Assembly (NCBI GenBank): GCA_014377625.1
Contig: JACMPG010000325.1
Span: 1 to 45,764, forward strand
Length of the DNA: 45,764 nt
Direction of reading: 5' to 3'
From: Spirosoma sp.
GTDB taxonomy: Bacteria > Bacteroidota > Bacteroidia > Cytophagales > Spirosomataceae
This document shows, one piece after another, positions 1 through 45,764 of the stretch. A model generated the notes under the pieces. It had not been told where the DNA came from, searched no databases, and worked only from the letters and a program-made list of their open reading frames with translations. The position numbers and the translations under genes are program-made. Position 1 is the first letter of the stretch. Every line of letters starts with the position of its first letter.

Positions 1-1
1 A

Positions 2-238
2 AGCGGGATTTTTGCGGAGAATTTCTTTCCCGATAAATCCGTGGCCACGCGCCGGAAGGTGCTGGATGACCTCTATGCCAAAACCGGGAAAATCACTCGG
101 GTAGGGGAGTTGCAACCCGAAAACCAGCTGCGCGGCCACTTTCTGCTATACGGCGAGCGCGGCAACATCGACGTATTTTTCACTCTCACCCCGGAGACTC
201 CGGCTCTGATTCAGCAACTGGACTTCCGGGAAAAGTAA
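2..238 (+). CDS. C-terminal end of a gene entering from the left (possible serine-hydrolase-like C-terminal domain)
   Basis: The reading frame is open from base 2 to the TAA at 236-238, so the gene starts outside the window; the GTG at 41 is probably internal. About 78 residues are visible and end in LDFREK. The segment with GELQPENQLRGHF, GERGNIDVFFTL and a final IQQLDF resembles the small domain attached to some secreted serine hydrolases (beta-lactamase-like), but no catalytic motif is in view. The family assignment is a weak inference; that it is a real coding end is more certain, because it is followed by a noncoding repeat-rich gap. Confidence 0.5.
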   Translation, partial: SGIFAENFFPDKSVATRRKVLDDLYAKTGKITRVGELQPENQLRGHFLLYGERGNIDVFFTLTPETPALIQQLDFREK

Positions 239-266
239 GTTCTGACACAGAGGGAGGGGAGATTTC

Positions 267-367
267 ACAGAGTAAAGGAGTTTTCGTCTGTTTTTCTCTT
301 TTATCCCTTTGGCATCTCTGTTCTCTCCATGATTAACCGACCCGTCGGACCGCTCCTTTCCTCTGTG
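267..367. repeat. Imperfect inverted repeat with CACAGAG/CTCTGTG arms
   Basis: CACAGAGTAAAGGAG (267-281) is matched by CTCCTTTCCTCTGTG (353-367), 14 of 15 positions. The right arm lies inside the first codons of the RidA-like frame, so those codons may be repeat DNA. The same CACAGAG word builds the hairpin at 15246-15332 and, in altered form, the one at 13944-14044. Confidence 0.55.
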
Positions 368-877
368 TTAAAAAAACTCCTCTTCCTCCTCCTCCTCACC
401 ACCGCTGCCCAGGCGCAGACGGTTGAGGCCACACTCGCCAAAATGGGTATTACGCTGGCCGCACCCAGTAAACCCGTTGCCAACTACGTGAAAGCCGTAT
501 GGACGGGCAATCTGGTGTTTCTGGCCGGTCACGTGCCGGCCCACGCCGACGGTACGCCGTTTACGGGGCGGCTTGGTCAGGATTTGAGCATCGAACAGGG
601 CTACGATGCCGCCCGGCAGGCTACCATCTCGATACTCTCGACGCTCAAAGCCGAACTCGGCACCCTCGACCGTATCCGGCGCATTGTGAAAGTGACGGGC
701 TTCGTAAACTCCACCCCTGATTTTCCTGACCAGCCCAAAGTCATCAACGGCTGTTCCGATTTGCTGGTAGCCGTCTTCGGCGACAAGGGCAAACACGCCC
801 GCTCGGCTGTGGGCATGGTCATGCTCCCCAGTAACTACGCCGTTGAAATTGAGATGGTGGTAGAGGTTGATCAATGA
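329..877 (+). CDS. Secreted RidA (YjgF/Rid) family protein
   Basis: The 182-aa product has an N-terminal hydrophobic stretch ending AAQAQ, a likely Sec signal peptide, followed by a Rid fold: the segment VFLAGHVPAHADGTPFTGRLG, the EQGYDAARQATISIL helix and the C-terminal MLPSNYAVEIEMVVEV strand. Rid proteins hydrolyse reactive enamine/imine intermediates in the cytosol; an exported version is less well understood, so its substrate is not assigned. The ATG at 329 gives an unusual N-terminus partly encoded by an inverted-repeat arm. A GTG at 365 would start MLKKLLFLLLL, a more typical signal peptide, and is a serious alternative start. It stands alone, convergent with the DoxX gene. Confidence 0.8.
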   Translation: MINRPVGPLLSSVLKKLLFLLLLTTAAQAQTVEATLAKMGITLAAPSKPVANYVKAVWTGNLVFLAGHVPAHADGTPFTGRLGQDLSIEQGYDAARQATISILSTLKAELGTLDRIRRIVKVTGFVNSTPDFPDQPKVINGCSDLLVAVFGDKGKHARSAVGMVMLPSNYAVEIEMVVEVDQ

Positions 878-920
878 TGAACCCCGCCGGTATCGGTAGT
901 CTTTGCGTCAGCTCCCCCCC

Positions 921-1319
921 TTACTCCTTTGTCAGGGCGTAGCGTCCCGGGCCGTTGAGAAGCAGGAAAATGGACACGGCCAGCAGGTTGAGCGAGGGAA
1001 AGGTGTTCTGGTACGTATCGCCGATGGACAGGTGCGCCAGGCCGAACGCAACGCTGAAGTTGACAATCAGAAACACTGTGGCCCAACGCGTATAGAGGCC
1101 CAGCAGCAGCAGAATACCCCCTACAAACTCGGTGTAGGAGGCCAGGTAGGCTCCAAGGGTTGGGAAGGGAACCCCGAGTGAGGTCAGGTAACCCATAAAC
1201 GCCGGGATGTTCTCAGCCGGAAACAGGGCGTAGGTGTAGGAAACCCGCACCAACTGAAACCCAAAAGCCAGCCGGATGACCAGTACGCCAATATCGCGGT
1301 AACGGGAAAGGTCTTTCAT
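921..1319 (-). CDS. DoxX family membrane protein
   Basis: About 132 aa with four predicted membrane helices and the DoxX pattern: RLAFGFQLVR near the start, the second helix region FVGGILLLLGLYTRWA, and FLIVNFSVAFGL. I chose the ATG at 1319 because its leader (ccataaatcc before ATGAAA) matches the leaders of other genes here (23772, 24726); in-frame ATGs at 1337 and 1358 are possible, but the latter overlaps the upstream gene. It lies 25 nt downstream of the DUF4198 gene on the same strand and is probably co-transcribed. DoxX proteins are integral membrane proteins, some tied to quinone or redox chemistry; the exact role here is unknown. Confidence 0.8.
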   Translation of the reverse strand: MKDLSRYRDIGVLVIRLAFGFQLVRVSYTYALFPAENIPAFMGYLTSLGVPFPTLGAYLASYTEFVGGILLLLGLYTRWATVFLIVNFSVAFGLAHLSIGDTYQNTFPSLNLLAVSIFLLLNGPGRYALTKE

Positions 1320-1344
1320 GGATTTATGGTGTATCATGCACTCT

Positions 1345-2157
1345 TTACTTGCTGCCAAAGGTTAAACTGCCCCAGTAGCTGTGCCAGTTGGCGGGTTGGT
1401 AGCGGGCCTGAGCGGTGTCGCTGGCCGGGATCATGTGCACTACGCTGACCATATTTTTGCCGGGTTTGAGTGCGAACTGAACCCGGCCCTGGGCGTCGGA
1501 GCGTTGCTTTTCTTCCGAAAGCTGATTGGTCAAATCGCGGTTCCAGTACCGGACCAGCGCGCCCGAAACGGGTTTATTACCGAACAGAATCCGGTACCCG
1601 ATGGGCTGGCCAACGCGCTGGCTATACGGATTTTTATCGGCCATAATCTCCAGCGGCATCCCGGTTGGTTTGGCGAAGGTGTTGTCGGGTTTGTTGCCAA
1701 CCTGTACTAGTGTTTTCACGCACCGCTGGTAGAGTTCGCGGCTGGGTTTGCCGGTTTCGCTGCGCTGCTTCCGGGCCGCAATGACATTGGTTAAGCCGTC
1801 TTCCTGGAGATATAAAAGAAAACTGTCAGCCTTCATGGCCAGAAACTTGGGGGTATTGGCAAAACTGAACAGGTGTGTGCCGGGCGTGTTGAGTTGTACC
1901 GTCACGTTGCCGTAGGCGCCATTGGTCAGGGCGGGGGCAAGGTCGGTGCTGCCGATAGTGGTGTGGTGCCGGTACTGCACAATGCGGTTTTTCACGCCTT
2001 CTGAACGTTCGCCGTCGAAGCTTTCGCCCACCATCACCTGAATGTTGATGCGCGCGCCGGTGCGAACAACATATTGACTGGGCTCCAGCCAGAACTCATG
2101 TGCTAAAGCTAAGCCCGCCAATACGCAGAAACCGATGACCAATGGGAACTTCTTCAT
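1345..2157 (-). CDS. Secreted DUF4198 family protein
   Basis: 270 aa with a signal peptide (MKKFPLVIGFCVLAGLALAHEFWLE split: basic start, hydrophobic core, cleavage after ALA). HEFWLEPSQYVV directly after cleavage and the later AKPTGMPLEIMADKNPYS and PVSGALVRYWNRD segments are typical of DUF4198, a family once annotated as a nickel-transporter subunit and often found near metal-uptake genes. The C-terminal half looks like an Ig/carboxypeptidase-regulatory-like beta domain. It leads a short operon with DoxX and is divergent from a small Cys-rich gene across a palindromic promoter region, which fits metal-linked regulation; the metal is not known. Confidence 0.75.
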   Translation of the reverse strand: MKKFPLVIGFCVLAGLALAHEFWLEPSQYVVRTGARINIQVMVGESFDGERSEGVKNRIVQYRHHTTIGSTDLAPALTNGAYGNVTVQLNTPGTHLFSFANTPKFLAMKADSFLLYLQEDGLTNVIAARKQRSETGKPSRELYQRCVKTLVQVGNKPDNTFAKPTGMPLEIMADKNPYSQRVGQPIGYRILFGNKPVSGALVRYWNRDLTNQLSEEKQRSDAQGRVQFALKPGKNMVSVVHMIPASDTAQARYQPANWHSYWGSLTFGSK

Positions 2158-2171
2158 GTTTGTTATTTGTA

Positions 2172-2182
2172 TTTAGTCTAAA
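2172..2182. promoter_or_regulatory. Palindrome TTTAGTCTAAA in a divergent promoter region
   Basis: A perfect 11-bp inverted repeat (TTTAG-T-CTAAA) lies 15 nt upstream of the DUF4198 start and 40 nt upstream of the small Cys-rich gene. Its shape and position suit an operator for a dimeric regulator acting on both genes, for example a Fur- or DtxR-type metal sensor. The regulator is inference only. Confidence 0.4.
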
Positions 2183-2221
2183 CAATATCACTTTTGTGGC
2201 GTATTACCCACAGCCAACGGC

Positions 2222-2374
2222 ATGAACACTGAACCCCCCTTTTCTGACGTAACCGAATCTACCTCTGCCCTTCGCTCGCTGGTACGCCCGTCACTGGGCG
2301 AGGAGTGCGTTCTGAAGAAGTGTTGCAAGAAGTACAAAAAGGGCAAGCGGTGCAAGAGTTGCCCGGAGCGGTAA
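2222..2374 (+). CDS. Small Cys/Lys-rich protein (50 aa)
   Basis: ATG at 2222 to TAA at 2372-2374 encodes 50 aa. The first 30 residues are polar and unremarkable. The last 21 hold five cysteines among lysines: ECVLKKCC, KKYKKGKRC, KSCPER. The CC-KKYKKGKRCK-CP pattern recalls small conserved Bacteroidota proteins of unknown function. The spacing could make a zinc- or iron-binding knuckle, but no function is established. It is divergent from DUF4198-DoxX and shares the palindrome at 2172, which suggests joint regulation. Its stop lies 16 nt from the convergent membrane-protein stop. Confidence 0.65.
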   Translation: MNTEPPFSDVTESTSALRSLVRPSLGEECVLKKCCKKYKKGKRCKSCPER

Positions 2375-2389
2375 CGGTCTGAATGTCTG

Positions 2390-3760
2390 CTATTCAGGGA
2401 TATACCAGAATGGAATCTCCGTGTACGTTTTCGGTTTGCTGGTCGAGTCAGGTATGGTCAGCCGCAGCGTGTTTTTTCCCGTCAATAGATTCCCCGGCAG
2501 CAGGATAGCCGTTAGCCCGCGTTGCTGATTTTCGGTACGTTCGGTAAATAGAAAGTCGGGTTTTCGGTACAGAGAATCATTGATATATACCCCAAAGTAT
2601 TGACTGATTGCATTCAGACGCCACGCGGCCCGGCGTTCGCGTCGCTGTTGCCGCGTAAGGGTATCGGGCCAGACTGGCTCCCTGTTTAGCTTAAGCAGGT
2701 CTTCGTCCAGTTGTTTCGGGTACGCCACAAACAGCCGCAGATACGGCTCCCGGATAACGTCGGCCTGTATAGATGCCAGGTCGGCCAGTTCGGGGGCGGG
2801 GCGCAGGTTGTCATAATCCGCATCGTTCACCACGTACCGGGCTGCGTTCAGACTCATAAACGCCCGGTTGTCGAACACGTCCAATCCTTTAATCCGGCTA
2901 ACGTCTATGAACATCACCACCAGTTCAATCAGGATAAAAAAGATCATAATTACTCCAAATCGCTTATAAAGGGTCTTCCTGGGGACATTGCTGAAGAAGG
3001 TGTAAATAATGTACTGAACAGGTCTGCCAATGCCGGGCATGAGGAGGTAGGGGGCTGTGGATGCCCGAAATACCAGCGGTGCCAGACGCGGATGATCCCG
3101 AAGCGCAGGAATGGCAGCACTCAGCGAGATGAGCATATAGAAGCCGAGTAAGGCCAGTAACACATACCGAAGCACCAGCATTACCGTGCCATATAGATTG
3201 GGTGGCACGTACCACTGCAACAGGGTAGCTACCATAACGAGCAGGACATAACTCAGGGCAACGATAAGAAAGATAATGGCCATGACCGATGCCAGTGCAA
3301 AAATGACGTTGCAGCGTTGGTCAAGCCGGATAATGTAGCCATCCAGCGAACCCAGCCGTTGCGCCTGACGCTCCTGGCCGTATTTGCTCAGCATAGCAAT
3401 CTCGTTGTACCGAATGCCGCCGGGAAACGCAGCCAGCAGACCAACCAGCGATACCCAAAAAGCCCGCATCACAAAGTTGGCCAGAAACGCGCCGAACAGC
3501 ACGTAACAGGCTACTTTACACAAACTCACAATCTGAACCGGCAGTATATCGTGAAAATAAGCTTCATCGGGCATCAGGTTGTAGCGGTAGTAGGTCAGTG
3601 CCTCGTCGAGACTACCGGCCAGACTGAGCGTAGCAAACAGGGCCGCGCCCGAAATGACCAGCTCCAGATTCCAGCTCTGGCTGGTCAGCTCGCGGAGTCT
3701 GGCCCGCTCGTCGGCTAAATCGTGTTGGTCTGCTTCAGGTAACTGGTTTTGCGCGTTCAT
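2390..3760 (-). CDS. Multi-pass membrane protein of unknown function
   Basis: 456 aa. An acidic/basic N-terminal helix (about 1-30) is followed by about six to seven hydrophobic segments between residues 30 and 280 (for example LELVISGAALFATLSLAG, FALASVMAIIFLIVALSYV, FGVIMIFFILIELVVMF). A soluble C-terminal region of about 175 residues ends in a beta-rich part (LTAILLPGNLLTGKNTLRLTIP, IPFWYIPE). I do not recognise the family. It is a single-gene unit: convergent with the Cys-rich gene and divergent from hemW across 121 bp. The reading frame is intact and codon use matches its neighbours. Confidence 0.75.
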   Translation of the reverse strand: MNAQNQLPEADQHDLADERARLRELTSQSWNLELVISGAALFATLSLAGSLDEALTYYRYNLMPDEAYFHDILPVQIVSLCKVACYVLFGAFLANFVMRAFWVSLVGLLAAFPGGIRYNEIAMLSKYGQERQAQRLGSLDGYIIRLDQRCNVIFALASVMAIIFLIVALSYVLLVMVATLLQWYVPPNLYGTVMLVLRYVLLALLGFYMLISLSAAIPALRDHPRLAPLVFRASTAPYLLMPGIGRPVQYIIYTFFSNVPRKTLYKRFGVIMIFFILIELVVMFIDVSRIKGLDVFDNRAFMSLNAARYVVNDADYDNLRPAPELADLASIQADVIREPYLRLFVAYPKQLDEDLLKLNREPVWPDTLTRQQRRERRAAWRLNAISQYFGVYINDSLYRKPDFLFTERTENQQRGLTAILLPGNLLTGKNTLRLTIPDSTSKPKTYTEIPFWYIPE

Positions 3761-3881
3761 GCATCAGCGGGATTCTAAGCCAAATATACGGGCTGATCCG
3801 CGTCTGCCGCACCACGATGCCACGTTCGTGGTTCATAAAAAGCCCGGAACCCCCCGCCCGGCTTTGGTGTCATACAGCTAT

Positions 3882-5033
3882 ATGCACCTGTATCTGCACA
3901 TCCCGTTCTGCAAGCAAGCCTGCCACTACTGCGATTTCCATTTCAGTACGAGTCTGCGGCAGAAACCGGCCCTGATTGACGCACTTTGTCAGGAAATTAA
4001 GCTCCAGAAAGACTACCTGCCCGGTAAAACCCTCGAAACCATCTATTTTGGCGGGGGAACGCCCTCATTGCTGACCGAAGCGGATTTAGAGCAGATTTTC
4101 GGGGCTATCCACCAACATTTTACCGTTGACCCCACCGCCGAAATCACCCTTGAAGCGAACCCCGATGACCTGACGCCCGACAAACTCCCATTGCTGCGCC
4201 GGTACGTGAACCGGCTGAGCATCGGCATTCAGACGTTCGACGAGGCCACACTGCGCTGGATGAACCGCGCCCATACCGCCACCGAAGCCCAAACCTGCGT
4301 ACAGCACGCTCAGGACACCGGTTTTGACAACCTGAGCGTCGATCTGATCTACGGCATCCCAGTCCTGAATTTTCAACCCCTTCTCTCAGCGGGGGAAGGC
4401 GAGAGCATTTGGCAGCGCGATCTCGATACAATGCTGTCGCTGAATGTGCCGCACCTGTCGGCCTACGCCCTGACTATTGAACCCGATACGGCGTTTGGGC
4501 GATGGACCACCAGCGGGAAACTCCCGGCGACGGACGAGGAACTGGCCGCCAGTCAGTGCGAGCAACTGACCCGTGCCCTGACCGGAGCTGGCTATGAACA
4601 CTACGAAATCTCGAATTTTGCTACGCCCGGTCACTATGCCCGGCACAACACTGCCTATTGGCAACGACGTCCGTATCTTGGTATTGGCCCCAGTGCGCAC
4701 TCGTACAATGGCCCCAGCCGTCAGTATAACGTCGCTAACAATGCTCGGTACGTAGCTGATATACAGGCTGGAAAATTGCCCGCTACGGTGGAAGTACTGA
4801 CTCCTGCCGACCAGGTAAATGAGTATTTGCTCACGGGTTTACGGACGCAGTGGGGCTGCTCGCTAACCGAACTCGACATACTGTTACACGCTGACTTTGC
4901 CCAGCGGCAGGCGCGGGAGCTTGCTCGGCTGTACACGACTAACTGGCTTGAACGGACTGGCAACCAGTTGCGCCTGACCGAAGCCGGTAAACTCTTTGCC
5001 GACCGGGTGGCGGCTGATTTATTTATCGATTAA
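3882..5033 (+). CDS. hemW: HemW-type radical SAM protein (heme chaperone, HemN-related)
   Basis: 383 aa from the ATG at 3882; the frame is open further upstream, but MHLYLHIPFC is the standard HemW start. The radical-SAM cluster ligands C10, C14 and C17 lie in CKQACHYCDF, followed by ETIYFGGGTPSLL and the family hallmark HNTAYWQRRPYLGIGPSAHSY region. HemW is now viewed as a heme-delivery protein rather than the oxygen-independent coproporphyrinogen oxidase it is often named. Between DLIYGIP and WQRDLD there is an apparent insertion of about 12 residues (NFQPLLSAGEGE) encoded by a small palindromic sequence. The next gene starts 57 nt downstream. Confidence 0.9.
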   Translation: MHLYLHIPFCKQACHYCDFHFSTSLRQKPALIDALCQEIKLQKDYLPGKTLETIYFGGGTPSLLTEADLEQIFGAIHQHFTVDPTAEITLEANPDDLTPDKLPLLRRYVNRLSIGIQTFDEATLRWMNRAHTATEAQTCVQHAQDTGFDNLSVDLIYGIPVLNFQPLLSAGEGESIWQRDLDTMLSLNVPHLSAYALTIEPDTAFGRWTTSGKLPATDEELAASQCEQLTRALTGAGYEHYEISNFATPGHYARHNTAYWQRRPYLGIGPSAHSYNGPSRQYNVANNARYVADIQAGKLPATVEVLTPADQVNEYLLTGLRTQWGCSLTELDILLHADFAQRQARELARLYTTNWLERTGNQLRLTEAGKLFADRVAADLFID

Positions 5034-5038
5034 CTCTT

Positions 5039-5080
5039 GTCATTCACTGGTCATTCATAGTCATTTGTGGTCATTTGACG
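5039..5080 (+). repeat. Four tandem copies of a GTCATT-based 10-11-bp unit
   Basis: Units gtcattcactg, gtcattcata, gtcatttgtg and gtcatttgac follow one another between hemW and mtgA. The same TGGTCATT word occurs in the inverted repeat at 9284-9335. No coding role is visible. Confidence 0.6.
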
Positions 5081-5090
5081 TTACAGAAGC

Positions 5091-5924
5091 ATGAACCCAC
5101 CCCGTCGCCGTAATACCTTCCGCACCGACGCACAGCCACAGCCCCGGCCCAAAGCCGCTCATGCCACGACCGACCGGCTTCAGAAACGGGGCCGCTGGCA
5201 GCAGACGCGGAGCTTCATCCGCGAACGTCCGTTGCTGGAACGGATATACTGGTTTGTGGCCAAATCTTTTTTGTGGCTGTTTGTCGGTTCAATTGGTTAC
5301 GTCATCGCCCTGAAATACGTACCGGTCTGGATTACGCCCCTAATCGTATCGCGCTGGGTGGGTACGTTTGGTGCAGACGAGCCGGGCCACGTGTATAAAA
5401 AATGGCGGAGTTACGAGAATATCAGTAAAGAAGCCGCGCTGGCCGTGGTAGCCTCGGAAGATCAGGATTTTCCAAGACACTGGGGCTTCGATTTTGACGA
5501 AATTCAGGATGCTATCAAAGAAAATCAGCGTCGCAAACGCCCGCGCGGGGCCAGTACCATTTCGCAGCAGGTAGCCAAAAATGTGTTTCTCTGGAATGGT
5601 CGCAGTTACATCCGTAAGGGCCTGGAAGTGTACTTCACGGTGCTGATTGAATTGATCTGGGGCAAAGAGCGCATTCTGGAAGTATACCTGAACGTGGCCG
5701 AAACCGGGCCGATGACCTTTGGCGTAGAGGCCGCGTCGCAGCGGTATTACCACCACCCGGCGGCTGATTTGAGCCGCGACGAAGCCGCCCGCATCGCTGC
5801 CGTGCTGCCCAACCCCCGTCAGTTTTCCATCACGAATCCGTCGGCCTACGTACAGCGCAGAACCCGGCAAATTTCCCGACAAATGCGGGCGTTGGGCGGG
5901 CAACGCTATATTCGTACTCTGTGA
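5091..5924 (+). CDS. mtgA: Monofunctional peptidoglycan glycosyltransferase (GT51)
   Basis: 277 aa. A basic N-terminal tail (1-50) precedes one membrane helix (about 55-76) and a GT51 domain. Catalytic-type motif SEDQDFPRHWGF (glutamate E123), RPRGASTISQQVAKNVFLW, the RKGLEVYFTVLIELIWGKERILEVYLN stretch (seen in parts) and NVAETGPMTFGVEAAS are all present. It polymerises lipid II into glycan strands on the outer face of the inner membrane, without a transpeptidase domain. Its length fits MtgA with a slightly long basic N-terminus. It follows hemW by 57 nt across short tandem repeats. Confidence 0.92.
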   Translation: MNPPRRRNTFRTDAQPQPRPKAAHATTDRLQKRGRWQQTRSFIRERPLLERIYWFVAKSFLWLFVGSIGYVIALKYVPVWITPLIVSRWVGTFGADEPGHVYKKWRSYENISKEAALAVVASEDQDFPRHWGFDFDEIQDAIKENQRRKRPRGASTISQQVAKNVFLWNGRSYIRKGLEVYFTVLIELIWGKERILEVYLNVAETGPMTFGVEAASQRYYHHPAADLSRDEAARIAAVLPNPRQFSITNPSAYVQRRTRQISRQMRALGGQRYIRTL

Positions 5925-6031
5925 TGAATAAGAAGCTGTTTGGGTTAGCGATTTGCCCAAGATTTGCCCAAGTACGTATTTACTTATGACTTGGCGTTCT
6001 ATAACCTGACCAGCCCAACCGGTTGCTGACT

Positions 6032-6991
6032 ATGACAATCCAATCCATCAGGCAATTTCTCGCTGATTTCTGGGCACTACTGTGCGACTCGTTCAATGGC
6101 TTCATTGACGACCGCTGCCTGAAACTGAGTGCGGCTCTGGCGTACTATACCGTTTTTTCGCTGGCTCCGCTGCTGGTAATGATTATCTCGCTCATCAGTA
6201 TTTTCTTCGGCAAGGATGCCATTCAGGGGCAGATTTTCTCCCAAATCAAGGGCTTGGTGGGCAATCAGGCGGCTGCGCAGATTCAGGAGATGATCAAAAA
6301 CGTGCAGCTATCGGGTAAAACCAATACGGCCCTGCTCATTGGCGTCGTAACGCTGGTGATTGGCTCAACCACGATTTTTGTGGAGATTCAGGATTCCGTC
6401 AACCTGATCTGGCGGGTCAAAGCCAAGCCAAAACGGGGCTGGCTCAAGCTGATTAAAGACCGGCTGCTGTCATCGTCACTGGTGATCAGTCTGGGGTTTC
6501 TGTTGCTGGTTTCGCTGCTCGTCAATGGCATGGTGCTGGCCCTGAGCAATTTTATGACGCGATACATCCCGCGTATCAGCGTGGTACTCATCAGCGGAGT
6601 AAATTTCTTTATCAGCATGGCGGTTATTACGGCCCTGTTCGCCATTATTTTCAAGGTGCTGCCCGATGCCAAAATTGGCTGGAAAAGTGTGCGCTGGGGT
6701 GCCGTGTTTACGGCGGTTCTGTTCTCGCTGGGCCGGTATCTGATTGGGTTGTACATAGAAACTACCGCTACCACTTCAACCTACGGCGCGGCTGGCTCGC
6801 TGATAGTAATCCTGGTCTGGATTTATTACACGGCGGCTATTCTGTACTTCGGGGCCGAGTTCACGCAGGCGTATGCCAACCGCTTCGGCGTCCGGATCGA
6901 ACCCGCCGATTACGCTGTTTTTGTAGAGACAGTTGAACGCGAACGTGAGGTGGCAGCCCTGCCGACGCAGAAGAAAAAACGGAACGGCTAA
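6032..6991 (+). CDS. YihY/BrkB family inner-membrane protein
   Basis: About 319 aa from the ATG at 6032 (a TTG at 6023 is the alternative). It has six hydrophobic segments and YihY-family landmarks: LSAALAYYTVFSLAPLLVM in the first helix region, the conserved YLIGLYI and the late TYGAAGSLIVILVWIYYTAAILYFGAEFTQAYA segment (in parts). The tail is basic (TQKKKRNG). The family was once annotated as ribonuclease BN by mistake; it is an integral membrane protein of uncertain, possibly transport, function. It is convergent with the queuosine transporter gene, with 7 nt between the two stops. Confidence 0.88.
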   Translation: MTIQSIRQFLADFWALLCDSFNGFIDDRCLKLSAALAYYTVFSLAPLLVMIISLISIFFGKDAIQGQIFSQIKGLVGNQAAAQIQEMIKNVQLSGKTNTALLIGVVTLVIGSTTIFVEIQDSVNLIWRVKAKPKRGWLKLIKDRLLSSSLVISLGFLLLVSLLVNGMVLALSNFMTRYIPRISVVLISGVNFFISMAVITALFAIIFKVLPDAKIGWKSVRWGAVFTAVLFSLGRYLIGLYIETTATTSTYGAAGSLIVILVWIYYTAAILYFGAEFTQAYANRFGVRIEPADYAVFVETVEREREVAALPTQKKKRNG

Positions 6992-6998
6992 GAACCGC

Positions 6999-7796
6999 TT
7001 ACATAAATGAACTCATGGCCGACTCGTTGGCGAGGTCTTCGGCGTGTTCTTTACCGAGGTGGCGGTCGATGAAATAATGCGCTACGTACAGCAATGGCGT
7101 CAGTAAAATGGCCGTAGTGGCTTTGTAGAGGTAGTTAATAATGCCCACCGCCACTACCTGCGCCAGTGACCAGTTGCCGAATATGTAAAAGGCAATTCCC
7201 AGCACCACAAACGAATCGACCAGTTGCGAGACCAGCGTAGAGCCAGTGGCGCGGAGCCAGATTTTGCGGCTGCCGGTAATGCTGCGCAGGTATTGAAACA
7301 CCCACGCGTCGAGAACCTGCCCGATCAGGAAGGCCGTCAGCGAACCAATGATGATACCGAGTCCCTGCCGGAAAATCATCTTGAAGGCATTGTCGATATT
7401 GATGGGCTGTCCCGATGGATCGGTGGCGTTGACGTCGAGCCAGAACTGCGCCGGGGGCAGCACCGTGACGGCGTAAATAATCACAAAGCTATAGGCCACA
7501 AACCCCGCCGTTAGGAACGAGATGCGCCGAACGCCCGCCTTACCGAAGTACTCGTTGATGATGTCGGAGGTGACGAACACAAACGGCCAGATCACCGCTC
7601 CCGCTGTGAGGTTGAAATCTAATACAAAATCGCCAAACAGATGAATCTGCGCCGGTTTGACGCCAATCAGCGTTTCGGCAGAGAAGATTTTGACGCCAAT
7701 GATTTCGGCAATCAGGGCGTTGGTCAGGAACACCGCACTGAGCAGCGTGTACAGGCTGGTTCTTTTGTTGGTGAAGGAGTAATTAGAATTAGGCAT
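6999..7796 (-). CDS. yhhQ: Queuosine precursor transporter (YhhQ/VUT family)
   Basis: 265 aa with about six membrane helices. Family features include LLSAVFLTNALIAEIIGVKI, FDFNLTAGAVIWPFVFVTSDIINEYFGK (in parts) and RATGSTLVSQLVDSFVVLGIAFY. YhhQ-type proteins import queuosine precursors such as preQ0/preQ1 for tRNA wobble modification. This protein is slightly longer than the E. coli one, with an extra polar loop (WLDVNATDPSGQPINIDNAFK region) also seen in Bacteroidota homologues. It is on the same strand as the membrane-protein gene upstream but separated from it by a strong hairpin, so it is probably transcribed on its own. Confidence 0.88.
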   Translation of the reverse strand: MPNSNYSFTNKRTSLYTLLSAVFLTNALIAEIIGVKIFSAETLIGVKPAQIHLFGDFVLDFNLTAGAVIWPFVFVTSDIINEYFGKAGVRRISFLTAGFVAYSFVIIYAVTVLPPAQFWLDVNATDPSGQPINIDNAFKMIFRQGLGIIIGSLTAFLIGQVLDAWVFQYLRSITGSRKIWLRATGSTLVSQLVDSFVVLGIAFYIFGNWSLAQVVAVGIINYLYKATTAILLTPLLYVAHYFIDRHLGKEHAEDLANESAMSSFM

Positions 7797-7811
7797 GGTG
7801 GTACGATTTAC

Positions 7812-7861
7812 GGTTTGCGGTTGGCTGACGCGCGAATACCGCCGTCACCCAACCGCAAACC
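7812..7861 (-). terminator. Long hairpin after the 7861-9270 gene
   Basis: Perfect 13-bp arms GGTTTGCGGTTGG (7812-7824) and CCAACCGCAAACC (7849-7861) extend after one mismatch by TGACG/CGTCA (7826-7830 with 7843-7847), leaving a 12-nt loop. The outer end touches the stop codon of the upstream minus-strand gene. No clear T-run follows, so termination is likely but not certain. Confidence 0.6.
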
Positions 7862-9270
7862 TACTTACGTTTATAAACATCAGGGGTGGCGGTTCTTTCG
7901 TAGCGGTTGGCCAGGGCGGGTGCGCGTTGAAATAGTTTCTGGATCACGTCTTCGCGGTCGATGATATAATCGGGCGGATCGTTTTTAAAGTGGTCGAATA
8001 CGTTGATGACGGCTTCGTAATTGTCCAGATTATTGAGATCATACTTGGCCAGGTCCCAGTTCAGGTAGGGCGTGGCCAGCCGGTTGGTCCGGTACGCGCT
8101 GAGTTCTTCGCCGATAATCAGGACCCGCTGATTCCGAATCTCGCTGGGTAGGGGCGAGGGCTTTACCTGTAGCTGACTCAGTCGCCCCAGCTCTGCGTTT
8201 GGTAACAGGCCCATAGCTCCCTGATAAAAGAGGAGTAGCATAGCGACAAAAGCGACCGTAAAGCCCAATTCGGCCAGCCACTGTTTGCGCATATTCTCAA
8301 AATAAAAGACCGTGAAATACGCCATTGGTGGTACGAAACTCAGGAACGCCATCGGAGCCAGAAACGGCATCAGCACAATAGTAAGCACGGACACGCCGAA
8401 CCAGATGACCATGATCTGCTGCACCCGCTGCTGAAAATTGACGTACCGGCCCGTAGTGTTGAACAAACTCAGGAACCCCAGCACCCCCAGTCCCACCGGA
8501 ATCAGCAGCGAGGCAATGAGCGATTGATAATTGGAGAGGGAGTACTGCCGTACCCGAAACACCGACCCCAGCAGATTCCGGTTAATGTCGGCTAAGCTAT
8601 CGTTGAGGTAATAAAACAGAATAACCACCGCTACCGGAAACAGAAAGCCGAATAATGACAGTGAATATTGCCGGAACGAGGCCCCCGTGTATAGCAGCAG
8701 CGACAGAGCCGCCCAGATCACAAACACCGCCGAGGGCAGGTAAAACAGAACGGCAATGCCAATGTAAAACCCCACCTCAAATACTTCGTCGGTAGCCCCC
8801 CGGCGTTCCATCTGCTTCACCAGCGTACCCAGCGCCAGCAGCAGAAAGGTAGTAGACATCAGTACGGGAGAGAGCGTCAGGCAGTCGAAAGACAGATGCA
8901 GAAAAAGCATGTACACCAGACCGGGCCAGAACGTGCGGTTAGAGAAGAACGCGCGGGCGTTGGCAAGGTAGTTGAAATAGACGATCTGAAACACCGACAC
9001 CGCCGTAGCGGTCATATGCAGGACCAGCGTAGAACGACCGAATACTGCGTTCAGCCCCCAATATACCACTGCCGACAGCGGACTGACGTTATCCCAGATG
9101 TCGCGGTAGAGCAATTTGCCCGAACTCATCTGCTCGCCCACCAGCAGCCAGTCCAGTTCAGGAATGAGCAGCGGGAAAGGGTGCAACAGTAACGGAAGCC
9201 GAATGAGGAGCAATAACCCCAGCAAAGCCGCATACAGCAGCGGATAATACGAACGAAAGAAGCTAAGCAC
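7861..9270 (-). CDS. Polytopic membrane protein (DUF6427-like)
   Basis: 469 aa with at least ten hydrophobic helices. Features include the early motif IPELDWLLVGEQMSSGKLLYRDIWDNVSPL (seen in parts), which resembles the periplasmic loop of glycosyltransferase-C-fold membrane enzymes and of DUF6427 proteins from Bacteroidota, and a soluble C-terminal region (about 370-469) with VLIIGEELSAYR and FDHFKNDPPDYIIDREDVI. Function is not established; a sugar-lipid or envelope role is a guess from the fold resemblance. Its stop overlaps a terminator-like hairpin; the start is divergent from rbfA. Confidence 0.7.
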   Translation of the reverse strand: MLSFFRSYYPLLYAALLGLLLLIRLPLLLHPFPLLIPELDWLLVGEQMSSGKLLYRDIWDNVSPLSAVVYWGLNAVFGRSTLVLHMTATAVSVFQIVYFNYLANARAFFSNRTFWPGLVYMLFLHLSFDCLTLSPVLMSTTFLLLALGTLVKQMERRGATDEVFEVGFYIGIAVLFYLPSAVFVIWAALSLLLYTGASFRQYSLSLFGFLFPVAVVILFYYLNDSLADINRNLLGSVFRVRQYSLSNYQSLIASLLIPVGLGVLGFLSLFNTTGRYVNFQQRVQQIMVIWFGVSVLTIVLMPFLAPMAFLSFVPPMAYFTVFYFENMRKQWLAELGFTVAFVAMLLLFYQGAMGLLPNAELGRLSQLQVKPSPLPSEIRNQRVLIIGEELSAYRTNRLATPYLNWDLAKYDLNNLDNYEAVINVFDHFKNDPPDYIIDREDVIQKLFQRAPALANRYERTATPDVYKRK

Positions 9271-9283
9271 AGTGAGTAGTTAT

Positions 9284-9335
9284 CAATGAACAGGTATCAG
9301 TGATGGCAAAATTGATGGCTGATACCTGGTCATTG
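9284..9335. repeat. Inverted repeat in the divergent region upstream of rbfA
   Basis: CAATGAACAGGTATCAG (9284-9300) pairs with CTGATACCTGGTCATTG (9319-9335), 16 of 17 positions, with an 18-nt loop. It lies 14 nt upstream of the membrane-protein start and 115 nt before rbfA. It could be an operator or one of the lineage's intergenic repeats. Confidence 0.55.
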
Positions 9336-9449
9336 TTCACTGTAAAATTACGGGCAATTTCGGCAGAACGGAAAATGCATCGGATATTTGCCGATATTGA
9401 TTTCTGACCCCGCATTAGTGCGATTAGTTGGATTGAATAAACGAAGACT

Positions 9450-9824
9450 ATGGAGTCGAAACGACAGCAAAAAGTGTCCCGGCAGTTGCAGCGGGATTTA
9501 AGCGGGATTTTTCAACGCGATGTGCCGCACCTTTTCAATGGTGCCTTCATCACCGTAACCAGCGTCCGCGTATCGCCCGACCTGAGCATAGCCCGCGTAT
9601 ATCTGAGTTTTCTGGGTACGAACAATAAAGACGTACTGCTCGATGAGATCCGCGATAAGGGTAAGGTGATCCGTCAGCACCTCGGCGACCGCGTCCGGCA
9701 TCAGCTCCGCATTGTACCCGAACTGAATTTCTTTATCGACGACACCGTCGAATACGCCGACAAGATGGACAAACTCTTTTCCGGCTTAGACATTCCCCCC
9801 GCCCCGGATGAGGATGACGAATAA
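9450..9824 (+). CDS. rbfA: 30S ribosome-binding factor A
   Basis: 124 aa, the usual RbfA length plus a short acidic tail (PPAPDEDDE). It carries the RbfA KH-like pattern: KVSRQLQRDLSGIFQRD at the start, ITVTSVRVSPDLSIARVYLSF in the middle and RHQLRIVPELNFFIDDTVEYADKMDKLF near the end. RbfA binds free 30S subunits and helps mature the 5' end of 16S rRNA, and is needed for growth in the cold. It is followed by a large intergenic hairpin and then an ABC permease gene, a gene pair common in Bacteroidota. Confidence 0.93.
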   Translation: MESKRQQKVSRQLQRDLSGIFQRDVPHLFNGAFITVTSVRVSPDLSIARVYLSFLGTNNKDVLLDEIRDKGKVIRQHLGDRVRHQLRIVPELNFFIDDTVEYADKMDKLFSGLDIPPAPDEDDE

Positions 9825-9834
9825 TGAGCGAATT

Positions 9835-9899
9835 GTGAATGAGTGAATCGTTGCTAACGCGAGTTTTCCGACTGCGTCAGCAACCATTCACTCATTCAC
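9835..9899. repeat. 65-nt hairpin between rbfA and the permease gene
   Basis: Arms at 9835-9855 and 9879-9899 are complementary over 21 positions with one mismatch. The stem continues inward (9857-9860 with 9874-9877) and closes with AGT/ACT. The arms contain the direct word GTGAAT-GAGTGAAT, which recurs in other intergenic repeats. No T-run follows, so it may be a terminator, an attenuating structure or a processed repeat within a two-gene transcript. Confidence 0.6.
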
Positions 9900-9931
9900 T
9901 CCGCTTCGGCGTACCGATTCACAAGTAAACT

Positions 9932-11161
9932 ATGAACCTCCCCGTCTGGATTGCCCGCCGGTACTTTTTCTCGCGTAAGAAACGCAGCTTCATTAGCTGG
10001 CTGTCTATTCTGTCGATGCTCGGCGTCGGCGTGGGGACAATGGCCCTGATTGTGGTGCTGTCGGTCTTTAATGGTATGGAGGAACTGAACCGGCAAATCT
10101 TCCAGAATTTTGAGGCTGATATGACCGTGATGCCCCAACAGGGCAAGCGGTTTACGGCGTCGGATGCGTTGCTGACCAAAATTCAACAAATGCCCGGCGT
10201 CGCGCTGGTGTCGGCGGTGGCGCAGGATAATGCCCTTGCCCGCTACCGCGATGGGCAGGCCGTAATCCGGCTCAAGGGCGTTGACGATACCTACACCCAA
10301 CGCAGCAGTATCGACTCGACGGTGATTGGCGGGCAGTTTCTTATTCGGCAGGATGGCGTCAATTATGCCGTGGTGTCCAACGGCGTTCGTAGCGACCTGA
10401 GCATCTCGACGGTTGATATTCTGACGCCTTTAGAAATTCTGTATCCAAAACGTAATCAGTCACTGAGTGTGCTGAATCCCGATGCGTTCAACAGCGATGC
10501 GCTAACGGTGGCGGGGGTATTTTTCATCGAATCCAACAACTACAACAATGTGGTGTTTGCCCCCATTACGGTGGCCCGTTCGCTCTTCGGCTATGACCCC
10601 GGCGAGGTAACGAGTTTAGAAGTTCAACTCAGCCCCGGCACCAATGAAGAGCAGGCAAAAGAGGCCCTGATGGCGGTCGTATCGTTGGCGGGGGGCGGTA
10701 CCAAACTAACCGTACTGAGCCGCGACGACCTGAACCGCGATTTGTACCGGGCCGTCCGCGTCGAGAAACTGTTCACAGGCGTCGTTCTGGCGTTTATCAT
10801 TCTGGTGGCATCGGTCAATATTTTCTTCTCGCTATCAATGCTGGTGATTGAGAAACGCGAGGACATCCGAATCCTGTACGCGCTGGGCGCAACGGCCAGT
10901 ACCGTCCGCCGGATCTTCCTGATCGAAGGGGCCATCATTGCCCTCACCGGATCCATTACGGGGCTGGTGCTGGGGATCGGTATCTGTCTGGCCCAGCAGG
11001 AATACGGCCTGATTTCGATGGGCACCGTCTCGTCCATCGTGGATGCCTACCCCGTCCGGCTCGACACGAGCGACGTTGTGCTGACGAGCGTACTGGTGGT
11101 GCTGATGACTGTACTTACGTCGTGGTTTCCGGCGCAGCGGGCCGCCCGGCTGGTAGTGTAG
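9932..11161 (+). CDS. ABC transporter permease, LolC/LolE (FtsX/MacB-PCD) type
   Basis: 409 aa. The N-terminus (PVWIARRYFFSRKKRSFISWLSILSMLGVGVGTMALI region) matches LolC/E proteins: a helix, a large periplasmic MacB_PCD domain (about 45-270), and three C-terminal helices from about 275, 320 and 370 with the FtsX-like segment between them. Partners in other bacteria extract lipoproteins from the inner membrane with the LolD ATPase; no ATPase gene is adjacent here. It follows rbfA. Its stop codon directly abuts the stop codon of the convergent MFS gene, with no bases between. Confidence 0.88.
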   Translation: MNLPVWIARRYFFSRKKRSFISWLSILSMLGVGVGTMALIVVLSVFNGMEELNRQIFQNFEADMTVMPQQGKRFTASDALLTKIQQMPGVALVSAVAQDNALARYRDGQAVIRLKGVDDTYTQRSSIDSTVIGGQFLIRQDGVNYAVVSNGVRSDLSISTVDILTPLEILYPKRNQSLSVLNPDAFNSDALTVAGVFFIESNNYNNVVFAPITVARSLFGYDPGEVTSLEVQLSPGTNEEQAKEALMAVVSLAGGGTKLTVLSRDDLNRDLYRAVRVEKLFTGVVLAFIILVASVNIFFSLSMLVIEKREDIRILYALGATASTVRRIFLIEGAIIALTGSITGLVLGIGICLAQQEYGLISMGTVSSIVDAYPVRLDTSDVVLTSVLVVLMTVLTSWFPAQRAARLVV

Positions 11162-12382
11162 TTACCACTTCGTCTTTTTGTGGCCCGCTATGGCGTAGTA
11201 AAGGATGAAGCTAAACAGGGGAAGCAGTAGCGCGTAGGCCATCTTGGGGCTAACGGCATCGGTAAGGTAACCATGCAGCAGCGGCAGCAACGCACCTCCC
11301 GAAATACCCATAATAAGCAGAGCCGAACCCAGTTTGGTGAAACTGCCCAACCGGTTCAGCGCCAGCGGCCACACGGCGGGCCATACCGGCGAGATAGCAA
11401 AGCCCATCAGCGCGATGCATAGAATGGAGGAAAGCCCACTCGTGACCAGTGCACCAACCGTCAGGATCAGGGCCAGAATCATGCCGTAACGCAGGGCGTT
11501 CTGTTGCGAAATCCAGCGGGGAATAGCCACGATACCCAGCAGGTAACCAACCAGAAGTCCGGTCAGTGTGTAGGTCGTGAAGTGCTTGGCCTCGTCGTTG
11601 CTGAAGCCGATTGCCGTACCATAGCTGATAATCAGATCGCCGGTCATTACCTCGGCTCCTACGTAACAAAAGAGGGCAATCACGCCCAGAACCAGGTTCG
11701 GAAACTGCCAGATGCTGGTGTGTGCAGTCGTTGAAGTGGCGGGCAGGTCGTCCTGTTCTTCGGATACTTCGGGTAGATTCGAGTAGCGAATCAGTCCCGC
11801 CAGCACAACCAGAATGCCCGTCATAATCAGGTAGGGCGTGACCACTTTTTCGAGCGAGGCCGCGTTGATAACTTCGTTGGCCCCCGACAGTAACAACCCG
11901 CCAAAAATAAGCTGACTGCAAATACCCGCCAGCTTGTTGGCAATACCCAGAAAACTGATGCGCTGGGCGGCACTCTCGCGCGGCCCCAGGATGGTGGCAT
12001 ACGGGTTCGACGCCGTTTGCAGGACCGTCAGGCCAATGCCGATGATGAACAACCCCAGCAGAAACAGCGGATACGATACTGCTTTGGCCGCCGGTACAAA
12101 AATCAGCGTACCAACCGCCATCGTGACTAGTCCCAGTGACATTCCGTTCTTAAAACCCGTCCGTTTCAGCACCGCCGACGACGGAATGGCCATGACAGTA
12201 TAGGAAATGAAAAAGGCAAACGCTACCAGCGTAGACTGAAATGAAGACAGATTGAAGGCCTGCTTGAAGAACGTAATCAGCACACTGTTGACCCAGGTAA
12301 CGAAGCCAAAGACGAAAAATAACGCGCCAATAATGAGCAGCGGACCGGTGTAGTTCTGGGGTTTGGGGGGAGAAGTAACCAA
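11162..12382 (-). CDS. Sugar MFS transporter, FucP (L-fucose:H+ symporter) family
   Basis: 406 aa with 12 predicted helices. The FucP-family pattern includes LFFVFGFVTWVNSVLITFFK in helix 1, FFISYTVMAIPSS in helix 2, GIGLTVLQTASNPYATILGP and RISFLGIANKLAG. Members import fucose, glucose/galactose or N-acetylglucosamine with protons; the substrate cannot be read from the sequence. There are no sugar-catabolic genes next to it. A 9-bp inverted repeat (12457-12476) lies about 75 nt upstream of the start and may be its operator. Confidence 0.88.
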   Translation of the reverse strand: MVTSPPKPQNYTGPLLIIGALFFVFGFVTWVNSVLITFFKQAFNLSSFQSTLVAFAFFISYTVMAIPSSAVLKRTGFKNGMSLGLVTMAVGTLIFVPAAKAVSYPLFLLGLFIIGIGLTVLQTASNPYATILGPRESAAQRISFLGIANKLAGICSQLIFGGLLLSGANEVINAASLEKVVTPYLIMTGILVVLAGLIRYSNLPEVSEEQDDLPATSTTAHTSIWQFPNLVLGVIALFCYVGAEVMTGDLIISYGTAIGFSNDEAKHFTTYTLTGLLVGYLLGIVAIPRWISQQNALRYGMILALILTVGALVTSGLSSILCIALMGFAISPVWPAVWPLALNRLGSFTKLGSALLIMGISGGALLPLLHGYLTDAVSPKMAYALLLPLFSFILYYAIAGHKKTKW

Positions 12383-12456
12383 GATTTTAAAGCGATTTAG
12401 GTGATTGACAAACTACTGTGTGGTCATAAACAGGCGTCAAGTTCAGTAAAATCCCG

Positions 12457-12476
12457 TACATTTTTGTAAAAATGTA
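12457..12476. promoter_or_regulatory. Perfect inverted repeat TACATTTTT-gt-AAAAATGTA
   Basis: Nine-base arms separated by 2 nt lie in the noncoding gap between the MFS and acyltransferase genes, 75 nt upstream of the MFS start. The 20-bp symmetric, AT-rich form is typical of an operator. The rest of the gap (12383-12646) shows only a weak GCAAGC/GCTTGC stem at 12617-12634 near the acyltransferase end. Confidence 0.4.
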
Positions 12477-12646
12477 TGAACCTGGGCAGCAGACTCTCAT
12501 GATGTATGTAAATTGTATCATCTACTTGTGCGTTTCGTCCCGATTCTGCGTGGCGCAGACTACCCTGAATAGGTTTGTCTGCCGACTCTTCATACCTGTC
12601 CCCCTCCCGAAGCGCGGCAAGCGGTAGAGCTTGCTCCTCCCACAAA

Positions 12647-13843
12647 CTACCCCTTCATCCCGAACAATAGCCGTGTCAGCCTGAACGGGCGGATAAGCAG
12701 CAGAATCAGGGTTGCGCAGACCAGACCAGACAGCAGGCTGATGAACAGAAAGCCTTCATATACGCCAAGATTCAGCCGGGTAAGCACCCAGTAGCCGATG
12801 AGGACGATAACGGTTTGGTGCAGAATGTAGAACGGATACACGGCTTCGTTCAGGCGGGGTAAAATGGGGCGGCTTACGTTCAGATAGCGGTAGCCGTAGC
12901 CAATCGTTGCCAATACCGAGGCCACCATCAGGCAAAGGCTGTTGGTGAAATACCAGAAGTCGACCCAGAAAATCCGGTCTATTTCGTCGTCGCTGAAGCG
13001 TAGCCGCACGCCATACAGGATCAGGGTAAACACCAGCGTGGCCACCATGAAAATGCGTCGCTGGCCGGTCAGGATTTGCCAGAATTCCCGGCGGCTGATT
13101 AGCAGGTAGCCAAACCAGAACAGCAACAGGTTTTCTACGAAATACGCCCAGTCGTTGGTCAGGGCGTGGGTTTCGTCGGGGTAAAACGGGCGCAGGGCGT
13201 ACTGACTCAGGCAAATGACCACCACCATCAGCAATAACACCCCGCCGGGCCGCGCAATGATCCGTCCAAACCAGTCGGTACCCCGTTGTCCGGCGTCGCT
13301 TTTAAGCCAGCGAAACACCGGAATGCTGAGCAGCGAATAAAAAAACAGGTAGCAGACAAACCACAGGTGATGCCAGCTAAAGGCTCCGCCCGTGCCGCCA
13401 TCGTGGTACGGATGAAACGCCAACACATTGGGGTAAAAGTCGACGTAGCTGCCCGTAAACCGGCCCCGGAATAACCATTCGATGTAAATCTGGGGCGGCA
13501 CAATCACGAACATGCCAAACACCAGCGGCACGAACAATCGCTTAACACGCTCTCCGGCATACTGCCCCAACGACCGTTTACGCAGGGCGAAAAATGAGCC
13601 TGCGCCGGAAATGAAAAACAACAGCGGCATTCGCCAGCGGTGCAGCCATCGCATGACTTCCTCCATCGGCTGACTATGTTCGGGGCTTTTGATGTGCCAG
13701 CCCCACGATACGTAAATCATACCGGTATGGTAAAACAGAAGCGTCAGAATGGCGATGATGCGCAGCCAGTCGAGGTCGTAGCGACGCTGACTGGCGGGTT
13801 GTAGCGATGGCGTTTGGCCGGTGGTTTCGGTAATCGGCAGCAT
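12647..13843 (-). CDS. Acyltransferase family 3 membrane protein
   Basis: 398 aa with about ten helices. RRYDLDWLRIIAILTLLFYHTGM at the start carries the family's D-LR-A---V---H pattern (histidine in FYH). RRWRMPLLFFISGAGSFFALRKRS-type and FHPYHDGGTGGAFSWHHLWFVCYLF segments follow the acyltransferase-3/OafA layout. Such proteins transfer acyl groups to sugars, glycans or other envelope molecules at the inner membrane. No soluble SGNH domain is attached. The acceptor is unknown. It appears to be a single-gene unit between the MFS gene and a repeat-rich gap. Confidence 0.85.
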   Translation of the reverse strand: MLPITETTGQTPSLQPASQRRYDLDWLRIIAILTLLFYHTGMIYVSWGWHIKSPEHSQPMEEVMRWLHRWRMPLLFFISGAGSFFALRKRSLGQYAGERVKRLFVPLVFGMFVIVPPQIYIEWLFRGRFTGSYVDFYPNVLAFHPYHDGGTGGAFSWHHLWFVCYLFFYSLLSIPVFRWLKSDAGQRGTDWFGRIIARPGGVLLLMVVVICLSQYALRPFYPDETHALTNDWAYFVENLLLFWFGYLLISRREFWQILTGQRRIFMVATLVFTLILYGVRLRFSDDEIDRIFWVDFWYFTNSLCLMVASVLATIGYGYRYLNVSRPILPRLNEAVYPFYILHQTVIVLIGYWVLTRLNLGVYEGFLFISLLSGLVCATLILLLIRPFRLTRLLFGMKG

Positions 13844-13943
13844 GGTGGCGGTTGGTTTGGTTTGACGGGCAAACGTATACTGCTGGGCTGCCTTTGGGCC
13901 TATCTGCCGGAGATAAGGAAGTTTGTGCCTATCGGCAGGAAGC

Positions 13944-14044
13944 GCTGTGCCGCAGAGGTGCGCAGCGGAAAAGAGAGATACGCGGAGGATATTTAGTTGA
14001 TCTCGGCGAACCTCTTCTATCTCTGTGTATCTCTGCGGTATAGC
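13944..14044. repeat. Inverted repeat overlapping the araC-type gene end, with arms differing by transitions
   Basis: The left arm (13944-13977, starting GCTGTGCCGCAGAGG) and right arm (14011-14044, ending CTCTGCGGTATAGC) pair over 34 positions. Most differences place G opposite T, so a plus-strand RNA could keep pairing through G-U wobbles. The right arm contains the stop codon and last codons of the 14017-15225 regulator. It is related to the CACAGAG repeat at 15246. Confidence 0.55.
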
Positions 14045-15225
14045 TCACTTGTTCGGTATTGCGCCGGGGTCTGGCTTGCCAGCCGCTTAAACGCGGTATG
14101 GAAAGCCGAGGGCGAGTTGTAGCCGACGCGTTCGGCAATTTCGTCGATTTTGAGATGCGCCGTGGCAGGGTCGCTCAGCAGTTGGCGGGCTTCGGCAACA
14201 CGCTGCGTGGCCAGCCAGTCGAAGAAGGTCAGGCCGAGCCGGTCATTTAGGAGTTGCGAGAGGTGATGCGGACTGGTGCCGAGTTGCGCGGCCAGTTTGG
14301 GCAACGATAATGTGCTGTCTAAGCAAGGCTTTTCCGTAGCGAGCAGGTGACTCAGCCGGGCCAATACAGCGTTTTCAACCTCCGGCGACAGGGCCGATTT
14401 TTCGTACTTCTTTTTCGGTTCGTCAGGCTCCGGCGTGGCATTAGCTGATTCGGGCGGTAGGCCGGAGAAGAACGCAGAGCCGCGCATGACCATAAAACTC
14501 GTCATGTAAATGACCCCGGTCAGGTAACAGGCCAGGATATAATCGCCGAGGTCTTCAACAAACTGCGGCTTCACGATGACAATGAGTACCGGAACGATCG
14601 AAAACAGCAACGCCAGATTACGCAGCGATCCCAGCGAATTCGACTCCCCGCGCCAGAACGACTGCCCCCGCGCCCGGTACGCCCGGTAAATTGTTAGTAA
14701 CGCCAGTACGGCATAGATCAGGCAGCTTACCAGCGTCAGTTCATTGATGTAGTCGCGTAGGCCGAAGAAATCTTCGGGTAGGTATTGTTGTGGTTCAGGA
14801 ATAGGGGGCAGCTCAGGATGCCAGGCATTGAGAAAGTTGTTATACTTGAGTTCGGCGGGCTGGTATAGCCATGAGATAGCATTAATGGACCATAGCCCCG
14901 CTGGTATGAAATGCAACGTCCAGAAGTGGGGTAACTGTCCCCGCAGCCGGGCCACAACGAACAGGAAAAATAACGGACCTATCACGAAATTAAGCGGCTC
15001 CGAAAAATCGACCAGGGCTGGTACGAGCGCCATGTAGTTGCTGTAACACAAAAACATCTCGCCAATCACCGCCGATACCGCCAGCATCAGCCAGCCCTGA
15101 CAACGGTTGGACACGTCGGCCCTGCGCGTACCGGTTAGGAAAAATACGCCCAGAAACACCCCCTGTGCTACGCCCAGCAGAATAATCAAGGCGAACAAGT
15201 CGAGGTTGAGGGGTAGAGTATGCAT
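14017..15225 (-). CDS. AraC-family regulator with membrane-embedded N-terminal sensor
   Basis: 402 aa. Residues 1-about 260 hold about seven hydrophobic helices (for example FALIILLGVAQGVFLGVFFL, FVIGPLFFLFVVARL, YILACYLTGVIYMTSFMVM). After a charged linker (PEPDEPKKKYEKSAL), an AraC HTH domain occupies about 300-395, with LSLPKLAAQLGTSPHHLSQLLND and IDEIAERVGYNSPSAFHTAFKR as its two helix-turn-helix units. This 7-TM plus AraC layout is common in Bacteroidota, where the signal and targets are mostly unknown. The last 10 or so residues (TSELYRRDTQR) and the stop lie in a repeat arm. It sits downstream of sppA, behind a strong hairpin. Confidence 0.87.
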   Translation of the reverse strand: MHTLPLNLDLFALIILLGVAQGVFLGVFFLTGTRRADVSNRCQGWLMLAVSAVIGEMFLCYSNYMALVPALVDFSEPLNFVIGPLFFLFVVARLRGQLPHFWTLHFIPAGLWSINAISWLYQPAELKYNNFLNAWHPELPPIPEPQQYLPEDFFGLRDYINELTLVSCLIYAVLALLTIYRAYRARGQSFWRGESNSLGSLRNLALLFSIVPVLIVIVKPQFVEDLGDYILACYLTGVIYMTSFMVMRGSAFFSGLPPESANATPEPDEPKKKYEKSALSPEVENAVLARLSHLLATEKPCLDSTLSLPKLAAQLGTSPHHLSQLLNDRLGLTFFDWLATQRVAEARQLLSDPATAHLKIDEIAERVGYNSPSAFHTAFKRLASQTPAQYRTSELYRRDTQR

Positions 15226-15245
15226 AGTTTTCTGCGAAACTTCGT

Positions 15246-15332
15246 CACAGAGTTACACAAAGACGCACAGAGTTCCACAGAGTTTTCTAACTTTTTCTCT
15301 GTGGAACTCTGTGCGTCTTTGTGCACTCTGTG
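15246..15332. repeat. Nearly perfect 36-bp hairpin of CACAGAG words
   Basis: Left arm 15246-15282 and right arm 15297-15332 are complementary apart from one small mismatch/indel, with a 14-nt T-rich loop. The arms contain three CACAGAG words on the left and three CTCTGTG words on the right. It fills the gap between the sppA stop (15344) and the AraC-type start (15225), so it would end or process an sppA transcript. Confidence 0.75.
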
Positions 15333-15343
15333 GCAAAAACCCT

Positions 15344-17107
15344 TTACCGGATTTCCATCTCGAAGGGCAGCCGGGCCTGTACGCCATCCAGCGTTTTCAG
15401 CTTTTTCACGTACTTGACGTACGGAGCCAGCTCGCCAAGCTGAGCCATGATACGAGCGTCCTCGTCACCGCCGAGCGAACTCATCAGCTTCTCGAAAAAC
15501 GGCTTCTTACGGGGCTGATACTTTAGTTTATAATCGCCGTCTTTGAGTTTGGCTGACTGAGCCGCCAGTTTGATGGCATCGTCCAGACCGCCCAACTGAT
15601 CGACCAGGCCGATGGCTTTGCCCTGCGCACCTGTCCAGACGCGCCCACCCGCAATGGCCCGCAGGCTATCCACAGGCAGTTTACGCCCAGCCGCGGCCTT
15701 GCTGGTGAAGTCACCATAAATCCGGTCAACGCCTTTCTGAAGTACCTGCTTCTGCAACGGCGACATCTCGTGCGTGAGGGCTGGAAAATCGGCGTTTTCG
15801 TTGGTCATCACCCGGTCAAATGTTACGCCGAGTTTGTCTTTGAAGAAATTGTTGGTGTTGAACAGCAGCGCAAATACGCCGATAGACCCCGTAATGGTGT
15901 TGGGCTGGGCCACGATCTTGTTGCAGCTCATGAGCATATAATAGCCACCCGATGCCGCGTAGTCGGACATGGACCCAATGACGGGCTTTACTTTTTTGGC
16001 CAGCTCCACCTCGCGGTACATTACGTCGGACGCCAGCGCACTGCCCCCGCCCGAGTTCACCCGCAATACAATAGCTTTTACTTTGTCGTCCAGCCGCGCT
16101 TTGCGGAGTTCTTTCACGATGGTTTCCGATCCGATGCTGTTGTCGTTGCCCGTGCCGGAGTTGATATCGCCGGAGGCTATGATGACCGCAATCCGGTTTT
16201 TCGATGAGCCGGTGTCGTCTTTCCGGTCGGCGTCCTGGTATTTGTTCAGGCTGATGTACTCGATTTTCTTGTCGGCGTCGAGTTTGAGTTGGCTTTTGAT
16301 GATGGTTTCGAGTTCGTCCTGGTAGCCAACGTTGGTTACGAGTTTAGCCCGCAGGGCATCTTCCGGCTCCTGAATGGTTAGTTTATTGGCGTAGTAATTC
16401 AGCGAATCGACGCGCAAACCCCGGCTTTTGGCGATGTTGACCAGCATGTGGTCGTTGATCGAGTTGAGGAAGGAGCTGACCTGTAGTTTGTTGGGTTCGC
16501 TCATGTCCTCGCGGATAAACGGCTCGATAGCACTCTTGAACTGTCCCACCCGGAAGATTTCGGGTTTCAGACCGAGTTTATCCAGTGCGCCCTTGAAGAA
16601 CGTCAGTTCGGCGTTCAGGCCGTTCCATTCCATACCACCCACCGGATTGAGGTAAATCTTATCGGCTACCGACGCTACGTAATAGCCTTTCTCACTCATG
16701 GTTTCGGCGTAGGCATACACGAATTTTTTCGACCTCTTGAAGTCGATCAGCGCATTACGAACTTCTTCGATGGAGGCCCAGCCTGCCTGTGGGTTTTCGC
16801 TTTGCAGGTAGATGCCCTTGATGTTATCGTCGGTTTTGGCGGCTGTCAGGGCTTCTTTGAGTTCGATCAGGCCGAGGGCGCTGCCATCGCTGCCGCTGAA
16901 GCCGAGGTCACTGAATGGGTTATCGACGCTACGCTCCTGAATGGGCTGGTTGAGATCAACTTTAAGTACTGAATTTTTAGCCACGCTGACTTTGCTGTCC
17001 GATGACGAGATGGCTGCTCCAATACCGATCAGCAGTAAAAAACCGACGAATGAAAACAGCAGCAACCCAACGATGGTGGCCAGAACGTATTTAAGGAATT
17101 GACGCAT
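15344..17107 (-). CDS. sppA: Signal peptide peptidase SppA, long (67K) type
   Basis: 587 aa, the double-domain form. One N-terminal membrane anchor (about 8-33) precedes two tandem S49/ClpP-like domains. The N-terminal domain has YAETMSEKGYYVASVADKIYLNP, whose lysine corresponds to the general base. The C-terminal domain has VNSGGGSALASDVMYREVE and SDYAASGGYYMLMSCNKIVAQP, containing the nucleophilic serine, followed by TGSIGVFALLFN. SppA degrades leftover signal peptides within the inner membrane. A -7-like box, TATTTTTG, lies 42 nt upstream on this strand. Confidence 0.93.
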   Translation of the reverse strand: MRQFLKYVLATIVGLLLFSFVGFLLLIGIGAAISSSDSKVSVAKNSVLKVDLNQPIQERSVDNPFSDLGFSGSDGSALGLIELKEALTAAKTDDNIKGIYLQSENPQAGWASIEEVRNALIDFKRSKKFVYAYAETMSEKGYYVASVADKIYLNPVGGMEWNGLNAELTFFKGALDKLGLKPEIFRVGQFKSAIEPFIREDMSEPNKLQVSSFLNSINDHMLVNIAKSRGLRVDSLNYYANKLTIQEPEDALRAKLVTNVGYQDELETIIKSQLKLDADKKIEYISLNKYQDADRKDDTGSSKNRIAVIIASGDINSGTGNDNSIGSETIVKELRKARLDDKVKAIVLRVNSGGGSALASDVMYREVELAKKVKPVIGSMSDYAASGGYYMLMSCNKIVAQPNTITGSIGVFALLFNTNNFFKDKLGVTFDRVMTNENADFPALTHEMSPLQKQVLQKGVDRIYGDFTSKAAAGRKLPVDSLRAIAGGRVWTGAQGKAIGLVDQLGGLDDAIKLAAQSAKLKDGDYKLKYQPRKKPFFEKLMSSLGGDEDARIMAQLGELAPYVKYVKKLKTLDGVQARLPFEMEIR

Positions 17108-17148
17108 GAATAAAGAAATGAATTAGATGATTTGCTATCTGTACTAAC

Positions 17149-17156
17149 CAAAAATA
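17149..17156 (-). promoter_or_regulatory. -7 box TATTTTTG upstream of sppA
   Basis: The reverse complement reads TATTTTTG and fits the Bacteroidota TAnnTTTG element, 42 nt before the sppA start. I could not find a convincing TTG-type -33 element at the expected distance, so this is tentative. Confidence 0.35.
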
Positions 17157-17239
17157 CGTCGGCACCGTCCGTGTCCTGCGTCGGAAAATGTTGAATGGAA
17201 ATATAGAAACACAGCCGGTCTGTGCTGTTGGCAGATGCA

Positions 17240-18445
17240 TCAGCGCAGCGCCAGATAGAGATTTCGTAGGCCCAGAAAGAGAGTAACGACTACCACCAGC
17301 ACCAGTGCCGCGTTTTGCCAGCGGTTGTTGCGGTACGAAGCGGGCAGCAGCGTCTTGTTATTGACCGCCACCAGCAGGAATACCGTTACAACCGGTAGCA
17401 ACAGCCCGTTTACGGCCTGCGCCATTACGATAACCGGCACGGGCTTTACATTCAGCAACCCGAACACCAGGCCAACGCCCAGCACTCCGAGCCACGTATA
17501 CCGGTAGGCTCCCGCCCGCGACGACCAGCCCAGCAGACTCTGACCCGTAATGGCAGCCGCCAGCGGGGCCGTCAGGGCGGAGGTAAAACCCGCTGCGGCC
17601 AGGCCGAAACCGAACAGCGCACCCGCCCCGCTACCCAGCCGGTCGGTAAACGTTTTGGCTACGCCCGCCAGCGTAAACTCGCCCGTAATGAGCGTGCCCG
17701 ATATCAGAATCGCCATCGAGATCAACCCGCCCAGTAGCACCGCCACACCGAGACCCCAGCGCATTTCGGACAGGGATTGTCGCTGGCTGGCCTGCCCCAT
17801 GCCCGATCCCATGAAGAGGTTGTACGGCACAATGGTCGTGCCAATCAGACCAATGACCAGCACCGTTGAGTCGGGTGGGAGACTCGGAACCACCAGCGAC
17901 CAGGCCAGATGCCCCAGATTGGGCGCGGTGCTGACGGCTACCCAGGCAAAGGCAACGCCCATCCCGAATACAATCAATCCCAGCAGTTGAGCCAGCCGCT
18001 GGGTTGATCCCTGCCAGAGTAACAGACCGCAGCTTAGCCCCACCAGTCCCGTCAGCAGCGGAACCGCGGGCGAAGCCGTCTCGGCATACAGCAACAGCGA
18101 CAGCCCGGAAACAGCCCCGAGAATATTACCCGCTTCGTAGGCCGCGCAGCCCAGCGTAACGGCCCCAAACAGGCCTATCATCAGCCACCGGATGCGCGGG
18201 CCGTAGGTTTGCGTCAGCACCTGCCCCATACTCAGCCCCGACGCCAGCGTAATGCGGGCGGCTGCTTCCTGCAAAAGAATGGTAGCCCCGGTCGAGAACG
18301 TCAATGCCCAGAGTAAATCCAGTCCAAAGCGCGACCCGGCCAGCGTACAGGTCGTTACGGTGCCGGGACCAATAAAAGCCGCCGAGATAACCGACCAGAG
18401 CAGTACGCTGCCCAGGCCTGAACGGAACGAGATCGATTTTGCCAT
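17240..18445 (-). CDS. Nramp/SLC11-related transporter with non-canonical metal site
   Basis: 401 aa with about 11 helices and an Nramp layout. At helix 1 the usual DPGN is replaced by GPGT (residues 26-29, within FIGPGTVTTCTLAG). At helix 6 the usual MPHN is VPYN (206-209, within TTIVPYNLFMGSG). Canonical members bind Mn2+/Fe2+ through that Asp, Asn and Met, so the metal specificity of this protein cannot be inferred from the family name; Mg2+ or another substrate is possible. It is divergent from the ADP-ribosylglycohydrolase gene across 90 bp. sppA starts 133 nt downstream on the same strand. Confidence 0.82.
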   Translation of the reverse strand: MAKSISFRSGLGSVLLWSVISAAFIGPGTVTTCTLAGSRFGLDLLWALTFSTGATILLQEAAARITLASGLSMGQVLTQTYGPRIRWLMIGLFGAVTLGCAAYEAGNILGAVSGLSLLLYAETASPAVPLLTGLVGLSCGLLLWQGSTQRLAQLLGLIVFGMGVAFAWVAVSTAPNLGHLAWSLVVPSLPPDSTVLVIGLIGTTIVPYNLFMGSGMGQASQRQSLSEMRWGLGVAVLLGGLISMAILISGTLITGEFTLAGVAKTFTDRLGSGAGALFGFGLAAAGFTSALTAPLAAAITGQSLLGWSSRAGAYRYTWLGVLGVGLVFGLLNVKPVPVIVMAQAVNGLLLPVVTVFLLVAVNNKTLLPASYRNNRWQNAALVLVVVVTLFLGLRNLYLALR

Positions 18446-18535
18446 ATATAGCTACGGTTGGAGACAGGGCGCAAACTACGGATTCTGCTCTGTTGTCGCT
18501 TACTTTACCGAATAGATTCCCTATCTCTCCCGTTT

Positions 18536-19780
18536 ATGCGTCCTGTTATTCGTTGCCTCCTGCTTTGCCTGCTCATTGCCACTATCCATCCGGCTATCGC
18601 CCAGAAAGCTCCCGCCCGTACCGTTCTTTACAACAAAGTGCTGGGTATGCTGCTCGGCTCGGCCATTGGCGATGCGATGGGTGCCCCCACCGAGATGTGG
18701 ACCCGCGACGCCATCGCGCTGGATTACGGCCTGGTGAATCGGCTGGATACCATGGTGCGCGAACCCTCGCCGGAGGGAACCTGGGTGTACAACCTGCCCG
18801 CGGGCGGCACTACCGACGATACACGCTGGAAGATGCTGGCCAGCCGGTACCTGCTGACCCAGTCGCGGACGCTGGACCCCAAAGCCTTTGCGCAGACCAT
18901 TCTGAACGAGTATCAGAACAGCATTCAGAAACTCAAAAAAACCGAAGGTCTCGACCCCGAACCTTACGAACAGCGCAGCCGCGAAATGGCCTGGCTTCAG
19001 GAGTGGGTGCGGGTGGCAAGGCCGTATCTCAAAAACGATCTGACGGGCTACGCCAACGCGTTAAGCCGGTTTTACGGGGGCGAAAACGTCTGCGCCGGGA
19101 TGCTCTACGCCCCGTCTGTTGGGGGTTTCTATCCCGGCAACCCCACCGACGCCTACGCCCAGACCTACGCCATCAGCATCTTCGATCAGGGCTACGCCCG
19201 CGACATTGCAGGGCTGACAGCCGCGCTGGTGTCGGCGGCCATGGCCAGTAACGCCACGCCTGAGTCGATCCTGAACGTGCTGCGGGATGTGGACCCGGAG
19301 CGGTTTTTTGAGAGTCGGCTGGTGGGGCGTTCGTCGTACCGGGTTTATCGGCAGGCCCGCGCCATTGTGGCCGACGCTAACAGGATTCAGTCGACGAGGG
19401 GACTGGTTCTGACCATGCCGATGCCCCGGCGCGGACCGGTAGATACGCTGATGCTGGCCCGGATGCAGCGGGCGTATACGTTGCTCGAAGCCCAGAACGA
19501 AGACCTGCCCTTCCATGCCGCCGAAATCCATTTAGTGAACCTGACGGCTTTACTATTCAGTAATTTCGATTTCGAAAAAGCCATGACGTTCGTGATCAAC
19601 TATGGCCGCGATAACGACACAACCGGGGCCGTAACCGGAGCCATCCTCGGCGCTTACTGGGGAGCCGACAAGCTGCCGAAAGATATGGTCGCCAAAGTCC
19701 TGGCCGTCAACAAAGAACGGCTTGGCACCGATCTCGAAGATGTAGCCAACAAACTCACCGACCGCATTATGGCCCGTTAA
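18536..19780 (+). CDS. Secreted ADP-ribosylglycohydrolase family protein
   Basis: 414 aa from the ATG at 18536, which gives a clean signal peptide (MRPVIRCLLLCLLIATIHPA, cleavage after AIA); the frame is open to 18458 but without such a signal. Core motifs are present: GMLLGSAIGDAMGAPTE, GGTTDDTRWKMLASRYLL and GRDNDTTGAVTGAILGAYWG, which hold the acidic residues that bind the two metal ions in DraG-type enzymes. Such enzymes remove ADP-ribose or related N-/O-glycosidic groups. Export to the periplasm suggests a nucleoside- or glycan-like substrate rather than cytosolic protein ADP-ribose, but this is inference. Confidence 0.85.
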   Translation: MRPVIRCLLLCLLIATIHPAIAQKAPARTVLYNKVLGMLLGSAIGDAMGAPTEMWTRDAIALDYGLVNRLDTMVREPSPEGTWVYNLPAGGTTDDTRWKMLASRYLLTQSRTLDPKAFAQTILNEYQNSIQKLKKTEGLDPEPYEQRSREMAWLQEWVRVARPYLKNDLTGYANALSRFYGGENVCAGMLYAPSVGGFYPGNPTDAYAQTYAISIFDQGYARDIAGLTAALVSAAMASNATPESILNVLRDVDPERFFESRLVGRSSYRVYRQARAIVADANRIQSTRGLVLTMPMPRRGPVDTLMLARMQRAYTLLEAQNEDLPFHAAEIHLVNLTALLFSNFDFEKAMTFVINYGRDNDTTGAVTGAILGAYWGADKLPKDMVAKVLAVNKERLGTDLEDVANKLTDRIMAR

Positions 19781-19909
19781 CGAAATCATTATTCAAGGTT
19801 GTTCTACGATAAGTTCCGGCCAGACCACTACCGAATGATAAACTGAACGCGCTGATTATCAGAATATGTCGTAAATCGGCTTGTCAATCTACCACGCCAT
19901 AATCTGTCG

Positions 19910-20728
19910 ATGTTTTACCGTAAGTTCCCACCATCTGCTCACCTCACTCCCTTTGTGGAGTGCTATTTTGTGTGGGAAAACCAGGCGGTATTAGCGATGC
20001 CCCTCCGCATCGAATCGCCCCCGAGCGGGTTTGGGTCGATGGTGTTCAACTTCGGAGATGCCTACTGGGCATCGACTGCAAAGCATGAGTCATTGCTGGC
20101 ACCGGCCGCTTTCGTGACGGGGCAGACTACCCAAAACTACACCTTAGATTTGGTGGGCCGCATTGGTATGGTGGGCGTGGTGTTTAAACCGGCGGGGCTG
20201 TCGTCGTTATTTGGCTTGCCGATGTACGAGTTTACCGATGAGCGCGTAAATCTGACCGACGCGCTGGGGCAATCAGTCAGGTATCTGCACGAGCAAATTC
20301 TGGAAGCCTTTACGCCCAATGCCCGTGTTCAGGTGCTGGAGCAGTTTTTAGCCCGGCAACTGCTCAAAAAAGGCCCCGTTTTTGACCGCACAGATTATGC
20401 CGCCAACCTCATTGTTGACCGAAAAGGTATGGTTAACGTGAGCGAACTGATGGACGATTTATACGTGTGTCGTCGGCAGTTTGAGCGGCAGTTTCTGCAA
20501 AAAGTGGGCGTAAGCCCAAAATACTACGCCCGCATTCGGCGCATTGGTTATCTGTGCGCCCAAATGGCGGCCCAGCGCTGGCAGGTGGCCGACTGGCACG
20601 AGTTGATTTATCAGTGTGGCTACTACGACCAGTCTCACTTTATCCGGGAGTTCACGGCCTTTACGGGCAAGCGGCCCACGCTGTACGCGAAAGACAACCA
20701 GGAACTGACGCATTTTCTGGATGCGTAG
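19910..20728 (+). CDS. AraC-family transcriptional regulator
   Basis: 272 aa. Residues 1-about 150 form a sensor domain of the DUF6597/AraC type (FVECYFVWENQA, GRIGMVGVVFKPAGLSSLFGLP). The C-terminal 110 residues are the AraC HTH: MVNVSELMDDLYVCRRQFERQFLQKVGVSPKYYARIRRI (in parts) and YQCGYYDQSHFIREFTAFTGKRP, the standard DQSHFIREF second helix. No membrane segment is visible. It lies 94 nt upstream of the secreted DinB gene, whose promoter region has direct repeats that may be its binding site. The two-gene arrangement suggests local regulation. Confidence 0.87.
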   Translation: MFYRKFPPSAHLTPFVECYFVWENQAVLAMPLRIESPPSGFGSMVFNFGDAYWASTAKHESLLAPAAFVTGQTTQNYTLDLVGRIGMVGVVFKPAGLSSLFGLPMYEFTDERVNLTDALGQSVRYLHEQILEAFTPNARVQVLEQFLARQLLKKGPVFDRTDYAANLIVDRKGMVNVSELMDDLYVCRRQFERQFLQKVGVSPKYYARIRRIGYLCAQMAAQRWQVADWHELIYQCGYYDQSHFIREFTAFTGKRPTLYAKDNQELTHFLDA

Positions 20729-20752
20729 GTAATTGGAGCAGAATGTCGCATT

Positions 20753-20788
20753 TGTACAATTTCCGGCCCTGTACGGCCCATAGCTTTG
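20753..20788 (+). promoter_or_regulatory. Candidate regulated promoter of the DinB gene
   Basis: TAGCTTTG at 20781-20788 matches the TAnnTTTG -7 element, 34 nt before the ATG. Just upstream, TGTAC occurs at 20753-20757 and 20770-20774 and CGGCCC at 20764-20769 and 20774-20779, direct repeats on a 10 to 17-bp spacing as expected for AraC-type operators. No good -33 box is seen, in keeping with an activator-dependent promoter. Confidence 0.4.
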
Positions 20789-20822
20789 TCGTATTATTCA
20801 CACTATTTTTACCAATACGACA

Positions 20823-21437
20823 ATGAAAACCCTCATCCTGATATTCCTGCTTACCAGTCCCGCACTGGCCCAAACATCCGCCAAACTCTGGATTGAAGCC
20901 GATCGCCAATACACGCTCGATAACCTCCGGCGCACCCGCAACGACATCATCCGCGAAACGGAAAACCTCAGCCCAGCCCAATGGGCCTTTCACGAATCGC
21001 CCGACCGCTGGAGCATCGGCGAGGTGGTTGAACATCTGGCTCTGTGGGAAATTATCTGGGCGAGGGAAGTACAGATAGGTATCAGTAACAAGCCTATGCC
21101 CGAACTAAATCAAACCTGCAAAGCCGACAGCAACTACGTGATTTGGATTATGGAACCCAACCCCCATAAATCGCCCGATTTTTCGCGGCCAACGGGATTC
21201 ATAGAAGGCAGAAATAACCTGGCGTTTTTCCTGAAACTTCGTGAACAGACGATTGGCTTTGTCGAAAAAACAAAGGCTGACATGCGTGCATACTTTGAAC
21301 TGACCCAAACCGATAACCCCCGAAATATGCACCAGGTCTATATTTATCAGTGGGGCCACGTGGACCGGCACCTGCGCCAGATCCGTAAAATCAAACAGCA
21401 CCCGAATTATCCGGCGACTTCGCTATCAACCAAATAA
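20823..21437 (+). CDS. Secreted DinB-like four-helix protein
   Basis: 204 aa with a short signal peptide (MKTLILIFLLTSPALAQ). The mature part has the DinB/DUF664 pattern: LDNLRRTRNDIIRETENLSPAQWAFHESPDRWSIGEVVEHLALWE contains the first metal-ligand histidine region (EHL), and the end has YQWGHVDRHLRQIRKIKQHPNYP with the final HxxxH pair. These four-helix-bundle proteins bind a metal ion and some are thiol-dependent transferases; periplasmic members are common in Bacteroidota, with unknown substrates. It is followed after 12 nt by an NTF2-like gene. Confidence 0.82.
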   Translation: MKTLILIFLLTSPALAQTSAKLWIEADRQYTLDNLRRTRNDIIRETENLSPAQWAFHESPDRWSIGEVVEHLALWEIIWAREVQIGISNKPMPELNQTCKADSNYVIWIMEPNPHKSPDFSRPTGFIEGRNNLAFFLKLREQTIGFVEKTKADMRAYFELTQTDNPRNMHQVYIYQWGHVDRHLRQIRKIKQHPNYPATSLSTK

Positions 21438-21449
21438 ACCTCCGAAACC

Positions 21450-21890
21450 ATGCAAACCACACAATACCAATCTGTTTCTGAACTAAGCCGCCAGGGAGCC
21501 TGCTTAGCTTTCTTCACCGCCTATGACGACCTCGACACCGCCCGCATGATTGGCCTGGCCGCCCCCGACGCTACCGTGCATTTTTTGCCCCTCGGCAACG
21601 ATGGCAAGGGTACGTTCTGGGAGTTTGGTAAAGTCGTCTGGGACTTACTCATTGACTGTTTCCCCGACATCAGCAACACCGTCGATAAACTCACTACGCA
21701 CGATGACACCATTACGGCGAACGTAACCATTGGTGGCACTCAGGCGAAAGACTTTATGGGTATTGTAAGCAAAGGCTGCCGCTTCAACTCCGACCATATT
21801 TTTGTATTTCAGTTCAACGAAGCTGACCAGATTCAGCACCTCACGATTAACTGGAACCATGCTGGTTTTGTGAAGCAGTTGGGCAGTTAG
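21450..21890 (+). CDS. NTF2-like (SnoaL-type) protein
   Basis: 146 aa, cytosolic, no signal peptide. The cone-shaped NTF2 fold is suggested by an early helix (ACLAFFTAYDDLDTARMIGLAAPDATVHFLPLG), a central WDLLIDCFPDISNTVDKLTTHDDTITANVTIGGTQ strand region and a final HIFVFQFNEADQIQHLTINWNH sheet (all seen in parts). Members include small hydrolases, isomerases and ligand-binding proteins; no catalytic residue can be assigned. It is 12 nt downstream of the DinB gene and ends in a 14-bp hairpin terminator, so AraC-controlled DinB and this gene may form one transcript. Confidence 0.8.
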   Translation: MQTTQYQSVSELSRQGACLAFFTAYDDLDTARMIGLAAPDATVHFLPLGNDGKGTFWEFGKVVWDLLIDCFPDISNTVDKLTTHDDTITANVTIGGTQAKDFMGIVSKGCRFNSDHIFVFQFNEADQIQHLTINWNHAGFVKQLGS

Positions 21891-21910
21891 GGTAGAAACA
21901 GGTTCGTTTT

Positions 21911-21951
21911 GAAGCTGGTGGGGTAGTTGGTTTTGCCACCCCACCAGCTTC
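21911..21951 (+). terminator. Hairpin terminator after the NTF2-like gene
   Basis: Perfect 14-bp arms GAAGCTGGTGGGGT (21911-21924) and ACCCCACCAGCTTC (21938-21951) with a 13-nt loop lie 20 nt after the stop. No long T-run follows. Confidence 0.7.
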
Positions 21952-22040
21952 TGTGTTGGGCTGTTTGCACCGGATACTAAACCAGCGACTAATTAGTGGT
22001 TACTTTTCTTTAGTTTTCAGGCTCATAATCAACCGCTTCC

Positions 22041-22682
22041 ATGAATGCCACCCGCCTGTTACTTGTTGATGACCACCAACTGATTTTAGACAGCCTGCAA
22101 ACCCTATTCGCGTCCATACCGAACGTACAAGTTATCGGTATCCTGAACGATAGCCGCCGGGTGTGCGAAATGTTGCTGAATACCCCCGTCGATGTACTCG
22201 TGTGCGATTTGCATATGCCCCACCTGTCGGGTATCGACCTGACGTTGCAGCTAAAACGAATCCATCCAGCTGTGAAGGTTTTGATACTGACTATGGCCGA
22301 CGATGCCCAGACCATTCGGGAGGCTGTGCGGGCCGGCGCGTGCGGTTACGTGCTGAAGCGGGCGGGTCGCAGCGAACTTGAAACCGCTATTACCGCCATC
22401 ATGCAGGGCAACCGCTATTTCAGCCCCGACGTGCTGGACCAACTCTCGCAACTTCAGGAAACCGGCCCCAACGACCATGACCCCCTAACCTGCCTCACCG
22501 ACCGTGAAGTGGACGTACTACGGCTCATTGCCGACGAAAATCCGACGCATCGGATAGCCGAAAAATTATTCATCAGCGTCCCCACCGTAGAAACCCACCG
22601 TCGGCATCTGATGCAGAAACTCGGCGTAAAAAGCGTGGTGGGCATGGTTAAGTTTGCCATGAAGTACGGGCTGGTTTCCTGA
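22041..22682 (+). CDS. NarL/LuxR-type response regulator
   Basis: 213 aa. The receiver domain (1-about 120) has the acidic pair D10-D11, phosphoacceptor D56 in VCDLHMP, T84 and K106. The LuxR-type HTH (about 145-213) has CLTDREVDVLRLIADENPTHRIAEKLFISVPTVETHRRHLMQKLGV (in parts). It should activate or repress transcription after phosphorylation by a sensor kinase, but no intact kinase gene is nearby. Only a kinase C-terminal remnant lies immediately downstream on the other strand. A perfect ACTAATTAGT palindrome (21988-21997) sits upstream of the start and may be autoregulatory. Confidence 0.9.
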   Translation: MNATRLLLVDDHQLILDSLQTLFASIPNVQVIGILNDSRRVCEMLLNTPVDVLVCDLHMPHLSGIDLTLQLKRIHPAVKVLILTMADDAQTIREAVRAGACGYVLKRAGRSELETAITAIMQGNRYFSPDVLDQLSQLQETGPNDHDPLTCLTDREVDVLRLIADENPTHRIAEKLFISVPTVETHRRHLMQKLGVKSVVGMVKFAMKYGLVS

Positions 22683-22697
22683 GTTCGGCACGGCCCG

Positions 22698-22880
22698 TCA
22701 GCCCAGCCGGTTCGTGGCATTAACCGGAATTGAAATGCTGTGTTTTACGCCGGTATCCGCGTTCGATTCAACTGACCATTGCCCATCCAGTACCTTAAGG
22801 CGGGCCGCTACGTTTTGCAACCCCCGCCCGTCTTTCCCCTGCCCATCAATCCCCCGGCCGTGCGTCAATTTTGTGGTGTT
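22698..22880 (-). pseudogene. Remnant of a sensor histidine kinase (C-terminal ATPase end only)
   Basis: The frame ending at the TGA 22698-22700 encodes about 55 recognisable residues: HGRGIDGQGKDGRGLQNVAARL, then LKVLDGQWSVESNADTG and KHSISIPVNA. This is the G1-G2 end of a HATPase_c domain of the NarX/DegS type; the first Asp of the expected DxGxG motif is replaced (HGRGID). Nothing before it looks like a kinase: no N-box, no phosphoacceptor His, and the region upstream is occupied by the start of a lipoprotein gene. It faces the NarL-type regulator, its likely former partner. I read it as a deletion remnant. Confidence 0.6.
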
Positions 22881-22950
22881 CGTCGGTATCAAAGCCGATT
22901 CACCATAAACCAAAAAACGCATCAAAACCACACCGAAAATTTCCGTACTG

Positions 22951-23415
22951 ATGCGGGCGGGCCTTCTGGCCCTGACCACCGGCTGCAAAAAAAACGAAGC
23001 CGCCCTGGAATTTGAAATGATGGACGCGCCCTATACCGCGCAACTCGCCTTCAAGACCAAAAGCCAGACGTTTGCCACTAACGCCGAGGGTATAAACATT
23101 GCCAAAGTAGTGCTGGAGCGTACGGGTTCGTACTCCTTTGCGGGTAACGTGACGCTCATTGACGAATTCGATTTTGTGCTGGCCACCGGAGCCGCCACCA
23201 ACCACAAGGTAACGTACACCACCACCACTGGCGATAAGACGCCTACCAGCATGACTACGCAGGTAGGCCAGACCAATATTACAGGTACAACTACGTTTAC
23301 GGGCGGCACTGGGCGTTCTGCCAAAATCAAAGATAGTAGTCCAAGCACCGGGCCACCCGCAGGTGTAACGGGTGAGGGTGCCTGGAAAGAAGAAGGTGGC
23401 AACGTACCCTTTTGA
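22951..23415 (+). CDS. Probable lipoprotein of unknown function
   Basis: About 154 aa. A short hydrophobic start ends in LALTTGC-KKN, a plausible lipobox. The mature part is beta-rich and Thr-rich (VTYTTTTGDKTPTSMTTQVG, ITGTTTFTGGTGRSAKIKDSS) and ends with TGEGAWKEEGGNVPF. It has no recognised domain; it resembles small allene-oxide-cyclase-like or unknown outer-membrane lipoproteins only in a general way. The start is uncertain: in frame at 22921 an ATC stands where the leader pattern (caccataaacc ... aaaacc) would predict ATG, giving a longer and better signal peptide. Confidence 0.6.
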   Translation: MRAGLLALTTGCKKNEAALEFEMMDAPYTAQLAFKTKSQTFATNAEGINIAKVVLERTGSYSFAGNVTLIDEFDFVLATGAATNHKVTYTTTTGDKTPTSMTTQVGQTNITGTTTFTGGTGRSAKIKDSSPSTGPPAGVTGEGAWKEEGGNVPF

Positions 23416-23431
23416 TATTGAGGCTCAATTA

Positions 23432-23470
23432 TCATGGTTTACCATGATGTGAAATCATGGTAAACCATGA
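23432..23470. repeat. Fourfold-symmetric palindrome built from TCATGGT/ACCATGA
   Basis: Two 17-bp arms (23432-23448 and 23454-23470) are perfect reverse complements around gtgaa. Each arm is itself almost palindromic: TCATGGT, two bases, ACCATGA. Four half-sites therefore lie in 39 bp between the lipoprotein stop and the HTH gene. It could be a terminator or a cooperative operator. Confidence 0.7.
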
Positions 23471-23550
23471 GATGTAGGGAAAAATTCATCAGCCACCTTT
23501 GATGCGTTGATGGGGCGTTGGCCCGCCGACCTGCTCTCCCCACTACTGCC

Positions 23551-23751
23551 ATGACTATGACCCTAACGACCCGACAGCAGCAGATTCTGACCCTGATTGC
23601 TACCGAACTAACCACCGCGCAGATTGCCGCCCGGCTGGGCCTATCGGTGCCAACGGTGGAAACGCACCGGCGGCACCTGTTCCGCAAAGCGGGGGTGCGG
23701 AGCATGGCCGGCCTGGTAAAAGAAGCCATGCGGCAGGGACTGATTGAATAA
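23551..23751 (+). CDS. LuxR/GerE-type HTH-only protein
   Basis: About 66 aa from the ATG at 23551 (another ATG at 23557; TTG at 23518 also in frame, stop codon at 23500). Essentially only a GerE DNA-binding domain is encoded: TTRQQQILTLIATELTTAQIAARLGLSVPTVETHRRHLFRKAGV (in parts). It is close to the C-terminal domain of the NarL-type regulator at 22041 (shared SVPTVETHRRHL), but has no receiver. It is either a genuine stand-alone HTH regulator, like GerE, or the surviving end of a second response regulator. It precedes the secreted NTF2-like genes by 20 nt and may control them. Confidence 0.65.
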   Translation: MTMTLTTRQQQILTLIATELTTAQIAARLGLSVPTVETHRRHLFRKAGVRSMAGLVKEAMRQGLIE

Positions 23752-23771
23752 CCTACAAAACCATAAATCCG

Positions 23772-24233
23772 ATGAAAACCAAACTCGTATCCCTTGCCCT
23801 GCTGCTGATGAGCGCGGGCGCCATGGCCCAAATGTCTGCCGACGAAGTGGCTGTTCGTAACACTATCGAAACGGAGACCCGTGCTTTCCACGAAGCCAAC
23901 GGCGAACTGCTACGGGCACAGTGGTCAACCAAACCCTATGCCGAGCGGCAACACGCCAGCCTAGAGGCTGCCCTCGGTGTACCCTACGTGAAGGGCGATA
24001 AGCTCACGTCATTTGCTGATGCGTACATAAAAACCCTGAAACCATCGGGCCTTACCACCCGCGTCAGCGACCATGACGTGCATATTTCAGGCGCAATGGC
24101 CTGGGCTACCTTCACACAGGAGACACTTGACAAAGCTGGAGCCGTGACGCGCAAACAACGGGAAGTCCGGGTGTTGGAACGCGAGACGGCGGGGTGGAAA
24201 ATCGTGTTTATGGGCCAGCAGGCTATGAAGTGA
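23772..24233 (+). CDS. Secreted NTF2-like protein (short paralog)
   Basis: 153 aa with a signal peptide (MKTKLVSLALLLMSAGAMAQ). The mature protein looks like one SnoaL/DUF4440-type NTF2 domain: an N-terminal helix (SADEVAVRNTIETETRAFHEAN), a middle part and a final sheet ending REVRVLERETAGWKIVFMG. The signal sequence and the SADE-x-A opening closely match the protein at 24726, also at DNA level, so the two are paralogs from a local duplication. No enzymatic residues can be assigned. It probably shares a transcript with the HTH gene 20 nt upstream. Confidence 0.75.
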   Translation: MKTKLVSLALLLMSAGAMAQMSADEVAVRNTIETETRAFHEANGELLRAQWSTKPYAERQHASLEAALGVPYVKGDKLTSFADAYIKTLKPSGLTTRVSDHDVHISGAMAWATFTQETLDKAGAVTRKQREVRVLERETAGWKIVFMGQQAMK

Positions 24234-24275
24234 GTCCGCGTGTATATATTTCAAACCTAAACCAACTAACTGATT

Positions 24276-24683
24276 ATGAGTCGTTCCTTATTCCTGCTTC
24301 TTTCAGGTGCTTACGGCATTCTGCTGTTTTTGGCGATGGTATTCGCAACCACCCCTACGCTCCAGAACTATGGCGTGCCTGATGTAGACCTGAACCATAT
24401 TTCGATCATGCAATTTCTGGGCGTTAGTACGGGTGCCCTCGCACTTTTGCTGGTGCTCAATCGAAATGCTCCCAACACCTATACGCTGCGGACATTGCTG
24501 TTGGCGCAGGCCCTGTACATTTTGGCCGGGGTTTTATTGGGAGTATACCATGTGTATGTGCTGAACGTACCTAACAGTACTTTTTTCGTGGTCGATTCGC
24601 TATTCCGACTGGCGCTGGGGCTGGGATTCCTGTATTTCTATAACCGCGAAACCCGGCAGGTCGGGGCAACTGTACTGAATTGA
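24276..24683 (+). CDS. Small four-helix membrane protein of unknown function
   Basis: 135 aa with four hydrophobic segments: LFLLLSGAYGILLFLAMVFA, FLGVSTGALALLLVLN, LLLAQALYILAGVLLGVYHVYVL and FFVVDSLFRLALGLGFLYFYN. The short loops and charged C-terminus (NRETRQVG) suggest a simple integral membrane protein of a type often found in Bacteroidota. I do not recognise a named family. It stands between the two NTF2-like paralogs, 42 nt after the first and 42 nt before the second, so it is likely part of the same transcript. Confidence 0.7.
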   Translation: MSRSLFLLLSGAYGILLFLAMVFATTPTLQNYGVPDVDLNHISIMQFLGVSTGALALLLVLNRNAPNTYTLRTLLLAQALYILAGVLLGVYHVYVLNVPNSTFFVVDSLFRLALGLGFLYFYNRETRQVGATVLN

Positions 24684-24725
24684 TTCCGTTTCTATCCACA
24701 TCAATTTTATCATAAACCAAATCCG

Positions 24726-25538
24726 ATGAAAACCAAACTTGTATTCCTTGCCCTGCTGCTAATGAGCGCGGGCTCATTTGCCCAGACAGCCTTTACACAG
24801 GCAACCCTGAATGAAGTTCTGGCCGAATACAAAACCAATTCAAAAACATTCTTTGAGAATCGTTTATCGGCTGATTTCAGGTACACGACTTCGAGGGGAG
24901 TTTATCAGAATCGAAATGATATTGTAGCGGGGGATGACCAAAAAATCCTGAAAACGGAGATTGTCGAGCCGGTCATTTTTCAATCAGGCGATTTGGCCGT
25001 TGTGAGTGGGATCCACAAAACCGAACGGGCCGGACAAGGCGGAAACCCTGTGATGGGGCAGGTTGCCTGTACTTACACTTTCCAAAGAAAGCAGAACAAG
25101 TGGCTATTTGTGGCGTCGCAGCAAACGAGTATTATACCAACTCAGTCGGCTGACGAAGAAGCCATTAAGAAGGTAGTTGAAGAGCAAACGGCGGCCAGTT
25201 ATGCCCGTGATAGTAAGGCTTATATGGCAGCTTGGGCCAACACGCCCTACATCACGCGGGTAGGGAGCTACCCTGAAATTGGCGTTACTAAAGTAGTAGG
25301 AGATGAATTTAGAAAGGCCGTAACCGAGGCATACGCCAAACCGGGTGAGCCAAGCAAAGACAAAGTGACCCGCGACAACTGGCTGATTCGCATCAATGGT
25401 AACTCCGCTTTTGTGGTCTTCGATCAGTACAACGCCCGGCCCAATGGCACCACCCGGCACAGCGTGGAAGAACGCTATCTGGAACGGATAAATAGCGAGT
25501 GGAAAATCGTCAATGTCACGGTGCTGGTAGCCAAATAG
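24726..25538 (+). CDS. Secreted protein with two NTF2-like domains (long paralog)
   Basis: 270 aa with signal peptide MKTKLVFLALLLMSAGSFAQ. Residues about 22-135 form a DUF4440-type domain (VLAEYKTNSKTFFENRLSADFRY, FQRKQNKWLFVASQQTS). Residues about 138-270 form a second NTF2 domain beginning SADEEAIKKVVEEQTAAS and ending VEERYLERINSEWKIVNVTV, which aligns with the whole of the 23772 protein. It therefore looks like a fusion or duplication product of an NTF2 unit. No catalytic residues can be proposed; such proteins are often steroid-isomerase-like or ligand-binding. Confidence 0.75.
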   Translation: MKTKLVFLALLLMSAGSFAQTAFTQATLNEVLAEYKTNSKTFFENRLSADFRYTTSRGVYQNRNDIVAGDDQKILKTEIVEPVIFQSGDLAVVSGIHKTERAGQGGNPVMGQVACTYTFQRKQNKWLFVASQQTSIIPTQSADEEAIKKVVEEQTAASYARDSKAYMAAWANTPYITRVGSYPEIGVTKVVGDEFRKAVTEAYAKPGEPSKDKVTRDNWLIRINGNSAFVVFDQYNARPNGTTRHSVEERYLERINSEWKIVNVTVLVAK

Positions 25539-25593
25539 TCTGGTCAACGCCAAAAATTTACATAAAAACAGCCCCTTCAAACCAACCAAAACC

Positions 25594-25905
25594 ATGATTG
25601 CCTTAACTGCCCTTTACCCCAAAACCGCCGACAGCCGGTTCGACATGGATTATTACCTCAACACCCACACGCCCCTCGTCCGGGAGCGACTCACGCCAAT
25701 GGGCCTGACGGGTATAGACCTCTATGAAGGCCTTGCCGGGGGCGCACCCGATTCACCGCCTGCCTACGCGATGGTTGGTCAACTCAAGTTCAGCACCGTT
25801 GACGAACTGCAGGCCGCGCTTGCTGCTCATGGCCCTGAACTCATGGGCGACATTGCAAACTTCACGGATGTCCAGCCGATTATGCAAATCAGTCAAATGG
25901 TCTAA
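25594..25905 (+). CDS. EthD family protein
   Basis: 103 aa. It has the EthD/dimeric alpha-beta-barrel pattern: MIALTALYPKTADSRFDMDYYLNTHTPLVRERL with the typical F-xx-YY-xx-H-P-L motif, a middle AYAMVGQLKFSTVDELQAAL strand-helix and an ending IANFTDVQPIMQISQMV. Family members support ring-ether degradation in some bacteria, but most are small cytosolic proteins of unknown function that often sit with oxidoreductases. Here an SDR oxidoreductase follows after 29 nt, so a shared pathway is plausible. Confidence 0.85.
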   Translation: MIALTALYPKTADSRFDMDYYLNTHTPLVRERLTPMGLTGIDLYEGLAGGAPDSPPAYAMVGQLKFSTVDELQAALAAHGPELMGDIANFTDVQPIMQISQMV

Positions 25906-25934
25906 ATTCTTTACCCCTAAACTCGTTTACCCCA

Positions 25935-26807
25935 ATGGCAACTATTCTTATCACCGGCTGTAGCACTGGCATCGGCTTCGCTACTGCCGAACTTATGGCC
26001 CGCAACGGCCACACCGTTTACGCTACGATGCGTAACCCCCAGCGCGCTCCCGAACTTGGCCAACTCGCCGAGCGCGATAACCTCCCCATTACGATTTTCC
26101 CAATGGATGTCGATTTCGACGAATCCGTGAGTACGGCAGTGGCCGAGGTGCTGGCTCAGGCCGGGCAAATCGACGTGCTGGTGAACAACGCGGGTATCGG
26201 TCCGCTGGGTCCGGTGGAAGAAGCTCCACTGAGCGACTTTCATGCCATTATGCAAACCAACTATTTTGGTACGCTGCGCTGCATTCAGGCGGTGTTGCCC
26301 GCCATGCGCGAACGTAATGCCGGATGCATTATCAATATTTCGTCGGTGGCGGGTAAGTTATACAGTCCGTATCACAGCGCCTATTGTGCATCGAAAGCGG
26401 CTATTGAAGCTCTGAGTGAATGTTTGGCGGGTGAAGTGGGTCCGCTCGGTATTCGGGTAGCACTGGTTCAGCCAGGGGTTATTGATACGCCGATTATTGA
26501 TAAGAATGAGCCAATAGCCTCCGATACGAAGTACCCGAATCAAATCCGGCTACGGGCTTACCTCGGTGCGTCGCGTGATAACAACATACCGCCTTCTACG
26601 GTGGCTGAGGTTGTTCAGGCTATTGCTACGGGAGAACAAACCATGTTCCGCAACCCCGTTGGGGCCGATGCCGGGCCGCTACTGGGCTGGCGGGGTTCGC
26701 TCACCGACGAAGACTGGATTGCCTCGGCGGGGCTGGATGAGGAAACCTGGATCGGTGGCATGGCGCAGTTGGGTGCCGACGTTCGCCCTTACTTAACCAT
26801 TTCTTAA
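25935..26807 (+). CDS. Short-chain dehydrogenase/reductase (classical SDR)
   Basis: 290 aa. The Rossmann cofactor motif TGCSTGIG is at residues 7-14, NNAG at 84-87, and the catalytic triad is S137, Y150, K154 (SAYCASK). PG near residue 179 follows the usual classical SDR pattern. It should oxidise or reduce a small alcohol or ketone with NAD(P)H. The substrate cannot be told. It closes the 23.5-26.8 kb run of plus-strand genes and ends at a strong bidirectional terminator shared with the convergent dps gene. Confidence 0.9.
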   Translation: MATILITGCSTGIGFATAELMARNGHTVYATMRNPQRAPELGQLAERDNLPITIFPMDVDFDESVSTAVAEVLAQAGQIDVLVNNAGIGPLGPVEEAPLSDFHAIMQTNYFGTLRCIQAVLPAMRERNAGCIINISSVAGKLYSPYHSAYCASKAAIEALSECLAGEVGPLGIRVALVQPGVIDTPIIDKNEPIASDTKYPNQIRLRAYLGASRDNNIPPSTVAEVVQAIATGEQTMFRNPVGADAGPLLGWRGSLTDEDWIASAGLDEETWIGGMAQLGADVRPYLTIS

Positions 26808-26847
26808 AGATTCAAAATCATACCCAGCTACCGAAACGGCTTATACA

Positions 26848-26887
26848 AACAACAGCCCCGTACAAACTGCTGTGCGGGGCTGTTGTT
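26848..26887. terminator. Bidirectional hairpin terminator between SDR and dps genes
   Basis: Perfect 13-bp arms AACAACAGCCCCG (26848-26860) and CGGGGCTGTTGTT (26875-26887), GC-rich at the inside, with a 14-nt loop. It lies 40 nt after the SDR stop and 17 nt after the dps stop on the other strand. Confidence 0.8.
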
Positions 26888-26904
26888 GTAAAGAACTGCT
26901 ACTA

Positions 26905-27429
26905 CTACGAAAGATATTTGCGCAGCATCCAGGCCATTTTTTCGTGTTCTTCCATCAGGCCGGTCAGGAAGTCGGCGGTACCGGCGTCATTCAGTTCATC
27001 GTCGCAGGTGGTTACGTCTCCGCGCAGTTCGCGCGTTACCTGCTCGTGGTCGGCCAGAAGCCGCTCAAACATATCGAATGTTTTAACCTCGCCACTGTGA
27101 TCTTCTTCCAGGCTGGTTTCTCTGATGAAATCGGTCATAGTTGCCATTGGCCGTCCGCCGAGGGTACGAATACGTTCGGCAACCACATCAATCATTTCTT
27201 CGAGCTGCTTGTACTGCTCCTCAAAGAACTCATGGTATTCTTTGAAACTCGGTCCGGCCACATTCCAGTGGTATTTACGGGTTTTAATATACAGTACGTG
27301 CAGGTCGGCCAGATAAGCATTGAGGAGCTCACTGGCTTTTTTCATGGAGTCTTTCTCCAGACCAATGTTTGGCTGAATATTTTTAACGGGTTTCTGCTGC
27401 GTTTCTGGTTTGTTCAAATCGGTTGCCAT
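26905..27429 (-). CDS. dps: Dps family DNA-protection ferritin
   Basis: 174 aa. The ferroxidase-site residues are all present with the exact family spacing: H54 (in YHWNV), H66, D81 and E85 (in AERIRTLGG). A 28-residue N-terminal tail with lysines (NKPETQQKPVKNI) may help DNA binding. Dps oxidises Fe2+ with hydrogen peroxide, stores iron in a 12-subunit shell and protects DNA under stress. It starts a stress-related block that continues to 33.3 kb. Upstream (27430-27500) no clear -33/-7 pair was found. Confidence 0.93.
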   Translation of the reverse strand: MATDLNKPETQQKPVKNIQPNIGLEKDSMKKASELLNAYLADLHVLYIKTRKYHWNVAGPSFKEYHEFFEEQYKQLEEMIDVVAERIRTLGGRPMATMTDFIRETSLEEDHSGEVKTFDMFERLLADHEQVTRELRGDVTTCDDELNDAGTADFLTGLMEEHEKMAWMLRKYLS

Positions 27430-27500
27430 AACATGAGTATGTAAGTAATACTGACTAAACCCCGCCAGCAGAAAATTGTTAGGTGTTATTTGCCGGATGA

Positions 27501-28436
27501 TTAGCTCAACAATCCGGCAAATACGTCTTTAGCATATAGTACGTCCTGCCGATGCGCTTCTACCGGGCCCATGGTACTGGGCGAGTTCGTTTCGAGGCAC
27601 TGCTCCAGCACCAGCAGGGGCTGTACATGACACGCTTTTAATTCGCGGGTCAGCCGACGGTAGTCAATATCGCCATCTGACAAAACCTCCTGCCATACGC
27701 CGTTTTTCGACTGCCGGATGTGTACTTCGGCGATGCGACTGCCGTATAGCTTCACTACGTCGAACAGGGCCACCTGCGAGTTGCCTGACCCTCGATAGAC
27801 CCAGTGAGCGTCCAGGCAAAGCGATACGTTTTTAGGGTCTGAAGCCAGCATCATATGGTGAAATTCGCGGGCGGCCTGCCGGTGTTCGGGGGCATGGGTG
27901 TGGTAGGCCAGCGTCAACCCGCGCTGACGAAGCTCGCTACCCAGTCGGTCCAGATTCCGGACCTGCTCAATCAGTTCAGCGTCGGTTTTATCGTCATTAC
28001 TGCCCCACTTGATAGGGTTGGGGTTTGTGACCATGACGCGGGTGCCAAGGGGTTTTACAGCGTCGGCAATGGCCAGTACGGTGTCAATAGATTGTGGGGC
28101 TTCATCGGCCCGGTGCAGTGAACTATTCACGTATACCGATGGCATGGCCAGTTTGTACTTCGTCAGATACGGAGCCAGCTTCCGCACGTCGTCGGCCCTG
28201 GTCAGGCTGGGTTCATATTGCGTCAGGCCAGCAGCTATGTATTCGCTTAGCGACGCATCCGGGTCGGCCATCCACTGCCTGTTCTCCCGGTTATAAAACG
28301 TATTCCAGGTATACGCGTTGCAGGAAAGCAACTGAGGTCGGGGGGCTGACTGATGCCCCTGAACCGGCTGAAAGTCAGTCAAAAGAGATGTGCTGCCAAG
28401 AACAGCAAGGGTATTCAGTACGTGGCGTCGGTTCAT
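27501..28436 (-). CDS. Exported sugar phosphate isomerase/epimerase-like TIM-barrel protein
   Basis: 311 aa. The N-terminus has an RR pair followed by a hydrophobic core (MNRRHVLNTLAVLGSTSLL), compatible with a Tat signal. The rest is an AP-endonuclease-2-type TIM barrel: LAYHTHAPEH, LCLDAHWVYRG, IAEVHIRQSK and VLEQCLETNSPS supply the Glu/His/Asp metal ligands of the family. Such exported barrel proteins in Bacteroidota are thought to isomerise or epimerise sugars or degrade inositol-like compounds; the substrate is unknown. It is on its own between dps and a 21-bp terminator hairpin. Confidence 0.83.
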   Translation of the reverse strand: MNRRHVLNTLAVLGSTSLLTDFQPVQGHQSAPRPQLLSCNAYTWNTFYNRENRQWMADPDASLSEYIAAGLTQYEPSLTRADDVRKLAPYLTKYKLAMPSVYVNSSLHRADEAPQSIDTVLAIADAVKPLGTRVMVTNPNPIKWGSNDDKTDAELIEQVRNLDRLGSELRQRGLTLAYHTHAPEHRQAAREFHHMMLASDPKNVSLCLDAHWVYRGSGNSQVALFDVVKLYGSRIAEVHIRQSKNGVWQEVLSDGDIDYRRLTRELKACHVQPLLVLEQCLETNSPSTMGPVEAHRQDVLYAKDVFAGLLS

Positions 28437-28493
28437 TGGTATGGTTCGTTTATGGAGTTGGCCAATAAAGGAAGAAGTCAGACGGGCGTACTC

Positions 28494-28540
28494 ATACGCG
28501 GGAAGCCCCGGCCAAAGTCTGGCCGGGGCTTCCCGCGTAT
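28494..28540 (-). terminator. Perfect 21-bp hairpin after the YtxH operon
   Basis: Arms 28494-28514 and 28520-28540 are perfectly complementary (core GGAAGCCCCGGCCA / TGGCCGGGGCTTCC) with a 5-nt loop (aagtc). It lies 42 nt downstream of the 28582 stop on the minus strand. It is the strongest hairpin in the window and also insulates the next gene. Confidence 0.85.
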
Positions 28541-28581
28541 CGTTGCACTTAGTCGTTGGAGGACCAGGTAGTTGAGTGATG

Positions 28582-28998
28582 TTAGCTCACTTTAACGGCA
28601 CCTTTGTTCTCTTCAATGGCATCAGCGGCATCATCGGCCAGCTCATCAACTTTTTTGTTGTAATCAGATTTCATTTGGTTGCCGTCCGCTTTTGCCTGTG
28701 CAACAGCATCCTTCGCTTCGCCTTTGTACTGATTGTACTGGTCTTTAGCCTTGTCAGCGTACTGTTCGTACTGATCTTTGGCTTTGTCGGCGTACTGACT
28801 CACCTGTGATTTGGCCTGCTCAAAGCCTTCTTTTGCCTGTGCAACGCCCTTTTCCCACTGCTCCTTGAGGTCGTCGGTGCGCTTATTGGCTTCTTCGGTC
28901 AGTTTGTCGCGTGTGTCTTTGCCACTACGGGGGGCGGTCAGAATACCAATGGCTACACCAGCCAGAATGCCTGTTAGAAAATCTCTTGTACTTCTCAT
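28582..28998 (-). CDS. YtxH-domain protein with LEA-like helical repeats
   Basis: 138 aa. The N-terminus has the YtxH glycine-rich membrane segment and motif (FLTGILAGVAIGILTAPRSGKDTRDKL). It is followed by a long, highly charged helix with internal repeats: QYADKAKDQYE, QYADKAKDQYN, QYKGEAKDAVA (11-residue period), which resembles group-3 LEA proteins. YtxH proteins are linked to general stress. The repeats suggest an amphipathic, drying- or stress-protective helix, but this is inference. It forms an operon with the YtxH gene 43 nt upstream and ends at the hairpin 28494-28540. Confidence 0.82.
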   Translation of the reverse strand: MRSTRDFLTGILAGVAIGILTAPRSGKDTRDKLTEEANKRTDDLKEQWEKGVAQAKEGFEQAKSQVSQYADKAKDQYEQYADKAKDQYNQYKGEAKDAVAQAKADGNQMKSDYNKKVDELADDAADAIEENKGAVKVS

Positions 28999-29041
28999 GT
29001 TGGTTGCTTATTTGGGGTAATTTACTTCAACTAAACCGGGG

Positions 29042-29302
29042 TTACTTCAGCTTCCGCTTTGCCTGCCCAATTACATCACTGGTCTTGGCTGAAGCAGAAT
29101 CTACGTACTCGTCATACTGCTGTTTGATGGTGTTCAGTCCAGACTGAAGCTGGTCCTGAAGGTCTTTGAAAAAAGACTCTGATTCGGACGATAGCTTTTT
29201 CGAGACTCTTCTACGGGTTTTTTTGCCGCTCTCCGGGGCCAGCATAATACCAACAAGGGCACCAATTGCCAATCCCACTACAATTCCGGGTAATGATTTC
29301 AT
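29042..29302 (-). CDS. YtxH-domain protein (short)
   Basis: 86 aa. A hydrophobic, glycine-rich N-terminal helix (LPGIVVGLAIGALVGIMLAP) leads into ESGKKTRRRVSKKL, the typical YtxH motif, then a charged helix (LQSGLNTIKQQYDEYVDSASAKTSDVIGQAKRKLK in parts). It is a membrane-anchored small stress protein of unknown molecular role. It is the first gene of the two-gene YtxH operon. A promoter-like motif (29345-29361) is centred about 50 nt upstream and matches one before the Lmo0937-type gene. Confidence 0.8.
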   Translation of the reverse strand: MKSLPGIVVGLAIGALVGIMLAPESGKKTRRRVSKKLSSESESFFKDLQDQLQSGLNTIKQQYDEYVDSASAKTSDVIGQAKRKLK

Positions 29303-29344
29303 TGATCTGTTAGAGTTAGTGAATGAACTGAATACCTACTAAAT

Positions 29345-29361
29345 AAGAAAAATCTGTACCA
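29345..29361 (-). promoter_or_regulatory. -24/-12-like promoter motif of the YtxH operon
   Basis: Read on the minus strand the motif is TGGTACAGATTTTTCTT, 43 nt upstream of the first ATG. It is close to the sigma-54 consensus TGGCAC-N5-TTGCT (with T for G in the -12 box) and to TGGCACAGTATTTTCTA at 30928-30944. An NtrC-type activator is encoded nearby. Confidence 0.4.
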
Positions 29362-29515
29362 TGTTTTAGAAAAAATTTTAACTAACTGATAAACAGTAAT
29401 TTATATTGTAAAATTCCCTACCTACACTGGAACGGTGTTGAGGAAGTTTTTCTACAACCGCGTCCAGTATTTACGCGATTGGCAAACAACGCTGCCCGGT
29501 TTGGAATTTACTGGT

Positions 29516-30589
29516 ATGACTTCATCACTCCTCATAGTAACGGGCTGTTCTGTTCTTCTGATTATGGCTTCGTTCGTCCATCTGTTACGTATAGACTACT
29601 GGTGGATACGTATATGGGATTTTCCACATCTACAACTGGGTGTGCTGACGCTGATTTGCCTGGCTGGCTGGATCGCGCTGGGGGTGCCGCTTTCCTGGCC
29701 AATGGCACTGGTACCGGCAGGATTACTGGCAGCGGCCGTTTATCAGAGCTGGCTGATTTTTCCGTACACGGCAGCGCACCCCCGGCAGATGCAGTCGGCT
29801 AAACACCCTCGGTTGAGCAGTCGTGATGCCCATCAGTTTCGGCTACTGACCGCCAACGTCTATATGGAAAACACCCGTACCGGGGAACTGCTCGCTCTGG
29901 TTGACGAAAGCGGCCCTGATGTAGTGCTGTTGCTGGAAGCCAATGCATACTGGTACGAAGGCATGAAACCTCTGGAGGTGAACTATCCGTACCAGATTGC
30001 CCACCCACTCGAAAACACATATGGCATACTGATGTATTCCCGGTTGCCGATGCGGGAAGAACAGGTTCGATTCCTGATTGAAGATAATATTCCGTCTATC
30101 AGTGTGCAGTTCCGGTTACCATCTGGTCAGTGGATTCAGTTTTATGGCGTGCATCCGACGCCACCCAGCCCAACTGAAAATTACCGCTCTACCGAACGTG
30201 ACGCTGAACTGTTGGTGGTGGGTAAGGAATGCCGTTTGCAGACACGCCCTACTGTGGTGGCGGGCGATTTGAACGACGTGGCCTGGTCGCACACAACACG
30301 CTTGTTTCAGCGGGTTAGTGGATTGCTCGACCCCCGCATTGGACGGGGGCTGTTCAGTACCTTTCACGCTAAATACCCGTTCCTGCGCTGGCCCCTCGAT
30401 CATGTCTTTGCCTCGACCCACTTTCAGCTGCAAACCCTGAAAAGGATGCCTGGTTTCGGATCAGATCACTTTCCAATTATGGTTACCCTTGTGTGTGAAG
30501 AACGGCCCCAGGGTATTGTAGAAAAGCCTCATCCCGAACACGATGACCTCAAAGAAGCCAGCGAGATCATTGAAAAAGCAGGACAATAG
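29516..30589 (+). CDS. Membrane-anchored endonuclease/exonuclease/phosphatase (EEP) family protein
   Basis: 357 aa from the ATG at 29516; a GTG at 29435 would add 27 hydrophilic residues. Three N-terminal helices (up to about residue 90) precede the EEP domain, with LLTANVYMENTRT, PDVVLLLEAN, FYGVHPTPPSP, VVAGDLNDVAWS, DHVFAS and the final GSDHFPIMV, which contain the family's catalytic Asn, Glu, Asp and His. Such proteins are phosphodiesterases, possibly acting on phospholipids, nucleotides or DNA outside the membrane. The C-terminus is acidic (PEHDDLKEASEIIEKAGQ). It ends at a hairpin shared with the convergent Lmo0937-type gene. Confidence 0.85.
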   Translation: MTSSLLIVTGCSVLLIMASFVHLLRIDYWWIRIWDFPHLQLGVLTLICLAGWIALGVPLSWPMALVPAGLLAAAVYQSWLIFPYTAAHPRQMQSAKHPRLSSRDAHQFRLLTANVYMENTRTGELLALVDESGPDVVLLLEANAYWYEGMKPLEVNYPYQIAHPLENTYGILMYSRLPMREEQVRFLIEDNIPSISVQFRLPSGQWIQFYGVHPTPPSPTENYRSTERDAELLVVGKECRLQTRPTVVAGDLNDVAWSHTTRLFQRVSGLLDPRIGRGLFSTFHAKYPFLRWPLDHVFASTHFQLQTLKRMPGFGSDHFPIMVTLVCEERPQGIVEKPHPEHDDLKEASEIIEKAGQ

Positions 30590-30598
30590 GCAACAAAA

Positions 30599-30628
30599 AA
30601 TCCCTGCGCTCAACTTGGCGCAGGGATT
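30599..30628 (-). terminator. Rho-independent terminator (best on the minus strand)
   Basis: AATCCCTGCGC (30599-30609) pairs with GCGCAGGGATT (30618-30628). On the minus strand the stem is followed directly by a T-run (complement of the As at 30595-30600), a classic terminator for the Lmo0937-type gene. It also lies just after the EEP stop and may serve both strands. Confidence 0.8.
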
Positions 30629-30685
30629 CTATACCCACCGTAACTTGTACTTAACCTAAAAAAAAATATCGTTTCTGTTAGACGG

Positions 30686-30847
30686 TCAGACGCCACGCCC
30701 CTGAATAAGCCGCAATACAATGGCAATGACGGCAATAACCAGCAAGACGTGAATAAGACTGCCCATGCCAAAGCTGTTGAATCCTAAGAAACCAAGTAGC
30801 CAGATAATAACCAGAACTACTGCGATGGTATAAAGAAGGTTGCCCAT
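30686..30847 (-). CDS. Lmo0937-family small membrane protein (53 aa)
   Basis: ATG at 30845-30847 to TGA at 30686-30688 (minus strand) encodes 53 aa: MGNLLYTIAVVLVIIWLLG, then FLGFNSFGMG, then SLIHVLLVIAVIAIVLR and LIQGRGV. Two membrane helices joined by a Gly/Asn/Ser loop match the Lmo0937-type family, which is very common in Bacteroidota and often near other stress genes. The molecular role is unknown. It has its own promoter-like motif (30928-30944) 81 nt upstream and its own terminator (30599-30628). It is easily missed because of its length. Confidence 0.88.
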   Translation of the reverse strand: MGNLLYTIAVVLVIIWLLGFLGFNSFGMGSLIHVLLVIAVIAIVLRLIQGRGV

Positions 30848-30927
30848 GGTAAAGGGGGATTAGTGAAAGTGAAAAGCTTATTTCGTGAGTAAATCAGAGC
30901 CTGTTGTCTCGCAATTGATAATCTCAT

Positions 30928-30944
30928 TAGAAAATACTGTGCCA
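30928..30944 (-). promoter_or_regulatory. -24/-12-like promoter motif of the Lmo0937-type gene
   Basis: On the minus strand it reads TGGCACAGTATTTTCTA: the -24 box TGGCAC is perfect for sigma-54 and the -12 box TTTCT differs from TTGCT by one base. It matches the motif before the YtxH operon at 13 of 17 positions. Confidence 0.45.
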
Positions 30945-31074
30945 ACTCAGAGTGGTAGTTGTGGAAGCCAGAACGAAAGGCCCTACCGACTTGAAAAAGA
31001 GACAATAGTAGCCCTCATGGCTTAAAACCGGCTTTTTTACCAGCAATAGGCGTCTTTTTGAGAATGTAGAAATG

Positions 31075-31103
31075 TTTCCCCGATTGTAGAATAGTCGGGG
31101 AAA
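31075..31103. terminator. Hairpin TTTCCCCGA / TCGGGGAAA in the noncoding gap
   Basis: Nine-bp perfect arms (31075-31083, 31095-31103) with an 11-nt loop; the right arm continues into A bases, giving a T-run on the minus strand. There is no gene just upstream on either strand, so it may block read-through or end a short unannotated RNA. Confidence 0.4.
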
Positions 31104-31357
31104 AAGAACACAGCAGCCCCACATATCTCCTGATGTGTCATAGGTCCTATTTACAGTGCATCAATAATAATACGGCTGGCAACTGACTAATTGGTCAGGT
31201 TTTACTGCTTATTCCCTTAGAAATCAGGTCTGGGATGCATTTTCGGCACCATATTTTATATGTACAGCTAAAACAAAGTACACAAACGACCATGATACTA
31301 TCCGCAGCAAGCGTAGCCTTGGGAAATACTACCGGGCGGACTTATACACCAGCCGTA

Positions 31358-31732
31358 ATGAAAACTACCAGTAATGCCAGGCGAGTCCTGATCGTCGACG
31401 ATGAAACCGACATTTGTTTGCTTCTATCTGGGTTACTGCGTCGGCTGGGATACCAGCCATCCTGTGCGCATTTTATAGAAGAAGGGCGGAAGCTCCTGTC
31501 GTCTCAGCATTTTGACGCTGTATTTCTGGACCTTAACCTGCCAGACGGGCTTGGGTTCGATCTGCTTACTTTAATCAGACAGCAACAGGCCAAAACGAAA
31601 ATTATTATGATCAGTGCCTTTGACGGACAGGCCGAACGGCGTCGGGCTACTGAGGAGGGTGCCGACTATTTCATCGGTAAGCCCTTTACCCGGTTATCCG
31701 TCGAAACAGCTTTGCAAACTATTCAGGTTTAG
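31358..31732 (+). CDS. Single-domain response regulator (receiver only)
   Basis: 124 aa from the ATG at 31358 (MKTTSNARRVLIVDDE); in-frame starts at 31235 and 31292 only add a low-complexity extension. It is a complete receiver: D14-D15 region, phosphoacceptor D58 in FLDLNLPDG, S87 and K108 in GKPF. No output domain follows. It may act as a phosphorelay intermediate or be read by a partner protein. The NtrC-type regulator gene follows after 94 nt, and no kinase is in the window. Confidence 0.85.
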   Translation: MKTTSNARRVLIVDDETDICLLLSGLLRRLGYQPSCAHFIEEGRKLLSSQHFDAVFLDLNLPDGLGFDLLTLIRQQQAKTKIIMISAFDGQAERRRATEEGADYFIGKPFTRLSVETALQTIQV

Positions 31733-31826
31733 GTAACTTTGTTTGTGCCGCCATCAGCCACGCCACCGAGCTATTCCCCTTTTGCTCAGTTAACGTGGCT
31801 ATCTCCTCTACTGGCCAAACGCATTC

Positions 31827-33278
31827 ATGGAGAAAATACTAATTATTGACGATAACAACGATATATGCCTGTTGCTTGAGCGCTTTCTCAGTAAGCAAGG
31901 GTACCATACGGCGTCGGTGCAACGCGGTGAAGACGGACTGGTTCTCTTAAGAAAAGAAGCATTCGAGTTAGTTATCTGTGATTTCAAACTGCCTGATCTG
32001 GACGGACTGGAGATGTTGCGCCGGATCAAGATCATGCATCCCACAACGGCAGTAATCATCATTACTGGCTACTCAGACGTTCGGATGGCCGTACAGACGG
32101 TTAAGCATGGTGCCTACGATTACGTAACCAAACCGCTGTATCCCGAAGAAATTCTTCATACCGTTAAAAACGCCATTGAACGTCGTAACCAGACGGTCAG
32201 TTCGCCCTCGCAAACACCAGCTGTAGCCAGTTCGCCCAGGGCAAATGCCCTGCGTGCTAAATCAGGCTACTCAACCGATGGCAAACGATTCATATTCGGT
32301 AAAAGCCGGTTTGCCGAGCAGCTCCAGAAACATGTCGATCTGATTGCCCCCACGGATATGTCGGTCATTATTACCGGCGAGACGGGGACGGGGAAAGAGT
32401 TTGTGGCCAACGCCATTCACCTTAAAAGCAAACGCGCCGATAAACCGTTTTTGGCAATCGACTGTGGCGCACTCAGCAAAGATCTGGCGGGCAGTGAATT
32501 GTTTGGACACGTAAAAGGCGCGTTTACCGGAGCTGTGTCTGATAAAGCTGGCAGCTTCGAATTTGCCAATGGAGGTACGCTCTTCCTGGATGAAATCGGC
32601 AACCTGTCGTACGACAATCAGATTAAACTGTTACGGGTGTTGCAGGAGCGAAAAATCCGGCGCATCGGTAGTAATCAGGACGTAGCGGTTGACGTGCGGA
32701 TCATTGTGGCTACCAACGAAGACCTGCGCGAAGCCGTCCGACAGGGGCGTTTTCGGGAGGATATCTACCACCGGATCAACGAATTTGAAATACACCTGTC
32801 GCCCCTGCGTGAGCGTAAGGCCGATATTATGATCTTCGCCGATCATTTTCTTGATCTGGCCAACGCTCAGCTGGAAAAGGAAATTGCCGGATTCAACGAC
32901 GAAAGCCGCGACAAACTGAAAGAGTATTATTGGCATGGTAACCTGCGCGAACTGCAAAACGTAGTAAAACGGGCGGTACTGCTGACATCGGGCGAGTACA
33001 TCGAAGCTGACGTCCTGCCCCAGGAAATTATTAACCCCCAGTACCTAATGCCTGACGATGCACCTGTTCAGGTGTCTTACGATCCGTCCCGCCCCGGTAT
33101 TCCGGTCATGAACCCGTCGGCGGCCAACCTGAAATCAGTATCTGAAAATGCCGAACGGGCCGCTATTCTGAAGGTACTGGAAAAGACAGGTTACAATAAA
33201 ACGAAGGCTGCCGAGGTCCTTAATATTGACCGTAAGACGCTGTACAACAAGTTGAAAGCGTACGATATTCATCTGTAA
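31827..33278 (+). CDS. NtrC-family sigma-54-dependent response regulator
   Basis: 483 aa. Receiver domain 1-about 120 with D52 in VICDFKLPD and K in VTKPLYP. The AAA+ domain (about 150-385) has Walker A GETGTGKE (184-191), the sigma-54 contact loop GAFTGA (231-236), Walker B FLDEIGN and RREDIYHRIN-type arginine-finger region (FREDIYHRINEFEIHLSPLRERK). The Fis-type HTH is at the C-terminus (AILKVLEKTGYNKTKAAEVLNIDRKTLYNKLK in parts). It activates sigma-54 RNA polymerase at distant enhancers. Nearby -24/-12-like motifs before the YtxH and Lmo0937-type genes are candidate targets. Confidence 0.93.
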   Translation: MEKILIIDDNNDICLLLERFLSKQGYHTASVQRGEDGLVLLRKEAFELVICDFKLPDLDGLEMLRRIKIMHPTTAVIIITGYSDVRMAVQTVKHGAYDYVTKPLYPEEILHTVKNAIERRNQTVSSPSQTPAVASSPRANALRAKSGYSTDGKRFIFGKSRFAEQLQKHVDLIAPTDMSVIITGETGTGKEFVANAIHLKSKRADKPFLAIDCGALSKDLAGSELFGHVKGAFTGAVSDKAGSFEFANGGTLFLDEIGNLSYDNQIKLLRVLQERKIRRIGSNQDVAVDVRIIVATNEDLREAVRQGRFREDIYHRINEFEIHLSPLRERKADIMIFADHFLDLANAQLEKEIAGFNDESRDKLKEYYWHGNLRELQNVVKRAVLLTSGEYIEADVLPQEIINPQYLMPDDAPVQVSYDPSRPGIPVMNPSAANLKSVSENAERAAILKVLEKTGYNKTKAAEVLNIDRKTLYNKLKAYDIHL

Positions 33279-33283
33279 AAAAG

Positions 33284-33343
33284 GGGTAGGGTGTAGGGGC
33301 TGACGCATTATAAATCACGCGCGTCAGCCTCTACACCCTACCC
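33284..33343. terminator. Long bidirectional terminator after the NtrC-type gene
   Basis: Arms 33284-33306 and 33321-33343 (inner ends GGCTGACGC / GCGTCAGCC) pair over 23 positions with one mismatch; a T-run follows the right arm and an A-run precedes the left arm. It separates the convergent NtrC-type and outer-membrane-barrel genes. Confidence 0.85.
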
Positions 33344-33362
33344 TTTTTACCCCTTACCCCTT

Positions 33363-34007
33363 TTAATTCAGGCTAAACCCAACCGAGATCAGGCCAACAC
33401 TGTTCTTGGCATTCCCCAGCAGGGTATTGGCGGTTCCACTTTTGGCAATGTTTTGCAGCCCCTGTTCGTAACGGGCACCCACAAACGCCTTTCCGAAATA
33501 GATGTTGACCCCCCCGGCAAGACCGTAATCGACCTTATTGAAATTGTCGCGGTTTATGGTCGTAATGCCGCTGCCAAGGTCACCATTCGAGCTTACGTTT
33601 GAGTTCAGCAGATAGCCGACGTACGGTCCTGCCTGCAACTCAACGGTCTGACCCAGCTTAAACGTAGCCAGCACGGGTAACTCCGCGTAGTTCAGATTAA
33701 AAGAATTGTTTCCGTTAAATCCCAGTACGTTGTAATCTGCCGAGGCCCCCTTGGTGATGTACAGCAACTCTGGTTGAATGGCGAAGAACTCGCCCGCTGG
33801 AATCTGGGCAAACAGACCGGCATGAAAACCGATGCGCTCTTTTTTGTTGCTGGCGCCATTGGTACTGTAAAACAGTGAACTGGCGTTCAGACCACCTTTA
33901 ATCCCCACGCGCGGGCGTCCCTGCCCAAATGAGTCGGATACGGTAGCGGCCAGCATACCAGCCGATAGGGTTGCTGTTGCCAGCATGAGTTTCATTGACT
34001 TGTTCAT
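33363..34007 (-). CDS. Outer-membrane beta-barrel protein (PorT/OMP_b-brl type)
   Basis: About 214 aa from the ATG at 34007, which gives MNKSMKLMLATATLSAGMLAA, a signal peptide cleaved near SFGQ; a longer frame to 34064 has no such start. The mature protein is made of alternating strands typical of 8-strand barrels: VGIKGGLNASSLFY, RIGFHAGLFAQIPAG, FAIQPELLYITKGA, LNYAELPVLATFKLG, VELQAGPYVGYLLN, DYGLAGGVNIYFG, FVGARYEQGL and a final strand ending in a hydrophobic F-S-L-N. The function is unknown; such barrels are abundant in Bacteroidota outer membranes. Confidence 0.88.
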   Translation of the reverse strand: MNKSMKLMLATATLSAGMLAATVSDSFGQGRPRVGIKGGLNASSLFYSTNGASNKKERIGFHAGLFAQIPAGEFFAIQPELLYITKGASADYNVLGFNGNNSFNLNYAELPVLATFKLGQTVELQAGPYVGYLLNSNVSSNGDLGSGITTINRDNFNKVDYGLAGGVNIYFGKAFVGARYEQGLQNIAKSGTANTLLGNAKNSVGLISVGFSLN

Positions 34008-34214
34008 AACGATAGTAAGTTTATGTGTAGAGACAGCGTCTGCCCTGAGGTAACGATATGTCAATTTCGTGCCAGAATTGTGATTCAGGGCTTTGGAAGG
34101 TGTATAGACTTGTATTTTACCAGTTTAGCACGCCTGCTCACCAGACACTGGTTTTGAGTTGTCGGGTAATAAACTCTACAAAGTTGGGGTATTAGTCGCT
34201 CAGTCCTATTTGCG

Positions 34215-34222
34215 TATTTTTG
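34215..34222 (+). promoter_or_regulatory. -7-like box TATTTTTG immediately upstream of hisS
   Basis: The box fits TAnnTTTG but ends only 4 nt before the ATG, so transcription would start at or inside the first codon. A TTG-like -33 element is not at the right distance. It might reflect leaderless transcription or chance. Confidence 0.2.
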
Positions 34223-34226
34223 CGGT

Positions 34227-35615
34227 ATGAAACCATCCCTTGTTAAAGGAACCCGCGACTTTGGACCGGAGCAAATGCGCAAACGGCACTTTATTTTTGA
34301 TACGATCCGCAGCACCTTCCGGCGATTTGGGTTCCAGCCCCTCGAAACGCCCTCCATGGAAAATCTGACCACGCTGACCGGCAAATACGGCGACGAAGGT
34401 GACCAGCTTCTTTTCAAAATCCTGAACTCCGGCGAGTTTGCCGCCACCCTTACCGACGCCGACCTGCAAACGGCGCAGCAGCCCGGCGGCTCGAAAAAGC
34501 TGATTCCTCAACTTGCCGAAAAAGGGTTGCGCTACGATCTCACGGTTCCCTTTGCCCGTTACGTAGTGATGAACCGGAATGCCCTTGCGCTACCGTTTAA
34601 ACGCTACCAGATGCAGCCCGTATGGCGGGCCGACCGCCCACAGCGGGGCCGCTACCGCGAGTTTTACCAGTGCGATGCCGACGTAGTGGGGACCGATTCG
34701 CTGCTGTGCGAAGCCGAAATTGTGCTGATGATCCACGAAGTGTTCCGCAACCTTGGCATTACTGATTTCACGCTGAAAATCAATAACCGTAAGATTCTGG
34801 CGGGCATTGCCGAAGCCATTGGCGTGCCGGGGCAGGAGGCTACGCTGAGCGTAGCTATCGACAAACTCGATAAGATTGGGCAGGAGAAAGTGCTGGATGA
34901 ACTCCGCGAACGGGGATTTTCGGACGATGCCCTTAGCCAGCTCGAACCTCTCTTTGCCAGTGCGCCGGAGGGAGGCATACTGGCCACACTGGAGCGATTA
35001 CGTCAATGGCTTGCCGCGTCCGAAACGGCACAGGCTGGCCTTGCCGAGCTGGAGCAAATGCTAACCTTAGTGCAGCAATACGGCCTGTCCGGTAGTGCTC
35101 TGCATGTAGAAATTGATCCGACTTTAGCGAGGGGACTGTCCTATTATACCGGAGCCATTTTTGAGGTAAAAGCCAACAACGTGAGTATCGGCAGCGTAAG
35201 TGGGGGCGGGCGATACGATAACCTGACGGGTGCGTTCGGAATGCCGGGGCTGTCGGGTGTGGGTATCTCGTTCGGCGTTGACCGGATTTACGACGTCATG
35301 GATGAACTGAATCTCTTCCCCGAAGGGGCGGGGCAGATAACGCGGGTATTGCTCGTACCCTTCGACGAACCGGCCCGCGCGGTAGCCCTGCCTTTGCTGC
35401 GCACACTTCGCGAGGCTGACGTGGCCGCCGAGATGTATCCCGATCTGACCAAAGTGAAGAAAATGCTCGATTACGCGAACGCCAAAAGCATTCCATTCGT
35501 GGTCCTGATTGGCTCTGAGGAGGTACAAACGGGGCTACTCTCACTCAAAAACATGATTACCGGCGAGCAGCAGAAGCTGCGTGCGGAGGACGTTTTGACT
35601 ACCGTATCGGCCTGA
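34227..35615 (+). CDS. hisS: Histidine-tRNA ligase
   Basis: 462 aa. Class II motifs are clear: KGTRDFGPEQMRKRHFIFDTI at the start, motif 2 QPVWRADRPQRGRYREFYQCDAD (in parts), the histidine-specific RGLSYYTGAIFEV and motif 3 with GGGRYDNLTGAFG and GVGISFGVDRIYD. The C-terminal anticodon-binding domain (about 365-462) has LLVPFDEPARA and IPFVVLIGSEEV. It charges tRNA-His in the cytosol. It is a housekeeping gene at the border of the defence-like cassette, ending at a strong hairpin. Confidence 0.96.
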   Translation: MKPSLVKGTRDFGPEQMRKRHFIFDTIRSTFRRFGFQPLETPSMENLTTLTGKYGDEGDQLLFKILNSGEFAATLTDADLQTAQQPGGSKKLIPQLAEKGLRYDLTVPFARYVVMNRNALALPFKRYQMQPVWRADRPQRGRYREFYQCDADVVGTDSLLCEAEIVLMIHEVFRNLGITDFTLKINNRKILAGIAEAIGVPGQEATLSVAIDKLDKIGQEKVLDELRERGFSDDALSQLEPLFASAPEGGILATLERLRQWLAASETAQAGLAELEQMLTLVQQYGLSGSALHVEIDPTLARGLSYYTGAIFEVKANNVSIGSVSGGGRYDNLTGAFGMPGLSGVGISFGVDRIYDVMDELNLFPEGAGQITRVLLVPFDEPARAVALPLLRTLREADVAAEMYPDLTKVKKMLDYANAKSIPFVVLIGSEEVQTGLLSLKNMITGEQQKLRAEDVLTTVSA

Positions 35616-35622
35616 AAATAAC

Positions 35623-35654
35623 AACCCCCGTTTCCAGTACTGGAAGCGGGGGTT
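35623..35654 (+). terminator. Hairpin terminator after hisS
   Basis: AACCCCCGTTTCCAGT (35623-35638) and ACTGGAAGCGGGGGTT (35639-35654) form one 32-nt near-perfect palindrome, with a single G-T pair. It starts 8 nt after the hisS stop and separates it from the cassette promoter. Confidence 0.75.
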
Positions 35655-35723
35655 GAGTGACCTTAGGCTACGTCCCCCGGTAGGAATTAAAATGCCCCTG
35701 TTCTGGAAATAGGCTATACAGAG

Positions 35724-35756
35724 TTGCCTTACTTTACAGGTGGTGGTTTACATTTG
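35724..35756 (+). promoter_or_regulatory. Candidate promoter of the four-gene defence-like cassette
   Basis: TACATTTG (35749-35756) is a perfect TAnnTTTG -7 box, and TTG at 35724-35726 lies 22 nt upstream as a possible -33 element. The helicase ATG at 35776 follows 19 nt later. Because the box overlaps the GTG at 35740, that GTG is unlikely to be the start. Confidence 0.5.
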
Positions 35757-35775
35757 TTACGTTTCGTGTAGCAAT

Positions 35776-38700
35776 ATGACCGTATCCCAATCGACTACCA
35801 GGTTCTTTACCAATCAGGAAGAAAATACGCTTCTCAGTAAGATTGACGGTATTTTCACGCATCGTAACATTCATTTCTTTGATGCGCTGGTCGGATACTT
35901 TTATGCATCAGGCTATTTCCGGGTGCGGCCTTACATTGAGCGGGCTGCCGAAGTGAGGATATTAGTCGGTATCAACGTCGATAAGATGGTGCATCGGGCA
36001 TCGCAACAGGGTGTTTTGTTCACCGCCGACGCGTATAAATCACAGGAAGATTTTTTCGAGGTAGTTAAATCCAATATCCAGCAAGCGAAGTATAGTAAAG
36101 TCGTTGAAGATGGAATGTTGGGCATGATTAAAGACATCATGTCGGGCCGGTTGCAGATTCGGGTGCATCCGAAGCAGAACATTCACGCCAAGGTTTACAT
36201 TTTCCGGGAGCAGACACGCCACGATCACGGCTATGGATCGGTAATTACTGGTTCTAGTAACCTGACCGAACCAGGACTGGAGCGCAACTTCGAGTTTAAC
36301 GTCGAATTGCGAGACGACGCCGACATCCAGTTTGCTAACGAAACCTTTGAGCGGCTCTGGGGTGAATCAGTACCCGTGAGCGAAGAGTTTGTGGCCCGGC
36401 TCAAGACTGAAACGTTTCTCAACGACCAGTTTACACCGTATGAGGTGTATCTAAAGTTTTTGATTGAGTACTTCGGCAAAAGCATCGACTACGACCCGAA
36501 TTCAGAAACGGACTTGCCCAAAGGGTTTTTACCGCTCGTGTATCAGGCCGACGCCGTGAACGATGGCTACAACAAGATGGAGAAGCACGGCGGCTTTTTC
36601 CTGTCGGATGTAGTCGGGCTGGGAAAAACCGTCATTGCCACTCGTATTGCTAAGAAGTTTTACTTCAAAAACGGCTTTCCCGATCACCGCTCCCGCACAC
36701 TCATTGTCGTGCCGCCCGCGCTGAAACTGAACTGGGAGGAAACCGTCGATAAGTTCGGTCTTGATGGAGTGGACATCGTAACCAACGGCAGTTTGCATAA
36801 AGTACGTAGTCCCGACAAATATGATTTGGTCATTATAGACGAAGCGCATAAGTTTCGCTCCGACACCGCCGGGGCGTATAACGACTTGCAGAAAATCTGC
36901 AAAACACCCGCCCGTCGGCGACGGATGGATGGATCGCGTTACGCCAAACGAGTGATGCTGGTATCGGCTACGCCCCTGAATAACTACCCCGAAGACATTG
37001 CCAACCAAGTGTATCTATTTCAGGATAGTAAGGATTCGACGCTGGAAATTGGTAATCTCCAGCACTTCTTCCGGCAACACATCGACGCGTATCGGAAACT
37101 AAAACACGAGCCGGATATGCAGGTAGTGAAAGAGCGTGTTCGGCAGATTTATGAGCAGATACGGGTGAAGGTGATCGAGCCACTAACCGTTCGACGGACG
37201 CGCACTGACCTAAGAATTCACCATCAATACAAAGACGACCTTGTTGCGCAGAAAATTAACTTCCCCGACGTACGGAAGCCCGAAAAGATTCTCTACCAGC
37301 TCGCTCCCCATCTCGAAACTCTGTACGACCATACCATTCGGTGTTTGACTCACCCTACCGAGGGGCTGACCTATAACCGCTATCGGGCCATCGGCTTTCT
37401 AAAACCCTACAAAAAACAGAAGTATAAGAAGGCCGATATGATTGCCACGCAGTTGGCCAAAATCATGAAGACTATGCTCGTGAAGCGTATCGACAGCAGC
37501 TTTCACGCGTTTAAGAAGTCAATAGGGCGGTTTTGCGATGCGACTGATGCGATGGTCAGGATGTTCGATAATGGACGCGTGTTTATTGCCCCGAATTTGC
37601 CCGTGTCAGACATGATTAACGACGACCGGGAAGATGAACTTCTTGATCTGGTCACGAGCCTGATTGATACGGACCCCACCATCGACATCTGCACCGCCGA
37701 TGATTTTGAGCCGGGCTTTTATGAGGGACTACTACGCGATCAGCGGATACTGAACGAACTATCGAAAGCCTGGGGCGATCTTGGTGACGAAGACCCGAAA
37801 ATCGAAACATTCATCAGTTACATCGACACGCAACTGTTTGGGGCTGGCAATCTGGAAAAGAAGCTGGTCGTGTTCTCGGAAAGCAAAGAAACAACCGAGT
37901 ACGTGGCCCGACGGCTGCGCGAACGGGTTGACCACCGGATTCTGACCGTTGACAGCCACAGTCGCAAAGACCGAATGCCGACCATCCGCGCTAACTTCGA
38001 TGCTAACCTACCGGCTGATTTACAGCAGGACGAGTACGACATCATTCTTTCAACCGAGGTGCTGGCTGAGGGCGTAAACCTGCACCGGGCCAACGTGATT
38101 GTCAACTACGATACGCCCTGGAATGCTACCCGGCTCATGCAGCGCATTGGCCGCGTAAACAGGATTGGTACGAAGGCCAAAGAAGTTCTGATCTATAATT
38201 TCTTCCCAACCGCACAGGTCGATAATGATATTGAGTTGCAGAAGAAAGCCATGATGAAGCTCCAAGCGTTTCACGTAGCCCTCGGTGAAGACAGTCAGAT
38301 TTACAGCCCTGACGAAGAAATCGAATCGTTTGGACTCTTTGACGATGACGTAGACGAAGAGCGCGATGAGAAGCTGGACTATCTGATGGAGATCCGGGAC
38401 CTGAAAGAAAAGGACCCCGACCTGTTCAAGCGCATCAAGAACATGCCAATGCGGGCGCGGGTGGGGCGCAAAAATCGGTTGCAGCCCGACAGCACCATCT
38501 CGTTTATTCGCGACCAGAAGCGTGACGCTTTTTTATTCGTCCATCCCGATGGCCGGGTGGACGAACTCACCTTTTTGGAAACAGCCAAACAGTTTCATTG
38601 TGTGGTGCATGAGCGGGGCGTTGGGCTACACGATCAGCATCACGACCAGGTACAAACCGCCGTGAGCCGGTTTCAGTCGCAGGTAGAAGCCGAAAAGGCA

Positions 38701-39057
38701 CAGGATAAGAAGATTGATATATCGCAGGGGCCAAACGAGAAGAAAGCCCTGATGTTTTTAGATGCGTTTCTAACGTTGCCTATCATCGCCGACGAAGAGA
38801 AAATTCTGATTGGCCAGGCGAAAGACGCCATTCGTCGCGGGCGTTTTCAGAATTTACAGCGCGACATCAACAAGTTACAGAAGACGCAGAAGACCGTGAA
38901 GGTACAGGCCGCCGTGTTACTCGACAGCTTAATCAAAGTCCTGAACGGCTACCCGCTTGGTCAGCTCAATGACGACGGTACCGCGACGCCCGTTGCGCCC
39001 TTAATCGTTGTGCCAACCGAGCCTGCCATTATCATCTCGGAGAGTTTTAGCGCGTAA
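35776..39057 (+). CDS. PLD-nuclease/SNF2-type helicase fusion protein
   Basis: 1093 aa from the ATG at 35776. The N-terminal phospholipase-D-like nuclease domain (about 20-200) has IHAKVYIF with H137 and K139, and GSSNLT (159-164), one HKD half-site, so it probably acts as a dimer. The SF2/SNF2 helicase core follows: VVGLGKT with K284, DEAH at 355-358, VSATPLNN, and the second lobe with STEVLAEGVNLHRANVIVNYDTPWN (in parts) and RIGRVNR (790-796). A C-terminal region of about 260 residues carries coiled, charged sequence. It would translocate on DNA and cut it, like a restriction subunit. It leads the cassette and is 25 nt from the next gene. Confidence 0.9.
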   Translation: MTVSQSTTRFFTNQEENTLLSKIDGIFTHRNIHFFDALVGYFYASGYFRVRPYIERAAEVRILVGINVDKMVHRASQQGVLFTADAYKSQEDFFEVVKSNIQQAKYSKVVEDGMLGMIKDIMSGRLQIRVHPKQNIHAKVYIFREQTRHDHGYGSVITGSSNLTEPGLERNFEFNVELRDDADIQFANETFERLWGESVPVSEEFVARLKTETFLNDQFTPYEVYLKFLIEYFGKSIDYDPNSETDLPKGFLPLVYQADAVNDGYNKMEKHGGFFLSDVVGLGKTVIATRIAKKFYFKNGFPDHRSRTLIVVPPALKLNWEETVDKFGLDGVDIVTNGSLHKVRSPDKYDLVIIDEAHKFRSDTAGAYNDLQKICKTPARRRRMDGSRYAKRVMLVSATPLNNYPEDIANQVYLFQDSKDSTLEIGNLQHFFRQHIDAYRKLKHEPDMQVVKERVRQIYEQIRVKVIEPLTVRRTRTDLRIHHQYKDDLVAQKINFPDVRKPEKILYQLAPHLETLYDHTIRCLTHPTEGLTYNRYRAIGFLKPYKKQKYKKADMIATQLAKIMKTMLVKRIDSSFHAFKKSIGRFCDATDAMVRMFDNGRVFIAPNLPVSDMINDDREDELLDLVTSLIDTDPTIDICTADDFEPGFYEGLLRDQRILNELSKAWGDLGDEDPKIETFISYIDTQLFGAGNLEKKLVVFSESKETTEYVARRLRERVDHRILTVDSHSRKDRMPTIRANFDANLPADLQQDEYDIILSTEVLAEGVNLHRANVIVNYDTPWNATRLMQRIGRVNRIGTKAKEVLIYNFFPTAQVDNDIELQKKAMMKLQAFHVALGEDSQIYSPDEEIESFGLFDDDVDEERDEKLDYLMEIRDLKEKDPDLFKRIKNMPMRARVGRKNRLQPDSTISFIRDQKRDAFLFVHPDGRVDELTFLETAKQFHCVVHERGVGLHDQHHDQVQTAVSRFQSQVEAEKAQDKKIDISQGPNEKKALMFLDAFLTLPIIADEEKILIGQAKDAIRRGRFQNLQRDINKLQKTQKTVKVQAAVLLDSLIKVLNGYPLGQLNDDGTATPVAPLIVVPTEPAIIISESFSA

Positions 39058-39082
39058 CAGATGATTTGACGCCCACACCACT

Positions 39083-40156
39083 ATGGAATCCAGCTACGTT
39101 GATTTTCTGCGCGATGTAAAAGACCACATCCTGCGAAGTCGCTACCGGGCCGCCCGGCTCGTGAACCGCGAATTGCTGCTGCTCTACGTCGCCGTTGGCA
39201 AACGCCTGTCGGAGAAAGTAGCTGCTGAACAGTGGGGCAATAAGGTGATTACCCAGCTCTCGGCTGATCTGCAAAAAGAACTGCCCGGCCTACGGGGATT
39301 CTCCCGCCGGAATCTGTTCAACATGAAAGCATTTGCCGACGAATACGCCGATTTAACCTACTTGTTCCCGGACGGTGCTCAACCTGAGAGCCAACAAACT
39401 GAAATAGTGCAGTTGACGACTGCACTATTTGATGAGCTACCGGCTGAGCTATTCTTTGGCATCAGCTTCACGCATCACACAACGCTGCTGAGCAAATGTT
39501 CGACCCGGCAGGAGCGGCTTTTCTACATGGTTAAATCTGCTCAGAGTCAATGGACGGTCGAAATGCTGGACTGGCAGATAAAAGCCAAACTCTATAAGAA
39601 GCAGGGCAAGCTACCCAACAACTTTACGGACTCGCTGCCTGAATCCATCCGCGACACCGCGCTGCAAGCCTTCAAGGACGAATACCTGCTTGACTTCATC
39701 AATGTAGAAGCCGATGACGAACGAGTTGTCGAAAAGGGCATTGTGCAGAACATTCGGGAGTTCATTTTAAAGATGGGAACGGGCTTCTCCTTTATTGGTA
39801 ATCAGTACCGGCTAATCGTTGACGAGCAGGAGTTTTTTGTGGATTTGCTCTTCTTCAACCGTCAGTTGCAGTGTCTGGTAGCCGTTGAACTAAAGCGCGG
39901 GGCATTCAAGCCGGAATACCTTGGCCAGCTCAATTTTTACGTCAACGTGCTGAATGACCTCGTGAAATTACCCCACGAAAACCCAAGCGTGGGCATCCTA
40001 CTCTGCAAAGAGAAATCGAATGCCATTGTCGAATACGCGTTTCAGGGATTTACAACCCCAATGGGCGTAGCGACCTACCAACTCAGTTCCGATCTGCCCG
40101 AACACCTGCGAAACGTATTGCCCGACCCAGAAGCCCTTAAAAAATTACTCGATTGA
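39083..40156 (+). CDS. DUF1016 (YhcG) PD-(D/E)XK nuclease
   Basis: 357 aa. The N-terminal YhcG domain (about 8-165) has LLLYVAVGKRLSEKV, WGNKVITQLSADLQKELPGLRGFSRRNLFNMKAFADEY (in parts) and ELPAELFFGISFTHHTTLLSK. The C-terminal nuclease domain has D254 in FFVDLLFF and the E-x-K pair E269/K271 in VAVELKRG, matching a PD-(D/E)XK active site, followed by QLNFYVNVLND. DUF1016 proteins are often found in or near restriction-modification loci, where their role is unclear. It is the second gene of the cassette, 25 nt after the helicase and 8 nt before the methyltransferase. Confidence 0.9.
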   Translation: MESSYVDFLRDVKDHILRSRYRAARLVNRELLLLYVAVGKRLSEKVAAEQWGNKVITQLSADLQKELPGLRGFSRRNLFNMKAFADEYADLTYLFPDGAQPESQQTEIVQLTTALFDELPAELFFGISFTHHTTLLSKCSTRQERLFYMVKSAQSQWTVEMLDWQIKAKLYKKQGKLPNNFTDSLPESIRDTALQAFKDEYLLDFINVEADDERVVEKGIVQNIREFILKMGTGFSFIGNQYRLIVDEQEFFVDLLFFNRQLQCLVAVELKRGAFKPEYLGQLNFYVNVLNDLVKLPHENPSVGILLCKEKSNAIVEYAFQGFTTPMGVATYQLSSDLPEHLRNVLPDPEALKKLLD

Positions 40157-40164
40157 CACCATCC

Positions 40165-43100
40165 ATGACCGAATCCGAATTAAAAGACATTCTGCGCCAA
40201 CGATATTCTCTGGCGCGCTGGCAGGAATTACTTCAACTATTCTTCACCCGTATTGACTTGTTTCCTAGTAGTGGATATAGCCCGCTATTTGAATCCGTTG
40301 ATTTCGTTCGGAAGGCTTTTCAGTACGGTGTTATTTATCTCGAAAAAGATAAACGGCTTGCCGTAATAGACATCGAACTGACAGACAATAAAGTTATCAA
40401 CCGAAACCGCGCGCAACTGCGTGAACTCGTCGCTACGGTTGTTAATCAGAATACCGCTCACGGCGTATTAGCTATTTTTCACGGGCCAAATCAGCTTGAT
40501 TATCGCTTATCGCTGATTGTCAAGACGCCTAAGTTTGTGGATGGTGAGTTTATTGTGGATCAGACATACCCTAAACGCTATACGTATGTGCTGGGGCCTA
40601 ACGAATCATGTACGACAGCAGCCCGGCAGCTACTCAGCTTGTCCACTAAAAACAGATTGACTATAGAAGACATCACCAATGCTTTTTCGGTCGAAAAGGT
40701 ATCAACTGAGTTTTTTAAAGAGTACAAGTACAATTATGAAAAGAAATTCCTTGTTCATCTCACCCGTTTGGCCGGACAAACGCCCGAACTGCTGCCTGTT
40801 ACAGACGATACGTTGAACAGAAAAGAGCGTGAAGAAAAACGCGCTAAACTGCTTCGTGATTTTTGCAAACGGCTCATGGGTCGTGTTGTATTTTTGTATT
40901 TCGTCCAGAAAAAGGGATGGTTGGGAGCAGAGTCTAACGATAATGAATATAAAAAAGGTGATCCCGCTTTTTTGCAAACCCTATTTCGTGAGTTTGACCA
41001 ACTACCTCAACAAACTATCAACGCCTATTACCGCGACTGGCTATCGGTACTGTTTTTTGGGACACTGAACAAAAGACGCCCAAACGACGCTTTTACAATG
41101 CCATCGGGCCGAACGGTTCGTGTTCCATACTTAAATGGTGGCCTGTTCGACGATCAGAGTGAGCCGGATGCCAGCTTAATCAACTTCCCACCAACGTTTT
41201 TTCATAATGCCAACCAAACGGAAGTGCCAAATGAGCGTGGTCTGTTCGATTTTATGGATAGTTTCAACTTTACTGTCTATGAAGATAGTCCCGACGATCA
41301 GACGGTAGCAGTTGATCCCGAAATGCTCGGCCATATTTTCGAGAATTTACTCGAAGAAAACCGCTCGAAAGGAGCCATTTATACACCCAAAGAGTTTGTG
41401 CATTTTATGTGTCAGCAAAGCCTGACCGAATACCTGAAAACGCACCTGCCAACCGATAAACGTATGACCGACGCGATTGGGCAACTGGTTCGTGACAAAA
41501 GTACTGAGGGCATCCCGGCCCCGTTACTCGATCAGGTCGACGGTCTGCTTAAACAGGTGCGCATCTGTGACCCGGCCATTGGCTCCGGTGCGTTTCCGAT
41601 TGGGCTGTTGCAGGAAATATTTGCGATTCAGGAGGCTATCAATCTTAAACGCGGCTACAAAGTCTGGTCGCCGGCCACGGTAAAAAAACAGATTATCCAG
41701 CAATCCATCTACGGTGTCGATCTCGATGCCGGGGCGGTTGACATTGCCCGGCTGCGTTTTTGGTTGGCATTGGTAGTTGATGAGGAACAGCCCAAAGAAC
41801 TTCCTAACCTCGACTACAAAATCATGCAAGGAAACAGCCTACTCGAACGGTTTGAAACAATTGATCTAAGTAAGTTGTCAGACTTGCAGGAGGAAGGGGA
41901 CGTAATTTTTGCCGAACGTTCCCAATACGAAATTGGTGCCGATTTTAGTAAATCCCGGCAAGCGGTAGTACTTTTCGACCGGGTAAAAAAAGAAGAATTA
42001 CTTGAACTGATTAACAGCTTTTATAATGAAACGGACCCGGTTCAGAAACGTGAGAAGAAAGCCCGAATCAGCGAAATTGTGGATGGCCGAATCCATTACC
42101 AGCTACGCATGGACCGCGTTGACTTGGAACGCAAACTGACTAAGCTACAGAACGATCTGCGCCGGACATTTGGGCCTGATTTTCAAAACCTTGTCAACGC
42201 CAAATCAGAACAGGGAAAAACGCTGCAAAAGCTAACCAAGCAACTAGCCGAAAGCCAGGCGAAAGAAAACCGGCTGCTGGCCCTGCAACATACTGACGAC
42301 CGGCCCTATTTTCTGTGGAAACTTTATTTTCAGGATGTATTGCTGACGGATCAGCCTGGTTTCGACATCGTTATTGCCAACCCGCCTTACATGCGCGTTC
42401 AGGAAGTGGAGAAAGTACAGCCGCGCGAAAAATTACAATATGAAAATGAAGCATACGGTTATAAAGTAGCGAAGGGTTCTTATGATCTGGCAAACCTGTT
42501 TGTGGAGTTGGCCCTTACCAAACTAAGCAATGAACACACGGTCAACTGCTTTATTTTTCCGCATAAATTCTTCAATGCCAGCGGTGCTGAAGCTTTCCGT
42601 GAATTCCTGATCAAAGGGCAGTACGTTGATAAGATTGCTCACTTTGGGGCCAATCGGGTTTTTAACGATGTCGATACGTATGTGTGCATTGCGTTGCTCT
42701 CTAAAAGCAAACAGGCTAAGGAAGCATTCAGCGTACAGAAATTTCCGTTTGGTTCCGACTTCCGCCAGCTCATGACCGACGAGAGCCGCTATCAGTCTGT
42801 CAGCTACGACAAACTCCGGCGGGCAGCAAAGCTCTATGGTGGTAATCAGCCCTGGATTATCTTCGGCCATGAGACGGAATACGATCTGCTCGAAGAAATG
42901 TATGCCAACACAAACCGACGTTTAGAGGAGGTGGTTGAAATTTTTGTAGGACTGCAAACCAGCAACGATAAGTTGTATTTGCTGGATGTAACGCGGCAGG
43001 ATGATCGCTACTTTTGGGGTACCAATCAACTCAGTAATGAGGTGTGGCAGGTTGAAAAAACGTTTTTCAAGCCACTATTGCGCGGTCGCGATGTGCAGCG

Positions 43101-43947
43101 ATATGCTCCCCTACAAACCACTAACTACGTCTTTTTCCCGTATCAGGTAACTGGTAAATCGGCTAAACCCGTCCCATTACGAGTACTTGAAACCCAGTAC
43201 CCCGATACTTACCGCTACGTGATGGAGCAGGCCGACGTGTTTAAGGCTCGGGAGAGTGGCAAAGCGGCTAAAATGGAGTTTTGGTACGAATATATCTATC
43301 CCAAAAACCTCATTAAGTTCGAGCAACGCAAGTTATCCAGCATGGAGATTTGCACCAGCTACCCTAACGTGACGCTCAATAACGAACACTTATATCATAC
43401 TACAACAGTGTATAGTTGGGTAAAACGGGCCGACACCTCCGAATCGTACGAATACTTACTGGCCATTGCTAATTCGAGCCTGCTATGGTGGTTCCTCAAA
43501 AACACCGGTGATACACTTCAGGGTGATGCACGACGTATGAAAAGCAACTACCTCAATCCGTTTCCCTTACCGGCGCACGTTAGCCCCGCCACAGAAAAGG
43601 CTATAGCCACGTTAGTGCGCTACCTACTTTTCCTGAACGACCCGGCTCGTCCGGCCGTCAATCCATCGGTCAACAACACCTCTGTAGCTACTTACATGAG
43701 GCAGGTGGTGGATGGTTGCGTATTTGAACTGTACTTTGGCGAACACATGCGTACGCAAAAAATCGACATTCTATCGGCGGTAGAGCGGGAAGTCAAACCC
43801 ATTGACGAGTTACTGGAGAAGGTACAGGCCGAATGCATCAACGCTGTGTTTCTGGCCTGGCAGCGGTCGGAAAGCGAAGTACGCAACCGGCTAAAGCTGT
43901 TTACGACACGCAGTCCCGACCAGCTCGCTCTCATCCTGAATGCCTGA
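40165..43947 (+). CDS. Eco57I/TaqI-like N6-adenine DNA methyltransferase (large)
   Basis: 1260 aa from the ATG at 40165; a TTG at 40153 overlaps the previous stop. Methyltransferase motif I DPAIGSGAFP begins at D469, and the catalytic motif IV NPPY is at 739-742. GHIFENLLEENRSKGAIYTPKEFVHFMCQQ (in parts) is the usual run-in. The last 400 residues, with FVGLQTSNDKLYLL, KPLLRGRDVQRY and NNEHLYHTTTVYSW, look like a target-recognition (TaqI_C-like) region. The N-terminal 330 residues are unassigned. It would mark host DNA at a short motif, needing no separate HsdS. Confidence 0.92.
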   Translation: MTESELKDILRQRYSLARWQELLQLFFTRIDLFPSSGYSPLFESVDFVRKAFQYGVIYLEKDKRLAVIDIELTDNKVINRNRAQLRELVATVVNQNTAHGVLAIFHGPNQLDYRLSLIVKTPKFVDGEFIVDQTYPKRYTYVLGPNESCTTAARQLLSLSTKNRLTIEDITNAFSVEKVSTEFFKEYKYNYEKKFLVHLTRLAGQTPELLPVTDDTLNRKEREEKRAKLLRDFCKRLMGRVVFLYFVQKKGWLGAESNDNEYKKGDPAFLQTLFREFDQLPQQTINAYYRDWLSVLFFGTLNKRRPNDAFTMPSGRTVRVPYLNGGLFDDQSEPDASLINFPPTFFHNANQTEVPNERGLFDFMDSFNFTVYEDSPDDQTVAVDPEMLGHIFENLLEENRSKGAIYTPKEFVHFMCQQSLTEYLKTHLPTDKRMTDAIGQLVRDKSTEGIPAPLLDQVDGLLKQVRICDPAIGSGAFPIGLLQEIFAIQEAINLKRGYKVWSPATVKKQIIQQSIYGVDLDAGAVDIARLRFWLALVVDEEQPKELPNLDYKIMQGNSLLERFETIDLSKLSDLQEEGDVIFAERSQYEIGADFSKSRQAVVLFDRVKKEELLELINSFYNETDPVQKREKKARISEIVDGRIHYQLRMDRVDLERKLTKLQNDLRRTFGPDFQNLVNAKSEQGKTLQKLTKQLAESQAKENRLLALQHTDDRPYFLWKLYFQDVLLTDQPGFDIVIANPPYMRVQEVEKVQPREKLQYENEAYGYKVAKGSYDLANLFVELALTKLSNEHTVNCFIFPHKFFNASGAEAFREFLIKGQYVDKIAHFGANRVFNDVDTYVCIALLSKSKQAKEAFSVQKFPFGSDFRQLMTDESRYQSVSYDKLRRAAKLYGGNQPWIIFGHETEYDLLEEMYANTNRRLEEVVEIFVGLQTSNDKLYLLDVTRQDDRYFWGTNQLSNEVWQVEKTFFKPLLRGRDVQRYAPLQTTNYVFFPYQVTGKSAKPVPLRVLETQYPDTYRYVMEQADVFKARESGKAAKMEFWYEYIYPKNLIKFEQRKLSSMEICTSYPNVTLNNEHLYHTTTVYSWVKRADTSESYEYLLAIANSSLLWWFLKNTGDTLQGDARRMKSNYLNPFPLPAHVSPATEKAIATLVRYLLFLNDPARPAVNPSVNNTSVATYMRQVVDGCVFELYFGEHMRTQKIDILSAVEREVKPIDELLEKVQAECINAVFLAWQRSESEVRNRLKLFTTRSPDQLALILNA

Positions 43948-43974
43948 TCCTTTTTCCAATCTTGATCTTCACTC

Positions 43975-45639
43975 ATGAAACGTATTGCGTCTGTTCACCT
44001 CAAAAATTTCAAAGCCTTTCGCGACCAATTATTCGACTTCGATGGCAAACATATTTTGATTTACGGCACCAACGGCAGTGGCAAATCGTCGCTGTTTTGG
44101 GCCTTGTACACATTTCTGCAAAGCAGCCGGAAAGAGAACCCCGATATCCAACGATATTTTCAGCCCTTCAAGGCCGACGACGACACAACGTTTAGAAGTC
44201 TGAAAAACGTCTTTGCCAACGAAGCCGACGACGCCTTCATTAAACTAACCTGGTTCGATACCGACACGGGTATCCGCACGGAGCAGTGCATCGCTAAAGA
44301 AGCGGCCCGGATTAACAGCAATACTAATGGATCAGTGATCGAAGAGGCTGACTTAGCTTCGGATTTTATCAACTACAAACTGCTACAGAACTTCTATAAC
44401 GTTACGCATCGGCAGGCCATCAATTTGTGGGATGTATTCATAAGGGATGTTTTCCCCTTTTTTGTTGAGGACGGAAAGTCTTATCTGGAACGGCTAAATG
44501 AGCTTAAATTAGCCAAAGGGCGCAACGCTAAAGCAAAAAGTATTGCTGAAACAGATGGACTTAACGAACAGCTACAACTCTTCTTGTCAACCGTTGAAGT
44601 AAATGCTAATGCTTTTTTGAAAGATTACTTCCATGAGAAAAAAGATGTTTTAAAGCTGCATTTTCTACCTATAAATCACATCGGAATTTATCCGTTTATT
44701 GATTATGAGTGGTCAAAGAAGAACTCTAATCGTGAACCAGATGATAACCTGCCTGCCGGTCGTATTGACTTGTGGGTAGAAACATTCGATCAGGCAAGCA
44801 CCACATGGATAGCAAACTATCGCCCCCATTCTTTCCTAAACGAAGCTCAATTGACACGTATCGCCATTGCCGTACGGATTGGAGCACTACAGACCCGACC
44901 CACCGCCCCTGATTTTAAAATCCTTTGTCTGGACGATATGCTGATTAGTCTCGATATGTCGAACCGGGACAAGGTTATCAAGATGCTGCTGAACTACGAT
45001 GGTAAAGGCTCAGATTATTTCAACGACTTCCAGAAAATTATTCTAACTCACGACAAAGGTTTCTATAACATCATTCGCCGGTACACTTACCCGCAAGACT
45101 GGAAATACTATGAACTGAAACGCGACGAGAAGGACAGTAGTATCCCGCCAACGGTAACGCCAGGGCTTACCTTGTTACAGACAGCAACCACCCGATTTGA
45201 AGAGGGGTTATACGAGGAATGCGCATTGGCCTTACGCAAGGAGATTGAAGAACTGTGTAAGTGGGAGTTATATGATTTCAACGAAGAGCAAGCGGAGGAG
45301 AAGAGAAAGGACGAAACAAAAAAATACGCCACCTTACAAAATATGCTTGGCGAGATCAAGAATAAGCTGTGTGAACAGGAACGGCAACGATTCAATAGCC
45401 TGTTTGTAAACAAAAAAATTCCGCCTGAAAAGCTCCATAAGTTAGATGTTAACTTTGAAGTGGATGAAAGTGTGAGTGAATTCGACAAACACCATCTACG
45501 TGCTATACAGAAAGAATTAAGCCAATATATGATTCGGCAGTATGACGATGCCGCTAATGTCACACATCTATTCGATAGGGTTCAATTTGTTGTCGACTTT
45601 TATCTAAATAAGAATGCTCATCCAGAGACTGCCCGCTGA
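43975..45639 (+). CDS. SMC/RecF-like AAA ATPase, possibly truncated at its end
   Basis: 554 aa. Walker A GTNGSGKS is at 31-38. An ABC signature-like LNEAQLTRIA begins at L288 and Walker B ILCLDD ends at D320-D321, followed by SLDMSNRD. Between them is only a short insert, so there is no long coiled-coil arm as in SMC or Rad50. The C-terminal 150 residues are charged and helical (RKEIEELCKWEL) and may be a partner or effector region. The base composition is visibly AT-richer (17 G+C in the 60 bases 44641-44700). The TGA stop at 45637-45639 coincides with the apparent start of an IS element, so the natural end may be lost. Confidence 0.82.
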   Translation: MKRIASVHLKNFKAFRDQLFDFDGKHILIYGTNGSGKSSLFWALYTFLQSSRKENPDIQRYFQPFKADDDTTFRSLKNVFANEADDAFIKLTWFDTDTGIRTEQCIAKEAARINSNTNGSVIEEADLASDFINYKLLQNFYNVTHRQAINLWDVFIRDVFPFFVEDGKSYLERLNELKLAKGRNAKAKSIAETDGLNEQLQLFLSTVEVNANAFLKDYFHEKKDVLKLHFLPINHIGIYPFIDYEWSKKNSNREPDDNLPAGRIDLWVETFDQASTTWIANYRPHSFLNEAQLTRIAIAVRIGALQTRPTAPDFKILCLDDMLISLDMSNRDKVIKMLLNYDGKGSDYFNDFQKIILTHDKGFYNIIRRYTYPQDWKYYELKRDEKDSSIPPTVTPGLTLLQTATTRFEEGLYEECALALRKEIEELCKWELYDFNEEQAEEKRKDETKKYATLQNMLGEIKNKLCEQERQRFNSLFVNKKIPPEKLHKLDVNFEVDESVSEFDKHHLRAIQKELSQYMIRQYDDAANVTHLFDRVQFVVDFYLNKNAHPETAR

Positions 45640-45764
45640 ACTGTGTCAAGACTAAGGGGGAATAGAAGGGGAAATAAAAATTCATCCCTAATTTCACTTT
45701 ACCATGACTGACCAATTCGATTACGAAGCCTTCAAACAGGCCGCCATCAAAGGCCTTTACGAAG
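45638..45764 (+). mobile_element. Left part of a probable IS256-family insertion sequence (continues beyond the window)
   Basis: After the AAA stop comes GAACTGTGTCAAGACTAAGG, which resembles the terminal inverted repeat of Bacteroidota IS256-type elements, then a 66-nt AT-rich leader and a transposase-like start. Only the left end is in view; the inverted-repeat call is from resemblance, not a matched right end. Confidence 0.45.
45704..45764 (+). CDS. N-terminal 20 residues of a probable IS256-family transposase
   Basis: The ATG at 45704 opens a frame, MTDQFDYEAFKQAAIKGLYE, that runs off the right edge. F-D-(Y/F)-E-A-F-K-x-x-A-(I/L)-K-x-L-Y is the typical opening of Bacteroidota IS256 (Mutator-like, DDE) transposases. 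With 20 residues the call is tentative. Confidence 0.5.
   Translation, partial: MTDQFDYEAFKQAAIKGLYE

Follow-up and report, generated by a model that had tools for sequence, protein, structure and literature searches.

NtrC-type activators can work with sigma-54 promoters whose product is an RNA, as in CbrB-CrcZ of Pseudomonas and LuxO-Qrr of Vibrio. Among the Bacteroidota, the sigma-54 promoters read from mapped 5' ends in Flavobacterium psychrophilum SM4 include those of GroES and GrpE, and the assignment of grpE and groES to sigma-54 uses both the mapped 5' ends and the motif (PMC9723704). A second paper states that grpE depends on sigma-54 in two Bacteroidota and groES in one (PMC12316311).

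Here we describe a Spirosoma locus in which an NtrC-type activator gene lies beside a pair of promoter-like sites. We think it probable, from sequence comparison, that these are two co-activated sigma-54 promoters and that one of them makes an RNA with a likely function of its own. A search of the open-access literature found no paper joining YtxH with sigma54, and the titles among the matches listed held nothing on the promoter pair or the RNA. Spirosoma together with sigma54 appeared only in rotifer-culture work, as judged by title.

The locus and its relatives

The window (the whole stretch of DNA that was analysed, 45,764 nucleotides) contains the following genes, with lmo standing for the Lmo0937-type gene:

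28582..28998, minus strand: ytxH2, YtxH-like (domain match)
29042..29302, minus strand: ytxH1, YtxH-like (domain match)
29435..30589, plus strand: endonuclease/exonuclease/phosphatase gene between ytxH1 and lmo (domain match)
30686..30847, minus strand: lmo, Lmo0937-family small membrane protein (DUF5670), 53 aa (domain/family match)
31358..31732, plus strand: lone single-domain response-regulator receiver (domain match)
31827..33278, plus strand: NtrC-type activator with receiver, AAA+ domain (Sigma54_activat) carrying GAFTGA, and Fis-type HTH

The original prediction had ascribed a GAFTGA motif to the regulator at 31827; the motif is present, and the protein has every part of the NtrC-type architecture (receiver, AAA+ with GAFTGA, Fis-type HTH). 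The phosphatase gene also occurs in some relatives' loci. By eye, an outer-membrane-type gene lies on the opposite strand downstream of the window's activator, and in some distant relatives a kinase-like gene directly follows the activator.

Within the genus, 36 genomes were compared (the window genome and 35 congeners). In all 34 fetched congener loci, the receiver and activator genes are present and run divergently to the lmo/ytxH side. Using the activator as a query gave 47 loci in named genomes, and promoters outside the genus were read in 14 of these, from Larkinella, Fibrella, Fibrivirga and Fibrisoma. All 14 carry the receiver and activator in the corresponding position, a similarity search picked out lmo in 13, and 10 have ytxH genes. 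The lmo homologs of seven further genera were dropped as a source of promoters because they lack the motif: 10 of 10 upstream regions (8 loci) are without motif or palindrome, and the stretches fetched for the same 8 loci showed no activator gene of this kind.

Two conserved promoter sites

The two main sites are as follows:

30928..30944, minus strand: sigma-54-type promoter of the Lmo0937-type gene/RNA, TGGCACAGTATTTTCTA, conserved in all 35 genus loci and all 14 loci read elsewhere
29345..29361, minus strand: sigma-54-type promoter of ytxH1-ytxH2, TGGTACAGATTTTTCTT, conserved in all 33 genus loci and all 10 loci read elsewhere

Both 17-mers lie on the minus strand where the original prediction placed them, and they are identical at 13 of 17 positions. 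The pattern TGG[CT]A[CT]N5[TC]TNC matches nothing else on either strand of the 45.8-kb window. Before lmo, GG-N10-TC occurs in 35 of 35 genus loci (34 congeners plus the window), with GG and TC invariant. Before ytxH1, it occurs in 33 of 33, i.e., in every genus locus with ytxH1 on the fetched fragment, and the remaining two genus genomes have a matching site before ytxH1 on another contig. A close ytxH1, searched for independently of the motif, is present in 35 of the 36 genus genomes; the one without it is 71% complete and is also without lmo. Outside the genus, GG-N10-TC precedes lmo in 14 of 14 loci and ytxH1 in 10 of 10.

The GG-N10-NC spacing holds at 68 of 68 genus sites and at 24 of 24 sites outside the genus; the search expressions required the GG-N10 spacing and TC, and still no row failed. 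At lmo, 12 of 17 columns are at least 90% conserved versus 1 of 93 ungapped flanking columns, and at ytxH1 the figures are 11 of 17 versus 2 of 93, with the ungapped comparison making the flank scores somewhat too low. On these alignments, the lmo and ytxH1 sites are real and strongly conserved. The predicted departure from consensus at -12 (TTTC instead of TTGC) extends to the whole set, with TC at every lmo and ytxH1 site read. The GC dinucleotide by which sigma-54 promoters are recognised at -12 is absent from these sites.

A third site was thought to be a weaker relative of these two:

31244..31260, plus strand: CGGCACCATATTTTATA, before the receiver gene (conserved; not accepted as sigma-54)

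Its conservation is confirmed, but a clear sigma-54 character is not: the -12 C is found in only 2 of the 25 measured rows (of 35), GC or TC in none, and at least 7 of 35 rows have one base fewer in the spacing. We therefore do not accept it as a sigma-54 promoter.

A candidate RNA from the lmo promoter

Alignment of the predicted lmo transcript brings out two conserved parts:

30886..30899, minus strand: conserved leader of the lmo transcript, CTGATTTACTCA (alignment)
30595..30661, minus strand: near-invariant RNA element (67 nt) and intrinsic terminator, closing the predicted lmo transcript (alignment)

The element was found in all 49 loci used, and 29 consecutive columns are invariant in 32 aligned copies (of the 49); the window's own copy differs at two positions close to where the conserved stretch ends. 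The leader CTGATTTACTC is present in 40 of the 49. The predicted transcript closes with TTTTAGGTTAAGTACAAGTTACGGTGGGTACGG and then the terminator, 278-366 bases downstream of the -24 T. In the terminator and the short stem before it, 99.7% of pair cells are kept, versus 25.6-61.2% paired in slid versions of the pairing. Thirteen two-sided changes fall in three terminator pairs (covariation); three of five measures beat all 500 shuffles, and the others were reached by 48 and 244 of the 500. Four single element copies fold 2.9-4.1 standard deviations below their shuffles.

The Lmo0937 frame is intact in 43 of the 49 loci. It is missing or broken in G017, G021, G024, G028, G030 and Larkinella soli, where the promoter and element are kept and, in five of the six, the leader as well. 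Parsimony on the activator tree, some branches of which are weakly supported, gives four changes for this loss. The promoter and the near-invariant element outlive the frame, and the conserved product of the lmo promoter may be RNA.

No conserved internal promoter was seen in the alignment between the lmo frame and the element. Rfam scans returned no family, the single match being at chance level and on the opposite strand (E 0.48, 16.6 bits versus a gathering score of 100), and a search of 72 loci for further copies of the element found none that was convincing (best E 0.026, terminator-like). At positions 3211 and 3359 of locus L196, a 15-base match to the element's complement lies 148 bp before TGGCACAGTTTTTACT, which may be chance.

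The best-surviving alternative is that sigma-54 promoters with a weak -12 element make an ordinary mRNA, whose 3' element is a terminator plus a stability or processing signal with no trans function. This would suit a 3' element of which a terminator is clearly part, a frame that most loci retain, and an RNA target search that gave nothing above control (21 matches versus 31 in the control, over 354 locus stretches). However, 29 invariant, mostly unpaired bases across several genera exceed what a terminator needs, and the element and promoter stay in place through the four parsimony changes that cost the frame. We hold an ordinary mRNA to be rather unlikely, and prefer a regulatory role for the RNA. 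The RNA may nevertheless work solely in cis or through mRNA stability.

Sigma factor and putative activator site

Five bases between TGGYAY and TTTCT are too few for sigma-70, and this spacing fits only sigma-54. A single rpoN was found in 35 of the 36 genus genomes. The window genome's RpoN aligns over its length with sigma-54 chains of known structure, and the RpoN box ARRTVAKYRE is present in every one of the 15 proteins read, of which 3 belong to the genus and 12 to the family or order. One genome of the same family and another genus (G036) carries two rpoN genes.

Within the genus, the canonical motif TGGCACRNNNNTTGCW shows no enrichment (108 matches versus 109 in the control), so there is no strong independent set of sigma-54 promoters with which to calibrate the reading. 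The grpE and groES sites, which in this analysis rest on sequence, serve as comparators. For grpE, 30 loci were used, of 34 genomes with a match: the first -12 position of the sigma-54-like site is G in all 30, the dinucleotide is GC in 27, and one of the 30 is without the second G of -24. Upstream of groES, TGGCAYAnAATTGGC occurs in five of the six loci searched (L207, L212, L216, L221 and L230). Since these comparators keep G, the T at the first -12 position marks lmo and ytxH1, and the replacement of G by T before the -12 C looks to have been kept by selection there.

Other features of these regions can be recorded here. The grpE loci (L239-L268) conserve TTTTGGCCGGnCTTTTGC (GG-N10-GC), with a palindrome-like TGTCAAnTTGnCAG just upstream, and some groES upstream regions have TGTCAG and TTTGACAG repeats nearby. 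The neighbourhoods of other sigma-54 activators, taken as a possible calibration set (31 loci, 27 of which fall in five orthologous groups), contained four scattered matches and lacked a conserved -24/-12 site.

Upstream of both main promoters lie further conserved sequences:

31065..31091, minus strand: lmo upstream palindrome, putative activator site (alignment of 35 loci)
30990..31001, minus strand: conserved block CTCATTTnCAAG between palindrome and promoter, reading CTCTTTTTCAAG in the window (genus alignment)
29439..29456, minus strand: ytxH1 upstream half-palindrome plus TCCTCA (pattern match 29350-29456)

In the 35 aligned lmo regions, the palindrome has the consensus TTCTACA-n2-TGTnGAA-n5-TCnACA and lies roughly 140 bp before the -24 box. 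Its second half, taken strictly, is found in 20 of 35 lmo regions (ending 119-133 bp before the -24 box) and in 25 of 33 ytxH1 regions (ending 65-78 bp before it). Outside the genus, the full palindrome occurs in 8 of 14 lmo and 8 of 10 ytxH1 regions. One half of the window's lmo palindrome is degenerate, and the window therefore misses the strict lmo pattern; its ytxH1 half-palindrome overlaps the start of the listed phosphatase frame. The block at 30990-31001 is perhaps a DNA-bending site or a site for a second factor.

Palindrome and promoter were also searched for together. The composite ytxH1-type pattern consists of the half-palindrome, TYCWCA, 60-90 bases and TGGYAYRNNNTT, and it occurs at 24 places in 23 of the 36 genomes and nowhere in the control; of these places, 21 are at ytxH1 and three precede distant ytxH paralogs. 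With 106-136 bases instead, it occurs at 15 places in 15 genomes, every one at lmo (control 0). The palindrome-plus-promoter total is thus 39 matches in 36 genomes with none in the control, and the strict patterns still miss many genomes, with 21 of 36 matching at ytxH1 and 15 of 36 at lmo. Where the main sites read TC, the promoters of the three paralogs read AA, AC or AT; despite a -12 of TTAA, TTAC or TTAT, these ytxH paralogs would extend the regulon. We regard the shared upstream palindrome as enhancer-like and as a putative activator site.

A sigma-70-family promoter (housekeeping or ECF), or classical repressor or activator operators with sigma-54 uninvolved, would agree with lmo and ytxH1 sites that all lack the -12 G and with the unenriched canonical motif. 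On established knowledge, however, the five-base gap is too short for it, the consensus shows no conserved TAnnTTTG downstream, and a GAFTGA activator is a fixed neighbour of promoters whose palindromes lie well upstream in the manner of enhancers. We judge it improbable and keep sigma-54 as the preferred reading. Slightly less probable again is that the RNA is a cis-acting attenuator of read-through from lmo into ytxH1-ytxH2, as the element's position between lmo and ytxH1 and its union with a terminator might suggest, but lmo and ytxH1 are separated by an opposite-strand gene both in the window and in several relatives, and ytxH1 is preceded by a promoter and palindrome of its own.

Extent of the regulon

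The original prediction proposed a genome search for the motif upstream of stress genes. In the window's own genome, the motif gave 10 matches versus 7 in the control, which is hardly an enrichment. Across the genus, allowing one mismatch gave 127 versus 113, and a looser pattern gave 164 versus 88 in the control among the matches listed, an excess of about two per genome. Seven of 14 places examined elsewhere (of 16 motif matches) lie inside a frame of at least 100 aa on either strand. The worry that the motif is as common inside genes as before them is thus borne out elsewhere, where matches are chance-like, but not at lmo and ytxH1. As the motif alone stays near control levels, we reject a broad stress regulon.

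The sequence comparisons give good support to a local sigma-54/NtrC regulon of very small size. The predicted form of it, run by the 31827 regulator, agrees with the spacing, the presence of rpoN, the fixed neighbouring activator and the shared palindrome, and is the best-supported reading. We infer that both promoters depend on rpoN and on this regulator.

Proposed mechanism

The proposed sequence of events is as follows. A signal would lead to phosphorylation of the NtrC-type activator, which, though encoded divergently, would bind the palindrome shared by the regions upstream of the lmo and ytxH1 promoters. The activator would then remodel sigma-54 polymerase, opening both promoters together, each through a selected, non-consensus -12 element with T for G before C. 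From the lmo promoter would come an RNA, roughly 325 nt long in the window, with the near-invariant element and terminator at its end. This RNA would be a message and probably also a regulator, most likely a regulatory small RNA or a 3'-UTR-derived RNA in which the 53-residue frame is optional. Transcription, its start and length, its dependence on sigma-54 and the activator, and the RNA's function are all points that we infer from sequence.

More tentatively, and with somewhat less than even confidence, the lmo RNA may found a new regulatory-RNA family, activated by sigma-54 and a dedicated NtrC-type protein, with the Lmo0937 frame as a dispensable passenger and the -12 T under selection. The locus matters for several reasons. 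In Bacteroidota, it links an NtrC-type activator to a compact predicted sigma-54 regulon whose stress-type genes have been little studied, its conserved -12 exception could test how sigma-54 reads the -12 element, and it offers a strongly conserved candidate RNA that has no Rfam match and whose likely activator is encoded next door.

Comparison with known systems

The locus resembles sigma-54/NtrC-type systems in its GG-N10-NC spacing, TGGYA -24 box, upstream palindromes and adjoining GAFTGA activator. Unlike usual sigma-54 promoters, those of lmo and ytxH1 have T rather than G before the -12 C, and unlike usual sigma-54/NtrC systems, the putative regulon is very small and made up of DUF5670 and YtxH-type genes. 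Flavobacterium psychrophilum SM4 likewise combines membership of the Bacteroidota with stress-linked sigma-54 promoters, there read from mapped 5' ends, whereas YtxH and DUF5670 are absent from the main text of that report (PMC9723704).

With regard to the RNA, the closest parallels are CbrB-CrcZ and LuxO-Qrr, which share with this locus an NtrC-type activator and a promoter of sigma-54 type, here predicted to make a candidate RNA. The sequence comparison with their RNAs consisted of the Rfam scans. Unlike in CbrB-CrcZ and LuxO-Qrr, the candidate RNA described here includes an intact frame for a small protein in 43 of the 49 loci.
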